Of a DNA stretch of 64,000 nt, positions 1 to 64,000 are shown piece after piece (the first letter of the stretch is position 1; each line of letters starts with the position of its first letter). The translations under genes were made by a program, and so were the position numbers. The notes under the pieces were generated by a model. It ran no database searches and was not told where the DNA came from. It was given only the letters and a program-made list of their open reading frames with translations. This DNA is from Aureimonas sp. Leaf324 (GTDB lineage Bacteria > Pseudomonadota > Alphaproteobacteria > Rhizobiales > Rhizobiaceae), in assembly GCF_001423245.1 (NCBI RefSeq), contig NZ_LMOH01000023.1, forward strand, positions 63,645-127,644. Direction: 5' to 3'.

Positions 1-1510
1 GCGGAGCCGCTGCACGAGGAGCCGCGCGCGAGGCCGGACGCTCCCGCGGCACGGGCTCGTCCTCGTAGACGTCTTCGCTCGGCTCTCCCCACGGCGCGCG
101 GGGCTCGGTCGAGCGCCGCGCCGCCGCCTCCGCCCGAGCCCGGCCGGTGTCGCGCTGGCGCTGGACGGCGGCTTCGGCTTCTGCGCGCGCGGTCTCCTGC
201 CGCTGGAGTTCGGCCTCGGCGCGTCCCGTCAGGAGTTCGTAGGCGGATTCGCGATCGACGGCCGTGTCGTAGCGTCCCGCGACCGGGCTCATGCGCATGA
301 GCTCGGCCCGCTCGGCGTCGGTAATCGGGCCAACACGGCCGGCGGGCGGGCGGATCTTCACCCGTTCGACCATGCTCGGCGCGCCGCCCTCCCCCAGCAC
401 GGAGACCAGCGCCTCGCCGGTGCCGAGTTCGGTGATGGCGGTGGCGCTGTCGAAGGCCGGGTTCGCCCGGAACGTCTCGGCCGCGGTGCGCACCGCCTTC
501 TGCTCTCGCGGGCTGTAGGCGCGCAGCGCATGCTGGATGCGGTTGCCGAGCTGGGCGAGCACCTTCTCCGGCAGGTCGAGCGGGTTCTGGGTGACGAAGA
601 AGACGCCGACGCCCTTGGAGCGGATGAGGCGCACCACCTGCTCGATGCGATCGACCAGCGCCTTCGGCGCGTCGTCGAAGAGAAGATGCGCCTCGTCGAA
701 GAAGAACACGAGCTTCGGCTTGTCGAGGTCGCCCGCCTCCGGCAACTCCTCGAAGAGCTCCGACAAGAGCCACAGGAGGAACGTCGCGTAGAGGCGCGGG
801 CTGCGCATCAGCTCGTCCGCGGCCAGCACGCTGACGACGCCGCGCCCTTCCCGGTCGCACCGCATGATGTCGTCGATCGAAAGCGCCGGCTCGCCGAAGA
901 AGCGGTCGCCCCCTTGCGTCTCCAGAACCAGAAGCTGGCGCTGGATCGCGCCGATCGTGCTCTTCGACACGTTGCCGTAGAGCCGCGTGATCTCGTCGGC
1001 GCGGTCGAGGATATGCGCCAGCATCGCCTGAAGATCCTTCAGGTCGAGAAGCAGCAGGCCGTCCTCGTCCGCGATGCGGAAGGCGATGTTAAGGGCTCCC
1101 TCCTGCGCTTCCGACAGGTCCATCAGGCGCGACAGGAGGAGCGGGCCCATCTCCGACACCGTGGTGCGCACCGGATGACCCTTGCGCCCGAAGAGGTCCC
1201 AAAAGATCGCCGGATAGAAGTCGTTGTACCAGGGATCGAGACCGATCTCGGCCGCCCGCTTGGCGAAGACCTCCTTCGGCTCGCCGCGCTCCGACAGGCC
1301 CGACAGGTCGCCCTTGATGTCGGCGCAGAAGACCGGCACGCCGGCCTCGGAAAACCCTTCCGCCAGGACCTGCAGCGTCACCGTCTTGCCGGTGCCCGTC
1401 GCCCCCGTCACGAGGCCGTGGCGATTGGCATAGCGCAGTTCCAGATATTCCGGCTTCGGCTCGGCGCCCGTGCTGATCCCGCCGAGGAGAATGCGGCCGT
1501 CTTCGAGCAT
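1..1510 (-). CDS. HerA-like / DUF853 family ATPase, C-terminus cut by window edge
   Basis: This reads leftward from an ATG at 1508-1510 and has no stop before base 1, so about 503 residues are present and the C-terminus is missing. The start [11 protein letters not shown] fits the family N-terminus. A Walker A motif [12 protein letters not shown] lies near residue 36 and a Walker B segment [14 protein letters not shown] near residue 262, followed by [18 protein letters not shown]. This is the layout of the DUF853 branch of HerA/FtsK-type ATPases. These are thought to be hexameric DNA or peptide translocases, and their cellular role is poorly defined. The last visible stretch (bases 1-290) encodes an acidic, proline- and alanine-rich linker typical of the family tail. 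The gene diverges from the small gene at 1673. Family call is firm; function is inferred. Confidence 0.9.
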
Positions 1511-1672
1511 GATTCGGCTCCCAAGCCATCCCAACGGCGCCACGATACCGCTTTGCCCCGCCCCCCGTCGATTCCACGAGGTCGCTCGCGGCCGATTGCG
1601 CCGGGACGGCAGACTTGCCATCTTCCGCCCGCTTCGCCGGCCAGCGGCGGACGAACGGGAAATGGAACCGAC

Positions 1673-2023
1673 ATGACCGAACTCTGGGACCGCATCGCTG
1701 CCTCGGCCGAAACGGATGCCGACACCGCCAAGACGGCGGTCGGCCACATCCTGTCCTACATGCAGTCCGAAAGCTCGGATCCGGCGGTGGCGAAGATGAT
1801 TTCCGAAACGCCGGGCGCCGCCGACGCCATGGCCGCCGTCGGCGAGACGGACTACTCGGGCGGCATCATGGCGCTCGGCGCCAAGCTGATGGGCCTCGGC
1901 CTCGACATGGGCCAGATCCGCTCCGCCGCCGAAGAACTCGTCGCCTATTCGAAGTCGACGGCGGGCGAGGACACGGTGAACCAGGCCATCCAGTCAGTCC
2001 CGGCGCTCGCGCCCTTCGTCTGA
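1673..2023 (+). CDS. Small helical hypothetical protein (116 aa)
   Basis: The ATG at 1673 follows a GGGAAATGGAA purine stretch. The longer open frame upstream only mirrors the HerA-like gene on the other strand. The product begins [19 protein letters not shown] and is rich in Ala, Met, Glu and Asp, with no signal peptide or membrane segment. It appears to be a bundle of short helices: helix around 1-33, a Gly-rich turn with [19 protein letters not shown] around 64-82, and a C-terminal helix. It weakly resembles DUF2267/DUF2780-type small proteins, but I cannot assign a family. Ordinary codon usage and a tight fit between the divergent HerA-like gene and the CorA gene support it as real. Confidence 0.7.
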
Positions 2024-2070
2024 GACGATCGGTCGGGCCCTGAAAGACCGGCCTCCGGCAAAATGTCTTG

Positions 2071-2106
2071 AAGCCCGGACTTGCCTTTCGGCACGGACCG
2101 GGCTTT
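2071..2106 (+). terminator. Candidate terminator after the 116-aa gene
   Basis: AAGCCCGG (2071-2078) pairs with CCGGGCTT (2098-2105), with a second small stem TGCC/GGCA inside the loop. Only three T residues follow, so it may be a weak terminator or just a structured spacer. Confidence 0.4.
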
Positions 2107-2176
2107 GGCTCCCGGCCAAGCGATGCAGCCTGGCCCGCCGGTCGCTGCGCGTTCGTTCGAGTGAGGACATCGGCCC

Positions 2177-3235
2177 ATGATCGACGCCTACACGGTCTTT
2201 GGTTCGCAGGTTCGACGCCACGCGCGCATCACCCCCGACGAACTCCCGCCGGAGGCCGTGTGGATCGACCTGCGCAATCCAACGCGCGAGGAAGAGGACG
2301 CGATCGAGAGCCTGTGCGGGATCGAGGTTCCGACGCGCGAGGAGATGCGCGAGATCGAGGTGTCGAGCCGCCTGTATTCCGAGGACGGCGGGGATTTCAT
2401 GACCGCCTCGCTGGTCTACGGGCTGGACGAGGGGCGCCCCGACTTCGGGCCCGTCACCTTCATCCTCGTCGGGCAGCGAGTCATCACGCTGCGCTACACC
2501 GATCCGCGCTCGTTCCAGATCTATTCGAACAAGCTGTGCCGCGGCGAGAGCAGCGACGGCGGCAACGCGTCCTTCCCCCCGACGCTGCTCTACGGACCGC
2601 CGCCCGCTCCGCCCAAGCCCTCGCGCATGCGGGGACCGACCGCCGATTCGATCGCGATCGGCCTTCTCGAGACGGTCATCGACCGCATGGCCGACCTTCT
2701 GGAATCGATCGCCGCCGATCTCGACCGCATCGGCACGGACATCTTCCGCTCGTCGAGCGACAACACGCCGACCGCGACCTCGGACTTCAAGGAGCTTCTG
2801 CAGCGGCTCGGCGCGGCGGGAGACCTCGCCTCGCGCACGCGGGAAAGTTTGGCTACCCTCGACCGCCTCCTGCCCTTCCTTCAGTTCGTGCTCGATCGGC
2901 GCAAGCCGCAGAAGGAACTGAAGATGCGCGTGAAGGCGATGGCGCGAGACATCCATTCGCTGAACGACTTCGTGTCCTTCCTGTCGAACAAGACGACGTT
3001 CCTCCTCGACACCACGGTCGGCATGATCTCGATCGAGCAGAACGCCATCATCAAGATTTTCTCGGTCGCCGCCGTCGGCTTCATGCCGCCGACGCTGGTC
3101 GCCTCGATCTACGGCATGAACTTCGTCCACATGCCGGAGCTTAACTGGACCTTCGGCTATCCGCTCGCCATCGTCCTGATGGTGCTGACCGCCGTCTTCC
3201 CGCTCCTGTTCTTCCGCTACAAGAAGTGGCTCTGA
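2177..3235 (+). CDS. corA: CorA-family divalent cation transporter
   Basis: 352 residues, the usual CorA length. The N-terminal half is the cytoplasmic domain, followed by a long helical region (about 165-285). Two membrane segments lie at the extreme C-terminus: IIKIFSVAAVGFMPPTLVASI and the helix FGYPLAIVLMVLTAVFPLLFF. Between them is the signature YGMNF that forms the selectivity filter of Mg2+/Co2+/Ni2+ channels of this family. The C-terminus is basic (FFRYKKWL), as expected for the cytoplasmic end. Magnesium uptake is the default inference; substrate preference cannot be read from sequence. The NYN gene follows after 14 bases and may be co-transcribed. Confidence 0.93.
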   Translation: MIDAYTVFGSQVRRHARITPDELPPEAVWIDLRNPTREEEDAIESLCGIEVPTREEMREIEVSSRLYSEDGGDFMTASLVYGLDEGRPDFGPVTFILVGQRVITLRYTDPRSFQIYSNKLCRGESSDGGNASFPPTLLYGPPPAPPKPSRMRGPTADSIAIGLLETVIDRMADLLESIAADLDRIGTDIFRSSSDNTPTATSDFKELLQRLGAAGDLASRTRESLATLDRLLPFLQFVLDRRKPQKELKMRVKAMARDIHSLNDFVSFLSNKTTFLLDTTVGMISIEQNAIIKIFSVAAVGFMPPTLVASIYGMNFVHMPELNWTFGYPLAIVLMVLTAVFPLLFFRYKKWL

Positions 3236-3249
3236 GGGAGGTTTCGCCC

Positions 3250-4026
3250 ATGCGTGAGGACCGTCCGGCCCGGCTCGCCGTCCTGATCGACGCGGACAAC
3301 GCCTCGGCGCAGATCGCCGACGGCCTGTTCGAGGAGATCGCAACCATCGGCGAGGCGAGCGTGCGCCGCATCTACGGCGACTTCTCCTCCTCGCGCTCGC
3401 GCGGCTGGACCGAGGTCCTGTCGAAGCACGCGATCATTCCGCACCAGCAGTTCGCCTACGTGACGGGCAAGAACGCCTCCGACATCGCGCTCGTCATCGA
3501 CGCGATGGATCTCCTGCATTCCGGGCGCTTCGACGGGTTCTGCCTCGTCTCGTCGGACAGCGACTTCACGCGGCTGGCCGCGCGCATCCGCGAGCACGGC
3601 ATCGACGTCTACGGGTTCGGCGAGCAGAAGACGCCGGAAAGCTTCCGCCAGGCCTGCCGGCGCTTCGTCTACACCGAGAACCTGCGCGCCGACGCGGCGG
3701 CGGCCGCGCCCGCGATCGAGCGGGCGGCCAGCGTCGAGCCGATGCTGCGGCAGGTGATGGACCAGATCGAGACCGACGACGGCTGGGTGGCGCTCGGCCA
3801 GTTCGGGCAGCGGCTCCTCAACCGCTTCTCCGACTTCGACCCGCGCACCTACGGCCACAAGAAGCTGAGCGATCTCGTGCGCGAATCCGGCCTCTTCGAT
3901 CTCGAAAAGACACCGGGCGGTATGCTGCGCCTGCGCCTGCGCCCGACCTCTCCGGCGACGGCAAGCGCTCCCTCCGCACCCGCGCCGAAGCGCCGTTCGC
4001 GGCACCAGCCCGCGACGCCGGTCTAG
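3250..4026 (+). CDS. NYN domain / OST-HTH (LOTUS) protein, LabA/DUF88-like
   Basis: Start chosen at ATG 3250 because GAGGGAGG lies 8 bases upstream; an upstream ATG at 3226 would overlap corA. The 258-residue product has an N-terminal NYN (PIN-like) nuclease fold at about 8-140. Its conserved acidic clusters are LIDADN, DIALVIDAMDLL and SSDSDF, the residues expected to hold Mg2+ in this family. A linker rich in Ala leads to an OST-HTH/LOTUS winged helix at about 160-235 (PMLRQVMDQIETDDGWVALG...). NYN-OST-HTH proteins are predicted RNases or RNA-binding factors, but bacterial members are largely uncharacterised. The tail is basic (KRRSRHQP). The stop codon overlaps that of the convergent asparaginase gene. 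Confidence 0.88.
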   Translation: MREDRPARLAVLIDADNASAQIADGLFEEIATIGEASVRRIYGDFSSSRSRGWTEVLSKHAIIPHQQFAYVTGKNASDIALVIDAMDLLHSGRFDGFCLVSSDSDFTRLAARIREHGIDVYGFGEQKTPESFRQACRRFVYTENLRADAAAAAPAIERAASVEPMLRQVMDQIETDDGWVALGQFGQRLLNRFSDFDPRTYGHKKLSDLVRESGLFDLEKTPGGMLRLRLRPTSPATASAPSAPAPKRRSRHQPATPV

Positions 4027-5027
4027 GCGTCGACGGCCCGGACCTCGCCGACCTTGGTTCCCTGCCAGTTGCGCAAGGTCGTGTGCGACAGCGCGGCGTA
4101 GCGCTCGGCCAGCGCGCCGTCTTGGGTGCGGAACACCCGCGCCAGCACGGCCGCGACGGCCGCTTCCGACGCGCGCGTCGCCCCGTCGTCGACCTTCAAC
4201 GCGAAGCCGAGCCCCAACTCCGGCACGGCGCCGCAGAACACGCCCTCGGCACCCGTCTTGGCAAAGACCCGGCCGGGCGCGGCTTCCATCAGCGCCACGC
4301 AGGCGCGCCGCGTGCCGGCCATGAACCACGGCTCCGCCATGCAGGCCGCCATCAGCCGCTGCCCCGCCGCCGCGCGGGCCCCGTCGACACCATGCCCGGC
4401 CGTGAGACGGGCGAAGCCCCTGGCGAACCCGCGGAGCGGCGCGGCATAGGTCGGGATCGCGCAGCCGTCGATGCCGGCCGGCTGGTCTTCGCCGGGGCGC
4501 GTCTCGGTGAGATCAGCCAGCACCTCGCGCACACGGCGCTGGACCGCGTGGTCGGCGCCCACATAGCCCGCGGGGTCCTCGCGCTCGTGGATGGCGGTGC
4601 AGAGGAAGCCCGCGTGCTTGCCAGAGCAGTTGTTGTGGAGCTGCCCGGGCTCCCCGCCGGCGCGGGCGAGCGCCAGCGCCACCGGCTGGTCGAACGGCCA
4701 ATGGCAGCCGCATTCGAGATGGTGCTCGGAGAGGCCCGCCTTGGCGAGGACCGAGGCCGCACGCGCCACATGGCCCGGTTCGCCGGAATGCGAGGCGCAG
4801 GCGAGCGACAGGTCGCCCGTGTCGAGCCCGAGCGCATCGGCCGCGCCCGTCTCGATCAGCGGAATGGCCTGGAAGACCTTGATCGCCGATCGCGGAAAGA
4901 CGGGCTGGTCGATGTCGCCGAAGGCGAGGACGGGCGTGCCCGAGGCGTCGCATACGACCCCCCGCACCCTGTGCCGGCTTTCCACGGCATTGCCGCGCGT
5001 CGTCTCGATCACGATATCCGTCGTCAT
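4023..5027 (-). CDS. Rhizobial-type (class 3) L-asparaginase
   Basis: Predicted to hydrolyse L-asparagine to aspartate and ammonia. Start set at ATG 5027, which has GAGGAG 8 bases upstream; the frame remains open to 5078. The 334-residue protein belongs to the Asparaginase_II (AnsA/ReAV-like) family, structurally related to serine beta-lactamases and unrelated to E. coli AnsB. Visible hallmarks are the SxxK motif at S47-K50 (FPRSAIKVFQ), ACASHSGE at 76-83, HNNCSGKHAGF at 131-141 and a further cysteine at about 189 (GIDGCAIP). The serine/lysine pairs and the two cysteines plus lysine match the catalytic and zinc-site arrangement known for Rhizobium etli asparaginase. No signal peptide, so cytoplasmic. 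Confidence 0.92.
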   Translation of the reverse strand: MTTDIVIETTRGNAVESRHRVRGVVCDASGTPVLAFGDIDQPVFPRSAIKVFQAIPLIETGAADALGLDTGDLSLACASHSGEPGHVARAASVLAKAGLSEHHLECGCHWPFDQPVALALARAGGEPGQLHNNCSGKHAGFLCTAIHEREDPAGYVGADHAVQRRVREVLADLTETRPGEDQPAGIDGCAIPTYAAPLRGFARGFARLTAGHGVDGARAAAGQRLMAACMAEPWFMAGTRRACVALMEAAPGRVFAKTGAEGVFCGAVPELGLGFALKVDDGATRASEAAVAAVLARVFRTQDGALAERYAALSHTTLRNWQGTKVGEVRAVDA

Positions 5028-5107
5028 GGCTGCAAGGCTCCTCGCCACGTCCTCATCCGTGGGTGGGAGCCCTACCACGCCCCCTCCCTGCCGTCACAGG
5101 AACCTCG

Positions 5108-5851
5108 ATGGCCTTGCTGCGCGCCGCCTTCCTCGGCCTCGTTCTCGTCTTTCTCCTGCCGGCGGCGCTATCGCTGCTCGTCTGGAAGCTCGGCGAGCAT
5201 CCCGCCTCGTGGCGTGAGGCCAACTGGACGTCGGCCGCCGTGCTGCCCGCGGCGGGCGCCGGCGAGACGGCGGCCGTCTACATCATGGCGGCGCGAACGG
5301 GCGGGCTGAAAGGCGCCTTGTCCGAACACTCCTGGATCGTCCTGAAGCCTCAGGGGGCTGCGCGCTACGAGCGGTTCGACAAGGTCGGATGGGGATCGCC
5401 GATCCGCCGCAACGGCTATCCGGCCGACGGGCGCTGGTATTCCAACGTGCCGCGCATCGTGGCGCAATTGGAGGGCGCGGCCGCCGAGCGCGCCATCCCG
5501 AAGATCCGCGCCGCCATCGACGCCTATCCCTTCGCCGCGAGCGGCGGCTACCGCATCTTTCCGGGCCCCAACTCCAACAGCTTCGTGGCGCACGTCATGC
5601 GCTCGGTGCCCGACCTCGGCGCCGTCCTGCCGCCCGCGGCCGTCGGGCGCGACTATCCGGTCGACGGACGCCTCGTATCCCTGGATGCGGGGGCACATGA
5701 ATTGCGGGCTTCGCTCTTCGGCTATGCCGGGTTCGCGATCGGCACGAGGAGCGGCTTCGAACTCCAGTTCCTCGGCCTCGTGGCCGGGATCGATCCGTTC
5801 CGCGGGCTCCTGAAGGTGCCGGGCTTCGGCAGCCTGTCGATCACCGGCTGA
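5108..5851 (+). CDS. DUF3750 domain-containing membrane-anchored protein
   Basis: Start at ATG 5108 gives 247 residues beginning with an uncleaved or signal-type hydrophobic helix (MALLRAAFLGLVLVFLLPAA). The body carries features of DUF3750: AAVYIMAARTGGLKGALSEH, SWIVLKP, a central WYSNVP and PGPNSNSFVAHVMR. The NSN motif with downstream His resembles papain-like or NlpC-like architectures, but no catalytic role is established. The protein probably faces the periplasm. It diverges from the asparaginase gene with an 80-base gap. Confidence 0.85.
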   Translation: MALLRAAFLGLVLVFLLPAALSLLVWKLGEHPASWREANWTSAAVLPAAGAGETAAVYIMAARTGGLKGALSEHSWIVLKPQGAARYERFDKVGWGSPIRRNGYPADGRWYSNVPRIVAQLEGAAAERAIPKIRAAIDAYPFAASGGYRIFPGPNSNSFVAHVMRSVPDLGAVLPPAAVGRDYPVDGRLVSLDAGAHELRASLFGYAGFAIGTRSGFELQFLGLVAGIDPFRGLLKVPGFGSLSITG

Positions 5852-5857
5852 GGAGCA

Positions 5858-5889
5858 GGGGCAGCGCATTCCCTGCCCTCCCGTTTTTT
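5858..5889 (+). terminator. Intrinsic terminator after the DUF3750 gene
   Basis: GGGGCAG (5858-5864) pairs with CTGCCCT (5873-5879), followed by CCG and six T residues (5884-5889). It sits just after the stop codon of the DUF3750 gene. Confidence 0.7.
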
Positions 5890-5942
5890 GCTAGCCGAGG
5901 ATGGAAGGGCGGAAGCGATCGCCCCGTTTGGGAGAGACGGCC

Positions 5943-6899
5943 ATGTTCCTGAGTTGCGGCGATAACCTGTTCGACCTCTTCGCCGACAGCGAGGCGGCCG
6001 ACGTCTCCCACATCGCGCTGAACGGGCGCATCGGCGGCTCGGCGCTGAACGTCGCGCTGGGCCTCGCTCGTCTCGGCCACCGCTCGGCTTTCTTCTCGAA
6101 GGTCTCCAGCGATCTCTTCGGACAGCGGATCAAGGCGTTCATGGACCGCGAAGCCATCGACCGGCGTCTTCTGATCGACACGGACCGCAACACGACGCTC
6201 GCGATGGTCTCGCTGTCGCAGGGCGGCACGCCGCGTTACGATTTCTACATCGAGGGCACCGCCGACCGTTCGATCGATCCAGGCGAGATCCCGACGTCGC
6301 TGCCCGATGATCTCGTGGCGATCCATCTGGCCGGCTCCTACTCGACGGTCGCCGAACCGACCGCGAGCGCTCTGGCCAAGCTCGCCGCGCAGGAACACGG
6401 GCGCCGGTTCATCTCCTACGATCCGAATATCCGCGCCTCGGTGGTGCCCGACCTCGACGTCTGGCGCTCGCGCATCGGCGCGACGATCCCCTTCGCCACG
6501 ATGGTGAAGGCGAGCGAGGAGGATCTGGAGCAGGTCTATCCCGGCCGCAAACCGGAGGATGTCCTCGCCGGCTGGCTGGAGGCCGGTGCGTCGCTTGCGA
6601 TCGTCACGCTCGGCGACAAGGGCGCGATGGCGATGACGCGGGGAGGTGTCCGTTGCACGGCGCCCGGCCTGTCCGTCACCGTCGCTGACACGGTGGGGGC
6701 CGGCGACACGTTCCAGGCGACGCTGCTGGCCCGGCTCTTCGAGAGCGGAAGGCTTTCTGCAGAGGGTGTCGCCAACCTCTCGCAGGACGACCTCTCCGAA
6801 CTCCTCACCTTCTCGGTGCGCGCGGCCGCCCTCACCTGCTCGCGGCGCGGCGCCGACTTGCCGCGCCGGGCCGATCTCGGCCTGCCGCCGCTGGCCTGA
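5943..6899 (+). CDS. PfkB-family sugar kinase, fructokinase-like
   Basis: 318 residues from ATG 5943, with TTGGGAGAG about 8 bases upstream; an ATG at 5901 lacks such a site. PfkB/ribokinase fold: N-terminal GGSALNVALGLARLG (signature 1, sugar binding) and C-terminal DTVGAGDTFQATLLARL (signature 2, anion hole and catalytic Asp). The protein probably phosphorylates a monosaccharide, with fructose the best guess from similarity to rhizobial fructokinases. The substrate cannot be proven by sequence. It is monocistronic, flanked by an intrinsic terminator on each side. Confidence 0.88.
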   Translation: MFLSCGDNLFDLFADSEAADVSHIALNGRIGGSALNVALGLARLGHRSAFFSKVSSDLFGQRIKAFMDREAIDRRLLIDTDRNTTLAMVSLSQGGTPRYDFYIEGTADRSIDPGEIPTSLPDDLVAIHLAGSYSTVAEPTASALAKLAAQEHGRRFISYDPNIRASVVPDLDVWRSRIGATIPFATMVKASEEDLEQVYPGRKPEDVLAGWLEAGASLAIVTLGDKGAMAMTRGGVRCTAPGLSVTVADTVGAGDTFQATLLARLFESGRLSAEGVANLSQDDLSELLTFSVRAAALTCSRRGADLPRRADLGLPPLA

Positions 6900-6922
6900 T
6901 CCTCACCTTTTCGACGCAAGCC

Positions 6923-6953
6923 AAGGCGATGGTTCCGGACCGTCGCCTTTTTT
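6923..6953 (+). terminator. Intrinsic terminator of the sugar kinase gene
   Basis: AAGGCGATGG (6923-6932) pairs with CCGTCGCCTT (6940-6949), with one G-U pair and a 7-base loop, followed by a run of T. A classic rho-independent terminator about 25 bases past the stop codon. Confidence 0.85.
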
Positions 6954-7043
6954 CATGGCCGCATCCAAGTCCGCCCGATCTCAAAGATCGCGTAGGCCGG
7001 ATGTGGCCGCCGGAGTTTATCTGCAGCTACGGCAGTCGAGGTC

Positions 7044-7080
7044 AAAGAAAAACCCGCCGTCCGCGAGGACGACGGGTTTT
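7044..7080 (-). terminator. Intrinsic terminator of the outer-membrane protein gene
   Basis: On the minus strand AAAACCCGTCGTCC pairs with GGACGGCGGGTTTT around a 4-base loop (stems 7049-7062 and 7067-7080, one mismatch pair), followed by T-rich sequence. It lies about 50 bases after the stop codon of the outer-membrane protein gene. Confidence 0.88.
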
Positions 7081-7128
7081 CCGTTCAGACCGACCGAGGA
7101 GCATTTCCGCTCCCCGGATGTCCGCTTC

Positions 7129-7911
7129 TTAGTTGAAGCGGAACGAAGCCTTGGCCCACACGGTGTGGAAGTCGAGGTCGTCGTTCGAGGTCGCCGTGAA
7201 CGGAGCCTGGACGCCAGCAGCGTTGACGTAGGTGACCGTCGTGTCGGTCGTGCCAAGGTCGGTGTAGAGGTACTCGAGGCCGAGCGAGAGGTTCGGCGTG
7301 ACGAGGTAGTCGACGCCGGCGCCGACGGCGTAGCCGACGTCATCCGAGTTCGAGTCGACCGTCGGCGTGAAGCCGGCGAGGTTGCCCGTCAGCGTGCCCG
7401 GAGCGAAGAACTTCGTCTCGGTGTCGGCGTAGGCGAGACCGCCCGTGGCGTAGACGGCGAAGCGGTCAGCCGCGATACCGGCCTTCGCGCGGACGGTGCC
7501 GACGAAGTTGATGTCCGACGAGATGCCGAACACGTCGGTGCCGAGCGTGTAGGTCGAGTCAGCCGTCGCGTCGATGTAGTTGATGTCGGCGACCGCACCG
7601 ATGATGAAGTTGTTGATCTGGTAATCGTAGCCGACGTGCACGCCGCCGATGAACGCAGCCTCGTCGCTGTCGTTCGAGCCGCCCGAGAAGGCCGTCGTCT
7701 GGACGACGCCGGTGTTCGGGTTGTAGCGGACCTCGTCGGCCTCGGTGTTGAAAGCCACGCCAGCCTGGCCACCGACGTAGAAGCCGGTCCAGGAATAGGC
7801 CGGGGCCACTTCGACGACGGCCGGAGCAGCGGGCTCCTCATAGACGACGTCGGCAGCGAGAGCCGGGGTGACGAAGGCGGTCGAGACCAGGAGAAGGGCG
7901 AAACGCTTCAT
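7129..7911 (-). CDS. Outer-membrane beta-barrel protein, Omp25/RopB type
   Basis: 260 residues from ATG 7911, with GGAG about 8 bases upstream. A signal peptide of about 19 residues ends ALA|ADVVYEEPAAP. The mature N-terminus is a short Pro/Ala linker followed by the family hallmark SWTGFYVGGQAGVAF. The remainder alternates hydrophobic and polar residues in eight putative strands (for example VDYLVTPNLSLGLEYLYTDL) and ends in the barrel-terminal ASFRFN, whose penultimate Phe fits the C-terminal assembly signal. Such proteins are abundant structural proteins of Brucella/Rhizobium-type outer membranes. The strong terminator and 5' hairpin suggest high expression. Confidence 0.92.
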   Translation of the reverse strand: MKRFALLLVSTAFVTPALAADVVYEEPAAPAVVEVAPAYSWTGFYVGGQAGVAFNTEADEVRYNPNTGVVQTTAFSGGSNDSDEAAFIGGVHVGYDYQINNFIIGAVADINYIDATADSTYTLGTDVFGISSDINFVGTVRAKAGIAADRFAVYATGGLAYADTETKFFAPGTLTGNLAGFTPTVDSNSDDVGYAVGAGVDYLVTPNLSLGLEYLYTDLGTTDTTVTYVNAAGVQAPFTATSNDDLDFHTVWAKASFRFN

Positions 7912-7925
7912 GGTGATACTCCAGT

Positions 7926-7939
7926 GTCGCCGTGGCGAC
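7926..7939 (-). promoter_or_regulatory. 5' UTR hairpin next to the outer-membrane protein ribosome-binding site
   Basis: GTCGCC (7926-7931) and GGCGAC (7934-7939) form a perfect 6-bp stem with a 2-base centre. It ends 3 bases before the CTCC complement of the Shine-Dalgarno (7919-7922). It could stabilise the message or modulate initiation; a 2-base loop would force the central pair open. Confidence 0.4.
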
Positions 7940-8479
7940 GTTGTTTGCAACGGACTTTTGATCCGGAAGGCGGGACCCGGTTTTTTCCGGGCTTGAGCCG
8001 ATTTAGGGTCCGTACCCCTGCCGAGGCAATGGCACCGGGGGCGTTCCCGACCGCCATGTGGCAGGTGGGCAACAGAGCCCGACCGGTGCCGATGACGTTC
8101 GCCGCGAGGAATAGGTCGGCAACGTTAAGGCAAGCTTAATCGCCCCCCTCGGAGGCGCCTCAGAAAGCGCAATGAAAACAACGCTTTGCAACGGTGTTGC
8201 CGCACTGCATCACGGCCCGTCTCAATCGGCGTCGACAAGTGATCCGGTCGAAAAATCCGGCTTGGAAAACCCGGCACGTCGAAGCGTCCGTCAGGGCACC
8301 CGAGCGAGCCTTGTCGTCGCCATTCCGAAGCCGCAAAGCCGCCACAAGTCCTGACGTTTCCTTGCCTTTCCGGCGAATCGCGCGGATGCCGCGAATCGCC
8401 GGCGTCGACTCAACCTTTGGTCGAATCGACGCTAGGCCACTTGCAGGTGCCGGTCTTTGACGACATCGTGCCGCCCCTC
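7940..8479. other. Long intergenic region without a supported gene
   Basis: About 540 bases between the outer-membrane protein gene and the aldolase terminator. The part nearest the outer-membrane gene must hold its promoter. A CCCGG-T6-CCGGG inverted repeat lies at 7976-7991. Small open frames exist on both strands, but none has a convincing ribosome-binding site or family features. A small RNA could be hidden here; I cannot show one. Confidence 0.5.
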
Positions 8480-8511
8480 CCGGACGCGCCCCGGCGAACG
8501 GGGCGGTCCGG
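8480..8511 (-). terminator. Hairpin after the aldolase gene
   Basis: CCGGAC plus CGCCCCG (8480-8493, one bulged G) pairs with CGGGGCG plus GTCCGG (8499-8511) around a 5-base loop. It is a very stable stem beginning about 10 bases past the stop, without a T-run. Probably a terminator or 3'-end stabiliser. Confidence 0.55.
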
Positions 8512-8521
8512 ACAGGCCGAT

Positions 8522-9433
8522 TCAGGCGTAGAGATCCATGACCTCGCCGAGCAGCTTCAGCGCGTCTTCCTTCGACCGCTGGAACGAGTTGCGGCCGATG
8601 ATCGACCCGTTGCCGCCGCCCTCGCGGATGGCCCGCACCTCGTCGAGAAGCTCGCTCGTGTTCTTGGCCGCGCCGCCGGAGAAGACCACGATGCGCTTGC
8701 CGGCGAAGGACGCCTGCATGATGTGGCGCACGCGGTCCGCGCCCGTCGAGCGGGCGATGTCGTTCTTCTCGTAGGTGCTCTTGGCGTCGGCAAGATCGAC
8801 GTGATCCGTCGGCAGCTTGACCTTGATGATCGTGGCGCCGAGGAGTGCGGCCATGTGGGCGGCGTAGGCGATGATGTCGAGGCCGGTCTCGCCCTCCTTG
8901 GTGACCTTGCCGCCGCGCGGATAGGACCAGACCACCGTCATGAGGCCGCGCGATTTCGCCTGCAGCGTGATCTCGCGCAGTTCCTCCATCATGTCGTACG
9001 AGTCGTCGGCGCCCGGATAGATCGTGAAGCCGACGCCGACGCAGCCGAGGCGCAACGCGTCCTCGACGGTTCCGGTCAGCGCCTGGTCCTGCTTGTTGAC
9101 GAGCGAGTTGCCGCTGTTGAGCTTGAGGATCAGCGGCACCTCGCCGGCGAACGTGTCCGCGCCCTGCTCGAGAAGGCCGAGCGGCGCAGCGTAGCCCGAC
9201 ACACCCGACTCGATCGCGAGATTGTAGAGGTAGTGCGGATCGTAGGCGATCGGGTTCGGGGCGAAGCTGCGCGCCGGACCGTGCTCGAAACCCTGGTCGA
9301 CCGGTAGGATCACCAGCCGTCCGGTGCCAGCGAGGCGTCCGTGCATCAGGAGGCGCGACAAGTTGGTCTTCAGCCCCGGCGTCTCGCCTTCGTACCACGA
9401 GAGGATCTTGCGGACGGTATCGGTTCTCAGCAT
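8522..9433 (-). CDS. Class I fructose-bisphosphate aldolase, DhnA/FbaB type
   Basis: 303 residues from ATG 9433. This is the archaeal-type (DhnA/FbaB) class I aldolase that cleaves fructose-1,6-bisphosphate to triose phosphates through a Schiff-base lysine. Visible features are VILPVDQGFEHGP near 42-54, GVGFTIYPGAD near 133-143, the strand ATIIKVKLPTD holding the predicted Schiff-base lysine, and the phosphate-binding end RIVVFSGGAAKN and GSIIGRNSFQR. No signal peptide; cytoplasmic glycolysis/gluconeogenesis. The gene stands alone, with a hairpin after it and a 234-base leader region before it. Confidence 0.92.
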   Translation of the reverse strand: MLRTDTVRKILSWYEGETPGLKTNLSRLLMHGRLAGTGRLVILPVDQGFEHGPARSFAPNPIAYDPHYLYNLAIESGVSGYAAPLGLLEQGADTFAGEVPLILKLNSGNSLVNKQDQALTGTVEDALRLGCVGVGFTIYPGADDSYDMMEELREITLQAKSRGLMTVVWSYPRGGKVTKEGETGLDIIAYAAHMAALLGATIIKVKLPTDHVDLADAKSTYEKNDIARSTGADRVRHIMQASFAGKRIVVFSGGAAKNTSELLDEVRAIREGGGNGSIIGRNSFQRSKEDALKLLGEVMDLYA

Positions 9434-9667
9434 CGGCTTGCCTGCCCTTTATCGGATCACGAACCACCGACGAGGCCGGTGTCGATGCTCTTCTGCGGAT
9501 CACGAACGCCGACGTAAAGTGGCCGAGCAAGTCGTCGGCACATTAAAATCGGTTCAAATGAGATCACGCGCCGCGAACGATCCGAAGTTGCTTAACGGCG
9601 GGATCCAACAGGACGCGGCATTTCTTGCAGGTGCGAAACGATTTAAGTCCTCAATGGTCGATCAACG
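9434..9667. other. Intergenic region upstream of the aldolase
   Basis: 234 bases. It must hold the aldolase promoter on the minus strand and the tail of the next gene's transcript. No coding frame, repeat or recognised site beyond the adjoining terminator. Confidence 0.5.
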
Positions 9668-9693
9668 AAAAAAGGGAGGGGCAAGCCCCTCCC
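9668..9693 (-). terminator. Intrinsic terminator of the Gln/Ala-rich membrane protein gene
   Basis: On the minus strand GGGAGGGG and CCCCTCCC (9686-9693 with 9674-9681) form an 8-bp stem with a CTTG loop, followed directly by TTTTTT (9668-9673). Textbook rho-independent terminator. Confidence 0.92.
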
Positions 9694-9719
9694 TCCTTCT
9701 ATCGGGAATGCGTCCCGGA

Positions 9720-10628
9720 TCAGTCGCGGTAGTAGCCGACCGTGCGCTTGGCGCGGCCCACGATGCCGCCGACCGCACCGGCGATCAGGCCAAGGAGCAG
9801 GCCGACGAAGGCACCGAACGCGGCGCCCGAAGCGGCCTTGGCAGCCTCGCCGGCGGCCTGGCGCGCCTGGGCGACGGCCTGGTCGTACTGCTGCTGGAAC
9901 TGGTTCAGGCGCTGCTCGGCCTCGGCCTGGCTGATGCCGGCCTGCTGCGAAATGACCTGCACGGCGGCGCTGCGCTGCTGCGGCGTCGCGTCCTGGCCGA
10001 GACCCTTGAAGATCTCCGCGGCAGCGGCCGTCAGATCCTGCTGGCCGGTCGCCTGGCGAGCCTGGTCGGCGGCCTGCTGGGCCTGGTCCTGCGCCTGGCC
10101 GGCGGCCTGCTGGGCCTGGTTCTCGCCGCGCTGCAGAAGCTGGCGAGCCTGCTGCTGGAGCTCCGGCGGGAGCGAGTCGATCGAGTTCGGGATCACCGAC
10201 GAGACGGCCGAGCCGAGCGAGGAGACGGTCGAGCCGAGCGCGCCGAAGGCACTGGTCACGAGCGCCGAAGCGCCGCTGGTCAGGAGGTAGACGGCGACGA
10301 GGGTCGCGGTCGCCCAGGTGGTGACGCCGTGCAGCGCCGCGTCGCGCTTGGAGGCGCTGCCGGCGAAGCGGGCCGCGGCGAACGCGCCGAGGAAGGTGGC
10401 GATGAGAACGGTCAGTACCGCCCAGATGCCGCTGGCCGAACCGAAGGTCGTGAGAGCCGGGGTATCACCGCTCTGCGGATCGATGGTCGCCAGGCCGATG
10501 CCCAGCCCCAGAAGGGCCAGCATCACCTGAAACACCAGCGCGAGGATCGTGCCGGCGACGATGGCGCCCCACGAGATGCGCTTCAGGGGCGCCGCTGCAT
10601 ATGCACTGCGATCGACGACATCGACCAT
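9720..10628 (-). CDS. Membrane protein with Gln/Ala-rich soluble segment and C-terminal glycine-zipper helix
   Basis: 302 residues. Three hydrophobic helices in the first half (about 18-45, 65-90 and 100-125) are followed by a Ser/Gly stretch. A long segment (about 155-255) then has many AQQAAGQAQDQ-type repeats and heptad-like QA spacing, predicted as one or more amphipathic helices. The last 40 residues form a Gly/Ala-rich helix (GAFVGLLLGLIAGAVGGIVG) ending in basic KRTVGYYRD. Similar proteins in Hyphomicrobiales are annotated only as hypothetical or 'PhnA-like'; no function is established. The N-terminal MVDVVDRSAYAAAPLKRISWGAIVAGT is the recognisable family start. Confidence 0.82.
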   Translation of the reverse strand: MVDVVDRSAYAAAPLKRISWGAIVAGTILALVFQVMLALLGLGIGLATIDPQSGDTPALTTFGSASGIWAVLTVLIATFLGAFAAARFAGSASKRDAALHGVTTWATATLVAVYLLTSGASALVTSAFGALGSTVSSLGSAVSSVIPNSIDSLPPELQQQARQLLQRGENQAQQAAGQAQDQAQQAADQARQATGQQDLTAAAAEIFKGLGQDATPQQRSAAVQVISQQAGISQAEAEQRLNQFQQQYDQAVAQARQAAGEAAKAASGAAFGAFVGLLLGLIAGAVGGIVGRAKRTVGYYRD

Positions 10629-10749
10629 GTTGATTACTCCACCTATGACTCGACCGCTTCGATTGCGGCGGTGTGATGTCCCTTCCGGCTCAAGACCGGT
10701 GGTCAGAACCTAAAATGGAGCGGCGGATTGGTTTTCCAGTGAGGATGGC

Positions 10750-12762
10750 GTGATTCACGTCTCGCGCGATCGATTATCCTCAACGCCCCGCGCCGCCGGG
10801 CTCGCGCTCGGCGATCTCGCCGGTCGATTGATGGCGTCCGACCCAGGTTTCGTCCGGCTCCGTCTGGCCTCCCGCGTGACGCTGACAGGACTTCTGGTTC
10901 TGGGTGCCTTGATGCTGATTTATGCCCTCGGCGTCGCTCTTCCACCCGCCGCCTTTTCCGCCGGCCTTCTTTTCGCCATCCAGGGCGTCGTCGCGATCCG
11001 CGAGACGTCGGCGTCGGGTCGCCTGCACACGCGCCTTCTCGCCGGCGCCGCGGGTTTTGCCATGCTGGCGCTGTGCGCGCTGCTTCAGCCGCACCCGCGC
11101 GTCGTCGACGGCCTGTTCCTGGTCGCCGCCTTCACCGCCGTCTTCATGCGCCGCTGGGGCCAGCGCTGGACCGCCGTCGGTATGTTCGCCTTCATGGCGA
11201 GCTTCGGGGGCGCCTACTTCCGCCCGTCGCCGACCGACCTGCCGGGCATCCTCCTGGCGATCCTCGTCACCGGCGCGGCGGCGCATCTGGTGCGCGAGAT
11301 CCTAGTCCCGGATCGCCCGCTCGCCGACCTCCGGCGGGCGCTCGCCGGGGTCGACCATCGCGTCGGCCGCGTCGCGGCCCTCGTCGGCGAAGCCGCCCGC
11401 CTCGGCTGGACGGCGCGGCGGGAGCGGCGGGTGCGCGCCGCCCATCGCGGCGTTCGCGACGCCTTGGGCGTCGTGGAGACCCTTCTGCCGGACGAGCCGC
11501 AGCGCGGCACGTCCCTGCCCGGCGCCGCGCCCCTGGCGATCGAACTCTTCGACCTCAATCTCGCGCTGGAGAGCGTTCTGGGGCAAGCGCTGGAGCCGGC
11601 CGGCAACAGTGACAAAGCCCGGCAGCATCTCTCAATCAGTCTTCGCCGGCTGGCGGGGCTTCGCCGCCGGCTTCGCAAGGCATCGGCTGCCCTCACCGAA
11701 GCGGATCTCACGTCCGCTGCGGCTTCACCGGCGGCCTCGACCCCCACGACGGCCGCGTCGATCTGGCAGGACGAGCCGACGCGGCTTGCGATCCAAGTGA
11801 CGCTCGCCTGTGCCCTCGCCATGGCGGGCGGCATGTGGCTCTCGGTCGATCGCTGGTTCTGGGCGGTGCTGACGGCGTTTCTCGTCTTCACCAACGTCCA
11901 GTCGCGCGGCGACACGGCGCTGCGGGGCTTGAACCGCGCGGGCGGAACCGCGGTGGGGATCGCCGCGGGCATGGTGCTGGCCACTCTGATGCACGGGCAG
12001 TTCGGCCCAAGCCTGGCCCTATGCGTCCTCTTTACCTTCCTCGCGTTCTTCTTCCTGCAGGTCTCCTACGGGACGATGACCTTCTTCCTGACCGTGACAC
12101 TGTCGCTGGTCTACGGCCTTCTCGGCAATTTCTCGCCGGAACTCCTGGTCCTCAGACTGGAGGAGACCCTGATCGGCACGGCGTCGGGCATCCTCGTCTC
12201 GTTCCTGATTTTCCCGCAGCGCACGAGCGACGCGGCCGGGCGCGCCGTCACCGCCTTTCTCACCGATCTCGACCGGCTGCTGCAGGCGATCGAGGAGCGG
12301 CTCGACGGCCACGGTTCGGAATGGCGGATCTACGCCGTCTCGCGCGCGCTCGACCGCCGGCACGCCGCCATCCTCGTCGCCAGCCGGCCGCTCGGTCGGA
12401 CTTGGCCATCGGGCGCGCGCCAGCGTTCGGTGCGCATCGGGCGCCTGCGCTTTGCGGTGATCGCCCACTGGGCCCACCGCCTCGCCGCCGCCTCGATCGG
12501 GCCGGTCGCGAATGCGGAGGGCCTTCGCCGCGAGCTCCTGCGCTGCAGGGCGGCCGTCGCCGAAGTCTCGGTGCCGGCCTTCTTCGAGCGGAACGCCTCG
12601 CTGCCGCGCTCCGTCCCCGATCAAGGCGACAACGCCGCCGCGCGTGACGAGCTCGACCCGATCCTTGCCGCGCGCGCCATCGCCCATACGCTGGCGCAGC
12701 TTCTCACGAGCGAGCCGCCCGACGCTGGCGCCAAGCTGGCCGAAAGCACGGGAAGCGCCTGA
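10750..12762 (+). CDS. FUSC-family membrane protein, aromatic-acid exporter-like
   Basis: 670 residues from GTG 10750 (GAGGATGG directly upstream); an ATG at 10831 is an alternative start. Two clusters of membrane helices (about 40-190 and 345-490) are separated and followed by soluble helical segments. This is the duplicated layout of FUSC/AaeB-type proteins. The second cluster starts with IQVTLACALAMAGGMWLSVD and contains the family's WFWAVLTAFLVFTN stretch. Family members are linked to export of aromatic carboxylic acids or to fusaric-acid resistance. No membrane-fusion partner is adjacent, so the substrate is unknown. Confidence 0.85.
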   Translation: MIHVSRDRLSSTPRAAGLALGDLAGRLMASDPGFVRLRLASRVTLTGLLVLGALMLIYALGVALPPAAFSAGLLFAIQGVVAIRETSASGRLHTRLLAGAAGFAMLALCALLQPHPRVVDGLFLVAAFTAVFMRRWGQRWTAVGMFAFMASFGGAYFRPSPTDLPGILLAILVTGAAAHLVREILVPDRPLADLRRALAGVDHRVGRVAALVGEAARLGWTARRERRVRAAHRGVRDALGVVETLLPDEPQRGTSLPGAAPLAIELFDLNLALESVLGQALEPAGNSDKARQHLSISLRRLAGLRRRLRKASAALTEADLTSAAASPAASTPTTAASIWQDEPTRLAIQVTLACALAMAGGMWLSVDRWFWAVLTAFLVFTNVQSRGDTALRGLNRAGGTAVGIAAGMVLATLMHGQFGPSLALCVLFTFLAFFFLQVSYGTMTFFLTVTLSLVYGLLGNFSPELLVLRLEETLIGTASGILVSFLIFPQRTSDAAGRAVTAFLTDLDRLLQAIEERLDGHGSEWRIYAVSRALDRRHAAILVASRPLGRTWPSGARQRSVRIGRLRFAVIAHWAHRLAAASIGPVANAEGLRRELLRCRAAVAEVSVPAFFERNASLPRSVPDQGDNAAARDELDPILAARAIAHTLAQLLTSEPPDAGAKLAESTGSA

Positions 12763-12930
12763 AAGCGCTTCACAAACCGCCCGTCGCCGTGGCATTGCCG
12801 CATCACCGGAAGACTTATCCTGCCGCGCCGGCCCGTTTGGCTGGCGTCGTCGTCGTTCCGCCCTCTTTTTGACGGCTGCGTCGTGGGCATCCGCCCTGCC
12901 GAACCGACATTTGTGAAGGACCTTCGCCGC

Positions 12931-13779
12931 GTGACCTCGCTCCACCTCGACCAGCGTCGCAGCCGCCTCCTCCCGCTTCTCGGCGGAGCCGTGCTGCTGG
13001 CGCTCGCCGGCTGCCAGAGCGGCCCGACGCTGCAGGCCATCAGCCTCGATCAGGCGCAGGGCTCCGCCGAGAACCTGTCGTCGCTGACGGCCGCCGTGAA
13101 CGCCAATCCGCGCAATCCGGAAGCTTACAACGTGCGCGGCATCGCCTACGGGCGCTCGGGCGACAACAAGCGCGCGATCGAGGACTTCACCACCGCGATC
13201 CAGCTCGATCCGAATTTCTATCAGGCCTACGCCAATCGGGCGCTGGTGCTGCGGCAGACGAACCAGAACGCGGAAGCCGTCGCCGACTACAACCAGGCGC
13301 TCAAGATCAACCCAAACTACGATTCCGCCTATATCGGCCGGGGCAACATCTACCGGCAGGCCGGCCGCAACCGCGAGGCGCTCGGCGACTTCCAGCGCGC
13401 CATCGACCTGAACACCACGGACCCGCGCGCCTATCACAACCGCGGCCTTCTCTATCAGCTCGACGGACAGCACCGGCAGGCGATCGAGGATTTCGCGACG
13501 GCGATCTCGATGGACGCCAACGCGCCCGAGCCCTATTCCGGCCGCGCCGTGTCGTATCTCGCGCTCAACAATGTCGAAGACGCCGCGGACGACATCAACC
13601 GCGCGATCCAGCTCGACGGCAAGCGTGCCGAGTTCTGGGCGACGCAGGGCCTCGTCCTCGAGGCGCGCGGCGACAAGGCCAAGGCCTACCGCTCGTTCGC
13701 CCATGCCGCGTCGCTCGACCCGAATTACCAGCCAGCCAAGGACGGCGTGGCGCGCACGCGGGGCTCGGCCGGCGCCTGA
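12931..13779 (+). CDS. TPR-repeat lipoprotein, NlpI-like
   Basis: Start set at GTG 12931 because GAAGGA lies about 10 bases upstream; longer GTG starts at 12883 and 12913 would displace the signal peptide. The product starts with a lipoprotein signal whose lipobox is LALAGC, so it is probably outer-membrane anchored. About six to seven tetratricopeptide repeats follow (for example AYNVRGIAYGRSGDNKRAIE and AYHNRGLLYQLDGQHRQAIE). TPR lipoproteins of this kind scaffold peptidoglycan hydrolases or other envelope complexes. The partner is unknown here. The DUF992 gene lies 109 bases downstream on the same strand. Confidence 0.9.
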   Translation: MTSLHLDQRRSRLLPLLGGAVLLALAGCQSGPTLQAISLDQAQGSAENLSSLTAAVNANPRNPEAYNVRGIAYGRSGDNKRAIEDFTTAIQLDPNFYQAYANRALVLRQTNQNAEAVADYNQALKINPNYDSAYIGRGNIYRQAGRNREALGDFQRAIDLNTTDPRAYHNRGLLYQLDGQHRQAIEDFATAISMDANAPEPYSGRAVSYLALNNVEDAADDINRAIQLDGKRAEFWATQGLVLEARGDKAKAYRSFAHAASLDPNYQPAKDGVARTRGSAGA

Positions 13780-13888
13780 GGTTTCAGCGCGTCACGTTTC
13801 GTGAAGCGGTCGGGCGGGAGCGCCGCGAAACCAACGGCTTGGCAAAAGGTTAACGGCCCGAACAGAGTTTCGAGCCGAGTGACATGCC

Positions 13889-14389
13889 ATGAAGAAGACC
13901 ATCCTTGCCGCCCTTGCCCTCGCGTCCGCCGCTGCCCTTCCGTCCGCCGCAGAGGCGGGCGTCAAGGTCGGAACCCTCGTGTGCAAGAGCAACGGCACCT
14001 TGAACCAGATCGTCTCGTCCAGCGAGACGGTCCTGTGCAACTACACCCCCTTCGGCCGCACGCGCGCCACCGAGACCTATGTCGGGACGCTCGACACCTA
14101 CGGCGTCGACCTCGGTATCACCGGGCGCACGCTGATGATGTGGTCGGTGCTCGCGGCGAGCTTCGAGCGCGGACAGCCGGAGTCGCTGGCCGGCCGCTAC
14201 TATGGTACCAGCATCGACGCCTCGTTCGCGGTCGGCGTCGGGGCTAAGTCGCTGATCGGCGGCCCCGACCGCGGCTTCACGCTGCAGCCGACCAGCCTGC
14301 AGATCCAGGAGGGCGTCAACGCGACCGTCGGTGTCGCACGGCTGACGCTCGACGAGGCGCAGCCGGTGGCCGTCATCTACAAGCCCTGA
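13889..14389 (+). CDS. DUF992 exported protein
   Basis: 166 residues with a signal peptide (MKKTILAALALASAAALPSA, cleavage after AEA|GVKVG). The mature protein has the DUF992 pattern: GVKVGTLVCKSNGTLNQIV, two cysteines about 25 apart (VCK, LCNY) likely to form a disulfide, and a C-terminal TLQPTSLQIQEGVNATVGV stretch. The predicted fold is all-beta and periplasmic; function unknown. The family is common in Hyphomicrobiales. It is followed by a shared bidirectional terminator. Confidence 0.9.
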   Translation: MKKTILAALALASAAALPSAAEAGVKVGTLVCKSNGTLNQIVSSSETVLCNYTPFGRTRATETYVGTLDTYGVDLGITGRTLMMWSVLAASFERGQPESLAGRYYGTSIDASFAVGVGAKSLIGGPDRGFTLQPTSLQIQEGVNATVGVARLTLDEAQPVAVIYKP

Positions 14390-14403
14390 CGGTTTCCCCA
14401 ACG

Positions 14404-14434
14404 AAAAAGGCCCGCACCGTGTGCGGGCCTTTTT
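14404..14434. terminator. Bidirectional intrinsic terminator
   Basis: AAAAAGGCCCGCAC (14404-14417) pairs perfectly with GTGCGGGCCTTTTT (14421-14434) around CGT. Flanking A and T runs make it work on both strands: it ends the DUF992 transcript and the convergent oxidase subunit transcript. Confidence 0.93.
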
Positions 14435-14453
14435 CGTTTCAGTCGGGTGCTGG

Positions 14454-14723
14454 TCAGTGATGCGTCTTCAGGTCGGGCCGGTCGTGCTTGACCTCGGTCG
14501 AGCCGCCCAGGAGGAAGCTGGCAAGGAAGAAGAAGACCCCGCCCGCGAGCACGCTCATGATGACGCCGGCATTCATGATGAGGCCGACCAGCATGGCGAG
14601 CAGGATCGCGACGATCGCGATCGAGCCGTACTTCACCAGCCCGAGGAACCCCATGTAGGTCCGATCATGCTCGGCGTAGTCCATCGTGGTGCCCTTCCAC
14701 TCGTAGCCATGATCCTCGGCCAT
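14454..14723 (-). CDS. aa3-type cytochrome c oxidase subunit IV (small alphaproteobacterial type)
   Basis: Start at ATG 14723 gives 89 residues (MAEDHGYEWKG...); a longer frame to 14801 lacks support. The hydrophilic N-terminus carries the family pattern MDYAEHDRTYMGFLGLVKYG. Two hydrophobic stretches follow (SIAIVAILLAMLVGLIM and VIMSVLAGGVFFFLASFLLG). The alphaproteobacterial COX4 family (PF07835-like) is a small accessory subunit of aa3 oxidase. No other oxidase subunit lies nearby, which is usual for this gene. The C-terminus is His/Asp-rich and cytoplasmic. Confidence 0.82.
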   Translation of the reverse strand: MAEDHGYEWKGTTMDYAEHDRTYMGFLGLVKYGSIAIVAILLAMLVGLIMNAGVIMSVLAGGVFFFLASFLLGGSTEVKHDRPDLKTHH

Positions 14724-14812
14724 ACGCTCTTTCCTCTCCGCCACGGCGTTTTCCTGGCTGTTATACGGGAAGCCGGCGGGCTGACAATCGCCGCCGCGCA
14801 ACGCCGGATACG

Positions 14813-14837
14813 AAAACGGGGCGCATCGGCGCCCCGT
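14813..14837 (-). terminator. Intrinsic terminator of the PfpI-like gene
   Basis: On the minus strand ACGGGGCGC and GCGCCCCGT (14829-14837 with 14816-14824) form a 9-bp stem with a 4-base loop, followed by TTTT. It lies about 27 bases past the stop codon. Confidence 0.85.
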
Positions 14838-14864
14838 CTCGCGTTTTCTTGGTCGACCGGCCGC

Positions 14865-15428
14865 TCAGGCGGCCTGGCGCTTCTCGTGACGGCCTTCCTC
14901 GACCTCCTCGATGATCTTGGCGATGAAAGCCGGAAGATCGTTCGGGTTGCGCGAGGTGATGAGCGCCTGATCGGTCACGACCTCTTCGTCGTGCCAGCGG
15001 CCGCCGGCATTCACGACGTCGGTCTTGATCGACTTGAACGAGGTGACGTCGCGATCCTTGACGATGCCGGCCTCGATCAGCAGCCACGGCGCGTGGCAGA
15101 TGGCGGCGAGCGTCTTCTTGGAGTTGTAGAAGTCGCGCACGAACGAGACGACACTCTCCTCGGCGCGCAGCTTGTCCGGGTTGATCTGGCCGCCCGGCAG
15201 CACGAGCGCGTCGTAGTCGTTGACGGAAACCTGGCTGAGAACCTTGTCGACCGGCACGCTCTGGCCCCAGTCGGTCTCGTCCCAGCCCTTGATCTCGCCG
15301 TCCTTCAGCGAGACGACGTGGACAGTGGCGCCGGCTGCGCGGAGCTTCTCCAGCGGTTGCATGAGTTCGGACTGCTCGAAGCCGTCGGTGGCGAGAATGG
15401 CGATCTTGGCGTCGCGAATGCTGGGCAT
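14865..15428 (-). CDS. DJ-1/PfpI-family protein (YhbO-like)
   Basis: 187 residues from ATG 15428 (MPSIRDAKIAILATDGFEQ); longer starts read into non-conserved sequence. DJ-1/PfpI fold: the acidic residue in GFEQSEL, the central DYDALVLPGGQINPD, and the nucleophile elbow AAICHAPWLLIEAG with catalytic Cys followed by His. The C-terminal SRNPNDLPAFIAKIIEE is typical of the PfpI/YhbO branch. Proposed roles include protease, glyoxalase and deglycase activity in stress protection; the activity of this branch is debated. RecX lies upstream on the same strand with a 121-base gap. Confidence 0.9.
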   Translation of the reverse strand: MPSIRDAKIAILATDGFEQSELMQPLEKLRAAGATVHVVSLKDGEIKGWDETDWGQSVPVDKVLSQVSVNDYDALVLPGGQINPDKLRAEESVVSFVRDFYNSKKTLAAICHAPWLLIEAGIVKDRDVTSFKSIKTDVVNAGGRWHDEEVVTDQALITSRNPNDLPAFIAKIIEEVEEGRHEKRQAA

Positions 15429-15549
15429 GAAGGAATGACCTCTTCCGAATGCGGACAGGCCTTCGTCGAAGCCTCGAGGCTCCGAAAAGTGCTGTCCGCC
15501 CTGTTGGTGTTCGGTCCACCAACGGGCGACGGAGGCCGGGGTTCCTGGT

Positions 15550-16089
15550 TCAGTCGTGGCTATCGGCTTCGCCGTCGATGGCCGCCGCCGCATGGGAATA
15601 GGAAAAGCCGGCACGCATCAGCGCGGCGACGTCCCGGTCGCGCCGCTCGGCGCGCTCGCGCAGCCGGTGGGGACCGAGGCGGCGACGCTGGGCCAGCCGC
15701 CGGGCCGCGTCCGCCTCGTCGGTCTCGTCGCCCGCCATGACGCTCGCGACCGTCTCGCGGTCGACGCCCTTGATCGCGAGCTTGGCCGCACTCTGGCGAA
15801 GCGACGTGCCGCGTCGGCGCAGGGAGGCGAGCTTCGCCTCCGCATAGCTCCGGTCGTCGAGGAGCTTCAGTTCCACGAACTTTGTCACGGTCTCGTCGAC
15901 CAGCGCCTCGAACGCCGACGGTTCTTCGCCGCACGCCTGGGCGCGACGCATCACCTTGCGCTGGAGGACGCGCCGAAGGTTGGCCTCCGTCGAGGCGTAG
16001 CGCTCCAGATAATGGCTGGCCGCGCGGAACAGCCATTCCCGGGTCACCGGCCGGGTCGGCCTCGCTGCTTTCGTCGCTGGTTCGCTCAT
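15550..16089 (-). CDS. recX: Regulatory protein RecX
   Basis: 179 residues from ATG 16089 (MSEPATKAAR); the frame stays open to 16125. RecX three-helix repeats are visible: ASHYLERYASTEANLRRVLQ, then FVELKLLDDRSYAEAKLASL and a third repeat of the type DETDEADAARRLAQRRRLG. RecX binds RecA filaments and limits their activity during recombination and SOS. recA is not in the window, which is common in alphaproteobacteria. The basic composition fits. Confidence 0.9.
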   Translation of the reverse strand: MSEPATKAARPTRPVTREWLFRAASHYLERYASTEANLRRVLQRKVMRRAQACGEEPSAFEALVDETVTKFVELKLLDDRSYAEAKLASLRRRGTSLRQSAAKLAIKGVDRETVASVMAGDETDEADAARRLAQRRRLGPHRLRERAERRDRDVAALMRAGFSYSHAAAAIDGEADSHD

Positions 16090-16193
16090 GCCGAACGATG
16101 TAGCTCCGGCCGCCCGCCTCGTCACCGGGCCGGACGCGAAACGGCCCCGGACGACGATCGCCGAGGCCGTCTCGAAGAGGAATGCGCGTGGGA

Positions 16194-16910
16194 TCAGGCT
16201 GCCGCGGCGGCGACTTCGAACGAGCCGCGCTCGCGGATCACGGTCGTCGCGTCGACGTCGTGGCCGAGGATGCCGATCTCGTAGGCGATGGTCGCGGCTT
16301 CCGCGCGGGCGCGCTCGATACCCGGCGCGACGTCCTCGCCGAGCGTGAAGAGCGTGCCGCCATGCAGGAACGGCGCCTCGTAGGCCGCGCGCTGGACGAG
16401 GCCGACCTCGAGGCGGGCCGTCGGCGAGCGCTCGATCATACCCTCGATGGTGCGCGCGACGCGGCTCGGAATGGTGGTGACGGCGCTGGCCACGAAGGCC
16501 CAGTCTCGCCCGCGCCGACCCTTGTCAGCCTCCGTGGCGAGCAGACGGTCGGTGGCGAGCGCCGCGTAGGCCGAAAGCGGCGAGAAGCGGACGGGGATCA
16601 GCGCACGATCCGACAGGCGGGCGCCGGCACGGATCATCTCGGCGTTGTCGCCCGCGTCGATCAGGGCGAGGTCGCCGCGGCGGCGGGCGGCGCGCACGAT
16701 GCGCTCCAGCGTGATCTCGTCGTCGGCCACCTCGACGGTGCAGAGCGATGGGCGGCCGAACTTGGCGGCCCAGTCCACGAGGTCCTTGTCGCGGCCCGCA
16801 TCCACCAGCACGACCGGAATGTCGGCGGCGGCGGCGACGCCTGCGAGCGTCAGGGCAACGGTGGTGGAACCGGAGGTCTTGAGCGAGCCGATCGACAGGA
16901 CGGGCGTCAT
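16194..16910 (-). CDS. ParA/MinD-like protein with degenerate P-loop
   Basis: 238 residues from ATG 16910; a much longer open frame upstream overlaps other genes and is not real. The fold follows ParA: MTPVLSIGSLKTSGSTTVA occupies the deviant Walker A position, VVLVDAGRDKDLVDWA the Walker A' strand, and RRGDLALIDAGDN the Walker B strand. The P-loop is abnormal. Where ParA has KGGxGKTT, this reads KTSGSTT: one residue shorter and with Ser in place of the catalytic lysine. No ParB or partition genes are adjacent. It may bind nucleotide weakly or act as a non-ATPase relative of VirC1/ParA proteins. Function unknown. Confidence 0.75.
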   Translation of the reverse strand: MTPVLSIGSLKTSGSTTVALTLAGVAAAADIPVVLVDAGRDKDLVDWAAKFGRPSLCTVEVADDEITLERIVRAARRRGDLALIDAGDNAEMIRAGARLSDRALIPVRFSPLSAYAALATDRLLATEADKGRRGRDWAFVASAVTTIPSRVARTIEGMIERSPTARLEVGLVQRAAYEAPFLHGGTLFTLGEDVAPGIERARAEAATIAYEIGILGHDVDATTVIRERGSFEVAAAAA

Positions 16911-17090
16911 GGAAATTCCTTCTGGAAGCAACGGGCCCGGCCCCGGACGGAGCCCGACCCACGCACCCGGACTGGCGGGCGTTAGGCGATAACCATTGTT
17001 AAACGCCTCCGTGCTTGACCGGGCCTTGCGGTCGCGCGATCGGATGGAGGCGCGATTCGAACGAACGCGAGTCGCAAGGGACCTCCCGCC

Positions 17091-17846
17091 GTGCCAGACA
17101 GCGCCACCCTGATCGCCGTGCCCGCCGATACCAGGCGCTTCGAGAACTACGAGTGGCATGCCGCGCCCTCGACCTATCTCGCCGCCATCATGGCGACGGC
17201 CGGCGGCGTTCCCGTCATCGTGCCGGCGCTCGCCGACGAGGCGGCGGTGGATGTCGTGCTCGACCGCGTCGACGGCGTTCTCGTCACCGGGTCGGCGTCG
17301 AACGTCCATCCGAGCCGCTACGGCGTCGAGCCGACGCCTGCACATGAGCCCTTCGATCCCGCTCGCGACCGCCTCACCGAGACGATGATCCGCCGCGCGA
17401 TCGCCCGCGAGATCCCGCTCCTGGCGATCTGCCGCGGCCATCAGGAACTCAACGTCGCGCTGGGCGGATCGCTCGCGACGGAAATCCAGGAAACCGAAGG
17501 GCGGATGGATCATCGCGCGCCGACCCACCCGGAACAGGACGCGCGCTTCGCGCTGCGCCATCCGGTCGCGGTCGAGCCCGGCGGCCGTCTTGCCGCGATC
17601 GTGGGGACCGACACCGTCGAGGTCAACTCGCTCCACCGGCAGGCGATCGACCGTCTCGCCGACGGGCTGACGGTCGAGGCGCGCGCGCCGGACGGCACGG
17701 TCGAGGCCGTGTCGGTGACGGGTGCGGGCGGCTTCGCGCTCGGGCTGCAGTGGCACCCGGAATACTGGGCCGCGAGCGATCCCGCCTCGCGCGCGATCTT
17801 CCAGGCGTTCGGCGAGGCCGCCCGTCAGTACCGTCGGACGCGCTAG
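17091..17846 (+). CDS. Gamma-glutamyl-GABA hydrolase family protein (PuuD-like class I amidotransferase)
   Basis: 251 residues from GTG 17091, with AAGGGA about 9 bases upstream. Peptidase C26 features: GVLVTGSASNVHPSRYG, the nucleophile motif LLAICRGHQELNVALGG with catalytic Cys, SLHRQAIDRL, and LQWHPEYWA with the His-Glu part of the triad. PuuD releases GABA from gamma-glutamyl-GABA in putrescine breakdown. No other puu gene is adjacent, though a polyamine decarboxylase lies 4 kb away, so the substrate stays tentative. The stop codon overlaps the convergent NicO gene by 4 bases. Confidence 0.88.
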   Translation: MPDSATLIAVPADTRRFENYEWHAAPSTYLAAIMATAGGVPVIVPALADEAAVDVVLDRVDGVLVTGSASNVHPSRYGVEPTPAHEPFDPARDRLTETMIRRAIAREIPLLAICRGHQELNVALGGSLATEIQETEGRMDHRAPTHPEQDARFALRHPVAVEPGGRLAAIVGTDTVEVNSLHRQAIDRLADGLTVEARAPDGTVEAVSVTGAGGFALGLQWHPEYWAASDPASRAIFQAFGEAARQYRRTR

Positions 17847-18916
17847 CCCGGCAGCGAGGCGACGAGCAGCCCGAGGCCGACGGCGACGAGGAGGCCGGCA
17901 CCGCCGAGTTCCAGCACCGTGCGGAGGCTTCGCCCCCAGCCGCCCGTGCGGCCCGCAAGCAGCGCCAGCCCCTTGCCCGAGACGGCGAGCGCGGCGATCA
18001 GCGATACGGTGATCGCCGTGCCGAGCGCCATCGCAAGGACCGAAAGCCCACCGGCGCCGTAGAGCCCGTTCATCAGGGCGAAGGTCAGGACGACGATCGC
18101 GCCCGAACAAGGGCGCAGGCCGATCGCGACGACGGTGGCGAGCGCCGTGCGCCAGGAGAACGCCGGACCGTCGAGAAGCTTCGGGTCGAGGATATGCGGC
18201 CGTCCGCAGTCGCAGGCGTCGCCGGCCGGGTCGTCGCAGATATCGGCGCCGTAGCCGCCGGATGCGCGAAGCGCGAGGCCGGGAGAGGAACCGCCCGTGC
18301 CGGTGAAGGTGCCGCGGCCGGCGAAGGCGAGTGCGCCGGACGGCTGCGGGCTGACGACCCGCACTGCGCCCATTGCCCGCCGCAGAAGCGGCCAGCCTTT
18401 GCGCGCGAAGAGCCAGGCGCCGACGAGCGCGATCATCGCATACGAGCCAAGCTCGAGCCCGAAGGCGAGATCGGTCATCGACAGGCCGCTGCCGCGCAGC
18501 ACGAACCAGCCGAGCGCGACCACGACGCAGGCCGACAGCGCCTGCACCAGCGCGGCGGCGAAGGACAGGACGACGCCGCGTCGCAGCGCCACCTCGTTGG
18601 CGAGCATGTAGGACGACAGCACCGCCTTGCCGTGCCCCGGTCCTGCCGCATGGAAGACGCCGTAGGCGAAGGACAGGCCCGCCAGCCAGAGGAAGCCCCC
18701 CTGCCCGTCTCGCAGCGCCACCAGCGCCTGTCGCAGATCGACGAAGAACTGCCGCTGGACGGCGAGGATCTCCAGGAAGACGCCGGCGAAGGGTCCGCTC
18801 GGTGCGGCGGTGACCTCGGCATTGCCGATGCCGAGCGAGGACTGGGCGTGGGCCGTCGCGGCGGCGACCAAAACCACCGCCAGCGCCAGCGACGTGCGCG
18901 TCAGCCGGCCTTGCAT
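17843..18916 (-). CDS. NicO/RcnA-family nickel/cobalt-type transporter with Cys/His-rich loop
   Basis: 357 residues from ATG 18916, overlapping the upstream DUF1007 gene by 16 bases, so the pair is translationally coupled. A signal-like N-terminus (LALAVVLVAAATAHAQ) precedes six or so membrane helices. NicO hallmarks are SFAYGVFHAAGPGHGKAV, with its His-x5-His, and VVAIGLRPCSGAIVVLTFA. Between helices lies a hydrophilic loop containing CDDPAGDACDCGRPH, which has the look of a metal-binding segment. The family exports or imports Ni2+/Co2+. With DUF1007 it forms a common but poorly understood pair; the direction of transport is uncertain. Confidence 0.88.
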   Translation of the reverse strand: MQGRLTRTSLALAVVLVAAATAHAQSSLGIGNAEVTAAPSGPFAGVFLEILAVQRQFFVDLRQALVALRDGQGGFLWLAGLSFAYGVFHAAGPGHGKAVLSSYMLANEVALRRGVVLSFAAALVQALSACVVVALGWFVLRGSGLSMTDLAFGLELGSYAMIALVGAWLFARKGWPLLRRAMGAVRVVSPQPSGALAFAGRGTFTGTGGSSPGLALRASGGYGADICDDPAGDACDCGRPHILDPKLLDGPAFSWRTALATVVAIGLRPCSGAIVVLTFALMNGLYGAGGLSVLAMALGTAITVSLIAALAVSGKGLALLAGRTGGWGRSLRTVLELGGAGLLVAVGLGLLVASLPG

Positions 18917-19569
18917 GAGACGTCCACGCGGGTCGCGAGAAGCTGGGAGAAGTTGACGCCGTCCTCCGGGATCGACTGGCCGGGTTTCAGCATCGACACC
19001 GAGTTCATCCAGTCGCTGGCGTCCTCGTCCGGATCGGGGCGCGTGTAGCTCTTGGTGCAGGTCTTGGGCAGGTCGAGAAGCTGGAAGGCGGTCTCGTTGG
19101 CGAAGTCGAATGCGACGAAATAGGATTCGTCGTAGACCGAGAAGGTGACCGGCTGCGCCTTCAGGTCGACAGCCTCCTCCGGCTTCATCTCGAAGAATAG
19201 AAGCAGCTGCCCCTTCTCGAACAGCCCGCGGATGCTTTCCGGCGGCTTCAGCTTGAGGTCGCGGTTGCCGATGCTGACGAAGGTGTAGAAGTCCCATTCG
19301 GCGATCGACTGGCGCACGGTCTCGGCGACGGCCTGCACCTCGTCGTCGTCCAGCGTGCCGTTGCCGTTCTTGTCGAAGTCGACGACGACGCTGGAGGAGA
19401 ACAGCTCGTCGAAGCGCCAGATGTTGCGCACCGAGGAGAGCATCCCGTCGCTGGTTCCGACGATCTCCATGCGCGAGTCGGCGAAGACATGCGGATGGGC
19501 CGAGGCCGCGCCGCAGGTCGCGGCCAGGAGGGCGGCGCCCGTCCCGGCCAGGATGATTGGTCGACGCAT
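18901..19569 (-). CDS. DUF1007 periplasmic protein paired with the NicO transporter
   Basis: 222 residues from ATG 19569, with a signal peptide ending GAASA|HPHVFADSRME. The HPHVF start of the mature chain is the family signature and a likely metal ligand. An EF-hand-like acidic loop DFDKNGNGTLDDDEV near residue 75 suggests Ca2+ binding. Two cysteines (CTKS, VSCKAG) near the C-terminus could pair. DUF1007 proteins almost always neighbour a NicO/RcnA gene and are proposed as its periplasmic partner; the biochemical role is not established. Confidence 0.9.
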   Translation of the reverse strand: MRRPIILAGTGAALLAATCGAASAHPHVFADSRMEIVGTSDGMLSSVRNIWRFDELFSSSVVVDFDKNGNGTLDDDEVQAVAETVRQSIAEWDFYTFVSIGNRDLKLKPPESIRGLFEKGQLLLFFEMKPEEAVDLKAQPVTFSVYDESYFVAFDFANETAFQLLDLPKTCTKSYTRPDPDEDASDWMNSVSMLKPGQSIPEDGVNFSQLLATRVDVSCKAG

Positions 19570-19644
19570 GTTCGTCCCCGCTTCGATGCCCCGGCGGAGG
19601 GACGACGAATTCAAGGCGAAAGTGGGGAAGGCGCCGATGCCCCT

Positions 19645-20151
19645 TCAGCGCAGGACGACGACCTGCGCCCCGACATGCACACGCTCGAAGAGGTCCATCA
19701 CGTCGTCGTTGCGCATGCGGAAGCAGCCGGCCGAGGCGGCTGATCCGATCGAGTTCGGCGAGTTGGTGCCGTGGATGCGATAGGTGCCCCAGCCGAGGTT
19801 CATGGCGCGCTTGCCAAGCGGGTTGCTCGGCCCCGGCCCCATCGAGGCCGGCAGGGTCGGCTTCTTCTCGCGCATCGAGGGCGTCGGCACCCAGGTCGGA
19901 TCGAGGCGCTTCTTCGAGACCCAGCTCGTGCCGAACCACTGCTCGCTCGGCTTGCCGACGGCGATGTCGTATTGCAGTGCCGTATCCTCGCCGGTCACCA
20001 GGAAGAGCTGGCGCGCGCCGGTCATCACCACGATCGTGCCGGGTTCGTAGTCGCCAAGGAACACGGTCTCGCGCGCCTTCACGCCGGCATGGGCGGCCGA
20101 GCCGGCACCGAGGATGAGGACGGCGGCGAGGAGCTTGGTGATCGGGCGCAT
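19645..20151 (-). CDS. L,D-transpeptidase (YkuD family)
   Basis: 168 residues from ATG 20151, which has GAGG 6 bases upstream; an in-frame ATG at 20166 has no such site. A signal peptide (ITKLLAAVLILGAGSAAHA) is followed by a YkuD catalytic domain. The active-site block YRIHGTNSPNSIGSAASAGC then FRM carries the conserved HGT...S.GC.R pattern with nucleophile Cys. These enzymes make 3-3 crosslinks or attach proteins to peptidoglycan, and they dominate wall crosslinking in Hyphomicrobiales. There is no LysM or other wall-binding domain, so it is a minimal catalytic unit. Confidence 0.93.
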   Translation of the reverse strand: MRPITKLLAAVLILGAGSAAHAGVKARETVFLGDYEPGTIVVMTGARQLFLVTGEDTALQYDIAVGKPSEQWFGTSWVSKKRLDPTWVPTPSMREKKPTLPASMGPGPSNPLGKRAMNLGWGTYRIHGTNSPNSIGSAASAGCFRMRNDDVMDLFERVHVGAQVVVLR

Positions 20152-20193
20152 GCGGAACCTCGGCATTTCAATGGGATGCCGGGCCCCGGCGCC

Positions 20194-21117
20194 TCAGGCG
20201 GCGGCGCTCATGTCCCGGCCCGGATTATTCTTGCGGAACCAGGTTGCCAAGAAGTCAACGAAGACGCGCGTTCTCGCCGGAAGGTGGCGGCGATGCGGGA
20301 ACACGGCATAGATGCCGGCGTCTTTCGGAACGTACTCGTCGAGAACGCTGACGAGGCGGCCGACCTCGATCTCGGGCCGCGCCACGAACTCCGGCAACAT
20401 CGCGATGCCGAGCCCGGCGAGCGTCGCCGCGCGCACCGTATAGGGAGAATTGGCCGAGAAGCGCCCCGACACGCTGATCGGGATCGGGTCACCCGTCGCG
20501 GGATCGCGGAAGGTCCAGTTGTAGAGGATCTTGGCGTTGGAATCGATCACGGCCGGCATGCGCGAGATCTGGCTCGGATGGGTCGGCGTGCCGTGCTGGG
20601 CGAGGAATTCGGGCGTCGCGCAGATGGTGAAGTCGAGCGAGCCGAGCCGGCGCGCGATCATCGCCGAATCGGTCAGGCGCGTCATACGGATCGCGACGTC
20701 GAAGTTCTCCTCCAGAAGATTGACGAAGCTGTCGTTGAGATGAAGGTCGAGCGAGATGTCGGGATGGGCCGCCGAGAACTCGACGAGGCTGAGGCCGAGC
20801 TCGGCGTCGCCGAAGGTACGCGCGGCGGTGACGCGCAGGGTGCCCTTGGCCTCGCCGGTCGCCTCGCGCGCCTCGTCGTTCAGGGTTTCGAGGTCGGCGA
20901 GGATCGCCGAGGCGCGCGACACGTAGACCTCGCCGGCCGCCGTCAGCGCCACCTGCCGCGTCGTGCGGTTGATCAGGAGAACGCCGAGCTCGTCCTCCAG
21001 CTCGCGCACGTATTTCGACAGGAGTGCCTTGGAGCGACCGGTCTTGCGCGCGGCGGCCGAGAAGCCTTCGTTCTCGACGACGGCCAGGAAGGCGCGCATT
21101 CGGGTCAGGGTGTCCAT
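20194..21117 (-). CDS. LysR-family transcriptional regulator
   Basis: 307 residues, usual length. Start set at ATG 21117 (MDTLTRMRAFLAVVE) because GAGAG lies 8 bases before it; an in-frame ATG at 21123 is the alternative. The N-terminal winged helix reads VVENEGFSAAARKTGRSKALLSKYVRELED. The substrate domain follows from about residue 90 (LRVTAARTFGDAELG). Closest in style to the LysR group that includes AaeR/DmlR-like regulators. No divergent target: the gene upstream is the decarboxylase, 527 bases away across a structured leader. Target unknown. Confidence 0.92.
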   Translation of the reverse strand: MDTLTRMRAFLAVVENEGFSAAARKTGRSKALLSKYVRELEDELGVLLINRTTRQVALTAAGEVYVSRASAILADLETLNDEAREATGEAKGTLRVTAARTFGDAELGLSLVEFSAAHPDISLDLHLNDSFVNLLEENFDVAIRMTRLTDSAMIARRLGSLDFTICATPEFLAQHGTPTHPSQISRMPAVIDSNAKILYNWTFRDPATGDPIPISVSGRFSANSPYTVRAATLAGLGIAMLPEFVARPEIEVGRLVSVLDEYVPKDAGIYAVFPHRRHLPARTRVFVDFLATWFRKNNPGRDMSAAA

Positions 21118-21287
21118 CGGCATATCTCTCGTGTGCGAAGCTGACCGGTGTTGCCGTCTGACGACATCATGGCGCCGAGTCCAGTCCGATTCCAAAATGC
21201 GCGGTCAGGGTCGTTTTTTCTGTTGCGTATGACAACTGCCGTTTCTATATCCCGCCTTGCCCAATGTCGCACGTGCCTGTGGGCGTC
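21118..21287. other. Intergenic region between LysR gene and decarboxylase leader
   Basis: About 170 bases that must contain the LysR promoter (minus) and the decarboxylase promoter (plus). It is locally A+T richer than its surroundings around 21190-21255. No operator could be assigned, and small open frames here are not convincing. Confidence 0.4.
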
Positions 21288-21365
21288 CCCCGGACCTTCG
21301 AATGCGAAGATCACCGGGTCGGTCACTGGAGTTCGTCTCCAGGTCGGTTTCGCTGCTGGCGAAAT
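21288..21365 (+). ncRNA. Structured leader upstream of the decarboxylase, candidate speF motif
   Basis: Three consecutive hairpins are visible. CCCGG 21289-21293 pairs with CCGGG 21314-21318 and encloses CTTCG/CGAAG. CTGGAG 21326-21331 pairs with CTCCAG 21337-21342. TTTCGC 21348-21353 pairs with GCGAAA 21359-21364. An RNA element called speF is known upstream of ornithine decarboxylase genes in alphaproteobacteria, and this is the right position and gene. I matched position and structure density, not the full consensus, so the family name is tentative. A further 280 bases of unassigned leader separate it from the start codon. Confidence 0.55.
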
Positions 21366-21643
21366 CGTGGACGCCTTGAAGCAACGACGGTGAGGGCCTT
21401 TCTGGTCTCTCCTGGTCTCCATAGCCAGGAATACTGCAGAGGCACACCATCCTTGCCTGAAGTGCGGCGAGCGTAGCTCTCCAATCCACGGCAGACTTTA
21501 CCGGATCCTTTGGCGGCTTACCCCGTCGTCGGGTCTGCATATGTCGCGTTTCGCGTTCGCTTCACGTGCGGGGTCTCCACCGGCTGCATGTGGGAACGAA
21601 TGTGTGCGCTCCTCGTCAACCTCATGGTTAACCGGAGCTTCCG
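21366..21643 (+). other. Remainder of the decarboxylase 5' leader
   Basis: About 280 bases without a credible gene. It includes a self-complementary GGTTAACC just before the start codon (around 21625) and short partial repeats such as CTGGTCTC. It may hold the expression platform of the upstream RNA element or a second promoter. Confidence 0.4.
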
Positions 21644-22777
21644 ATGGCTACGCAGCGCATTCTCGACTTCATCGCCACCCGCCGCCCCGCCGGCCCCTGC
21701 CTCGTCGTCGACCTCGACATCGTCGAGGACAATTTCCGCGCGTTCCGCAAGGCGCTGCCGGACAGCTCCATCTTCTATGCCGTGAAGGCCAATCCCGCGC
21801 CGGAGATCCTGCGTCTCCTGGCGTCGCTCGGCTCGTCCTTCGATTGCGCCTCGGTCGCCGAGATCGAGATGGCGCTCGACGCCGGTGCCACGCCGAACCG
21901 CATCTCCTTCGGCAACACCATCAAGAAGGAGCGCGACGTCGCGGCCGCCCATGCGCTCGGCGTCTCGCTCTTTGCGGTCGATTGCGTCGAAGAGGTCGAG
22001 AAGGTCGCCCGCGCGGCGCCCGGCGCGCGCGTCTTCTGCCGCGTCCTCACCGACGGCGAAGGTGCCGAGTGGCCGCTGTCGCGCAAGTTCGGCTGCGTCC
22101 CGGCGATGGCGATCGACGTCCTGACCCATGCCCGCGACCTCGGCCTCGTCGCGACCGGCGTCTCGTTCCACGTCGGCTCGCAGCAGTGCGATACCGAAGC
22201 CTGGGACAAGGCGCTGGCCGACGCGGCGATGGTGTTCGGCCAGCTAGCCGAACGGGGCATCGTGCTGACGCTCGTCAACATGGGCGGCGGCTTCCCGACG
22301 CGCTACCTCAAGGACGTGCCGTCGGCGCAGGCCTACGGCCGCTCGATCTTCGCCGCGCTCCGACGTCACTTCGGCAACCAGATCCCGGAGACGATCATCG
22401 AGCCGGGCCGCGGCATGGTCGGCGACGCGGGCGTCATCAAGGCCGAGGTCGTGCTGGTCTCGAAGAAGTCTGTCGAGGACAAGAACCGCTGGGTCTACCT
22501 CGACATCGGCAAGTTCGGCGGCCTCGCCGAGACGATGGACGAGGCGATCCGCTACCCGATCGTGACGGCGCGCGACGACGACCGCATGGAGCCCTGCGTC
22601 ATTGCCGGGCCCACCTGCGACTCGGCCGACGTGCTCTATGAGAAGACCCCCTACCCGCTGCCGATCTCGCTGACGGTGGGTGACGAGGTCCTGATCGAGG
22701 GCACCGGCGCGTACACGACGACCTACTCGGCCGTCGCGTTCAACGGGTTCGAGCCGCTTCGCTCCTACGTCATCTGA
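21644..22777 (+). CDS. Ornithine/lysine decarboxylase, PLP fold type III
   Basis: 377 residues, the length of eukaryotic-like/alphaproteobacterial ODC. It decarboxylates ornithine to putrescine, and possibly lysine to cadaverine. The PLP lysine is K48 in FYAVKANP. The HVGSQQCD stretch, the glycine loop NMGGGFPTRY, EPGRGMVGDAG, and GPTCDSADVL with catalytic C325 from the partner subunit are all present. The C-terminus YTTTYSAVAFNGFEPL is typical. The GNAT gene 124 bases downstream on the same strand is a frequent neighbour in Hyphomicrobiales. Likely regulated through the structured leader, by analogy with known polyamine-linked leaders. Confidence 0.94.
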   Translation: MATQRILDFIATRRPAGPCLVVDLDIVEDNFRAFRKALPDSSIFYAVKANPAPEILRLLASLGSSFDCASVAEIEMALDAGATPNRISFGNTIKKERDVAAAHALGVSLFAVDCVEEVEKVARAAPGARVFCRVLTDGEGAEWPLSRKFGCVPAMAIDVLTHARDLGLVATGVSFHVGSQQCDTEAWDKALADAAMVFGQLAERGIVLTLVNMGGGFPTRYLKDVPSAQAYGRSIFAALRRHFGNQIPETIIEPGRGMVGDAGVIKAEVVLVSKKSVEDKNRWVYLDIGKFGGLAETMDEAIRYPIVTARDDDRMEPCVIAGPTCDSADVLYEKTPYPLPISLTVGDEVLIEGTGAYTTTYSAVAFNGFEPLRSYVI

Positions 22778-22901
22778 CGGGCCGCCCGCCCGCCTCCTTC
22801 TGAACATCCCTGCCGGCGCGCGAGCGCCGGAAGGCTTCGTCGCCGGCGCCCGGACGGGCGTCGCGCTTTCGCTCGTCCCCTGCCCCGGAGGATGAACGCC
22901 G

Positions 22902-23483
22902 ATGTTCGCGCGCTCTCAAATCTTCGCCGACCTGCCCTTCCTGCAGCCCGCTTTCTCCCTGCGCGCCGAGACCGCCGCCGACGAGACCGCGCGCGAGGCG
23001 CTTCTCGATGCCGCCATGGGCGCGAACCGCCGCCGCAAGTCGTCGGAGGCGATCCGTCGCGACCGCCTGCCCGCCGAAGGCCTGTCGCTGGTCGCTGAAT
23101 CGGACGATGGCGAACTGCTCGGCACCGTGCGTCTGTGGAACGTCTCGGCCGGGTCGCGCAACGGCGCGGACGTGGCCGCGCTGCTTCTCGGACCGCTGGC
23201 GGTGTCCGCCCGCTGCGAAGGTCTCGGCATCGGCTCCGCGCTGATGCGTCGTGCGATCGCCGAAAGCCGCTGGCGTGGGCACGGCGCGATCGTGCTCGTC
23301 GGCGACGCCCCCTTCTACGAGCGCTTCGGCTTTGCGGCCGACCGGGCGGCCGAACTCGCCATGCCCGGCCCCTTCGAGCGCCACCGCCTGCTCGGGCTGG
23401 AGCTGCGCGACGGGGCGCTGTCGGGCGCTCGCGGTGCGATCGTGCCGACCGGCCGCCTCGTTTCGTGCGCGGCGGCTGCCTGA
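22902..23483 (+). CDS. GNAT-family N-acetyltransferase (YhbS-like)
   Basis: 193 residues. Start at ATG 22902, which follows CCGGAGGATGAACGCCG; a slightly upstream ATG in another frame is not used. GNAT features: LLLGPLAVSARCEGLGIGSALMRRAI, the acetyl-CoA loop (motif A), and VLVGDAPFYERFGF, the YhbS-type motif B. The substrate is unknown. Position after a putrescine-forming decarboxylase raises the possibility of a polyamine or small-amine substrate, but this is inference from neighbourhood only. The operon ends at the terminator 23488-23516. Confidence 0.88.
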   Translation: MFARSQIFADLPFLQPAFSLRAETAADETAREALLDAAMGANRRRKSSEAIRRDRLPAEGLSLVAESDDGELLGTVRLWNVSAGSRNGADVAALLLGPLAVSARCEGLGIGSALMRRAIAESRWRGHGAIVLVGDAPFYERFGFAADRAAELAMPGPFERHRLLGLELRDGALSGARGAIVPTGRLVSCAAAA

Positions 23484-23487
23484 CAAG

Positions 23488-23516
23488 CCGGGAGTCGTAA
23501 GGCTCCCGGTTCTTGT
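23488..23516 (+). terminator. Intrinsic terminator of the decarboxylase/GNAT operon
   Basis: CCGGGAG (23488-23494) and CTCCCGG (23503-23509) form a 7-bp stem, followed by TTCTTGTT. It starts 5 bases past the GNAT stop codon. Confidence 0.8.
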
Positions 23517-23640
23517 TCCCTGACCAACCTTTGGCTTTGCCCCCGACGCGCGAACATGCTTCACGTGATGCGGGGGACCACACCGCCGCCGAGCCGACGC
23601 GCCCGGCGGCCTTCCACGATGGCATGGCTTGGAACTGGTA

Positions 23641-26037
23641 ATGACGGGGGATGCAGCGAGCCGACTGGCCGCTGCCCAAGACAGAATTGCGGAACTGACG
23701 CGCGAGAACGAGCGCCTCCGGTCCTGCGGAGCGCTCGCTGACAGCGCGGACCGTAAAACACCCTTATCCATAGCCGTCTACGAAACGCTGCTCGGCGGGG
23801 TTTCCGACTCCGCCCTGATCGCCACGGACACGGCCGGGCGGATCGTCGCCTGGAATGCGGCGGCGACCATGATCTTCGGCTGGACGGGGGAAGAGGTCGC
23901 CGGCCAGTCTGCCAACCATATCTTCCTGCCGCAGGACCAGGCGAGCGATGCGCTCGCACGGGAGATGGCGACGGCCATCCGCGACGGTCGCGCCAAGGAC
24001 GACCGCTGGCTGCAGCGCGCCGACGGCACGAAGTTCTTCGCGCGCGGCGAACTGGTGCCGATGCGCGGTGCCGACGGTGTGCCGACCGGTTTCCTGAAGA
24101 TCCTGCGCGACCGGACCGAGGAGGAGCGCTCGCGCCTCGAACTTGCGGCCAGTCGCGAGCGGCTCCAGTTCGCGCTCGACGCCTCCGCCCTGATCGGCAC
24201 CTGGGACTGGATGATCCCCGAGGACATCATCTACGCCGACGCCCGCTTCGCCTCGCTCTACGGGGTGGACGAGGCAGCGGCGGCATCGGGCCTGCCCCTT
24301 TCGGCCTATCTTCACGGCATCCATGCCGACGATCGGACGCGCGTCGGAGAGCTGATCCGCGACACCGTGGCCACGGGCGGCGTGTTCGAGTCCGAATACC
24401 GGACGGTCCGACGAGACGGCGCAGTCCGCTGGGTCCACGCGCGCGGTCGCTGTTTCCTCAGCGACGCCGGCCGCCCCGTCCGCTTCCCCGGCGCCGTCGT
24501 CGACATCACCCACGACAAGATGCGCGAGCGCCGCCAGGACGCGCTGCTTCGGCTCGGCGACGAGGGCGGGTTCGGCGAGGCGATCGACTACACGCTGAAG
24601 GCGCTCCAGCTTCTGGGTGAAACCCTGGAGATCACGCGCGTCGGCTACGCCACGGTGGACCCCACCGAGACCTTTGCCACGATCGTCGGCGAATGGACGC
24701 TCCCAGGCGTCGTTCCGCTGGCCGGCCGCAAGCGGATCGCCGACTTCGGCAGCCGGCTCGTCGACGCGCTTCGACAGGGCATGACGGTGGTCGAGGACGT
24801 CAGCCTCGATCCGATCACGGCCGATGGAGCCGCCTCCTGGGAGGCGATCGGCTCGCTGTCGATGATCAACCTCACGGTGCGCGAAGGCGACCGGCTGCAG
24901 GTCATCCTGTATCTCCACCACTCTGCACCGCGTCGGTGGACCGGCGACGAGATCGGCTTCATCCGCGAGGTGCTGAACCGGGCCTGGACCTTCGCGCGCC
25001 GCCGGCAGGCCGAACGCTCGCTGATCGAAACCGAGGCACGTCTCCGGCTGGCGCACGAAGCGGCCGAGATGGGCACCTTCGACTACGATCTCGAGACCGG
25101 AACGATGGTCTGCGACGCCCGCTGCCGGATCGTGTTCGGGATCGGGCCCGACGAGCCGGTGAGCTATTCCGGCACGTTCCGTCCCCGCATCCATCCGGAC
25201 GACCGGGACCGGGTGGAGGCGACCGTCCGGCAGACGATGACCTCGGACGGCGATCCGAGATTCGACTGTCTCCTGCGCACGATCGGTCACGACCACGGGG
25301 CCACGCGGATCGTTCATGCGAGCGGCCGCTGCGTTCACGAGGACGGCAAGGCCGTGCGCATCGTCTGCGCGGTGCGCGACGTCACCGAGGCCAAGGAAGC
25401 CGAGGAACGCCAGACGCTCCTGACGCGCGAACTGCAACACCGCGTGAAGAACACGCTCGCCATGGTCAACGCGCTCGCCAACCAGACGCTGCGACGTGCT
25501 TCGAGCGCGCAGGAAGGGCTGACGGCCTTTTCCGCCCGCCTGCTCGCACTCAGCCACGCGCACGACATCCTGACCCAGACGAGCTGGACCAGCGCGCCGA
25601 TCGAGGCGATCGTCTCGCAGGCGCTGGCGACGCATGGCGGCGAGGACGAGCGCATTTCCTGGGACGGACCGGACATCCGGTTGACCGCACGCCAGAGCCT
25701 CGCCCTCGCGCTGGCCCTCCACGAACTCGCGACCAACGCGGCGAAATACGGCGCGCTCTCCAACGACACGGGGCGGGTTCGCATCGCGTGGCGCGTCGGC
25801 CCGGGCGAAGGCTGCCGGAGCCTGAGGCTGGAATGGCGGGAGGTCGACGGGCCGCCTGTGACGGCGCCCGATCGCAAGGGGTTCGGCTCCCGCCTGATCG
25901 AGCAGTCGCTGGCGGCCGAGTTCGCCGGCGAGGTCACGATGACCTACCATCCGACGGGCCTCGTCTGCCTGATCGAGGCCGATCTCCAGATCGACCTCGA
26001 CGACAGCGTGCTTCCCTCGACGCTCAGCGACGCCTGA
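23641..26037 (+). CDS. HWE-family sensor histidine kinase with PAS and GAF domains
   Basis: 798 residues from ATG 23641; a TTG 12 bases upstream is in frame. Order: short coiled coil (AAAQDRIAELTRENERLR), PAS (about 50-165, TDTAGRIVAWNAAATMIFGW), second PAS/PAC (about 175-295), GAF-like sensor (about 300-455), third PAS (about 460-585), then HWE kinase core. The phosphoacceptor is H600 in ELQHRVKNTLAMVNALANQ. The N-box HELATNAAKYGALS and the LEWREVDGPP tryptophan-glutamate pattern define the HWE class. No membrane segment, so cytosolic. The first PAS lacks the LOV photoactive cysteine motif. No response regulator is adjacent; HWE kinases often feed the PhyR general stress response, but that link is not shown here. 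Confidence 0.92.
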   Translation: MTGDAASRLAAAQDRIAELTRENERLRSCGALADSADRKTPLSIAVYETLLGGVSDSALIATDTAGRIVAWNAAATMIFGWTGEEVAGQSANHIFLPQDQASDALAREMATAIRDGRAKDDRWLQRADGTKFFARGELVPMRGADGVPTGFLKILRDRTEEERSRLELAASRERLQFALDASALIGTWDWMIPEDIIYADARFASLYGVDEAAAASGLPLSAYLHGIHADDRTRVGELIRDTVATGGVFESEYRTVRRDGAVRWVHARGRCFLSDAGRPVRFPGAVVDITHDKMRERRQDALLRLGDEGGFGEAIDYTLKALQLLGETLEITRVGYATVDPTETFATIVGEWTLPGVVPLAGRKRIADFGSRLVDALRQGMTVVEDVSLDPITADGAASWEAIGSLSMINLTVREGDRLQVILYLHHSAPRRWTGDEIGFIREVLNRAWTFARRRQAERSLIETEARLRLAHEAAEMGTFDYDLETGTMVCDARCRIVFGIGPDEPVSYSGTFRPRIHPDDRDRVEATVRQTMTSDGDPRFDCLLRTIGHDHGATRIVHASGRCVHEDGKAVRIVCAVRDVTEAKEAEERQTLLTRELQHRVKNTLAMVNALANQTLRRASSAQEGLTAFSARLLALSHAHDILTQTSWTSAPIEAIVSQALATHGGEDERISWDGPDIRLTARQSLALALALHELATNAAKYGALSNDTGRVRIAWRVGPGEGCRSLRLEWREVDGPPVTAPDRKGFGSRLIEQSLAAEFAGEVTMTYHPTGLVCLIEADLQIDLDDSVLPSTLSDA

Positions 26038-26043
26038 GCGGCG

Positions 26044-27021
26044 TCAGCCGGCGATGTCGATCACGCCGGCCTCGCCGTTCTCGGTCCCGAAGGCGAGAAA
26101 GCGTCCCTTCGCGTCCCAGGCGAGCGTGCGGGCGGCGCCCGAGCCGCCCCGGCGCAGAAGCGCCTCCTTGGCGTCGGAGAATCGCACCGCGAGGATCATG
26201 CCGTCGGCGTAGCCGATCGCGACGACGTCGTCGGACGGATGGCAGGCGACGGCGACCACCGTGGTGTCGCCGCGCGTGCCGAGCTCGAGCGGTGCCTTGC
26301 CCATCGGCCCGTCCTTGCCGGTGAACGGCCAGAGGATCGCGGCCGGTGCGCCCGAGGTCGCGAGGAACTTGCCCTTGGCCGACCAGGACAGGCTCTTCAC
26401 CTTGCCGGGATAGCCGGTCATGCGCATGTGCTTGCCGTCGTCGAGGCGCCAGCCGTGCAGGGCGTTTTCCTGCATGATGGTGACGAGGAAGCGCCCGTCC
26501 GGCGAGAAGGTGACGCCGGTATGGGCGCCCTTCCAGTCGAGTTCCTGCGCCTTGGCGTCGGTGCCGGCGAAGAACAGCGACGCGCCGTCGTAACGCGCCG
26601 TCGCGAGCCGCAGACCCTTGGGCGCGAAGGCCACGTCCTCGACCGTGCGCGCGTGCGCGAACTCGCGCACGTCGCCCTTGGTGCCCTTCACGTAGGCCGT
26701 TCGCCCGACCGCATAACCCACCACGCCGCCCGGGCCGCCGGCCACCGATGAGATCCACTTGCGGCCCGCCGAGGCGATCTCGGCGGACCGGCGATCGGGC
26801 GTCGTCTCGACGACGCGCCCGTCCTCGCCGCCCGACAGGAGCCGCGGCGCGAACGGGTCGAGGCGGGCGGCCAGGAGCCCGCCCTTGTGCGCCTCGATTG
26901 CGGTCTCGCCGCCGGCGGGAAAGCGGATCGTGCCGTCCGACAGGGCGAAGACCGGCTCGTCCTTCAGGAAGGCGGCCGCCTCGACGTGGCCGTCGAACGC
27001 GTAAGGGGCAATCTGCGGCAT
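26044..27021 (-). CDS. WD40-repeat protein coupled to the CobW GTPase
   Basis: 325 residues from ATG 27021. The start codon overlaps the GTPase stop by one base (TGATG), so translation is coupled. The sequence holds about six or seven beta-propeller repeats with phrases such as AHKGGLLAARLDPFAPRLLS, VTFSPDGRFLVTIM and RTLAWDAKGRFLAFGTENG. No signal peptide, so cytoplasmic. The pairing of a cytoplasmic propeller with a COG0523 GTPase recurs in alphaproteobacteria and suggests a scaffold or target for metal delivery, but no function is established. Confidence 0.87.
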   Translation of the reverse strand: MPQIAPYAFDGHVEAAAFLKDEPVFALSDGTIRFPAGGETAIEAHKGGLLAARLDPFAPRLLSGGEDGRVVETTPDRRSAEIASAGRKWISSVAGGPGGVVGYAVGRTAYVKGTKGDVREFAHARTVEDVAFAPKGLRLATARYDGASLFFAGTDAKAQELDWKGAHTGVTFSPDGRFLVTIMQENALHGWRLDDGKHMRMTGYPGKVKSLSWSAKGKFLATSGAPAAILWPFTGKDGPMGKAPLELGTRGDTTVVAVACHPSDDVVAIGYADGMILAVRFSDAKEALLRRGGSGAARTLAWDAKGRFLAFGTENGEAGVIDIAG

Positions 27022-28163
27022 CAGGCGGGCGTGGCCTCGCGGGTCTTGGCCGCGCAGGAGCGGAACTCCTCCTCCAGCCGCCGGGCGTCGAGCTCGCGGC
27101 CGATGAAGACAAGGCGGCTCTCGCGTGCCTCGCCCTCGCGCCACGGACGCTGGTGGTCGCCCTCGATGATCATGTGGACGCCCTGGATGACGTAACGGTC
27201 CGGGTCGCCCTTGAAGGCGATGATGCCCTTGAGGCGAAGGATGTTCGGCCCTTCGGTCTGCGTCAGGTTCTGGATCCAGGGGAAAAAGCGGTTCTGGTCG
27301 AGCTCGCCGCCGCGGAGCGAAATCGACGTCACCGTCACGTCGTGGATCGGTGCGACCTCGCCGTGGTGATGATGCCCGTGATCGTGCCCGTGGTGGTCGT
27401 GCCCGTGATGGTCATGGTCATGGGCGTGATGATCGTGACCATGATGATCGTGGTCGCAATCCGGGCCGCAGACGTGGTCGTCGTGGGCGTGCGCGGCTTC
27501 CTCGAGGAAGTGCGGGTCCTGGTCGAGCACGCGGCTGAGGTCGAAGGCGCCCTGCCCGAGCACCCGGTCGAGCCGGATCGCGGAGCGCTCGGTGCGATGG
27601 ATCACGGCCGACGGATTGATCGCGCGCACCGTCGCCTCGACGCGGGCGAGTTCCTCGGCCGACACGAGGTCGGTCTTGTTGAGAAGCACGACGTCGGCGA
27701 AGGCGATCTGGTCTTCCGCCTCGCGAGAGTCCTTCAGGCGCAGGCCGATATGCTTGGCGTCCACCAGCGCCACCACGGCGTCGAGGCGCGTCTTCGAGCG
27801 CACGTCGTCATCCATGAAGAAGGTCTGCGCGACGGGCACCGGGTCGGCAAGGCCCGTCGTCTCGACGATGATCGCGTCGAAGCGGCCGGTGCGCTTCGTC
27901 AGGTTCTCGACGACGCGCACGAGATCGCCGCGCACGGTGCAGCAGATGCAGCCGTTGTTCATCTCGTAGATCTCTTCGTCGGTCTCGACGATGAGGTCGT
28001 TGTCGATGCCGATCTCGCCAAACTCGTTGACGATCACGGCGTAGCGCTTGCCGTGGTCCTCGGTGAGGATACGGTTCAGGAGCGTCGTCTTGCCGGAGCC
28101 GAGATAGCCGGTGAGAACGGTGACGGGAATCTGGCCCTCGGTCGGGCGGGACGTGTCGGACAT
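27021..28163 (-). CDS. COG0523 (CobW/ZigA-like) GTPase, putative metallochaperone
   Basis: 380 residues from ATG 28163, with AAGGAGG 8 bases upstream. Walker A is [15 protein letters not shown] near residues 17-31. The metal-binding CxCC is C72-C74-C75 in [12 protein letters not shown]. The Walker B-type [10 protein letters not shown] and the base-specificity motif NKTD are present. Residues 225-267 form a loop with about 22 histidines and a CGPDC motif, a likely zinc or other divalent-metal store. The C-terminal CobW_C domain follows. COG0523 GTPases insert metals, often zinc under starvation. I see no Zur-type palindrome upstream, so regulation is unknown. Confidence 0.92.
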
Positions 28164-28204
28164 CGGGATGCCTCCTTGTCTGGAGCGCCCGATATAGGCC
28201 CGTC

Positions 28205-29017
28205 CTATCCGTTTTGCACGGGGGCTGGCGGCCAATCCACGGCGGCGATGTCGGCCAGGAACTCGACGAAGCGCGCGGACTGGTGGTCGAGGATCGCCTG
28301 GCCCATCGCGGCGGTCCCGAGCGTCGCGTTCCCAACCGTGCCGACGGGATTGAGGTCTTCCGCCGCCCAGGCGAAGCCGAGGCGGCCGTGGGCGCGAAGG
28401 TGCCGGCGCTCTGCCAGGAGGCGGGTCTGCAGCGAGGGCTGGTCGGCGATGTCGGCGGTGCGAACGAGATCGGGGCGAATCGCCAGCATCAGTGCGGTCT
28501 CCACCGCCCCGCCGTGAATGCCGATCGCGATCTCCTCGTCGGCGAGAAGCCCCGTCGGCAGGCCGAAGCGGTTCCACGAGGCGCTGGCGACGAGGAGCCC
28601 TCGTCGCTGCCGGAGGTCGAGGGCTGCCGCCTCCACAGCCTGCGTGTTGCCGCCGTGCGAGGAAACGATGGCAAGGCGCCGGAAGCCCGCGTTCGCCACA
28701 CCCTCGCCGAGGCGGACGATGGTCTCGGTCGCCGTGCGCCATCCGAGCGACAGGGTGCCGGGAAAGGCAAGGTGCTCGTCCGAGGCGCCGACCCGCAGCA
28801 CCGGCAGGAACACGGCCTCGAGATCGCCCGGCAGCGTCCCAATGGCTTTCGCGACCATCGCGTCGGCGATGATCGAATCGGTGCCGAGCGGCAGGTGTGC
28901 CCCGTGCTGCTCGACGGCGGCCACCGGCAGGACAGCGACCGCCCGCCCGAGCCGATCCCTCGCCGCGCGAAGCTCAGCGCTCGTCAGCTCTTCGAATCGG
29001 TGCGCCAGCGGTGTCAT
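28205..29017 (-). CDS. Creatininase-family amidohydrolase
   Basis: 270 residues from ATG 29017 with GAGAGAGG 7 bases upstream. Binuclear-metal ligands of the family are visible: [14 protein letters not shown] (Glu, His, His, Asp), SSHGGNTQ and GAVETALML. Members include creatinine amidohydrolase, formamide hydrolases and mycofactocin-linked MftE. With no such pathway beside it, the substrate cannot be named. The gene diverges from a MarR regulator (120-base gap), which is therefore a candidate regulator. Confidence 0.88.
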
Positions 29018-29137
29018 TATGGCCTCTCTCGGGGGTGAGAGGCTTGTAGAGCCCGGAGGGAAACGACGAAAGGGCGCGGCGTGGACAAGTCGGGGTCGCC
29101 CGGTCATCCTTCGCATCGACAATTTCGACGGTGAGGC

Positions 29138-29614
29138 ATGGGCGAGCGCAAGAAGAACAGGCAGGCGGTGGTGAGCGTCCAGTTGACGCTGACGGCGCGC
29201 GCCGTGCGCAACGCGCTGTCTCACTCTTTGAGCGAGCGCGGGCTCTACCCCGGTCAGGACGCGGTGCTGATCGCGATCGCCGAGGAGAAGGACGGCATTT
29301 CCTTGCGCGACCTGGCCGACCGGCTTCAGGTGCGCCCGCCGACCGTGACCAAGACGATGACGCGCCTGTCCGCGCAAGGGATCGTCGAGCGCCGACCCTC
29401 GCGGCTCGATGCGCGGCAGAGCTTCGTCCACCTCACCGACAAGGGGCTGGGGCTCGTCGCCGAGGTGAAGGCGGCTCGCGCGGCGGTCGAGAAGCGCGCG
29501 CTGAAGGGCGTGAAGGCGAAGGACGCACGGCGCCTGCGCAAGATGCTGAAGCGCATCGAGCGCAATTTCACCGCGGACGGCGCCGCCAATCCTCTGGAAG
29601 AGGCCGAGGATTGA
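29138..29614 (+). CDS. MarR-family transcriptional regulator
   Basis: 158 residues. The winged helix-turn-helix sits at about 50-120, with DGISLRDLADRLQVRPPTVT, the recognition helix, and then the wing RPSRLDARQSFVHLT. N-terminal and C-terminal helices make the dimer interface, the last rich in Lys/Arg (KGVKAKDARRLRKMLKRIE). Divergent from the creatininase-family gene, it may control that gene and itself in response to a small ligand. The 120-base shared promoter region has no obvious long palindrome. Confidence 0.9.
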   Translation: MGERKKNRQAVVSVQLTLTARAVRNALSHSLSERGLYPGQDAVLIAIAEEKDGISLRDLADRLQVRPPTVTKTMTRLSAQGIVERRPSRLDARQSFVHLTDKGLGLVAEVKAARAAVEKRALKGVKAKDARRLRKMLKRIERNFTADGAANPLEEAED

Positions 29615-29648
29615 CCGCCTCCGGTTGCGTCGGACAAGGCCAGTCCTT

Positions 29649-29667
29649 ACACCCGAACGATTGGTGT
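29649..29667. promoter_or_regulatory. Inverted repeat upstream of the LacI gene, possible operator
   Basis: ACACC (29649-29653) and GGTGT (29663-29667) form a 5-bp inverted repeat with a 9-base spacer, ending 27 bases before the LacI start codon. The size suits a regulator half-site pair, but arms of 5 bp arise easily by chance. Autoregulation is a guess. Confidence 0.3.
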
Positions 29668-29694
29668 TCTCGCGTGGGAATGGAACGGGACTAG

Positions 29695-30729
29695 GTGGCG
29701 CAGAAGGTCAAACTGTCGACGATCGCGGAGCGGCTCGGCCTGTCCACGGCGACCGTCTCGCTCGCGCTGCGCGACAGTCCGCTCGTCGCCGAGGTCACAC
29801 GCGAGCGCATCAAGGAAGAGGCCCGCACCTCCGGCTACATCTACAACCGCCGCGCCGCGAGCCTGCGCACGTCGAAGTCCGGGATCGTCGGCGTCTGCGT
29901 CCACGACATCATGAACCCGTTCTACGGTGAAATCCTGAAGGCGGTGGAGGACGAACTCGACCGCCAGCGCCAGACCTTCGTTCTGTGCAACCACTACGAC
30001 GACCTGTCGAAGCAGCGCTCGTTCCTCGACACGATGCTGCAGCTCGGCGCCGACGGGCTGATCATGTCGCCCGCCATCGGGACGCCCGCTTCCGACATCC
30101 GCCTTGCCGAGGACAACGACCTGCCGGTCGCGCTCATCGCGCGAACCGTCGAGGGGTCGGGCGTCGCCTCGTTCCGCGGCGACGACGCCTACGGCATGTC
30201 GCTCGTCGTGCGTCACCTGATCGAGGAAGGCCACCGCAGCATCGCGCTCGTCGGCGGCACGGACCAAACCTCGACGGGCCGCGACCGCGCGCAAGGCTAC
30301 CGCGACGCGCTGGAAGAGGCCGGCATCGCGTACCGGCCGGACTGGTGGATCAAGGGGCCCCGTTCGCGCCACCAGGGCTTCGACGCGGCCGCCGAATTTC
30401 TCGCCCTGCCGGGCTCGCCGCGCGCCGTGGTCTGCTTCTCCGACCTCGTGGCGCTCGGGCTGATGTACGGCCTGTCGCGCGCCGGGGTGCGGCCGGGCAT
30501 CGACATCGCCGTCTGCGGCTACGACGACATCGACGAGGCGGCGATCGCCATGCCGCCGCTGACCACGGTCGCCAACGGCCAAGCCGAGGTCGGCCACCGC
30601 GCGGCCGGCGCACTGCTCGCGCGCCTCAACGGCGCGCCGGCCGAGGAGCGCCTCGAACTCATCCGTCCGGAGTTGCGCGTGCGCCGATCCAGCCTCGTGC
30701 GCTCCGACTCCCCTCTTCCCATCGTCTGA
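29695..30729 (+). CDS. LacI-family transcriptional regulator
   Basis: 344 residues from GTG 29695. The N-terminal helix-turn-helix KLSTIAERLGLSTATVSLAL and the hinge-helix region (NRRAASLRTSKSGIVGV) are canonical. The periplasmic-binding-protein-like domain begins at about residue 60 and contains VCGYDDIDEAAIAMPPLTTV, the conserved family end. The hydroxyacid dehydrogenase gene follows 18 bases downstream, so the two probably form an operon. The effector is probably a sugar or sugar acid metabolite, but this is inferred from the family only. Confidence 0.93.
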   Translation: MAQKVKLSTIAERLGLSTATVSLALRDSPLVAEVTRERIKEEARTSGYIYNRRAASLRTSKSGIVGVCVHDIMNPFYGEILKAVEDELDRQRQTFVLCNHYDDLSKQRSFLDTMLQLGADGLIMSPAIGTPASDIRLAEDNDLPVALIARTVEGSGVASFRGDDAYGMSLVVRHLIEEGHRSIALVGGTDQTSTGRDRAQGYRDALEEAGIAYRPDWWIKGPRSRHQGFDAAAEFLALPGSPRAVVCFSDLVALGLMYGLSRAGVRPGIDIAVCGYDDIDEAAIAMPPLTTVANGQAEVGHRAAGALLARLNGAPAEERLELIRPELRVRRSSLVRSDSPLPIV

Positions 30730-30747
30730 CAAAAAGCGAGCGCCCGC

Positions 30748-31734
30748 GTGCCCCAGCCCAACGACGCCACCGTCCTCGTGTTCGGCCCCTTCAACGCCGA
30801 CGGCGTCGCCGAACTGGAGCGCCGCTTCACCGTTCGCAAACTCGAGAAGCGCGACCTCGCCGAACTGCCCGAGGCCGAGCGCGGCGCGATCCGGGCGGTG
30901 GCGGTCGCCGGGCATATCCCGAACGAGGCGATCGACGGCCTGCCCAACCTCGAGATCATCGGCCATTTCGGGGTCGGCTACGATGGCGTCGACGCCGCCT
31001 ATGCGGCTTCGAAGGGCATCGCCGTCACCAACACGCCCGATGTCCTGACGGAGGAGGTGGCCGACACGACGCTCGGTCTCCTCCTGATGACGGTGCGCGA
31101 GCTCGGACAGGCCGAAGCCCATGCGCGTGCCGGCCACTGGGAGGCCAAGGGCCCCTATCCGCTGACGCGCTTCAGCCTGCGCGGCAAGACGGTCGGCATC
31201 ATGGGCCTCGGTCGCATCGGGCTTGCCATCGCCCGGCGCCTCGAAGCCTTCGGCCTCTCGGTCGCCTACCATAACCGCTCGAAGCGGAGCGATGTCTCCT
31301 ACGCCTATCACGACACGCTCACGGGTCTGGCCAAGGCCGTCGACATCCTGATCGTCGCCGCACCCGGCGGCGCCTCGACCGACAAGGCCGTCAATGCCGA
31401 GGTCCTGTGCGCGCTCGGGCCCGACGGCATCTTCATCAACATCGGACGCGGCTCTACCGTCGACGAACCGGCGCTGATCGCCGCACTGAAGGACGGCACG
31501 ATCGCGCGTGCCGGGCTCGATGTCTTCGCCGACGAGCCGCGCATCCCGGCCGAGCTTCTGGCCCTTCCCAACGCGGTCGTCCTGCCGCACGTCGCCTCGG
31601 CCTCGCGTGACACCCGGCGCGCCATGGGCGATCTCGTGGCCGACAACCTATCCGCCTGGTTTGCAGGCGAGCCGCTGCCGACGCCGGTTCCCGAGAGCGT
31701 CGAGGCCGGACTGACGCGCGCCAAGACTTCGTGA
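30748..31734 (+). CDS. D-2-hydroxyacid dehydrogenase (glyoxylate/hydroxypyruvate reductase-like)
   Basis: 328 residues from GTG 30748. NAD(P)-binding GLGRIGLAIARRLEAFG sits at about 151-167, followed by YHNRSKRS; Arg and Ser after the second strand suggest NADPH preference. The catalytic Arg is in FINIGRGSTVDE, the Glu in DVFADEPRIP and the His in VVLPHVASAS. The substrate loop is FGVGYDGVD. Family members reduce glyoxylate, hydroxypyruvate or keto-gluconate. It is co-directional with and close to the LacI regulator, so it may be a sugar-acid catabolic enzyme controlled by it. Confidence 0.9.
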   Translation: MPQPNDATVLVFGPFNADGVAELERRFTVRKLEKRDLAELPEAERGAIRAVAVAGHIPNEAIDGLPNLEIIGHFGVGYDGVDAAYAASKGIAVTNTPDVLTEEVADTTLGLLLMTVRELGQAEAHARAGHWEAKGPYPLTRFSLRGKTVGIMGLGRIGLAIARRLEAFGLSVAYHNRSKRSDVSYAYHDTLTGLAKAVDILIVAAPGGASTDKAVNAEVLCALGPDGIFINIGRGSTVDEPALIAALKDGTIARAGLDVFADEPRIPAELLALPNAVVLPHVASASRDTRRAMGDLVADNLSAWFAGEPLPTPVPESVEAGLTRAKTS

Positions 31735-31830
31735 TCGCAAGGGAGGCTTATCTCCCTTTCGCATGATCCAGCCCCGGACTATGCTGCACTGCGATCATTC
31801 GCATCAGCATCATCTTGGGGGATACGGTTC

Positions 31831-32916
31831 ATGCCCGTTCTCCGGCCACGAAAGCGTCGCGGGCTTACGCTCGCAGCGCTCGCCGCCCTTTTTCTTGTCG
31901 CCGTGCCCGAGACTCGGGCCGCGACGCTCGAAGACAGCCTTCGCAGCGCCAGCGACCTCGCGCTTGCCGCAGCCGCACGCCTCAACGCGCGGGTGGAAGC
32001 CGTGCGCGATCCCGGCATCACGGCCATGTCGGGACTCGATCTCGATTTTCGCATCGACCGGACCCAGGTCGACCGGACGCTCGACCCGTTTCTCGATGCT
32101 CCGCAGCCCGACCTGCCGACGCTGTTCTGGGACAACGACTTCGACGGACGTCCCACGCCGTCCAGCGAACTCGAGGTCAGCCGGCGGCTGACCAGCGACG
32201 GCAGCGGCGACGTCTGGGGCAGCGGCGTCGTCGAGTTCGGTCGCGAAGCGGACGGCATGATCGCGGCGCGCCGCTCGCGGGCCGACATCGCGACGGGCCT
32301 CGACGTGTCGCTCTCCGTCCGCGCGACGGCCGGCGCGGCGCTCGGCCTCAACCGCGCCTCCATCGACGGCGCCGGCAGTCTCGACCTTCCGACGCTATCG
32401 ACCTACGGCACCTTCGCGCCGACGCCGGACAGCTATCTCGACCTGACGGCGGGCGCCGGGCCGCTCCGGACCTCGGCGACCGGCGCCGGCCAACCGATCG
32501 CATCGGGCGAGGCGGGGTTCGCGACCGCGACCTACGGCTCGCGCTTCGCGGTGGGTCCGCTGACCCTGTCGCCCTACGCCCGCATGGAGAGCGCGGTCGT
32601 GCGGGCCCTGCCGAGGGACGGCGCCTGGTCGGGTGCGCTCCTGGCGAGCCGCACCTCGGCCGTCACGGGGGTCAAGACCAGCCGCGTCATCCGCCGCCAA
32701 GGCGCGACGATCGCGCCGGCCCTTCGGCTGGAGATGCGTCAGGACATCGCCCGCGCGCGACCGCTCGGTCGCCGCGTCAGCCAGGAGCTGACGATCGCGC
32801 CCGAGATCGAGGCCGAACTCGCGCCGCACTGGACCGCGCGCCTCGAACACCGCTCCCGTTTCGGCGGCGACGGCGACACGCGCTCGCTGCAGATCCGGCT
32901 GGAGACGACGTTCTGA
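31831..32916 (+). CDS. Exported hypothetical protein, possible outer-membrane barrel (361 aa)
   Basis: The protein begins with a basic N-region and signal peptide (MPVLRPRKRR then LTLAALAALFLVAVPETRA). After an Asp-rich central part (LDLDFRIDRTQVDRTLDPF), the second half shows alternating strand-like segments and glycine turns (GAGPLRTSATGAGQ, FAVGPLTLSPYARMESAVVR). It ends in RSLQIRLETTF, a terminal Phe preceded by alternating residues as in outer-membrane beta-barrels. I do not recognise a family. It is co-directional with the small exported gene at 33077 but separated by 160 bases. Confidence 0.72.
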   Translation: MPVLRPRKRRGLTLAALAALFLVAVPETRAATLEDSLRSASDLALAAAARLNARVEAVRDPGITAMSGLDLDFRIDRTQVDRTLDPFLDAPQPDLPTLFWDNDFDGRPTPSSELEVSRRLTSDGSGDVWGSGVVEFGREADGMIAARRSRADIATGLDVSLSVRATAGAALGLNRASIDGAGSLDLPTLSTYGTFAPTPDSYLDLTAGAGPLRTSATGAGQPIASGEAGFATATYGSRFAVGPLTLSPYARMESAVVRALPRDGAWSGALLASRTSAVTGVKTSRVIRRQGATIAPALRLEMRQDIARARPLGRRVSQELTIAPEIEAELAPHWTARLEHRSRFGGDGDTRSLQIRLETTF

Positions 32917-33076
32917 GGCCCTGGCGGTCGTTAACCTTCGGGTAAGGCTAACGATGCGATACTCGCCCTCTGTCAGCCTGCCCCTCCGCCCATTCGGAAG
33001 CCTTCGTTTTCCGGGAGCCGCAGGCCGTTCAAGGGTTCGGTGCCGCTCGGCAACGCGGCGCATTCGGAGATTGGTC

Positions 33077-33517
33077 ATGAGATTTGCAGCCGTGGCGCTT
33101 GGCGTCGGCTTCGTCGGTACGATCCTCGCCAACCTTCCCGCTCGCTCGGATGCGAACGCCGAGAGCCTGGTGTCGCTGATGCGCCCCTCCACCGAGATCA
33201 CCGGATCGATCGCACCGGCCGGCCCGCAGCCGGCGGCGGCCGTGCGCCTCATCGACCTGCGCAACGGGGCGACCTGCAAGATCGCCGGCCCGGCCGACGC
33301 CGCTGCCGGCTTCCGCCGCGCCCCGATCGGCCCGGACTGCGCCGCCTCGCCCGAACTGGCCCGTGTCGCCTACTGGAAGACTACCGGCGACGGCTCACTG
33401 ATCATGGCGGACGGCGGCGGCGAGACCGTGCTGGAATTCATTCCCGGCGACGGCGTGCTCTACGAGTCGATCTACCCGTCCAACGCGCTGATCACGATCG
33501 TTCCCGCCCGCAGCTGA
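33077..33517 (+). CDS. Exported protein with AprI/Inh-like protease-inhibitor domain
   Basis: Start at ATG 33077 (GGAGA about 7 bases upstream); the frame upstream to 32954 is not supported. 146 residues: a signal-like N-terminus (FAAVALGVGFVGTILANLPA), a Ser/Pro linker, then a small domain from about 55. C67 and C88 are spaced for a disulfide, W100 sits in ARVAYWKTTGDGSLIM, and a DGGGETVLEF turn follows. The Cys-Cys-Trp-D-G pattern resembles the Inh beta-barrel inhibitors of secreted metalloproteases. This resemblance is moderate; no protease gene is adjacent. Confidence 0.65.
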   Translation: MRFAAVALGVGFVGTILANLPARSDANAESLVSLMRPSTEITGSIAPAGPQPAAAVRLIDLRNGATCKIAGPADAAAGFRRAPIGPDCAASPELARVAYWKTTGDGSLIMADGGGETVLEFIPGDGVLYESIYPSNALITIVPARS

Positions 33518-33530
33518 CGGGCGCCTCGCC

Positions 33531-34202
33531 TTACGGCCGAAGCTGGGACAGCGAGCGGCGTTGCCGGCCCCTCGCATCGAAGTTCTCCGGCTGAAGCCAC
33601 GCGTCGAAGCCGGCCTTCACCTTCGGCCACTCGGCATCGACGATCGAGAACCACGCCGTGTCCCGGTTCCGGCCTTTGGTGACCATGTGCTGGCGGAAGA
33701 CACCCTCGAACGTGAACCCGAGCCGGGCCGCCGCGCGCTTCGAGGGCATGTTCTGGTCGTTGCATTTCCATTCCAGCCGGCGGTAGCCGAGCTCGTCGAA
33801 CACGCGCGAGAACAGGAGCGCAAAGGCCTGCGTTGCCGCGCGCGTCTGCTGCAGGCCGGGCGACAGGCAGATGTGCCCGATCTCGATGACGCCGTTGGCC
33901 GGATCGATGCGCATCAGCGCGGCGACCCCTTCCGCCCGGTTGGACGACGCGGGCACGATCGCGTGGAACATCGGATCGCTGCCGAGATAGTTGGCGTTGG
34001 CAAAGCGCCCGAAGGCCTCGGCCGTCTCGAACGGTCCGTAGGCGAGGTAGTCCCACAGCCTGTCGTGCCCCTCGAACACCTCGTGAAGCTCGGCGAAGCG
34101 GCGCGCGTCGTGCATCGGCTCGACCCGGACGTGCTCCCCGGCCATGGCGGACTGTCCGGGCAGTTCGCGCGGCTCCCAGTGCGACAGGTCGTGCGTGCTC
34201 AT
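33531..34202 (-). CDS. RimJ/RimL-type GNAT acetyltransferase
   Basis: 223 residues from ATG 34202, which overlaps the upstream esterase stop (ATGA), so translation is coupled. Acetyltransf_3 features: GVIEIGHICLSPGLQQTRAA (acetyl-CoA loop), YRRLEWKCNDQNMPSKRAA and RLGFTFEGVFRQHMVTKGRN, which closely match the YjhQ/RimL group. The substrate is unknown. The gene converges with the Inh-like gene, with 13 bases between stops. Confidence 0.88.
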   Translation of the reverse strand: MSTHDLSHWEPRELPGQSAMAGEHVRVEPMHDARRFAELHEVFEGHDRLWDYLAYGPFETAEAFGRFANANYLGSDPMFHAIVPASSNRAEGVAALMRIDPANGVIEIGHICLSPGLQQTRAATQAFALLFSRVFDELGYRRLEWKCNDQNMPSKRAAARLGFTFEGVFRQHMVTKGRNRDTAWFSIVDAEWPKVKAGFDAWLQPENFDARGRQRRSLSQLRP

Positions 34203-35068
34203 CGCGCGTGCTCCTTCAGGAACTGGAGGACATCCGTCCGCAGCTGGCGGTCGCCGAGCGGCAGCGCTGTGGCGAACGAGCTGACGGTCCCGATGTGGTC
34301 GAGATCGGGGTAGAGATTTTCCGACACCGGCACGCCGCCCCCCCGCAGCTTGCGCGCGAGCGAGCGCATGTTCTCGGGCTCGACGGTCGTATCCTTGCCG
34401 CCGTGCGCGAGAAAGGTCGGCGGGTCGCCGCGCGCGGCAAAGTTGACGGGCTGGCTCGCCTCGCGCAGCGCCGGCGGGAAGATGCGCTTGTATCGCTCTT
34501 CCTTCAGGGGGAGGAAGTCGTAAGGGCCGGACAGCCCGATGAACCCCGCGATCGGACCGCCCCCAGTGCGGGCAAGATCTCGTTTGTCGTAGGCGAGAAG
34601 CGCCGCGATCTGCGCGCCGGCGGAATGGCCCATCAGGAACAGGGGATGCGGCCCCGCCGCCACGCCCGCGCCGCCGGTCTCGCCGAGCTTCCGGACCGCC
34701 GCGACGGCGCGCGCGCCATCCTCCACGAAACCGGGAAAGACGACGTCGGGATAGACGCGATAGTCGGGGATCGCGACGATATAGCCGGCGGACGCCAGCG
34801 ACTGGCCGACGAAGGGGTAGATCGCCTTGGAGCCGGAGTCCCAGCTTCCGCCGTAGACGAACACGACGATCGGCGTCTCCGGCCCCGCCCCGTTCGGGAC
34901 GTAGAGGTCGAACGTCCCGCGATCACCCGGCATGTAGCGAAGGTTGCGGACGGTCTCGTAGCCGGCGCGGCTGGTGACGGAGTTGAGAAACGCGGCGCCC
35001 GAGCAGCCCGACAGGACGACGGCCAGCGACAGGATGAGAAGCAGTCTGGGAAGGGAGGGCAAGAACAA
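34199..35068 (-). CDS. Alpha/beta-hydrolase lipoprotein, carboxylesterase-like
   Basis: 289 residues from TTG 35068; no ATG or GTG in frame would keep the lipoprotein signal, so TTG seems the real start. The lipobox is VVLSGC near residue 22, making it an envelope lipoprotein. The oxyanion region is VVFVYGGSWDSG, the nucleophile elbow LMGHSAGAQIAAL, the acid GGKDTTVEP and the His DLDHIGTVSSF. This is the BD-FAE/HSL-like carboxylesterase type. The product is coupled to the GNAT gene downstream. A 26-base inverted repeat sits 3 bases before the start. Confidence 0.88.
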   Translation of the reverse strand: MFLPSLPRLLLILSLAVVLSGCSGAAFLNSVTSRAGYETVRNLRYMPGDRGTFDLYVPNGAGPETPIVVFVYGGSWDSGSKAIYPFVGQSLASAGYIVAIPDYRVYPDVVFPGFVEDGARAVAAVRKLGETGGAGVAAGPHPLFLMGHSAGAQIAALLAYDKRDLARTGGGPIAGFIGLSGPYDFLPLKEERYKRIFPPALREASQPVNFAARGDPPTFLAHGGKDTTVEPENMRSLARKLRGGGVPVSENLYPDLDHIGTVSSFATALPLGDRQLRTDVLQFLKEHAR

Positions 35069-35070
35069 TC

Positions 35071-35096
35071 GCAGGACCGGGGGTCAAAGGTCCTGC
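35071..35096. repeat. Inverted repeat between eda and the esterase gene
   Basis: GCAGGACC (35071-35078) and GGTCCTGC (35089-35096) are perfect 8-base arms around a 10-base loop, ending 3 bases before the TTG start codon. It could be a terminator remnant, an operator, or a translation-blocking hairpin. Confidence 0.5.
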
Positions 35097-35113
35097 GGAA
35101 GATGGAACAGCGG

Positions 35114-35143
35114 GGCGCGGCGGCCAGACGCCCGCCGCCGCGC
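35114..35143 (-). terminator. Hairpin after eda
   Basis: GGCGCGGCGG (35114-35123) is the exact complement of CCGCCGCGCC (35134-35143). It is a 10-bp all-GC stem starting 9 bases past the eda stop codon. No T-run follows, so it could be a rho-independent or simply stabilising hairpin. Confidence 0.5.
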
Positions 35144-35151
35144 CGATCGTC

Positions 35152-35793
35152 TCAGGAGCGGGCGAGGCCGGCCGCCTCGCGGGCGAGCGCGGTGATCTCG
35201 TCGAAGCGACCGGCCGACACGAAGTCCTTCGGCGCGACCCACGAGCCGCCGACGCAGACGACGTTCGGCAGCGCGAGGTACTCGCCGACGTTCTTCGGGC
35301 TGACGCCGCCCGTCGGGCAGAAGCGGATGCCCTGGAACACCGGCGCCAGCGCCTTGAGATAGGGGATACCGCCAAGCTGCTCGGCCGGGAAGAACTTCAG
35401 GATCTCGTAGCCCTCCTCGATCATCGCCATCAGCTCGCTCGGCGTCGCGGCGCCTGGAAGAAGCGGGACGTCGGAGGTCTTCGCGACATCCAGCACCTCG
35501 TGCGTCGTGCCCGGCGAGACGATGAAGCGGGCGCCCGCTTCCACCGCCTGATCGAATTGGCGCGGCGTCAGGATCGTGCCGGCACCGCACAGCGCTTCGG
35601 GCACCTCGGCCGAGATCACCTTGATGGCGTCGAGGGCCGCGGGCGTGCGCAGGGTCACCTCGATACCGGGCAGGCCGCCGGCGGCCAGGGCGCGAGCGAG
35701 CTTGACGCCGTCGGCCGCGCTGTCGACCGCGACCACCGGCATCACCGGCTGGCGCGTCAGAATGTCCATCAGGACATGGGTCTTCTGGGTCAT
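35152..35793 (-). CDS. eda: KHG/KDPG aldolase (Entner-Doudoroff)
   Basis: 213 residues from ATG 35793 (MTQKTHVLMDILTRQPVMPV), the usual family length. It cleaves 2-keto-3-deoxy-6-phosphogluconate to pyruvate and glyceraldehyde-3-phosphate. Visible sites: GIEVTLRTPAALDAI (catalytic Glu and Arg), ALCGAGTILT, ARFIVSPGTT, LKFFPAEQLGGIPYLKALAP (Schiff-base Lys) and CPTGGVSPKN (phosphate loop). No edd nearby. It is separated from otsA by 89 bases on the same strand. Confidence 0.95.
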   Translation of the reverse strand: MTQKTHVLMDILTRQPVMPVVAVDSAADGVKLARALAAGGLPGIEVTLRTPAALDAIKVISAEVPEALCGAGTILTPRQFDQAVEAGARFIVSPGTTHEVLDVAKTSDVPLLPGAATPSELMAMIEEGYEILKFFPAEQLGGIPYLKALAPVFQGIRFCPTGGVSPKNVGEYLALPNVVCVGGSWVAPKDFVSAGRFDEITALAREAAGLARS

Positions 35794-35882
35794 GAGCGGT
35801 CCGGTCCTTGCGTCGACGAGTGAGGCTGAAGGTGGTTTAGCCGATGCGCCCGCCGCCCGGAACCCGCCATTCAATCGATTTG

Positions 35883-37334
35883 CTACCAGTTCCCAGCCAT
35901 TCCCGCACGGAAGCGTTCCCACCAGGACGGCGGTTGAAGGTTGCGCTCGGCCGGGGCATCGAGGACGGCGAGGAACGTCTCGCACCAGTTGTGGGCGGTG
36001 TTAGAGAAGACCCGCGCCCGCATCGCCTCGTGCCGGCGCTGGCGCTCCTCGAGCGGCATGGTCAGCGCCTGCTTCAGGGCCCGCACGAGATCGTCGGGCG
36101 AATAGGGATTGACGATCAGCGCCTCGGGCAGTTCGGCCCGGGCCCCGGCGAAGCGCGACAGGATGAGCACGCCGGGATTGGCCCGGTCCTGCGCCGCCAC
36201 GAACTCCTTGGCGACAAGGTTCATGCCGTCGCGCAGCGGCGTCACCATGCAGATCTGCGCGGCGCGATAGATGCCCGCGAGCGCCCGGCGCGTGAAGCCG
36301 TTGACGAGGATCTGGATCGGGTTCCAGTCGAGCGTCGCGAAGCGGCCGTTGATGTTGCCGGCGAGCCCTTCCAGTTCGACCCGCAGGTCGGCATAGGCCT
36401 CGACCTCGCCGCGCGAGACGGGCGCGACCTGCAGGAACTGGGTCTGGCCGCGCAGATCGGGATTGTCCTCCAGAAGCAACTCGAAGCCGCGGAAGCGCTC
36501 CACAATGCCTTTCGAATAATCCATCCGGTCGACACCGACGATCTGGTGACGACCGTGGGAAATGCTCTCGACCATCGCCTGATGCTCGCGCGCCTCGTCG
36601 GAGACGGCGAACTCGGCAAAGCCCTCGGCGTCGATGCCGATCGGAAACGCGGAGGCGCGCACGATGCGCCCGTCCGAGGTGCGCACGCGATCGCCGTCGA
36701 GGTCCTCGGCGCCGAACTCCTGAACGCAGAAGTCGACGAAGTTGCGCCGGTCGTTGTCGGTCTGGAAGCCGATCACGTCGTAGGCGAGCATCGCGCGCAC
36801 GAGGTCCTGGCTTGCGGGAAGCGCGGTCATCATGTCCGGCGGGCAGAAGGGAATGTGGAGAAAGAAGCCGAGGCGGCCGTCGTAGCCGGCCTTGCGCAGG
36901 TCCTGGCCGAGGAAGAAGAAGTGGTAGTCGTGGACCCAGACGAGATCGTCGGTTTCGAGCAGCGGCTTCAGCCGCTCGGCGAACCGCTGGTTGACCGCGC
37001 GATAGACACGCTCCGACTCGCGATCGAAGGCGGCGATGTCGAGCCGGTAGTGCAGCAGCGGCCAGAGCGAGCGATTGGCATAGCCGAAGTAGAACCCCTC
37101 GATCTCCTCCTCCGACAGGTCGATCGTCTTCAGCGCCGTGTGGCCGTGCTCCTCGACGCGAAGCTCGCTGTGCGAGCCTGCTTCCGTGATCTCGCCGCTC
37201 CAGCCGAACCAGAGGCCGCCCCGGCGTTGGAGCGCATCGGCCAGCCCCACCGCGAGCCCCCCGGCCTTGCCCTCGTCGCTGAGCGGGCCGACCCGGTTGG
37301 ATACGACCACCAGACGATGATTGTCCCCTGCCAT
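35883..37334 (-). CDS. otsA: Trehalose-6-phosphate synthase
   Basis: 483 residues. It makes trehalose-6-phosphate from UDP-glucose and glucose-6-phosphate (GT20). Features: N-terminal [66 protein letters not shown] and the donor-site [18 protein letters not shown]. The N-terminal SNRV and GGL motifs and DYSKG are diagnostic of OtsA. The gene lies 2 bases after the otsB stop; the GAGG within the otsB 3' end probably acts as its ribosome-binding site. Confidence 0.96.
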
Positions 37335-37336
37335 CC

Positions 37337-38095
37337 CTACGATGCCTCTTTCATGCTGCCTTCGCCCGACACCGGCTCCACCCCGAGCCAGCGATGGACG
37401 GAATCGACGCAGGCAAGCCGGAAATCCGCCTCGCTCGGGCCGTCACCCACCTTGATGGAAATGCCGTCCAGCGCCTTCACGGCCGCAAAGCCGAATTCGT
37501 CCGTTGTGTCGTCGCCGATATAAATCGGCACGCGCCCGACGAACGGCTCGTGGGTCATGAAGGCGGCGAGCGCCTTGCCCTTGTCCATGCCGGCGAGGTG
37601 CACCTCGACGATATTGTCGCCCTCCATGACGGAGAAGCCCGGCTCGTCCTGTACGGCGCGGGTGACCAATTCGCGCGCCGCCGGCGCCAGATCGGGAAAG
37701 CCGCGGTAGTGGATCACCAGCCCGGTTCCCTTGTCCTCCAGCCGCAGGCGCGGCTCCTCGGTGACGCCGATCGACAGGACGAGGCGGATCGCATCGAGAC
37801 CCGCCGGGCCCGCCAGAGGCACGACCTCGCCTCGTGGATCCTCGCGCCGCTCGAGACCATGCACGCCGGCGGCGACGAAGCGCATGGGCGACAGGAAATG
37901 GTCGAGATCGGCGATCCGGCGACCGCTGAGAAGCGCGAAGGCCCCATCGCAACCGATTTGGATCGCGGCAAGCCTGTCCACCGCGTGAGGCGGAATGTGC
38001 ACATCCTCCGGACGGTCGACGAGTTCAACCAGCGTCCCGTCGAAATCGAGAAAGAGCGCGTGGCGAGCAGGATCGAGCGGCGGCGGCAGGTTCAT
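37337..38095 (-). CDS. otsB: Trehalose-6-phosphate phosphatase
   Basis: 252 residues from ATG 38095; another ATG at 38125 is possible. HAD-type phosphatase with nucleophile motif ALFLDFDGTLVEL (D17 and D19), motif II ALLSGRRIADLDHFL and the acid motif PIYIGDDTTDEFGFAAV. It dephosphorylates trehalose-6-phosphate, completing the OtsAB pathway. The otsB-otsA order on one transcript, only 2 bases apart, guarantees paired production. Trehalose is an osmoprotectant and desiccation protectant, in keeping with the other compatible-solute genes in the window. Confidence 0.94.
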   Translation of the reverse strand: MNLPPPLDPARHALFLDFDGTLVELVDRPEDVHIPPHAVDRLAAIQIGCDGAFALLSGRRIADLDHFLSPMRFVAAGVHGLERREDPRGEVVPLAGPAGLDAIRLVLSIGVTEEPRLRLEDKGTGLVIHYRGFPDLAPAARELVTRAVQDEPGFSVMEGDNIVEVHLAGMDKGKALAAFMTHEPFVGRVPIYIGDDTTDEFGFAAVKALDGISIKVGDGPSEADFRLACVDSVHRWLGVEPVSGEGSMKEAS

Positions 38096-38268
38096 GAGCC
38101 CCAAGATAGGGGAAACGACAGGCATGCCTACCCGTGATCTGCACCCGTGATCGCCCTTAGCCGGCCATCATTTCCCCCGCCGAGCCCCCACTCGCCATGG
38201 TTGCAGGGAGAATGCCCGACGACGAGCGGACGACGGCGGTCCGCCAACTCCGGCGAAGGGCCAGCGGC

Positions 38269-38964
38269 ATGAACGACCTCACAATGCGCATCCAGGTTCG
38301 ACTGATCGAGCGCGGCTACGAGCCGGGACCGGCGGACGGGATCTGGGGTCGGCGCACGATCGCAGCCATCCGCGCGTTCCAGACGGACCAGATGCTGGCC
38401 GTGGACGGGATCGCCGGACCGCAGACACGAGCGCGGCTGTTCGGATCCGAGGCACCGCTCTCCCCTGGCCACCTCCCCTGGATGGATGAGGCCCGCCGCC
38501 TGATGGGCACGCGCGAGGTCGCCGGACGCGGCAGCAACCCGGTGATCGAGGACTGGGCGGCGCGGCTCGGCATTCCCTACCGAGGCGACGACATTCCCTG
38601 GTGCGGTCTCTTCGTTGCCCACTGCATCGGCGCCACGCTTCCGGACGAGGTGCTGCCGGCCCATCCGCTCGGCGCCCGCAACTGGGCGCGGTTCGGCTCC
38701 GACTGTCGGCCGGGGCTCGGGAGCATCCTCGTCTTCTGGCGGGAAAGCCGCGCCAGCGGCAAGGGCCATGTCGGCTTCTACGCCGGGGAGGACGATACAG
38801 GTCTTTATGTGCTGGGCGGCAACCAGAGCGATGCGGTCAACATCAAGCGGCTGCCGCGCACGCAGTTCCTCGCGGCTCGGTGGCCCGCGACCGCGCCGGC
38901 CGACGCACTGCGCATCGTCCAAATGAGCCTGTCGGGCGGCGGGTTCGAGACGGCTCTCGCCTGA
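38269..38964 (+). CDS. TIGR02594-type protein: peptidoglycan-binding plus CHAP-like domain
   Basis: 231 residues from ATG 38269 with AAGGG 9 bases upstream; a longer in-frame start at 38197 is less likely. An N-terminal PG_binding_1 helix bundle (about 1-60: IQVRLIERGYEPGPADGIWG, AFQTDQMLAVDGIAGPQT) precedes a TIGR02594 domain with catalytic-type residues: DIPWCGLFVAHCIG, with Cys, and GHVGFYAGED, with His. The second half suggests a CHAP/NlpC-like cysteine peptidase. No signal peptide is visible, so it may be released by another route or act with a phage-like or lysis function; no other phage gene is nearby. Confidence 0.85.
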   Translation: MNDLTMRIQVRLIERGYEPGPADGIWGRRTIAAIRAFQTDQMLAVDGIAGPQTRARLFGSEAPLSPGHLPWMDEARRLMGTREVAGRGSNPVIEDWAARLGIPYRGDDIPWCGLFVAHCIGATLPDEVLPAHPLGARNWARFGSDCRPGLGSILVFWRESRASGKGHVGFYAGEDDTGLYVLGGNQSDAVNIKRLPRTQFLAARWPATAPADALRIVQMSLSGGGFETALA

Positions 38965-38968
38965 AACG

Positions 38969-39005
38969 AAAAAGGGGCCGGTCCCCCGTGGGAGACCGGC
39001 CCCTT
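38969..39005 (-). terminator. Intrinsic terminator of the DadA-type gene
   Basis: GGGGCCGGTC (38974-38983) and GACCGGCCCC (38994-39003) make a perfect 10-bp stem. On the minus strand it is followed by five T residues (AAAAA at 38969-38973). It lies 17 bases past the gene's stop codon, so it belongs to the minus-strand transcript. Confidence 0.9.
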
Positions 39006-39022
39006 ATGTCAGTCGTCCAGCG

Positions 39023-40336
39023 TCAGGCCGCTTCGGTCAGGCGCTCGGCTTCGGCGCGCACGGCGGGCACCGGCTTCAGCTCAGGCCGTACGGAGACGCC
39101 GGCGGCCGCGTAGTCGCCCGCGACTTCGGCCGCGATCGTGTCGGCGGTGATCGCCGACAGCGTCCAGCCGAGATGGCCGTGGCCGGTGTTGTAGTAGACG
39201 CCCTTCGCCTTACCGCGGCCGACGCGGGGCATCATGTCCGGCATCATCGGACGCAGGCCCGCCCAGGGCACGACCGAGGCGGTCGAGACGCCGGGGAAGC
39301 GATGGCGGCACCAGTCGACCAGCGGCTTGATGCGGTCCATACGGATGTCGCGGTTCTCGCCCGCGAACTCCGCCGTGCCCGCGATGCGCAGCCGGTCCGC
39401 GCCGAGCCGGCTCGTCACGATCTTCGCCTTGTCGTCGAGGAGCGACACGTAGGGCGCTCCCTCGCGGCTCGCCTCGTCGGTGAGGTTCACGGTGATCGAG
39501 TAGCCCTTGACCGGGTAGACGTTCACGCGGTCGCCGAGCTGGCTGGCGAAGCGGCGGCTGGCGACGCCGGCGCACACGACCACGGCGTCGAAGTCCTCGC
39601 GGACCGGCTCGCCCTCGTGGCCGACGGTGCGCGAGAAGACGGCAGCGCCGCCCTCCGTGCGCGTCGAAAGCCGCGTCACGTCCGCCTCGTAGCGGATCTT
39701 GCCGCCACGACGCACCACGGCGTCGGCAAGGCCGCGCGTGTACTTGTGGATGTCGCCCGTGAAGTCCGACTCGGTGAAGAAGCCGCCGTGGAACGTGCCG
39801 GCGAGCGCCGGCTCGATCGCATGGATCTCGGCGTCGGTCAGGGTCCGCCGCTCGAGACCGCCCTTGGCGTAGAGCTGGCTGACGCGCGCGGCGTGCTCGA
39901 ACTCGGACTTCGATTCATAGACATGCAGGATGCCGCGCTTGACGAGGTCGAACTCGAAGCCCTCACGCTCGGCCATCTCGATGAGATGCTGCCGGGCGGC
40001 GATCGCGAGCTTCACGGTCGCGACGGTGTTCTCCTCGTAGGAGCGCGCGGCCAGCACGAACTCGGCCATCCAGGACAGCTTGTGCCAGGTCGGCGCAGGA
40101 TGGACGAGAAGCGGCGCGTCCTTCTTGAGCATCCACTTGATGCCCTTGATGAAGGTCGACGGCGAGTTCCAGACCTCGGCGTTCGAGGCCGAGAGCTGGC
40201 CGCCGTTGGCGAACGAGGTCTCCATGGCCGAGTAGGCGTTCCGGTCGAAGACCGTCACGTCGAGGCCCTGCGAGAGGAGCTTGTATGCGGTGGTGATGCC
40301 GGTGATGCCGGCGCCGATGACGGCCACTGAGGTCAC
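39023..40336 (-). CDS. dadA: DadA-type FAD-dependent D-amino-acid dehydrogenase / glycine-oxidase-like
   Basis: 437 residues from GTG 40336, with AAAGGA about 8 bases upstream. The N-terminal dinucleotide fold SVAVIGAGITGITTAYKLLSQG, the FAD-binding DRNAYSAMETSFANGGQLSA, and the C-terminal YYNTGHGHLGWTLS FAD contact give a clear DAO fold. DadA oxidises D-amino acids, typically D-alanine, to keto acids and passes electrons to the respiratory chain. Unusually, the gene is preceded by a tandem glycine riboswitch rather than by an alanine racemase or an Lrp/DadR regulator. Glycine, the only achiral amino acid, is a plausible substrate of this relative. Assigning 'dadA' follows the family; the substrate is open. 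Confidence 0.88.
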   Translation of the reverse strand: MTSVAVIGAGITGITTAYKLLSQGLDVTVFDRNAYSAMETSFANGGQLSASNAEVWNSPSTFIKGIKWMLKKDAPLLVHPAPTWHKLSWMAEFVLAARSYEENTVATVKLAIAARQHLIEMAEREGFEFDLVKRGILHVYESKSEFEHAARVSQLYAKGGLERRTLTDAEIHAIEPALAGTFHGGFFTESDFTGDIHKYTRGLADAVVRRGGKIRYEADVTRLSTRTEGGAAVFSRTVGHEGEPVREDFDAVVVCAGVASRRFASQLGDRVNVYPVKGYSITVNLTDEASREGAPYVSLLDDKAKIVTSRLGADRLRIAGTAEFAGENRDIRMDRIKPLVDWCRHRFPGVSTASVVPWAGLRPMMPDMMPRVGRGKAKGVYYNTGHGHLGWTLSAITADTIAAEVAGDYAAAGVSVRPELKPVPAVRAEAERLTEAA

Positions 40337-40348
40337 GACAGGTCCTTT

Positions 40349-40365
40349 CCCCGCACTGTTGCGGG
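40349..40365 (-). promoter_or_regulatory. Hairpin between the glycine riboswitch and the DadA gene start
   Basis: On the minus strand CCCGC (40361-40365) pairs with GCGGG (40350-40354) around a 6-base loop. It ends only a few bases before the AAAGGA ribosome-binding site (around 40344-40349). It could be the riboswitch expression platform that opens or closes the site. This is a structural inference. Confidence 0.45.
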
Positions 40366-40387
40366 TTGCCTTCGTGCCCCTCCGTCA

Positions 40388-40560
40388 CTGGCCTGAGAGT
40401 TTCACGGCGGGGAAGCATTCCCACGTCCGCTTTCTCCTTCGGCGGACGACCGAAATCGGCCGTCACTCTCCGGATATGGTTTGCGCCGCGCGGTCCTTTT
40501 GCCTGAGAGTTTCCGGGGCGGTTGCTCCTTCGGCGCCGGCCTTTCGGCCGGTCTCTCCCG
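40388..40560 (-). ncRNA. Tandem glycine riboswitch upstream of the DadA-type gene
   Basis: Two aptamers are visible reading leftward. The first (about 40560-40500) has GGGAGAGACC, then CCGAAGGAGCAA (40533-40522) and AACTCTCAGGC (40511-40501). The second (about 40474-40391) has CCGGAGAG, CGCCGAAGGAGAAA (about 40444-40431) and the terminal AACTCTCAGGC. The GGAGAG, CCGAAGGRGYAA and ACTCTCAGGC blocks are the diagnostic core of the gcvT-type glycine riboswitch. A linker of about 26 bases (A-rich start AAAAGGACC) joins the aptamers, as in cooperative tandem forms. The strand is fixed by the orientation of the conserved blocks and leads into the GTG start at 40336. Glycine is thus predicted to control this gene. 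Confidence 0.93.
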
Positions 40561-40637
40561 CAAGCGGCGATGGCCCTTACATATGGGAATAGGACGAATG
40601 CGGCAAGTTCAAAGAATCCGCAGCCGCTGCCCAGATG

Positions 40638-41695
<1,058 letters not shown>

Positions 41696-41696
<1 letters not shown>

Positions 41697-42544
41697 TACT
41701 TTTCCGATTCCACGAGACCTTTGACGAACCAGCGCTGCATCAGCACCACCACGAGGACGGGCGGCACGATGGCGAGGATCGCCGTCACCATGACGAGATT
41801 CCAGGGCGTGTCGGCGTCGGCGAAGGAGATCATCTTCCTCAGGCCGATGACGATCGTGTTCATGGAGTTGTCGTTGGTGACGAGGAGCGGCCAGAGATAC
41901 TGCGTCCAGCCGTAGATGAAGAGGATGACGAAGAGCGCCGCGATGTTGGTCTTCGACAGGGGCAGGAGGATGTCCTTGAAGAAACGCATCGGCCCCGCCG
42001 CGTCGACGCGCGCCGCCTCGACCAGTTCCCCCGGAATGGTCAGGAAGAACTGGCGGAAGAGCAGCGTCGCCGTCGCGGAAGCGACCAGCGGCAGGATGAG
42101 GCCGGCATAGGTGTCGATCAGACCGAGATCCACCATCACCTTGTAGGTCGGCAGGATGCGCACCTCGACGGGCAGCATCAGCGTCATGAAGATCAGCCAG
42201 AAGAAGGCCATCCGGAAGGGAAAGCGGAAGAACACGATCGCGAAGGCCGACAGGAGCGAGATCACGATCTTGCCGAGCGCGATGCCCATGGCCATCACGA
42301 ACGTATTGAAGAGCAGCGTCCACACGCCGACGCCGCCGATCCGCCCGACGCCGCCGAAGAGCGCCTCGCCGTAGTTCTCGGCGAACCGGTCTCCCGGCAA
42401 AAGCGGCAGCGGCGGGCGCAGGATCTCGGGCACCGACAGCGTCGAGGCGACGAACGTATAATAGATCGGGAAGGCGACGATCAGGACGCCGACGATCAGG
42501 ACGCAGTGCGCGAGCGCGGTGGCGAAGGGGCGGTTCTCGATCAT
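41696..42544 (-). CDS. ugpE: sn-Glycerol-3-phosphate ABC transporter permease
   Basis: 282 residues from ATG 42544, the inner of two possible starts, beginning [17 protein letters not shown]. Six membrane helices with the EAA loop [25 protein letters not shown], the contact to UgpC. The C-terminus [14 protein letters not shown] is nearly the UgpE family signature. It pairs with UgpA to form the channel for glycerol-3-phosphate import. The stop codon overlaps the ugpC start by one base, so the two are translationally coupled. Confidence 0.94.
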
Positions 42545-42548
42545 CGCC

Positions 42549-43433
42549 TTACCCGTAATGCACGCGCCGCTCAACGAAGCGGAACTGGAAGGCGGTGAGC
42601 GCCACGACGATCGCCATCAGGATCACCGACTGCGCGGCCGAGGCGCCGAGATTGAGGTTCACGAAGCCGTCCGTGTAGACCTTGTAGACGAGCGTCTCCG
42701 TCGCCTTGGCCGGACCGCCCCCCGTCACCGAATCGATGATGCCGAACGTGTCGAAGAAGGCGTAGACGGTGTTGACGACGAGGAGGAAGAAGGTCGTCGG
42801 CGCGATCAGCGGGAAGACGATGGTCCAGAAGCGCTTCGGCCCCCTCGCCCCGTCGATCGCCGCCGCCTCGATGAGCGAGCGCGGGATCGATTGGAGGGCG
42901 GCGACGAAGAACAGGAAGTTGTAGGAGATCTGCTTCCAGGCCGCGGCGACGATCACCAGTCCCATCGCCTGCTCGCCCTTCAGGAGCGGGTCCCAGCCGT
43001 AGCCCGCCGCGCGCAGCATGTAGGCGAAGGTGCCCATCGTCGGGTTGAACATGAAGAGCCAGAGCATGCCGGCGATCGCGGGCGCGACCGCATAGGGCCA
43101 GATCAGAAGCGTGCGGTAGAACGCCTTGCCGCGCAGCACCTTCTCGGCCGACGTCGCGAGCAGCAGCGCGAGACCCATCGCCAGCACCGCGGTCGACAGG
43201 CTGAAGAACACGGTCGTCTTCAGCGCGTGGAGATAGCCGGGATCGCTCAGCACCTGCCGGAAGTTGGCAAGGCCGACGAACTCGGTCTTCAGGCCGAACG
43301 CGTCCTCGCGCAGGACGGACTGGTAGAGCGCCTGCGCCCCCGGCCAGTAGAAGAAGACGAGCGTCACCAGAACCTGCGGCGCGAGCAGCAGGTAGGGCAG
43401 AAGCTTGTTGGGAAAGGTGACGCGGGTGTTCAA
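42549..43433 (-). CDS. ugpA: sn-Glycerol-3-phosphate ABC transporter permease
   Basis: 294 residues from TTG 43433. No in-frame ATG or GTG is available near the family N-terminus (…[18 protein letters not shown]), so a TTG start is the best choice; this is unusual. Six membrane segments with the EAA loop [20 protein letters not shown]. The sequence [20 protein letters not shown] is typical of UgpA. It lies 4 bases before ugpE and follows ugpB after an 82-base gap. Confidence 0.92.
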
Positions 43434-43515
43434 ACGGCCGCCCCGAGCATGACATGAGCGCGCCCCGCCGCGAACGGCGAGGCGCCTTGAGGGTGAGGGT
43501 CGGCGATGCGGCCGC

Positions 43516-44814
43516 TTACTGGCCGGCGGCCTGCGCGATCGCCGCGTTGCCGCGCTCGACAATCTTGCCGAGCGCCGTCTTGGCGTCCTGGCTGCCGTTG
43601 AGCATCGCCTCGAACTCCTCGTTCATGATGTCGCGCACCTGCGGCAGGTTCGGCAGACGCACGCCCTTGGAGTTCTCGGTCGGGGTCTTGCCCATCATCT
43701 GCTGGATCGGAATCTCGCGGGCCGGGTTCTTCTCGTAGAAGCCGGACGCCTTCGTTGCCTCGTAGGCGGCAAGCGTCACCGGGAGGTAACCGGAGACCTG
43801 ATGCAGGCGCGACTGGATGTCGGTCTGCGACAGGAACTCGAAGAAGGCGGCGACACCCTTGTATTCCTCGTCGGACTTGCCGCCGAAGACCCAGAGGCTG
43901 GCGCCGCCCGGAATCGTGTTCTGCGGCGCGCCGTTGCCCTTCGGGTCGTAGGGAAGCTGTCCGGTGCCGTAGTTCATGCCGGACTTCACGACGTCGCCGA
44001 GGCCGCCGGACGATTCGGTCAGCATCGCGCACTCGCCCGACAGGAACAGTTGCTTGGCCTCCGACGTGCGGCCGCCGTAGCGGAACGTGCCGTCCTTTGC
44101 GAGGTCGGCGATCGCCTGGAAATGCTCGACGAAGATCGGGGCATCCACCTCAAGCTTCACGTCGAGGGCGGCGAGACCGTTCTCGTTGGTGCCGTAGGGC
44201 ACGTTGTTCCAGGCGGCGAAGTTCTCGGTCTGGATCCAGGTCAGCCAGGTCGAGGTGAAGCCGCATGGGGCGGCGCCCGACGCCTTGATCTTCTTCGCGG
44301 CGTCGAACACCTCCGGCCAGGTCTTGGGCGGGTTGTCGACGTCGAGGCCCGCCTTCTGGAAGGCGTCCTTGTTGTAATACATGATCGGCGAGGACGAGTT
44401 GTACGGGAAGCTCAGCATCGTCCCGTCGGGCTTGGAATAGTAGGACACGATGCCCGGCAGGTACTTCGACTTGTCGAAACTCTGGCCGAGCACCTCGGCC
44501 ACAGGCTTGATCGCGCCCTCGGCACCCATCATGACGCCGGTGCCGGCGTCGAAGATCTGGATGATGGCGGGGGCCTGGCGGGCGCGGAACGCGGCGATGC
44601 CGGCGTTCAGCGTCTCCGGGTACGTGCCCTTGAAGACCGGCGTGATCTTGTAGTCCGACTGCTTCTCGTTGAACTCCTTGGCGAGCTGCTCGACCACGTC
44701 GTTGTTGGCGCCCGACATGGCGTGCCACCACTGGATCTCGGTCTGCGCCATGGTGGCGGTCGAGGCGAAAAGGGCGGCCACGAGGGTCGCAGCGGCGGCG
44801 GTCGTCTTGGTCAT
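43516..44814 (-). CDS. ugpB: sn-Glycerol-3-phosphate ABC transporter binding protein
   Basis: 432 residues from ATG 44814, with GGGAG about 9 bases upstream. Signal peptide [20 protein letters not shown], cleavage at [13 protein letters not shown]. UgpB marks: [62 protein letters not shown] and the C-terminal [25 protein letters not shown]. These are the ligand-binding residues of glycerol-3-phosphate/glycerophosphocholine receptors. It is first in ugpBAEC. A degenerate Pho box upstream suggests PhoB control, which is established for ugp in rhizobia. Confidence 0.94.
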
Positions 44815-44902
44815 CGCGATAGGCTCCCAGCGCCGGGCCTTGATGGCCACGGTCCGTCACCGCCCTCCTAGCGGCGCGAACCAACAGTCGCATGTCGAAC
44901 TT

Positions 44903-44920
44903 ACGATGGTTCCATGACAG
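44903..44920 (-). promoter_or_regulatory. Candidate Pho box upstream of ugpB
   Basis: On the minus strand CTGTCAT (44920-44914) is a perfect 7-base Pho half-site. Four bases (GGAA) later comes CCATCGT (44909-44903), matching CTGTCAT at 4 of 7 positions. The spacing of two 7-mers with a 4-base gap is that of PhoB boxes. It lies about 89 bases before the ugpB start. Confidence 0.5.
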
Positions 44921-44973
44921 TGCAAAGCCTTATCACGCCTTCGTTTTCCGTCTTCCACACGCACCTCGTGCGC

Positions 44974-46494
44974 TCACTCGCCCCGCGGAAAGCGCTGCGA
45001 GTCCTCCAGAATGTTGAGGTCCATGTGGTTGCGCATGTAGCGCTCGGACGCTTTCTGGAGCGGCTGGAAGTCCCACGGGTAGTAGGCGCCGTTGCGCAGC
45101 GCCTCGTAGGTGACGAGGCGCCGGGCCTGGCTCTGGCGCACGTCGCGGTCGAAGGCGCGCAGGTTCCAAAGGCGAGTCGCCTCGGCGTCGAAGGCAGCGA
45201 GCATCTCAGCATGGTCGGGGTCCGCGGCGAGGTCGCGAAGCTCGGACGGATCGTCCGCGAGGTCGAAGAGCTGGTCGGGATCGGCCGCCGAGCGCGTGAA
45301 CTTCCACCGGCCGCGCCGGATCGCCACCATCGGCGCGATCGAGCCTTCGGCGGCGTACTCCATCGGCACCGATCGGGCCCGTTCCCCCCGCCGCGCCGTG
45401 TCCATCAGCGAGATGCCGTCGAGCCATTCCGCGCCGTCCGACAGGTCGATCCCGGCAAGCTCCGCCAGCGTCGGCAGGACGTCGAGGGTCGAGACCGGCT
45501 GCGTGTAGGGGCCGGGCGGCAGGCCGGGCGCCGAGATCATCAGCGGCACGCGGGCCGAGCCCTCGAAGAAGTTCATCTTGAACCAGAGCCCGCGCTCGCC
45601 GAGCATGTCGCCGTGGTCGGACACGAAGAGGATGATCGTGTCCTCCAGCATGCGCGTGCGCTCGAGGATGTCGACGAGCTCGCCGACCTTCTCGTCAATA
45701 TAGCTGATATTGGCGAAATAGGCCTGCCGCGAGCGGGCGATCATGTCGTCCGCGATGCGGTACTCGTGGTCGTTGCAGGCCATCATCAGGCGCTGCGAAT
45801 GCGGATCCTGGTCGGCGAACTCGATCCGCTCGACCGCCGGGAGGAGCGCCGGCGAGTTGCGGTAGAGATCGAAGAACCGGCGGCGCGCGACGTAGGGGTC
45901 GTGCGGATGGGTGAAGGAGACCGTGAGGCAGAAGGGCCGGTCGTCGTTGCGCCGCGACAGGTCGTAGAGCCGGGCCGCGGCATGGTGGGCGACCTCGTCG
46001 TCGTATTCCAGCTGGTTGGTGATCTCGGCGACGCCGGCATGCGTGACGGAGCCGAGGTTGTGGTACCACCAGTCGATGCGCTCGCCGGGCTTGCGATAGT
46101 CCGGCGTCCAGCCGAAGTCGGCGGGATAGACGTCGGTCGTCAGCCGCTCCTCGAAGCCGTGGAGCTGGTCCGGCCCGACGAAGTGCATCTTGCCCGACAG
46201 CGTGGTGCGGTAGCCGGCGCGCCGCAGGTAGTGGGCGAAGGTCGGAATGTCGGAGGCGAACTCGGCGGCGTTGTCGTAGACGCGCGTCTTCGAGGGCAGC
46301 TGCCCGCTCATGAACGAGGCGCGCGCCGGCGCGCAGAGCGGGCTCGCGGTATAGGTGTTGACGAAGCGCGCCGAACGGGCCGCCAGCGCCTTGAGGTTGG
46401 GCGCATGGAGGAAGCGCGCCGGGCCGTCGGGAAACAGCGTGCCGTTGAGCTGGTCCACCATGACGATGAGGAAGTTGGGCCGGCTCTGAAGCAT
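44974..46494 (-). CDS. betC: Choline-sulfatase
   Basis: 506 residues from ATG 46494; the frame remains open to 46533. It hydrolyses choline-O-sulfate to choline and sulfate. The sulfatase formylglycine motif is C54 in SPLCAPARASFMSG (CxPxR). Metal and substrate residues appear in NFLIVMVDQLNGTLF, SGKMHFVGPDQLHGFEERL and FVSDHGDMLGERGLWFKMNF. C-terminal DLNILEDSQRFPRGE resembles the C-terminal tail typical of choline sulfatases. No signal peptide, so the substrate is taken up first. Directly upstream (78 bases) is choX on the same strand. Confidence 0.95.
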   Translation of the reverse strand: MLQSRPNFLIVMVDQLNGTLFPDGPARFLHAPNLKALAARSARFVNTYTASPLCAPARASFMSGQLPSKTRVYDNAAEFASDIPTFAHYLRRAGYRTTLSGKMHFVGPDQLHGFEERLTTDVYPADFGWTPDYRKPGERIDWWYHNLGSVTHAGVAEITNQLEYDDEVAHHAAARLYDLSRRNDDRPFCLTVSFTHPHDPYVARRRFFDLYRNSPALLPAVERIEFADQDPHSQRLMMACNDHEYRIADDMIARSRQAYFANISYIDEKVGELVDILERTRMLEDTIILFVSDHGDMLGERGLWFKMNFFEGSARVPLMISAPGLPPGPYTQPVSTLDVLPTLAELAGIDLSDGAEWLDGISLMDTARRGERARSVPMEYAAEGSIAPMVAIRRGRWKFTRSAADPDQLFDLADDPSELRDLAADPDHAEMLAAFDAEATRLWNLRAFDRDVRQSQARRLVTYEALRNGAYYPWDFQPLQKASERYMRNHMDLNILEDSQRFPRGE

Positions 46495-46572
46495 GTCGCG
46501 CTCGCCAGAAGGATGCAGGGGCTGCCGCGGCATTGACCGCGACAGCCCCGATCCGTCAAGCCGGATGCGGCG

Positions 46573-47514
46573 TCAGCCCTCGACGCTCGCCTTCACGGCG
46601 GCAAGGCCCGGCTGACCGTCGAGCGTCTCGACGCCCGCGAGCCAGCCGTCGAGAACGCCGGGGTTCGCCTTCAGCCAGTCCTTGGCGGCCTTGGCCGGAT
46701 CAGTGCCGTCGGCGAGCGCTGCCATGATCTGGTTCTCCTGCTCGACCGTGAAGACCATCTGGCCGAAGAGCTTGGCCGCGTTCGGGCATTCGGTCTTGTA
46801 GCCGGCGCGGGCCAGCGTGAAGACCTCGGCGCCGCCGAAGTTCGGGCCGAAGAACTCGTCGGCGCCCGACAGGTAGGTGATGCCCATGTTGTTCATCGGG
46901 TGCGGCGCCCAGCCGAGGAAGACGACCCAGTTCTTGGACCGTTCGGCGCGCTGCACCTGCGACAGCATCCCCTGCTCGCTCGAATCCACCAGCTTCCAGC
47001 CCGCGAGCCCGTAGTTCGGGGCATCGATCATCGACTGGATGTTGATATTGGCCGGCGCGCCCGGCTCGATGCCGTAGATTTCCTTGCCGAACTTGTCGGC
47101 GTTGGTCGCCAGATCCTTCACGTCCTTGACGCCGGCCTCGGCGACGTAGTTCGGCACGGCGAGGGTGAACTTGGCGCCGGTTAGGTTGCGCGTCAGCTCC
47201 TCGGCGGTGCCGTCCACCTCCAGCTGCTGGCGGAACTTCGTCTGGGCGGGCATCCAGTTGCCGAGAAAGACGTCGGTCTGCTTGTTGGCGAGCGCCTGAT
47301 AGCCGACCGGCACGCCCAGCGTCTCGACCTTCTGGTCGTAGCCGAGGCCCTTCAGGACGACGCCTGCGAGCGCGTTGGTCGACGTGATGTCGCTCCAGCC
47401 GGGATCGGACATGCGCACGGTCTTGCAGGAGGCGGGATCGGCGGCCTGTGCCACCCCGGCGGCGCCGAGGCCCAGCGAGAGGGCGGCGATGGCGATCGAT
47501 GCGTTGCGGATCAT
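46573..47514 (-). CDS. choX: Choline ABC transporter periplasmic binding protein
   Basis: 313 residues from ATG 47514. Signal peptide ends GVAQA|ADPASCKTV. It has an OpuAC/ChoX-type fold: VRMSDPGWSDITSTNALAGV, VGYQALANKQTDVFLGNWMP, and aromatic-cage residues of the type VVFLGWAPHPMNNM and MVFTVEQENQIMAAL. ChoX captures choline with high affinity. Its usual partners choW (permease) and choV (ATPase) are not next to it here; they may lie elsewhere. Together with betC it feeds choline into glycine betaine synthesis. Confidence 0.93.
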   Translation of the reverse strand: MIRNASIAIAALSLGLGAAGVAQAADPASCKTVRMSDPGWSDITSTNALAGVVLKGLGYDQKVETLGVPVGYQALANKQTDVFLGNWMPAQTKFRQQLEVDGTAEELTRNLTGAKFTLAVPNYVAEAGVKDVKDLATNADKFGKEIYGIEPGAPANINIQSMIDAPNYGLAGWKLVDSSEQGMLSQVQRAERSKNWVVFLGWAPHPMNNMGITYLSGADEFFGPNFGGAEVFTLARAGYKTECPNAAKLFGQMVFTVEQENQIMAALADGTDPAKAAKDWLKANPGVLDGWLAGVETLDGQPGLAAVKASVEG

Positions 47515-47657
47515 GCGCGTCTCCTGTCGTCCGCCCCGGCGGACCGCGATGGGAGCGCCGCTCCCGATCCCGCCATCTCAACGGCAGAGACCGGAAAGCA
47601 CAAGATCATTCCGTTGCGCGATCGCCCCTTTGCGCGGAACGTCCGGCCCCGCCCCGC

Positions 47658-50600
47658 CTATTCGGCAGGATGGGGCGCTTCTTTCCGATGGGCATCGTCG
47701 GCCGAGCGCGGCAGGAACGGTCGCAGGCGCCGCGCCAACCCGTCGAGATAGGTCAGCGCCACCGGTACGAAGATCAGCGTGAGGACGGTGGACGACAGGA
47801 GCCCGCCGATCACCGCATGGGCCATCGGCGCGCGCTGCTCGCCGCCCTCGCCGAGCCCGAGCGCGAGCGGCATCATGCCGAAGATCATGGCGAGCGTCGT
47901 CATCACGATCGGGCGCAGGCGCACCTGCCCCGCCTCGGCGAGGCTGTCGCGCAGCGACAGACCGCGGGCGCGCGCCTGATTGGAATAGTCGACCAGGAGA
48001 ATCGCGTTCTTGGTCACGAGGCCCATCAGCATGATGAAGCCGATGATCGAGAACATGTTGAGGGTCGACCCCGTCGCGAGCAGACCGAGAAGGACGCCGA
48101 TCAGAGACAGGGGCAGCGAGGTCATGATCGCCAGCGGCTGGAGGAAGGAGCCGAACTGCGAGGCGAGGATCAGGTAGATGAAGATCACCGCGAGCCCCAA
48201 AGCCTGGATGGCGTATCCGAAGCTCTCGGCCATGTTCTCGGCCTCGCCGCCGAAGGTGACGCGGTATCCCGGCGCCAGCGTCAGGCCCGCGATCTCGCGC
48301 TGGAGGTCAGCCACCACCTCGCCGAGCGCGCGTCCCTCGACATTGGCCGAGATACGCACTTCGCGCGACAGGTCGCGCCGGTTGATCGACGAGGGCGCCA
48401 CGCTGTCGACGACATCGGCCACCTGATCGAGCGAGACGAGGATCGGCCGGCCGTTCGCGTCCTGCCGGCTGGAAGCGACGCGCAACTCGCCGAGTTGCCC
48501 CGCGCGCTCGCGTCCCGCTTCCGGCAGGCGCACGAGGACGTCGTAGGTCTCGCCGTCCGGCGCGTTCCAGACCGAGATCGCGTCGCCCGCCACGAGCGGG
48601 CGCAGCGTGTCACCGATCGCCTGCAGCGACACGCCGAGATCGCTCGCCGCCTCCTGGCGCACGCGCACGGCGAGCGTCGGCTGCTCGTCGTCGAGCGAGG
48701 ACTCGATCTCGACGGCGCCGGGGATGGCCCGCAGCCGCGCCATGATCTCGTCCGACAGGCGCTTCAGTTCCGCCTCGCCCTCGCCGAGCACCGAGACCTG
48801 CAGCGGCTTGGCGTTCGCGCCGCCGCCCCCGCCGCCGAGCGAAGGCTGGTTGACCGAGACGGTCAGCCCGGCGATGCGCGACAGGCGCTCGCGCAGGGGC
48901 TCGGCGAGATCCATCGTGGCGCGCGTGCGCTCGGCGATCGGCTTCAGCGTGACGGCGACCGTCGCGGAGTTGAAGCCGCGCGCGGCGGCAGCATTCACCG
49001 TGGAGTAGTAGGTCGCGATCTCCGGCACACCGGCCAGCACGCGCTCGACCTGCGAGACCTTGCGCGCGGTGTAGTCGAGCGATGAGCCCTCCGGCGTCTC
49101 GATCGACACCGTGAACTCGCCGAGATCGCCGGCGGGCACGAATTCCGCGCCGATGCGCGGCACGAGCGCGAGGCTGATGCCGAAGGTCAGAAGGATCGCA
49201 CCGAGCGTCAGGATGCGGTGGCGAAACGTCCAGCGGATCACGGACGCATAGCGCGCGGCGGTCCGCTCGAACCCGCGATCGAACCGCGCGACCAGCCGGC
49301 CGAGCGGCCCGCGCCTGGCATCGGGCTGCGAGGCGGGATCGTACCAGACGCTGGAGAGCATGGGATCCAGCGTGAAGGAGACGAAGAGCGAGATCAGGAC
49401 GGCGACCGCGACGGTGACGCCGAACTCGAGAAAGAAACGACCGATGATGCCGCCCATGAAGGCCACGGGCAGGAACACGGCGACGATGGAGAGGGTCGTG
49501 GCCAGCACCGCGAGGCCGATCTCCTCGGTGCCGTCGATCGCCGCCTGCCGGTGCGACTTGCCCATGTGGAGGTGCCGCGTGATGTTCTCGCGCACCACGA
49601 TGGCGTCGTCGATCAGGATGCCGATGGCGAGCGAGAGCGCCAGAAGCGTCATCGTGTTGAGCGTGAAGCCGAGAGCATGAATGACTGCGAACGTGCCGAT
49701 CACCGAGATCGGCAGCGTCAGTCCGGTGATGACGGTCGAGCGCCAGGAGTTCAGGAACAGGAAGACGATCGCGACGGTGAGCAGCGCCCCCTCGATCAGT
49801 GTGCGCTGCACGTCGGCGACCTGCGCGGCGATCGAGCGCGAGTTGTCGCGGGAGATCGCGAGATCCACCCCCTGCCCCGCCAGCTCGGCCTTCAGGGTCT
49901 CGATCTCGGCCCTCAGCGCGCGGGCGACCGCCACCGTATTGGTGTCCTGCACCTTCACGACATCGACGCCGAGCGCCGGCACGCCGCGATAGGCCGCGCG
50001 GCTCGTCAGTTCGGCGCCCGCCTCGCGCACCGTCGCGACATCGGCGAGCCGGATCGGCGCGCCCTCGTCGGACTTCACGATGATTCGCTCGAACCCGGCG
50101 GCATCCGTGATGCGTCCTTCCACCGTGACGTTGCGGCCGGTGATGCCCGCCGTGAGCGTACCGGCCGCGATATCCTGGTTCTCCCGGCGGATGGCGTCCA
50201 TCACGGTGCCGGGCGCCACGCCGAAGGCCTCCATGCGCTCGGGGTCGAGCAGGACCTGGATCTGCCGCTCGGCGCCCCCGACGATCGCCGTCTGGCCGAC
50301 GCCCGGCACGGTGTTGAGGCGGCGGGTGATGACCTGATCGGCCAGGGTTGTCAGTTCCGGCAGCGTCTTCGTCGCCGACGAGACGGCCAACGAGAGGATC
50401 GGCTGGTCGTCCGGGTTGAAGCGCGTCACCTGCGGCGTGTCGATACCGTCGGCAAAGCCCGCTTCGAGGCGCGAAACACGGTCGCGCACCTCCTGCGCGG
50501 CGGTGCGCGAGTCCGTGTCGAGCGTGAATTCGACGATGACCAGCGAGCGGCCCTCGAAGCTCTGCGAGGTCACGCGATCGACGCCGCCGATCGTGTTCAC

Positions 50601-50810
50601 CGCCTGCTCGACGGGCCGGGTGATCTCGGACTCGACCGTTTCGGGCGAGGCGCCGGAATAGGTCGTGGTGACCACGACGACCGGCAGGTCGACGTCCGGA
50701 AACTGGTCGAGGCCGAGCCGCCCATAGGAAAACAGGCCGATCACCACGATCGCCGCCATCATCATCGTGGCGAAGACCGGATGGGCGACGCTGATGCGGG
50801 TAAGGATCAT
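47658..50810 (-). CDS. RND efflux pump, inner-membrane transporter (HAE-1 type)
   Basis: 1050 residues. Twelve membrane helices with two large periplasmic loops. The N-terminus [20 protein letters not shown] and the proton-relay pair of aspartates in [20 protein letters not shown] (near residue 405) are typical, as is the second half starting [15 protein letters not shown] and TLALSLAIG-like repeats. A short insertion of consecutive glycines ([11 protein letters not shown]) lies in the second periplasmic loop. It overlaps its adaptor gene (ATGA). No outer-membrane factor is adjacent, so it probably uses a shared TolC-like protein. Substrates are unknown. Confidence 0.93.
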
Positions 50811-51946
50811 GCGGGGCCGTCGCCCTCGATCGTCACCGCCGTGTCCGCCTTGAGATCGGGCAGCGGCGCGACCACCACCGTGTCGCCGGGCGAGACGCCC
50901 GTGGTGACGACGACCAGCCCCTCGCGCGGCAGCGTGGCGCCGGCCTCAACGGCGCGGCGCTCCAGCTTTCCGCCCTCCGCCGCCAGCACGAAGGCGCCTG
51001 CCTCATCCTGCCGGATGGCGGCGGGCGGAACGGCGACGACCTTGTCCATCGCCTCGACCGCGATCTCGCCGACCGCGAACATGCCGCCGCGGATGGCGCC
51101 GTCGGGGTTCGGGATCGTCACGAAGACGGTGATGGCGCGCGAACTGGCCTCGGCTTCCGGCGCGATGCGCGACACGCGGCCTTCGAACAGTCGATCGTCG
51201 GCGCCCTCGAAGCGCAGACGCGCCGTCTGGCCGACCGCGATCTCGCCGATCCGGCTCGTCGGCACGCTGGCGGCGACCTCGATCGTGGAAAGGTCGACAA
51301 GCTGAAGAAGCTCGGTGTTCACGGCGACCGTCTGGCCGGGCTCCACCGGCCGCGCGGCGACGACGCTGTCGAACGGGGCGGTCACGACCGCATCGTCCAG
51401 CGCCTTACGCGCGTCGGCGACCTCGGCCTCCAGCGCGCGGGCCTGGGCCTGCAGGTTGAGAAGCTGCGACTGCGCGCTCAGAAGATCGGCGTCCGACGTA
51501 ATTCCGCGCGTGCCCAGCTGCTGGCGCCGCTCCAGCGTCCATTCCGCCAGCTTGATCTCGGAGCGCCGGGCCTCCAACGTCGCCTCCCGCGCCGCAAGCG
51601 CCGAGCGCAGAAGCGTCTCGTCGAACCGCGCCAGAACCTCGCCGGATTTCACCGCCTGCCCCACCTCGACCGTCACCTGGGAGAGGCGACCGGAAACCTC
51701 GGCCGTCACCACGGCGCGGCGGATCGGCCGGGCGGGGCCCGAGACCGCGACGGTGCGGGCAAAGTCCCGCGCCGCCAGCGTTTCGACCTCGAAGGCGGCG
51801 AGTTCGATCGGTCCCGTCTCGCGCGCGGCGGGCGCCAGCACGGCCGCATCCGAGCGGTCGGTGCCCCGGTCCAGCGCGACATAGGCGCCGGCACCGAGCC
51901 CGACGACGAGAAGGCCCGTCATAACCCTGCGAAGCCTTGCGGCCAT
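50807..51946 (-). CDS. RND efflux periplasmic adaptor (membrane-fusion protein)
   Basis: 379 residues from ATG 51946; a TTG 27 bases upstream is in frame. One N-terminal membrane anchor ([18 protein letters not shown]) precedes the standard order. A lipoyl half-domain ([24 protein letters not shown]) comes first, then a long alpha-hairpin (about 125-190), the second lipoyl half ([23 protein letters not shown]), a beta-barrel and a membrane-proximal domain. No lipobox, so it is anchored by the helix. Its stop overlaps the start of the pump by 4 bases, so the two are translationally coupled. Confidence 0.92.
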
Positions 51947-52059
51947 GTCTTGATCCGGTATCCGTTCGAACAAGGGCGGAGAAAAGCGCGAAAGCTTGGC
52001 CTCAGCGTGACATCGTGTCGCCGACCATCCGCGTCAACCGCGACGCGACGTCCCGCCGC

Positions 52060-52797
52060 TCAAGCGGCGAAGATCGCGGCGACGTCCTCGGCCGAGAGGC
52101 GCCGGATCGCGCCCGGCTCGAGATCGGGCGGCAGCGAGAGGCGGCCGATCATCTCGCGGTGCAGGGCCTCGACATGATTGCCGGTGGCCGCGAACATCCG
52201 GCGCACCTGATGGTAGCGGCCCTCGTGCACCGTCAGGAGCGCCTCCCGCTCCCCCACGACTGCAAGTTCGGCCGGCTTCAGCGGCTTGTCCTCGCCCTCC
52301 AGCATCAGCGTGCCGGACACAAAGAGCGTGGCTTCGTCGCCCGTCATCGGCCCCGCAAGATGGGCGCGGTAGACCTTCGGCACGTGCCGGTTCGGCGAGA
52401 TGATGCGATGGAGCAGCGCGCCGTCGTCGGTCATCAGAAGAAGGCCGGACGTCTCCTTGTCGAGGCGGCCGACCGTCGAGATCGCCGGATCGCGACGCCG
52501 CCAGCGGGCGGGCAGAAGGTCGTAGACGAGCGGTCCCGCCTCCTTGTGGGAACAGGTGACGCCGAGCGGCTTGTGCACCATCAGCGCGAAGCCCGGCAGC
52601 GGGTCGAGGGGCTCGCCGTCGACCACAAGCCGCGCTTCGAGATCGGGCGTCACCGCGATGCGCTCGTCGGCCCGCGCGAGCGGCGCGCCGTCCAGCCGGA
52701 TGCGGCCGTTCTTCGCCAGAAGCTGGATCTCGCGGCGCGACGCGTAGCCGAGATTGGCCAAAAGCTTGTCCAGCCGAGCGGAGGGAGCCTTGGTCAT
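52060..52797 (-). CDS. RsuA/RluB-family pseudouridine synthase
   Basis: 245 residues. N-terminal S4 RNA-binding domain (RLDKLLANLGYASRREIQLLAKNG), then the catalytic core with GRLDKETSGLLLMTDDGALL, where Asp is the catalytic residue, and the RYHQVRRMFAATGNHVEALHR motif. Length and C-terminus fit the RsuA branch, which modifies U516 of 16S rRNA; RluB/E-type activity is also possible. It starts inside the stop of the upstream methyltransferase gene (ATGA), so both probably act in rRNA modification as an operon. Confidence 0.93.
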   Translation of the reverse strand: MTKAPSARLDKLLANLGYASRREIQLLAKNGRIRLDGAPLARADERIAVTPDLEARLVVDGEPLDPLPGFALMVHKPLGVTCSHKEAGPLVYDLLPARWRRRDPAISTVGRLDKETSGLLLMTDDGALLHRIISPNRHVPKVYRAHLAGPMTGDEATLFVSGTLMLEGEDKPLKPAELAVVGEREALLTVHEGRYHQVRRMFAATGNHVEALHREMIGRLSLPPDLEPGAIRRLSAEDVAAIFAA

Positions 52798-53735
52798 TTG
52801 CGCGCTTCGATGATCTTGTAGCCCGCCTCGTCGGCGAGCACGGTCATGCTGCGGAAGGCGGCGCGGAGGCTCTCCTCGTAGGGCATGTGCCGGTTGGCGA
52901 CGAGGACGAAGGTTCCCGATCGCCGCAGCATGCGCGCGGCGGAAGCGACGAAGGCTTGGCCCAGCGCGCGGTCCTCGATGCCCTCGGCATGGAACGGCGG
53001 ATTGGACACGACGAAGTCGAGATCGGACAGCGGCACCGAACGCACATCCGCCCAGAGGAACCGGGCGCGCGAATCCGTAACGTTTTTCCTCGACGCCTCG
53101 ACCGCCCGCCGGTCGAGCTCGACGAGCGTCAGCTCCTCGACGGCGGGCGCCGCCAGAACCGCACGCGCCAGCACGCCGAGCCCGGCGCCGAGGTCGGCGC
53201 CGCGCCCCGAGAAGGCCGGGAGATGACGCATGAGGAGGGCGCTGCCCGGATCGGTGCGGTTCCAGGAGAAGACGCCGGGCTGCGAATGGAGGCCGGTCTC
53301 CACCACCACCGTCGGCGCCCCTTCCGCGATCGCGGCGCCCAGACCGATCGGATCGTCCGGCCGTTCCACCCGGCAGATGCGCTGGCGCGCCTTGGATCGC
53401 TCGGCGACCGCGCAGCCGAAGGCCTCCAGCTCGCCGCGCAGGCGCTGTCCGCCCTTGTCCTTGGGTGCCAGCACGTCCAGCGTTCCGCCCGGCCGCAGGG
53501 CCCGAAGGGCGTGCGCCAGCACATGGCGGCGCTCGATCGAGCCGGGCGGCGCGGCGACAACGGCTTCCTCAAGCGTCGCATCGGGAAGGCTGTCGAGCGC
53601 GACCGACCCCGGCCGCAGCGGCGACACCTGAACGGCGTCGTCCGGCACGTCGAGAAGGTCGGATGGCGGCGCGCCGTAGACGGCGCACCGAACGGAAACG
53701 GAAGGAATATCGCTCACCCCCGTCCCATAGCGCAT
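52794..53735 (-). CDS. RsmC-like class I SAM-dependent methyltransferase
   Basis: Start set at ATG 53735 with AGGA about 7 bases upstream, giving 313 residues. An N-terminal degenerate half (residues about 1-130) with GSIERRHVLAHALRALRPGG is followed by a catalytic MTS domain. In that domain GADLGAGLGVLARAVLA is the SAM-binding loop and FVVSNPPFHAEG the NPPF catalytic motif of guanine-N2/adenine-N6 methyltransferases. The two-domain layout is that of RsmC (16S G1207 m2G). Coupling to the RsuA-family gene supports an rRNA role. Confidence 0.88.
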   Translation of the reverse strand: MRYGTGVSDIPSVSVRCAVYGAPPSDLLDVPDDAVQVSPLRPGSVALDSLPDATLEEAVVAAPPGSIERRHVLAHALRALRPGGTLDVLAPKDKGGQRLRGELEAFGCAVAERSKARQRICRVERPDDPIGLGAAIAEGAPTVVVETGLHSQPGVFSWNRTDPGSALLMRHLPAFSGRGADLGAGLGVLARAVLAAPAVEELTLVELDRRAVEASRKNVTDSRARFLWADVRSVPLSDLDFVVSNPPFHAEGIEDRALGQAFVASAARMLRRSGTFVLVANRHMPYEESLRAAFRSMTVLADEAGYKIIEARK

Positions 53736-53839
53736 TTGCGCGTCCTGTCGAAGGACGCGCGGGCATCGCATGGAGACGTTCTTCCGCAGGCCTGCCGCTC
53801 GTCGTCAGTCGGACTGACGTTTTTCGTGGCCCTTATACT

Positions 53840-53854
53840 TGACTCATGCACTCA
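53840..53854 (+). promoter_or_regulatory. Candidate RirA IRO box upstream of the siderophore receptor
   Basis: TGA (53840-53842) is separated by exactly 9 bases from TCA (53852-53854), matching the rhizobial iron-responsive operator TGA-N9-TCA. It also overlaps a near-duplicate ACTCATG/ACTCATG. It sits 49 bases before the receptor start. The consensus has only six fixed bases, so a chance match is possible. Confidence 0.4.
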
Positions 53855-53902
53855 TGTTTGAGAGGGCATGCCACGAAATCGCCACGAAGTGAAAGCCGAT
53901 CC

Positions 53903-56059
53903 ATGCCCCTCCCCCGTCCTTCCATCCGTTCCGCGCGACGCGCCGCCCTTCTGGCCGGCGTGGTGATGGCCGGTCCGGCACTCGCACAGGACGTGGTGCT
54001 GGACACCGTCGTGGTGGATGGCGCGGGAAGCGGCGCCGCGTCGGAGGGCGTCGGCGTCGGCGGGGGGATCTCGACCGAGGGCTATGTCGGGCGCGAGGCG
54101 CGCGTTGGCACCAAGACCGATACCGACCTGCGCAAGGTGCCGCAGGCCGTCTCCGTCATCTCGCGCGAAGAGCTCGACGATCGCAACGTGCAGACGCTGG
54201 TCGAGGCCGCACGCTACACGGCGGGCGTGCGGGCGGGCACGTTCGGCTTCGACCCGGCGTTCGACACGCTCTTCATTCGCGGCTTCAACGTCGCCAACAC
54301 GGGCTACTACCGCGACGGCCTGCGCTCGCTCGGCGGCTCCTTCGCCTCCTTCCGCAACGAGCCCTATGGCCTCGAAGGGGTGTCGATCCTGAAGGGTCCG
54401 AGTTCCGTCCTCTACGGCGCCTCCGCGCCCGGCGGCATCGTCAACCTCGTGACCAAGCGCCCGACCGACGCGCCGTTCCGCGAAGTCGTCGGCCAGATCG
54501 GCACCGACAGCCACTATCAGGCGAACTTCGACGCATCCGGCCCGCTCGGCGGCAACGACAACGTGCTCTACCGGATCACCGGGATCGAGCGTTCCGCCGA
54601 TACCGAGTTCGTCGCCGCCCGCGACGACCGCACCTCTATCGCCCCGGCCTTCACGCTGCGCTCGGACGATCGGAACACGCAGTTCACGTTCCTCGGCGAG
54701 TACACCGACACCAAGTCGGGCGGTGGGCGCGGGTTCTTCACGACGCCCGACGCCCGCATCACCGGCATCGAGCAGGGGGACCCGGCCTTCCGCGATCTCG
54801 ACCAGACCCAAGGGCGCGTCGGGTACGAGTTCGAGCATCGCTTCAACGATACGCTGACCGTTCGCCAGAACCTCCGCTACCAGACGATCGCAACCGACAT
54901 GCGCTTCGTCTCGGTTCTCGGCATCAACCCGGACGGGCTGTCGGCGAGCCGAAGCGCGGGCGAAATCCTGGACGACGCCAGGGGGTTCGCGGTCGACAAC
55001 CAGATCGAAGGCCAGTTCGAGACCGGCGCCATCGGCCACACGCTGCTCGGCGGGCTCGACTACACCTATTTCGACGGCCAATACCGCTACGGCGGCTCGT
55101 CCGCGCCGGATCTCAACCTCGTCGCCCGGAACTACGGGCAGCAGCCGATCTTCGGGCCCACCTCGCACAACCTCGTCAACACGACGACGCACCAGAGCCA
55201 GATCGGGCTCTACCTGCAGGATCAGGCCAAATACGAGCGCCTCGTCCTGACGGTCGGCGGTCGCTACGACTGGCTCGACACGGACACGTTCGACAACAAC
55301 GACCCAGAGGCGACGGTTCGGGCCGAGGATCGCAACTTCTCCGGCCGGGTCGGTCTCTCCTACCTCTTCGACAACGGGATCACCCCTTACGCCAATTACT
55401 CGACCTCCTTCGCCCCGACGGTTGGCACCGCCTTCGACGGCAGTGCGTTCGATCCGACGGAGGGCGAGCAGGTCGAGGTGGGCGTGAAATACGCGCCCGA
55501 CTGGATCGCCCTGACGGTGGACGCCGCCCTATTCCGCATCGAGCAGAACAATCTCCTCGTCACCGACCCGGTCAACACGTCGAGCTTCTTCCAGGTCCAG
55601 ACGGGGGCGGTGCGCTCGCAGGGTTTCGAGCTGCAGGCGAACGCCGCCCTCACCGACGGTCTCAGCCTCGTTGCGGCCCACTCCTACACCGACATCGCGT
55701 TCACCGAAGGCGAGAATGTCGGCAATCAGGTCGCGGGCATTCCCGAGCACCAGTTCTCGCTCTGGGGCAACTACGAGGTCCGTTCCGGCGTCGCCGAAGG
55801 TCTGGGCTTTGGGGTGGGCAGCCGGTTCCTCGGCGCCAACGCGGCCAACGACACGAACACGCGGAAGAACGATTCCCGCATCCTGATCGATGCGGCGATC
55901 AGCTACGACTTCGGCGCGGCGAACCCGAAGCTCGAAGGCGTGCGCGCCCAGATCAACGCCAACAACCTCTTCGACAACCGCGCGTCCCTCTGCAACAATG
56001 CCTACTGCTACCGCGAGCAGGGCCGCGACGTGATCGGATCGCTGCGCTTCCGGTTCTAG
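53903..56059 (+). CDS. TonB-dependent ferric-siderophore receptor
   Basis: 718 residues from ATG 53903; an in-frame ATG at 53846 is less likely. Signal peptide RAALLAGVVMAGPALA|QDVV. The TonB-box region (VVLDTVVVDGAG) and plug domain (about 60-200) have KVPQAVSVISREELDDRNVQ, ARYTAGVRAG and ILKGPSSVLYGASAPGGIVN. The 22-strand barrel ends DVIGSLRFRF with terminal Phe. CNNAYCYREQGRD near the end is a FhuA/FoxA-type cysteine pair. This layout is that of the TIGR01783 siderophore receptors, mostly hydroxamate. No siderophore ABC genes are adjacent. Confidence 0.94.
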   Translation: MPLPRPSIRSARRAALLAGVVMAGPALAQDVVLDTVVVDGAGSGAASEGVGVGGGISTEGYVGREARVGTKTDTDLRKVPQAVSVISREELDDRNVQTLVEAARYTAGVRAGTFGFDPAFDTLFIRGFNVANTGYYRDGLRSLGGSFASFRNEPYGLEGVSILKGPSSVLYGASAPGGIVNLVTKRPTDAPFREVVGQIGTDSHYQANFDASGPLGGNDNVLYRITGIERSADTEFVAARDDRTSIAPAFTLRSDDRNTQFTFLGEYTDTKSGGGRGFFTTPDARITGIEQGDPAFRDLDQTQGRVGYEFEHRFNDTLTVRQNLRYQTIATDMRFVSVLGINPDGLSASRSAGEILDDARGFAVDNQIEGQFETGAIGHTLLGGLDYTYFDGQYRYGGSSAPDLNLVARNYGQQPIFGPTSHNLVNTTTHQSQIGLYLQDQAKYERLVLTVGGRYDWLDTDTFDNNDPEATVRAEDRNFSGRVGLSYLFDNGITPYANYSTSFAPTVGTAFDGSAFDPTEGEQVEVGVKYAPDWIALTVDAALFRIEQNNLLVTDPVNTSSFFQVQTGAVRSQGFELQANAALTDGLSLVAAHSYTDIAFTEGENVGNQVAGIPEHQFSLWGNYEVRSGVAEGLGFGVGSRFLGANAANDTNTRKNDSRILIDAAISYDFGAANPKLEGVRAQINANNLFDNRASLCNNAYCYREQGRDVIGSLRFRF

Positions 56060-56160
56060 CGCTCCAGGACGTCGCACGGGCTTTTCCGGCGCCGCCGCGC
56101 GGTCTACCTCTGGCGCGGCGGCTGCGTCGAAGCGCCGCCTGCGCCGCAAAGGACGAACGG

Positions 56161-56586
56161 ATGCGAGAGGCCGCCCAACTGAGACCCGAGGCGGACGGCC
56201 CGATCATCCTGTTCGACGCGGAATGTGTCCTGTGTTCGGCCAACGCCCAGTTCGTGCTCGACCACGACAAGGCAGGACGGTTCCGGTTGGCCTCGATGCA
56301 GGGCGATGTCGGGCAGGCGCTCTACCGAAGGCACGGGATGGATCCGAACGATCCCTCCACCATGATCATCGTCGAGGGCGATCGCCTGCGCCGCGACAGC
56401 GATGCGGTTCTCAGCATCTACGAGACGATCGGCTTCCCCTGGAAGCTGATGGGGGTGTTCCGGGTCGTGCCCCGACCGATCCGCGACGCGGTGTACCGGG
56501 TGATCGCCCGGAACCGTTACCGGCTGTTCGGAAAACGGGAGACGTGCTGGGTGCCCGCCCCCGAGTATCGCGGCCGCATCCTTTGA
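56161..56586 (+). CDS. DCC-family (DUF393) thiol-disulfide oxidoreductase-like protein
   Basis: 141 residues. The diagnostic D-x2-C-x2-C motif is in ILFDAECVLCSANAQFVLDH at about 16-35, followed by a thioredoxin-like helix. Later marks are TMIIVEGDRLRRDSDAVLSI and VYRVIARNRYRLFGKRETC, with a third Cys. No signal peptide. The DCC family has an unassigned redox role. It overlaps the next gene (CTTTGA), so translation is probably coupled. Confidence 0.9.
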   Translation: MREAAQLRPEADGPIILFDAECVLCSANAQFVLDHDKAGRFRLASMQGDVGQALYRRHGMDPNDPSTMIIVEGDRLRRDSDAVLSIYETIGFPWKLMGVFRVVPRPIRDAVYRVIARNRYRLFGKRETCWVPAPEYRGRIL

Positions 56587-57212
56587 AGGGTTCGGCCTCG
56601 TCCTATCAGGTCGTCTTGGGCGACGCCTTCGAGGCCCTTCCGCGGGAGGTTCGGGCCTTCCACGACGGCCGGGGGCCGCATCGCTGGTCCGGGACCGCCA
56701 CGATCCGGCGCGGGCGGGGACCGCTGGCCCGGCTCGCGGCCCTCGCCTTCGGCTTGCCCAAGGCCGGCGAGGCGGTGCCCGTCTCGGTCCTGGTCGAACC
56801 CTGGGGCTCGGGTGAGGCCTGGACGCGCGACTTCGGTGGTCATGTCCTTCGCTCCACGCAATGGGCGGGAAGCGATCGGGGCGAGCGGCTTCTGTTCGAG
56901 CGCTTCGGTCCGATCTGCGTCGGTGCCGCCCTCGTGCGCAACGGCGATCGTCTCCATCTCGTCCAGCGCCGGGCAACGTGTCTCGGCCTGCCGCTGCCGC
57001 GATGGCTGTGGCCGTCGGGCGAGGCCGTCGAGACGGCGAGCGACGGGCGCTTCCGCTTCGACGTCACGATCCGGGCGCCGCTCATCGGGCTCGTCGTCGC
57101 CTATCGCGGGCACCTGATGGACGCGTCCGGGGCTCCCGGCAGCGACCCGGTCACGGGCCCTCGCACCTCCGGCGACCGCGCCATCCCGTCGCGGCGGGAA
57201 CGACACCCCTGA
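56583..57212 (+). CDS. DUF4166 domain protein, coupled to the DCC protein
   Basis: 209 residues from TTG 56583; the start overlaps the DCC stop codon (TTGA). No in-frame ATG or GTG comes soon enough to preserve the conserved N-terminus YQVVLGDAFEALPREVRAFH. The domain continues with WSGTATIRRGRGPLARLAAL, GEAVPVSVLVEPWGSGEAW and RFRFDVTIRAPLIGLVVAYRG. DUF4166 is a beta-rich domain of unknown function, often beside saccharopine-dehydrogenase-like or DCC genes. The coupling suggests a functional pair. Confidence 0.8.
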   Translation: MKGSASSYQVVLGDAFEALPREVRAFHDGRGPHRWSGTATIRRGRGPLARLAALAFGLPKAGEAVPVSVLVEPWGSGEAWTRDFGGHVLRSTQWAGSDRGERLLFERFGPICVGAALVRNGDRLHLVQRRATCLGLPLPRWLWPSGEAVETASDGRFRFDVTIRAPLIGLVVAYRGHLMDASGAPGSDPVTGPRTSGDRAIPSRRERHP

Positions 57213-57322
57213 CGAATCGTTTGCCCGCCCCATAATCTTGGGGTGACGCGGTGACACCCGCACGATGACCATGGCCTGCCCGCGAGGCGCCGACCCCGCG
57301 ACGAGCACCGGAGACACCCGCC

Positions 57323-58576
57323 ATGTCCGTCGCCCTTCTTCCGACACCGCCGGCCGAGGCGAACGCGCCTGTGCTCCGATCCGACCAGACGGACATGGGA
57401 CGACGATCGAGGATCGCCTTGCGGCTCGACAAGGTGGGCGTTCCGGCCGCGCTCCTGCTCTTCGGCGCGATCGTCCTTCTGCCGTTCGCCACAGCCAAGG
57501 CGAATCGCATCGTGCCAGGCGTCGCGAACGATTTTCTGGCCTCGCTCCCCGCGGGCATGGGGCCCGTTCTCCTCGCGCTTCTCGTCGGGTGCGCCGCGCT
57601 CGGCGCCCTTCGCCTCGGCCCGACCTTGCGTGTCGGCGTCGCGCTCGCCGGTCTCGTGGTCCTGCTTCTGGCGATCGGCCTGGCGCCCGGCGTCCTCGCC
57701 GCGCCGGAAAACCCTTACGCGCGCGTCTCGCCGGCCTCCGGCTTCTGGACGGCGCTCGCGGCCTTCGCGCTTCTCTTCACCGACGCCCTGACCCGGCTGC
57801 GGCCCGGTCCGGTGGCGCGGCTTGCGCTCCTCGCCGGCATCCTCTTCGTCCTCGGCGCCCTACTGGCAACGGGCCATTTCGACGGTCTTTCGGTCATGCG
57901 CGAATACGCCGTGCGCGCCGGCACCTTCTGGTCGGAGGGCGCGCGCCACGTCGCGCTCGCCTACGGGTCGATGGCCATTTCCGTCGCGCTCGGGGTGCCC
58001 TTCGCGGTGCTGGCTTGGCGCATCCAGACGCTTCGTGCGCCTGCGCTCGCCGTCCTCAACGTTGTGCAGACCGTACCGTCGATCGCGCTCTTCGGCCTCC
58101 TGATCGTGCCGCTCGGCTGGGTGGCGCTGCATGTGCCGGGCGCCTCAGCGCTGGGCATCCGCGGCATCGGCGCGGCGCCGGCCTTGGTCGCGCTCGTCCT
58201 CTATTCGATGCTGCCCGTGGTCGCCAACACGCTGGCGGGCCTTGCCGCGGTGCCCGAGGCCGCGCGCGATGCGGCGACGGGCCTCGGCATGACGCGGCGC
58301 CAGCGCCTCGTCGGCGTCGAACTGCCGCTGGCGCTTCCCGTCATCCTCGCCGGCATCCGCATCGTCCTTGTCCAGAACATCGGGCTCGCCACCGTGGCCG
58401 CACTGATCGGCGGCGGCGGGTTCGGCGTCTTCGTGTTCCAGGGGCTCGGGCAGAACGCGACCGATCTCGTGCTTCTCGGCGCGCTGCCGACCGTCGCTCT
58501 CGCCTTCGCATCGGCAACGGTGCTCGATGCCGCCATCGACTTCGCCTCCATTTCGCCCAAGGGGACCGCGCCATGA
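57323..58576 (+). CDS. Osmoprotectant ABC transporter permease (YehY/OpuB-like)
   Basis: 417 residues, longer than typical permeases because of an N-terminal extension with several helices (about 38-175). The BPD transport domain (about 205-390) has AVLNVVQTVPSIALFGLLIV, the EAA-type loop EAARDAATGLGMTRRQRLVGVE and LVQNIGLATVAALIGGGGFG, all close to the YehY family. The stop overlaps the ATPase start (ATGA). Likely carries glycine betaine or a related compatible solute; the substrate is inferred from family. Confidence 0.9.
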   Translation: MSVALLPTPPAEANAPVLRSDQTDMGRRSRIALRLDKVGVPAALLLFGAIVLLPFATAKANRIVPGVANDFLASLPAGMGPVLLALLVGCAALGALRLGPTLRVGVALAGLVVLLLAIGLAPGVLAAPENPYARVSPASGFWTALAAFALLFTDALTRLRPGPVARLALLAGILFVLGALLATGHFDGLSVMREYAVRAGTFWSEGARHVALAYGSMAISVALGVPFAVLAWRIQTLRAPALAVLNVVQTVPSIALFGLLIVPLGWVALHVPGASALGIRGIGAAPALVALVLYSMLPVVANTLAGLAAVPEAARDAATGLGMTRRQRLVGVELPLALPVILAGIRIVLVQNIGLATVAALIGGGGFGVFVFQGLGQNATDLVLLGALPTVALAFASATVLDAAIDFASISPKGTAP

Positions 58577-59511
58577 TCGAGATCCGCCGCGTCACCAAGC
58601 GATACGACGCCGGCCCGGTGGTGGACGAGGTGTCTCTCACGATCGAGCCGCGCACGGTGATGGCGATCGTCGGCACCAGCGGTTCGGGCAAGACCACGCT
58701 GATGCGGATGATCAACCGGATGATCGAGCCGACATCGGGCGAAATCCGCATCGACGGCACCGACATCCGTTCGGTGCCCGGGCCGCTGCTTCGCCGCCGG
58801 ATCGGCTACGTCATCCAGAACCACGGTCTCTTCCCGCACCGCACGGTGGCCGAGAACATCGCGACCGTGCCGCGCCTTCTCGGCTGGAGCGAGCGGGACA
58901 TCGCGCACCGCGTCGAGGAACTGCTCGAGCTCTTCCAGATGCCGGCGCGCGAGTTCGCCGACCGGCTGCCGCAGGAGCTTTCCGGCGGCCAGCAGCAGCG
59001 CGTTGGCGTCGCCCGCGCGCTCGCCGCCCGGCCGAACATCCTCCTGATGGACGAGCCCTTCGGCGCGCTCGACCCGATCATCCGCGCCAAGGCGCAGAGC
59101 GACCTCGAGGCGTTGCAGAAGGCGACGGAGACGACGATCGTCCTCGTCACCCACGACATGGAGGAGGCGATCCGCCTCGGCCACCGGATCGCCGTGATGC
59201 GCGCCGGGCGCGTTGTCCAGTGCGCCACGCCGTCGGAGATCCTGGCGCGGCCGGCCGACGGCTTCGTCGAGGAGATGGTCGGCAGCGGCGACCGGGCGCT
59301 GCGCCTCCTGGCGGTCGAGGACATCGACGGGCTGCTGGAGCCCGGCGAGGCATTCGGCGCGCCGCTCGCGCGCGGCCTCAACCGGCGCGACGCCCTCGCC
59401 GAGCTTCTGTGGTCGGGCCGCGAGTCGGCGCCCGTGCTCGACGAGCGGGGCATTCCGGCCGGCATCATCCGGCGCGATGCGCTGATCCAGAGCGCGGCGC
59501 GCCCCGCGTGA
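58573..59511 (+). CDS. Osmoprotectant ABC transporter ATPase (YehX/OpuCA-like)
   Basis: 312 residues from ATG 58573. Walker A is VGTSGSGKTTLMRMINR, the Q-loop YVIQNHGLFPHRTV, the signature LSGGQQQRVGVARALAARP and Walker B ILLMDEPFGALDPI. The C-terminus has one short CBS-like remnant (ESAPVLDERGIPAGIIRRD) rather than the full tandem CBS pair of OpuCA or OpuAA. The start overlaps the first permease and its stop overlaps the second permease (GTGA), so the three are translated together. Confidence 0.93.
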   Translation: MIEIRRVTKRYDAGPVVDEVSLTIEPRTVMAIVGTSGSGKTTLMRMINRMIEPTSGEIRIDGTDIRSVPGPLLRRRIGYVIQNHGLFPHRTVAENIATVPRLLGWSERDIAHRVEELLELFQMPAREFADRLPQELSGGQQQRVGVARALAARPNILLMDEPFGALDPIIRAKAQSDLEALQKATETTIVLVTHDMEEAIRLGHRIAVMRAGRVVQCATPSEILARPADGFVEEMVGSGDRALRLLAVEDIDGLLEPGEAFGAPLARGLNRRDALAELLWSGRESAPVLDERGIPAGIIRRDALIQSAARPA

Positions 59512-60245
59512 ACCTTGCCGCGCCCCTCGCCCGCACGCTCGGCATCGCGCTTCTGGCCGCCGCGGTCCTGAAGCCGGAGACCTTCGCGCCGCTGCTCCAG
59601 CCGCTGACGAACAACGGCGCGCCGGCGATCTATACGCAGACGAGCCTCCTCGCGCTGACGGCGAGCCACGTCGAGCTCGTGCTCGCATCCATCCTTGCGG
59701 CCTTCGTGGTGGCCCTGGGGCTGGCGATCCTCGTCACCCGCCGCTTCGGTGCGGAGTTCCTTCCCCTGTCGCGCAGCATCGTCAACATCGGCCAGACCTT
59801 TCCGCCCGTCGCCGTTCTTGCGCTCGCCGTGCCGGCCGTCGGCTTTGGTCTCGCGCCGACGTTGTTCGCGCTCTTCCTCTACGGACTGCTGCCGATCTTC
59901 GAGAATGCGGTGGCGGGCCTCAACGCGGCAGGACCGCCGGTGATGGAAGCCGCGCGCGGGGTCGGGCTGACGCCATGGCAGCGGCTCTGGCGCGTCGAGC
60001 TGCCGCTCGCCCTGCCGCTGATCGTCGCGGGGCTGCGTCTGTCGGTCGTGGTCGGCCTCGGCACGGCGACGATCGGCTCCACCGTCGGCGCGCCGACGCT
60101 TGGCGAAGTCATCATCGCCGGGCTCCTGTCGGGCAACACTGCCTTCGTGGTGCAGGGCGCCGTGATCGTCGGCCTGCTCGCCGTTCTCGTCTTCGACGGC
60201 CTCACCGTTCTGGAACGCCGTCTCGCCCTGCCGCGTCGCGGCTGA
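59508..60245 (+). CDS. Osmoprotectant ABC transporter permease (YehW/OpuB-like)
   Basis: 245 residues from GTG 59508, overlapping the ATPase stop. Five or six membrane helices; ASHVELVLASILAAFVVALG, the EAA loop PVMEAARGVGLTPWQRLWRVE and VGLGTATIGSTVGAPTLGEVI mark the family. Completes the permease pair. A substrate-binding protein gene (YehZ/OsmX/OpuCC-like) would be expected next; the photolyase gene follows instead. Confidence 0.92.
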   Translation: MNLAAPLARTLGIALLAAAVLKPETFAPLLQPLTNNGAPAIYTQTSLLALTASHVELVLASILAAFVVALGLAILVTRRFGAEFLPLSRSIVNIGQTFPPVAVLALAVPAVGFGLAPTLFALFLYGLLPIFENAVAGLNAAGPPVMEAARGVGLTPWQRLWRVELPLALPLIVAGLRLSVVVGLGTATIGSTVGAPTLGEVIIAGLLSGNTAFVVQGAVIVGLLAVLVFDGLTVLERRLALPRRG

Positions 60246-60274
60246 CCCCTGCCCCCGTACCGAGGACCCGTGGC

Positions 60275-61657
60275 ATGACCATCCAGCCGCAACGCATCCG
60301 CATGCTGAAAGAGGGCGACCCGCGCGAGAACGGCGCCTATGTCCTCTACTGGATGCAGGCGGCCAAGCGCGCGCACGGCAACCATGCGCTGGAATACGCG
60401 ATCGACAGGGCCAACGAGCTCGATCTGCCACTCGTCTGCGTCTTCGGGATGACCGACGCCTTTCCCGACGGCAACGCGCGGCACTACCATTTCATGGTCG
60501 AGGGACTGGCCGAGGTGGAGGCCGATCTCGCCAAGCGGCACGTAACCTTCCACGGCGCGCTCGGCGACCCCGACGAGATCGCCCTCCGGCTGTCGAAGAA
60601 GGCCGCGCTGACCGTGTGCGACCGCGGCTATCTCCGGATCGAGAAGGAGTGGCGGCGGAGGCTTGCGAAAGCCATCGACTGCCCGCTGCACCAGATCGAG
60701 ACCGAGACGGTGGTCCCCGTCGAGACCGCGTCGCCCAAGCACGAATACGCCGCACGCACGCTGCGCCCGAAGATCCACAGGCTCTGGGACGAGTTCCTCC
60801 AGCCCCTGTCGGAGCGGCGGGTCAAGCACAAGCAGGCTGCCGACGTGCCGAAGTCGAAGTTCGACCTTTCGGACCCCGCCAAGCTCGTCGCCTCGATGAA
60901 GCTCGACCACAAGATAGGGGCCGTCACCCGCTTTCGCGGCGGCCAGGGCGAGGCCCGCAAGCGCCTGAAGGCGTTCCTCGGAAAGTCCTTCGCGACCTAC
61001 GGCACCAACCGCAACCGGCCGGAGGCGGCGGCCGCCTCGCACATGAGCCCTTATCTCCACTTCGGGCAGATCGGGCCGCTGGAGATCGCGCTGGCCGTGC
61101 GCGAGGCGAAGACCGGCGGCGACGAGGACAAGACGTCCTACCTCGAGGAACTGATCGTGCGGCGGGAACTCGCGATCAACCACGTCTTCTACGAGGAGAA
61201 ATACGACGACTACGCCTGCCTGCCGGACTGGTGCCGCAAGACGCTCGGCGAGCACGCGGAGGACAAGCGCGAGCATGTCTATTCGGAGAGCCAACTCGCG
61301 GCCGGCGAGACGCACGATCATTACTGGAACGCCGCCATGCGCGAGATGCGCGAGACCGGCTACATGCACAACCAGCTGCGCATGTACTGGGGCAAGAAGA
61401 TCCTGGAATGGTCGGCCTCGCCGGAGGAGGCTTTCGCCAGGACACTGCGGCTCAACAACCGCTACTTCCTCGACGGGCGTGACGCCAACTCCTTCACCAA
61501 CGTCGCCTGGCTCTTCGGCCTGCACGACCGGCCCTGGGGCAGGCGTCCCGTTTTCGGCAGCATCCGCTATCTCGGACCGGCGACGCTGAAGAAGTTCGAT
61601 GCCGACGCCTATGTCGCGACGGTCGACAAGCTGGCGAAGGCGGAGACCGACCGCTGA
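60275..61657 (+). CDS. Class II CPD photolyase
   Basis: 460 residues from ATG 60275. The N-terminal antenna-domain strand begins YVLYWMQAAKRAHGNHALEYA. The FAD-binding, DNA-binding C-terminal half carries ASHMSPYLHFGQIGPLEIAL, LEELIVRRELAINHVFYEEKY, and GYMHNQLRMYWGKKILEWS, the diagnostic class II block. It should repair cyclobutane pyrimidine dimers with visible light. It starts 29 bases after the transporter permease stop with CGAGGA upstream, so it could be co-transcribed with the transporter. Confidence 0.94.
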   Translation: MTIQPQRIRMLKEGDPRENGAYVLYWMQAAKRAHGNHALEYAIDRANELDLPLVCVFGMTDAFPDGNARHYHFMVEGLAEVEADLAKRHVTFHGALGDPDEIALRLSKKAALTVCDRGYLRIEKEWRRRLAKAIDCPLHQIETETVVPVETASPKHEYAARTLRPKIHRLWDEFLQPLSERRVKHKQAADVPKSKFDLSDPAKLVASMKLDHKIGAVTRFRGGQGEARKRLKAFLGKSFATYGTNRNRPEAAAASHMSPYLHFGQIGPLEIALAVREAKTGGDEDKTSYLEELIVRRELAINHVFYEEKYDDYACLPDWCRKTLGEHAEDKREHVYSESQLAAGETHDHYWNAAMREMRETGYMHNQLRMYWGKKILEWSASPEEAFARTLRLNNRYFLDGRDANSFTNVAWLFGLHDRPWGRRPVFGSIRYLGPATLKKFDADAYVATVDKLAKAETDR

Positions 61658-61661
61658 CGCC

Positions 61662-62354
61662 TCACCACTCGATCGGCTTGCCGTCATAGGCGACGAAGCA
61701 TCCGCTCCGCTCGGCCGGCAGGCTGTCGAGAACGGAAAGCAGTGCGGCGGCCGCCTCGTCGGGTTCGAGGCGGTCGTGGCTTGCCGCGAACGGCTCGGAC
61801 AGGCGCGTTGCGACCGTGCCGGGATGAAGCGCCGCGAGGACGGCTTCCGGGCGCTGGCGCGCGACCTCGATCGCCGCCGTGCGCACGATCTGGTTCAGCG
61901 CCGCCTTGGCTGCGCGATACGAAATCCAGCCGCCGAGGCGATTGTCGCCGATCGAGCCGACCCGAGCGCTTAAGGTTCCGAAGAGCGCCCGCCGCCCGCG
62001 CGGCAGGCGCGGCGCGAAGTGTTTCAGGATCAGCGCCGGACCGATCGCGTTGACGGCGAACTGTCGCGCCATGCCGGCCGGATCGATCGCCCGCAGCGAC
62101 TTCTCCGGGCCGTAGCCGTCGAGCTGGAGGCCGCCGGTCGCGTCGAACAGGAGGTCGAATTCACCGCTGCCGAGACGCTCGGCCGCCGCAGCGATGGAGG
62201 CTTCGTCCTCGAGGTCGAAGCCGTTGCGCCGCGACAGACCCAGCGCCTCGCCGCATCGCGCGTCCGCTTCCAGCGCCCGGAGCACCGCGCTGCCGATCCC
62301 GCCGGTCGCCCCGAACACGAGGGCCCGGTAGCCCGTCTGCAGCGATGCCAGCAT
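61662..62354 (-). CDS. Short-chain dehydrogenase/reductase
   Basis: 230 residues from the third of three tandem ATGs (62354), which is best spaced from GGGAGG. N-terminal nucleotide loop ALVFGATGGIGSAVLRAL; catalytic Ser in LFGTLSARVGSIGDN, Tyr-Lys pair in GWISYRAAKAALNQI; C-terminal LHPGTVATRLSEPF. The S-Y-K set is intact, so an active reductase is expected. The group resembles CsgA/YciK-like SDRs that neighbour photolyases in many alphaproteobacteria and beyond. It converges with the photolyase gene, with 4 bases between stops. Confidence 0.92.
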   Translation of the reverse strand: MLASLQTGYRALVFGATGGIGSAVLRALEADARCGEALGLSRRNGFDLEDEASIAAAAERLGSGEFDLLFDATGGLQLDGYGPEKSLRAIDPAGMARQFAVNAIGPALILKHFAPRLPRGRRALFGTLSARVGSIGDNRLGGWISYRAAKAALNQIVRTAAIEVARQRPEAVLAALHPGTVATRLSEPFAASHDRLEPDEAAAALLSVLDSLPAERSGCFVAYDGKPIEW

Positions 62355-62453
62355 CATCATCCTCCCAGCCTGCCGCGTCCTTCGCGCGACCTGCGCGCTG
62401 GAACTTGGCGCCGCGCCGTTCGGTTCCTGCGACCCGATCGCGCGAGGACATCA

Positions 62454-62639
62454 ATGCCGAAAATGCGGCGCAAGGCCGACCTGCCCGAGAAGACGTGCCT
62501 CAACTGCGGCCGCCCGATGGTCTGGCGCAAAGCCTGGGCCAAGACTTGGGACGAGGTGCTCTACTGCTCCGACCGCTGCCGCGCCGAGGCCAAGCGCCGC
62601 CGCGCGGGCGCCGTCAAAGAAACGACGTCGAATCCTTGA
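62454..62639 (+). CDS. DUF2256 small zinc-ribbon-like protein
   Basis: 61 residues from ATG 62454. The sequence is nearly all motif: KTCLNCGRPMVWRKAWAKTW, then EVLYCSDRCRAEAKRRR, giving two Cys pairs (CxxC and CxxxC) that likely bind zinc. DUF2256 genes commonly lie beside photolyase/cryptochrome genes, as here. No function is established. The 3' end overlaps the convergent diacylglycerol kinase gene by 26 bases. Confidence 0.88.
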   Translation: MPKMRRKADLPEKTCLNCGRPMVWRKAWAKTWDEVLYCSDRCRAEAKRRRAGAVKETTSNP

Positions 62640-63018
62640 GAAGCACCGCCGCGCAGAAGGCGGCGTTGGCGACGAGAAGGCAGAAGACCGCAAAGGATCC
62701 GAGGTCCTTGGCGTGCTTGGCGAAGGACGAGAACTCCGGCGACACGCGATCGACGATGAGTTCGATCGCGGTGTTGACGGCCTCGATCGCGCCGAGGATC
62801 GCCAGAAGCACGAGCTGGATCAGGAAGGCCGCGGCCGAGGCGCCATGCAGCGCCAGGAGGAAGACGAGCACCAACCCGAACAGGATCTCGTGCCGGAAGG
62901 CGGGCTCGCGCAGGAGCCGCCGCCCGCCGTTGATCGAGTAACCGGCCGCCGCAAGCACATGTTCGACGCCCCGCAGCTTGGGGGGTGGAAGGCCTGCGGA
63001 GCCGTCGGGGTCGGTCAT
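62614..63018 (-). CDS. dgkA: Diacylglycerol kinase
   Basis: 134 residues from ATG 63018; the frame remains open to 63189 but the family N-terminus begins here. A small membrane kinase with three membrane helices. The conserved block EAVNTAIELIVDRVSPEFSS then FAKHAKDLGSFAVF carries the catalytic Glu and the metal/ATP-binding Glu and Asp. It phosphorylates diacylglycerol (or undecaprenol) to recycle lipids. Its C-terminus ends LKDSTSFL, slightly longer than E. coli DgkA. Confidence 0.93.
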   Translation of the reverse strand: MTDPDGSAGLPPPKLRGVEHVLAAAGYSINGGRRLLREPAFRHEILFGLVLVFLLALHGASAAAFLIQLVLLAILGAIEAVNTAIELIVDRVSPEFSSFAKHAKDLGSFAVFCLLVANAAFCAAVLLKDSTSFL

Positions 63019-63426
63019 GGGCGGAGTGTCCGATGCGGTGGACGGGTGCCGTGCGATGGCGGGCGCCGCGCGATACGGCACGCAGATGGCGGCATGAAGG
63101 CTTGCGGGCCATTGATCGTCCACGCGCCCGCGGCTTCTCGACACGCCATCCTCTCGCTTCATAACCGTCCAAGCGCCGGCCGGCAGCACAACTCGCCGTG
63201 TCCACGATGACGGTGCAGCACTATGCGCGTTGGTCGGCCCCGTTGAAACCGGCGACGGGACCTGTTAGGCACCCACCAGCATCAAGAGTTGGACCGATGT
63301 CCAACGCCAACCTGCCGTCCGGGCAAGGTGGCGCTCCGCAAGGGGGATGTGGCCGCACCGGCAACCAAACGGAGCCCCGCCATATCGCAGCGCATCGGTC
63401 CCGCGACGAATGGCGGAGACAGACGC
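63019..63426. other. Intergenic region without a supported gene
   Basis: About 400 bases. It must contain the dgkA promoter on the minus strand and the promoter of the 96-aa gene on the plus strand. Open frames here lack a ribosome-binding site and family features. No hairpin stronger than local GC would predict was found. Confidence 0.45.
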
Positions 63427-63717
63427 ATGCCGAACCCGCAGACCGTTCCCCATCCCCTCGCGGGCGCCGGGTCGCAGAGGCTGTTCCTCGGCCTGTCCCG
63501 CCATCCGGGCACCGGCCACGCCAAGCGGCCGGGCGAGGTGTGGATGGTCTTCCACGGCGACTGGACGGCGGTCTATCGCCTCGATCCGCGCGACGCCCGG
63601 ACCGTCCATCTCGAACGCGCGCTCGACGGCGACCGGCGGCACGAGGCGACGCGCTGGGCCTGCGAGACCTTTGCGATCGCGACCGAAGAAGCGGCCGGCG
63701 TCCGCGTCGCGGCCTGA
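63427..63717 (+). CDS. Hypothetical protein (96 aa)
   Basis: ATG 63427 has GGAGA about 8 bases upstream. The product (MPNPQTVPHPLAGAGSQRLF...) has no signal peptide or membrane helix. The middle reads GEVWMVFHGDWTAVYRLDPR and the C-terminus is acidic to hydrophobic. I do not recognise a family. Codon usage matches neighbours and it ends 9 bases before the convergent EamA gene. Confidence 0.6.
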   Translation: MPNPQTVPHPLAGAGSQRLFLGLSRHPGTGHAKRPGEVWMVFHGDWTAVYRLDPRDARTVHLERALDGDRRHEATRWACETFAIATEEAAGVRVAA

Positions 63718-63726
63718 ACCGGCCGG

Positions 63727-64000
63727 TCAGGCGAAGCGCCGGGCGCCCGCGACGCAGGCGACCACGCCGAGCGTCGCCGCCACCATGAGCGGCGGCACGG
63801 CTTCGCCGAGAAGCCAGCCGGCGAGAGCGAGGCCGAAGAACGGCTGGAGCAGCTGCAACTGGCCGACGCCCGCGATGCCTCCGCGCGCAAGGCCGCGGTA
63901 CCAGAACACGAAGCCGACCAGCATCGAGAACACCGAGACATAGGCGAGCCCCGCCCAGGCCGGCACGCCGGTCGCCGACAGGCTCGCAGGTCGCGTGACG
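63727..64000 (-). CDS. EamA/DMT-family transporter, N-terminus beyond window edge
   Basis: Only the C-terminal 90 residues are present; the frame remains open through base 64000. Membrane segments include AGLAYVSVFSMLVGFVFWYR, GVGQLQLLQPFFGLALAGWL and LMVAATLGVVACVAGARRFA. The repeat with GQLQLLQPFF and LLGE is typical of the second EamA domain of drug/metabolite exporters. Substrate unknown. Confidence 0.85.
   Translation of the reverse strand, partial: VTRPASLSATGVPAWAGLAYVSVFSMLVGFVFWYRGLARGGIAGVGQLQLLQPFFGLALAGWLLGEAVPPLMVAATLGVVACVAGARRFA

Follow-up and report, generated by a model that had tools for sequence, protein, structure and literature searches.

A glycine riboswitch that stands in front of a gene annotated as a D-amino acid dehydrogenase raises the question of what the encoded enzyme acts on and what such a switch would control. 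The case arises in a 64,000-nucleotide stretch of DNA from Aureimonas sp. Leaf324 (the window), which belongs to a genome of 4.4 Mb that is 99.93% complete. The earlier note on this DNA had described two glycine aptamer cores facing leftward and had called for a search with the Rfam Glycine model. This search returned two RF00504 matches on the predicted minus strand, both above the gathering score of 32, namely aptamer 1 at 40481-40570 (66.6 bits, E 1.2e-11) and aptamer 2 at 40372-40483 (54.8 bits, E 2.5e-10; G000:C23:104016-104127), which share three bases. The tandem and its orientation were thereby borne out, except that the second core, CCGAAGGAGAAA, departs from CCGAAGGRGYAA; the switch lies at the place described and starts at about 40570, ten bases past the end assigned to it. 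Aptamer 2 was also considered as a degenerate copy, which was rejected on its score; its absence from the window lists is due to the rule that, among overlapping Rfam matches of one clan, only the best one is kept. No RF00504 match beyond these two was found elsewhere in the genome among the 150 of 536 first-look candidates that were scored.

The adjacent aptamers are followed by a single ribosome-binding site and start codon. As the earlier note had read from the sequence, a small hairpin with a 6-bp stem (40365-40350), which is variable in relatives, lies just 5′ of the ribosome-binding site AAAGGA (40348-40343) and leads into a DAO-fold gene of 437 amino acids that starts with GTG at 40336 (39023-40336), all on the minus strand. 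A terminator-like inverted repeat with a T-run was read 3′ of the gene (about 38969-39003, minus strand), so that the unit looks monocistronic. Other RNA elements occur in the window on the plus strand: an ar45 sRNA (112.1 bits) and, immediately after it, a speF leader (63.9 bits) at 21259-21580, upstream of an ornithine/arginine/DAP decarboxylase-family gene (21644-22777), and a SAM-I/IV riboswitch aptamer near the window end (63274-63378; 58.0 bits, cut-off 41.1).

The protein belongs to a family separate from those of the better-known enzymes that it resembles. It contains the DAO domain PF01266 and scores 681.7 bits against NCBIfam NF009074 (PRK12409), whose curated cut-off is 494, and it falls below the cut-offs of the DadA family NF001933/PRK00711 (334.5 bits, cut-off 383) and the ThiO family TIGR02352 (141.4 bits, cut-off 250.8); an identity as DadA or ThiO was therefore rejected by family score. 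Its closest named relatives are from Aureimonas, with 97% identity over 437 residues to the protein of A. phyllosphaerae. The protein shares with the DadA of its own genome 35% identity, the DAO fold and the GLRP and GHGxLGW motifs, but it differs in a distinct GGQLSASNAE loop, in His388 (Thr in that DadA) and in the residue at position 304, which is mostly Ala in the window family and Tyr in that DadA; moreover, unlike dadA, the window gene is not beside alr and has a glycine switch in front of it. A GHxHxG motif described for glyphosate oxidoreductase, in the part of that report consulted (PMC12452685), resembles one in the window protein.

The top structural match of the predicted model (pLDDT 86.4) is a glycine oxidase, and its near structural neighbours include sarcosine oxidases and an iminodiacetate oxidase. 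To our knowledge, no DadA structure has been solved, and the DAO fold is common to many amine oxidases; the match to glycine oxidase is accordingly weak evidence. The second arginine of glycine oxidase binds the substrate carboxylate, and in the alignment the invariant His388 stands in its place. Besides this substitution and the low family score, the window protein differs from ThiO in its identity of only 22% to 4ysh, and no thiamin genes were found among the six neighbours scanned.

The remainder of the genome bears directly on what the switch could control. Searches for GcvP and GcvH gave no match, the same searches having detected GcvP in 10 of the 14 control genomes and GcvH in 13, and no standalone gcvT was seen. 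Four GCV_T matches occur in the genome, all in proteins set apart by domain make-up or length: a sarcosine-oxidase-alpha-type protein with an SO_alpha_A3 domain, an 853-amino-acid protein combining DAO, FAO_M and GCV_T domains, a 277-amino-acid protein that we take to be YgfZ, and a 194-amino-acid frame below the cut-off. Thus, no glycine cleavage system is visible in this genome. An ordinary gcvTHP switch was rejected on these grounds, and the proposal that the switch controls a DadA-like oxidoreductase instead of a glycine cleavage operon holds. A malate synthase domain is present in the genome.

The enzyme might alternatively be a broad D-amino acid dehydrogenase acting on D-alanine and D-serine, with glycine as a signal only, for instance on account of the disturbance that high glycine causes in the D-alanine metabolism of the cell wall. 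The NCBIfam name of the family is D-amino acid dehydrogenase, the protein is 35% identical to the genome's own DadA, and E. coli DadA has a kcat/KM of 5.71 per M per s for D-serine compared with 0.275 for glycine (PMC9436414). However, the genome already contains a true DadA on another contig (P0002, 686.7 bits to NF001933), and an alanine racemase frame (PF01168, PF00842) overlaps the start of its gene; one of the eight AsnC/Lrp-family matches in the genome (C27:107932) lies about 1.5 kb before the dadA match, and no glycine aptamer was reported on that contig. In the window, by contrast, tblastn with the genome's own Alr gave no match and none of the eight AsnC/Lrp-family matches is found, in agreement with the earlier observation that neither an alanine racemase nor DadR is nearby. 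In addition, the destruction of D-alanine at high glycine would be expected to aggravate the wall effect, and the number of aptamers tracks GcvP and the NF009074 gene (see below). A broad D-amino acid dehydrogenase therefore seems unlikely, although it is the strongest of the alternatives considered here. A third DadA-like protein (P0003; L115:1450-2697, minus strand) scores 210.7 bits against NF001933, below the cut-off, and carries GHGHLGL; the frames beside it presumably encode dihydrodipicolinate synthase and proline racemase, and its neighbourhood is perhaps one of hydroxyproline catabolism.

The earlier note took this arrangement for a single odd locus, but the pairing recurs across alpha- and betaproteobacteria. 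Among the best 80 of 402 orthologue loci, at least one CTCTCAGG core is located within 450 nt upstream of the gene in 77 and two or more in 74, the core being missing from L044, L054 and L058 and single in L004, L037 and L067. The Rfam search was run on the genomes of 50 of these loci, which by organism names include Aurantimonadaceae, other alphaproteobacteria and Burkholderiales, and placed RF00504 at most 450 nt upstream of the NF009074 gene in 47 of them, as two aptamers in 45. One of the three genomes without a match in front of the gene (L044, L054 and L067) is that of Fulvimarina endophytica (L054), in which neither RF00504 nor GcvP was found in the whole genome. A full-length GcvP (over 390 bits) is present in 15 of the 50 genomes and missing from 35, their completeness being unstated. 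A tandem precedes gcv in 12 of the 15, and 10 of these also have one at the NF009074 gene, whereas two (G327 and G338) have it at gcv only; in three Aurantimonas genomes (G311, G313 and G316), GcvP is present without a gcv switch and the only tandem sits at the NF009074 gene. In a Skermanella genome, a fifth RF00504 match (G333:C243:8603-8694) lies away from both gcv and the NF009074 gene.

In gene calls filtered by codon bias, which left the NF009074 gene itself uncalled in 8 of the 80 loci, no neighbour occupies a fixed place outside close relatives, and no conserved operon partner was found; some gene clusters recur at varying places, such as cluster 8 near L004, L060, L061 and L078. In the window, the 3′ end of an ABC-transporter ATPase gene (ABC_tran) on the same strand lies some 70 nt before the switch, an arrangement that would suit a switch that is a relic or is merely read through from the upstream transporter operon and exerts no real control over the gene. 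This explanation is highly improbable, because the upstream neighbours of the switch-gene unit vary between lineages and because the aptamer cores show almost no variation across 21 sequences (the window and 20 relatives), whereas their flanks are variable.

The relationship between the switch and its two possible targets was also apparent in 297 genomes of the order, which were typed for the NF009074 gene, GcvP and RF00504. At least three aptamer matches occur in all 14 genomes that contain both genes, but in only 10 of the 227 that contain GcvP only, although 221 of the latter have at least one. RF00504 is present in all 13 genomes with the NF009074 gene and without GcvP, compared with 6 of the 43 that have neither gene. 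Five of these six are less than 90% complete, so that a gcvP is likely to have been missed in these; two of the 13 (G134 and G262) are also below 90%. The NF009074 gene is enriched in genomes that lack GcvP, which is absent from 13 of the 27 with the gene and from 43 of the 270 without it (Fisher p 2.5e-4). The 13 gene-only genomes span nine family labels, and in five of the families (f22, f31, f35, f42 and f43) their relatives have GcvP, either in place of the NF009074 gene or in addition to it. The switch is located just upstream of the NF009074 gene in at least five genomes besides that of the window (G043, G118, G148, G233 and G250). One genome (G132) carries the NF009074 gene twice, together with GcvP, and has six RF00504 matches; the number of switches may scale with the number of target genes. 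Taken as they stand, these counts of aptamers against genes are strong, but they are uncorrected for relatedness and, the genomes being related, not independent.

Since RF00504 without GcvP persists almost only alongside the NF009074 gene, induction by the substrate is the simplest reading. Aptamer 1 outscores aptamer 2 in all 45 pairs at the NF009074 gene (mean 65.8 versus 47.4 bits), and aptamer 1 has been reported to be the better conserved in glycine-cleavage switches (PMC6944388); this lends weak support to an ON switch, because the gcv switches in the same set are mixed, with aptamer 1 higher in 7 of 12. The opposite direction would be appropriate if the enzyme yielded glycine from an N-substituted glycine, such as sarcosine, iminodiacetate or a similar compound, and an OFF switch provided end-product control. 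The sarcosine and iminodiacetate oxidases among the structural neighbours are in line with this, and glycine riboswitches are known as OFF switches on transporters (PMC6944388). Nevertheless, end-product control leaves unexplained both the enrichment of the gene where GcvP is absent and the persistence of the switch there with the gene. The sarcosine-oxidase-alpha-type and DAO plus GCV_T genes described above already exist elsewhere in the genome without a switch, and the uniform excess of aptamer 1 resembles that reported for glycine-cleavage switches, with the reservation that the gcv switches here are mixed. An OFF switch on a glycine-producing enzyme thus appears improbable.

The reading that we prefer is that a tandem glycine-ON switch controls a one-gene unit encoding an FAD-dependent glycine dehydrogenase that has been misnamed D-amino acid dehydrogenase. 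We consider this probable, the activity and the direction of the switch being inferred. At high glycine, both aptamers would close and the P1 helix of aptamer 2 would form, which would free the start region of the mRNA for translation. The enzyme would then oxidise glycine to glyoxylate and ammonia, its electrons probably being transferred to quinone, as they are by DadA, and the glyoxylate could enter central metabolism via malate synthase. In lineages without a glycine cleavage system, the NF009074 enzyme would be the main outlet for glycine, and where both systems are present, each is usually under a switch of its own.

A possible mechanism for the translational step is offered by the candidate anti-initiation strand at 40372-40387 (minus strand), which consists of the 3′ side of P1 in aptamer 2 (TGACGG, 40387-40382) and GGGGCACGA (40380-40372), and whose sequence is complementary to the beginning of the coding region (start codon and codons 2-7). 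The aptamers were not recovered when the leader was simply folded, and the stability of aptamer 1 alone is not unusual relative to shuffles (z -0.92). The pairing was evaluated in 72 of the 81 sequences formed by the window and the 80 loci; L053, L072, L073 and L077 were dropped because no start codon lies near the match, and the remainder because the motif was not in range. In 38 sequences from Aurantimonadaceae, the cognate pairing is more stable than shuffled pairings (mean -23.9 versus -22.3 kcal/mol), none of 1000 permutations being as low, but in 34 sequences from outside this family the advantage fails (642/1000), the permutations in both cases ignoring relatedness. In 29 distinct sequences, 225 of 261 and 169 of 174 cells are paired, compared with 104-127 and 26-144 in slid versions, among which those with the P1 strand shifted by 3 are still high (141 and 144). 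The five start-codon pairs amount to 117 against a shuffle mean of 107.7 (0/2000). Covariation is partial: the first letter of the start codon faces C in 14 sequences that start with GTG and T in 3 that start with ATG, whereas in 12 of the 29 this position is unpaired. Relative to synonymous recoding, the gain is modest (-19.5 versus -17.7; lowest 5% in 1 of 29), and 103 of 200 recoded versions of the window's own helix do as well. An anti-initiation helix involving the aptamer-2 P1 3′ strand is therefore a tentative hypothesis for Aurantimonadaceae, and we would rate it as somewhat doubtful.

The suggestion of the earlier note that glycine may be the real substrate of the DadA-like enzyme is thus supported by genomic evidence of several kinds: the family is separate from DadA, a switchless alr-dadA pair with an Lrp-type gene lies elsewhere in the genome, GcvP and GcvH were not found there, the pairing is recurrent, and the aptamer number follows GcvP and the NF009074 gene. 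The points against a glycine dehydrogenase are His388 in place of the second arginine, the genes without a switch in front of them (L044, L054 and L067, and L058 without the motif), and the behaviour of a relative, E. coli DadA, which is nearly inactive on glycine, with a KM above 500 mM (PMC9436414), so that the proposed activity would represent a real divergence. The proposal may be extended to the whole family: there is about an even chance that NF009074/PRK12409 proteins are unrecognised respiratory FAD glycine dehydrogenases, that they form a riboswitch-induced, one-gene alternative to glycine cleavage and have replaced it outright in several lineages, and that in Aurantimonadaceae the switch acts by releasing the start codon and the codons next to it from the aptamer-2 P1 3′ strand. 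If so, a widely used annotation would be wrong, and a second route of glycine disposal, with genes recognisable by their RNA switch, would be common in Proteobacteria and would account for the avoidance of glycine excess in bacteria that lack glycine cleavage. Metabolic models would change, in that glyoxylate and electrons would arise instead of one-carbon units, and the switch would be a clear example of a single RNA sensor shared by two alternative enzymes, one taking the place of the other within bacterial families.

The glycine switches of Proteobacteria have been assigned to gcvTHP, transporters, malate synthase and a few serine genes (Pelagibacter and other surveys: PMC2211319, PMC3766115, PMC12452182, PMC2704228), and the NF009074 family is not named in the portions of these surveys consulted. 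A regulon survey of 2013 counts twelve glycine-metabolism orthologues under a glycine switch (PMC3766115); no published statement of the pairing with a D-amino acid dehydrogenase was found in the literature searched, but the pairing may already be listed in the supplementary gene tables of that survey. Papers on a Burkholderia sRNA and on the Brucella ovis flavoproteome mention D-amino acid dehydrogenases, with no glycine switch in the sections consulted (PMC5760752, PMC9045290), and where glycine oxidase appears in the riboswitch literature sampled, it is the product of thiO, a gene regulated by a TPP switch. The present switch shares with the tandem RF00504 switch on gcvTHP two adjacent aptamers above the cut-off on the same strand, immediately ahead of one start codon, but the gene that it controls encodes an FAD amino acid dehydrogenase, and neither GcvP nor GcvH was detected in its genome. 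With the glcB (malate synthase) switch of Candidatus Pelagibacter it has in common a target outside glycine cleavage, on the glyoxylate route (PMC2211319, PMC2704228). The Pelagibacter switch controls the step after glyoxylate, whereas the switch described here, if our reading is right, would control the step by which glyoxylate is made.
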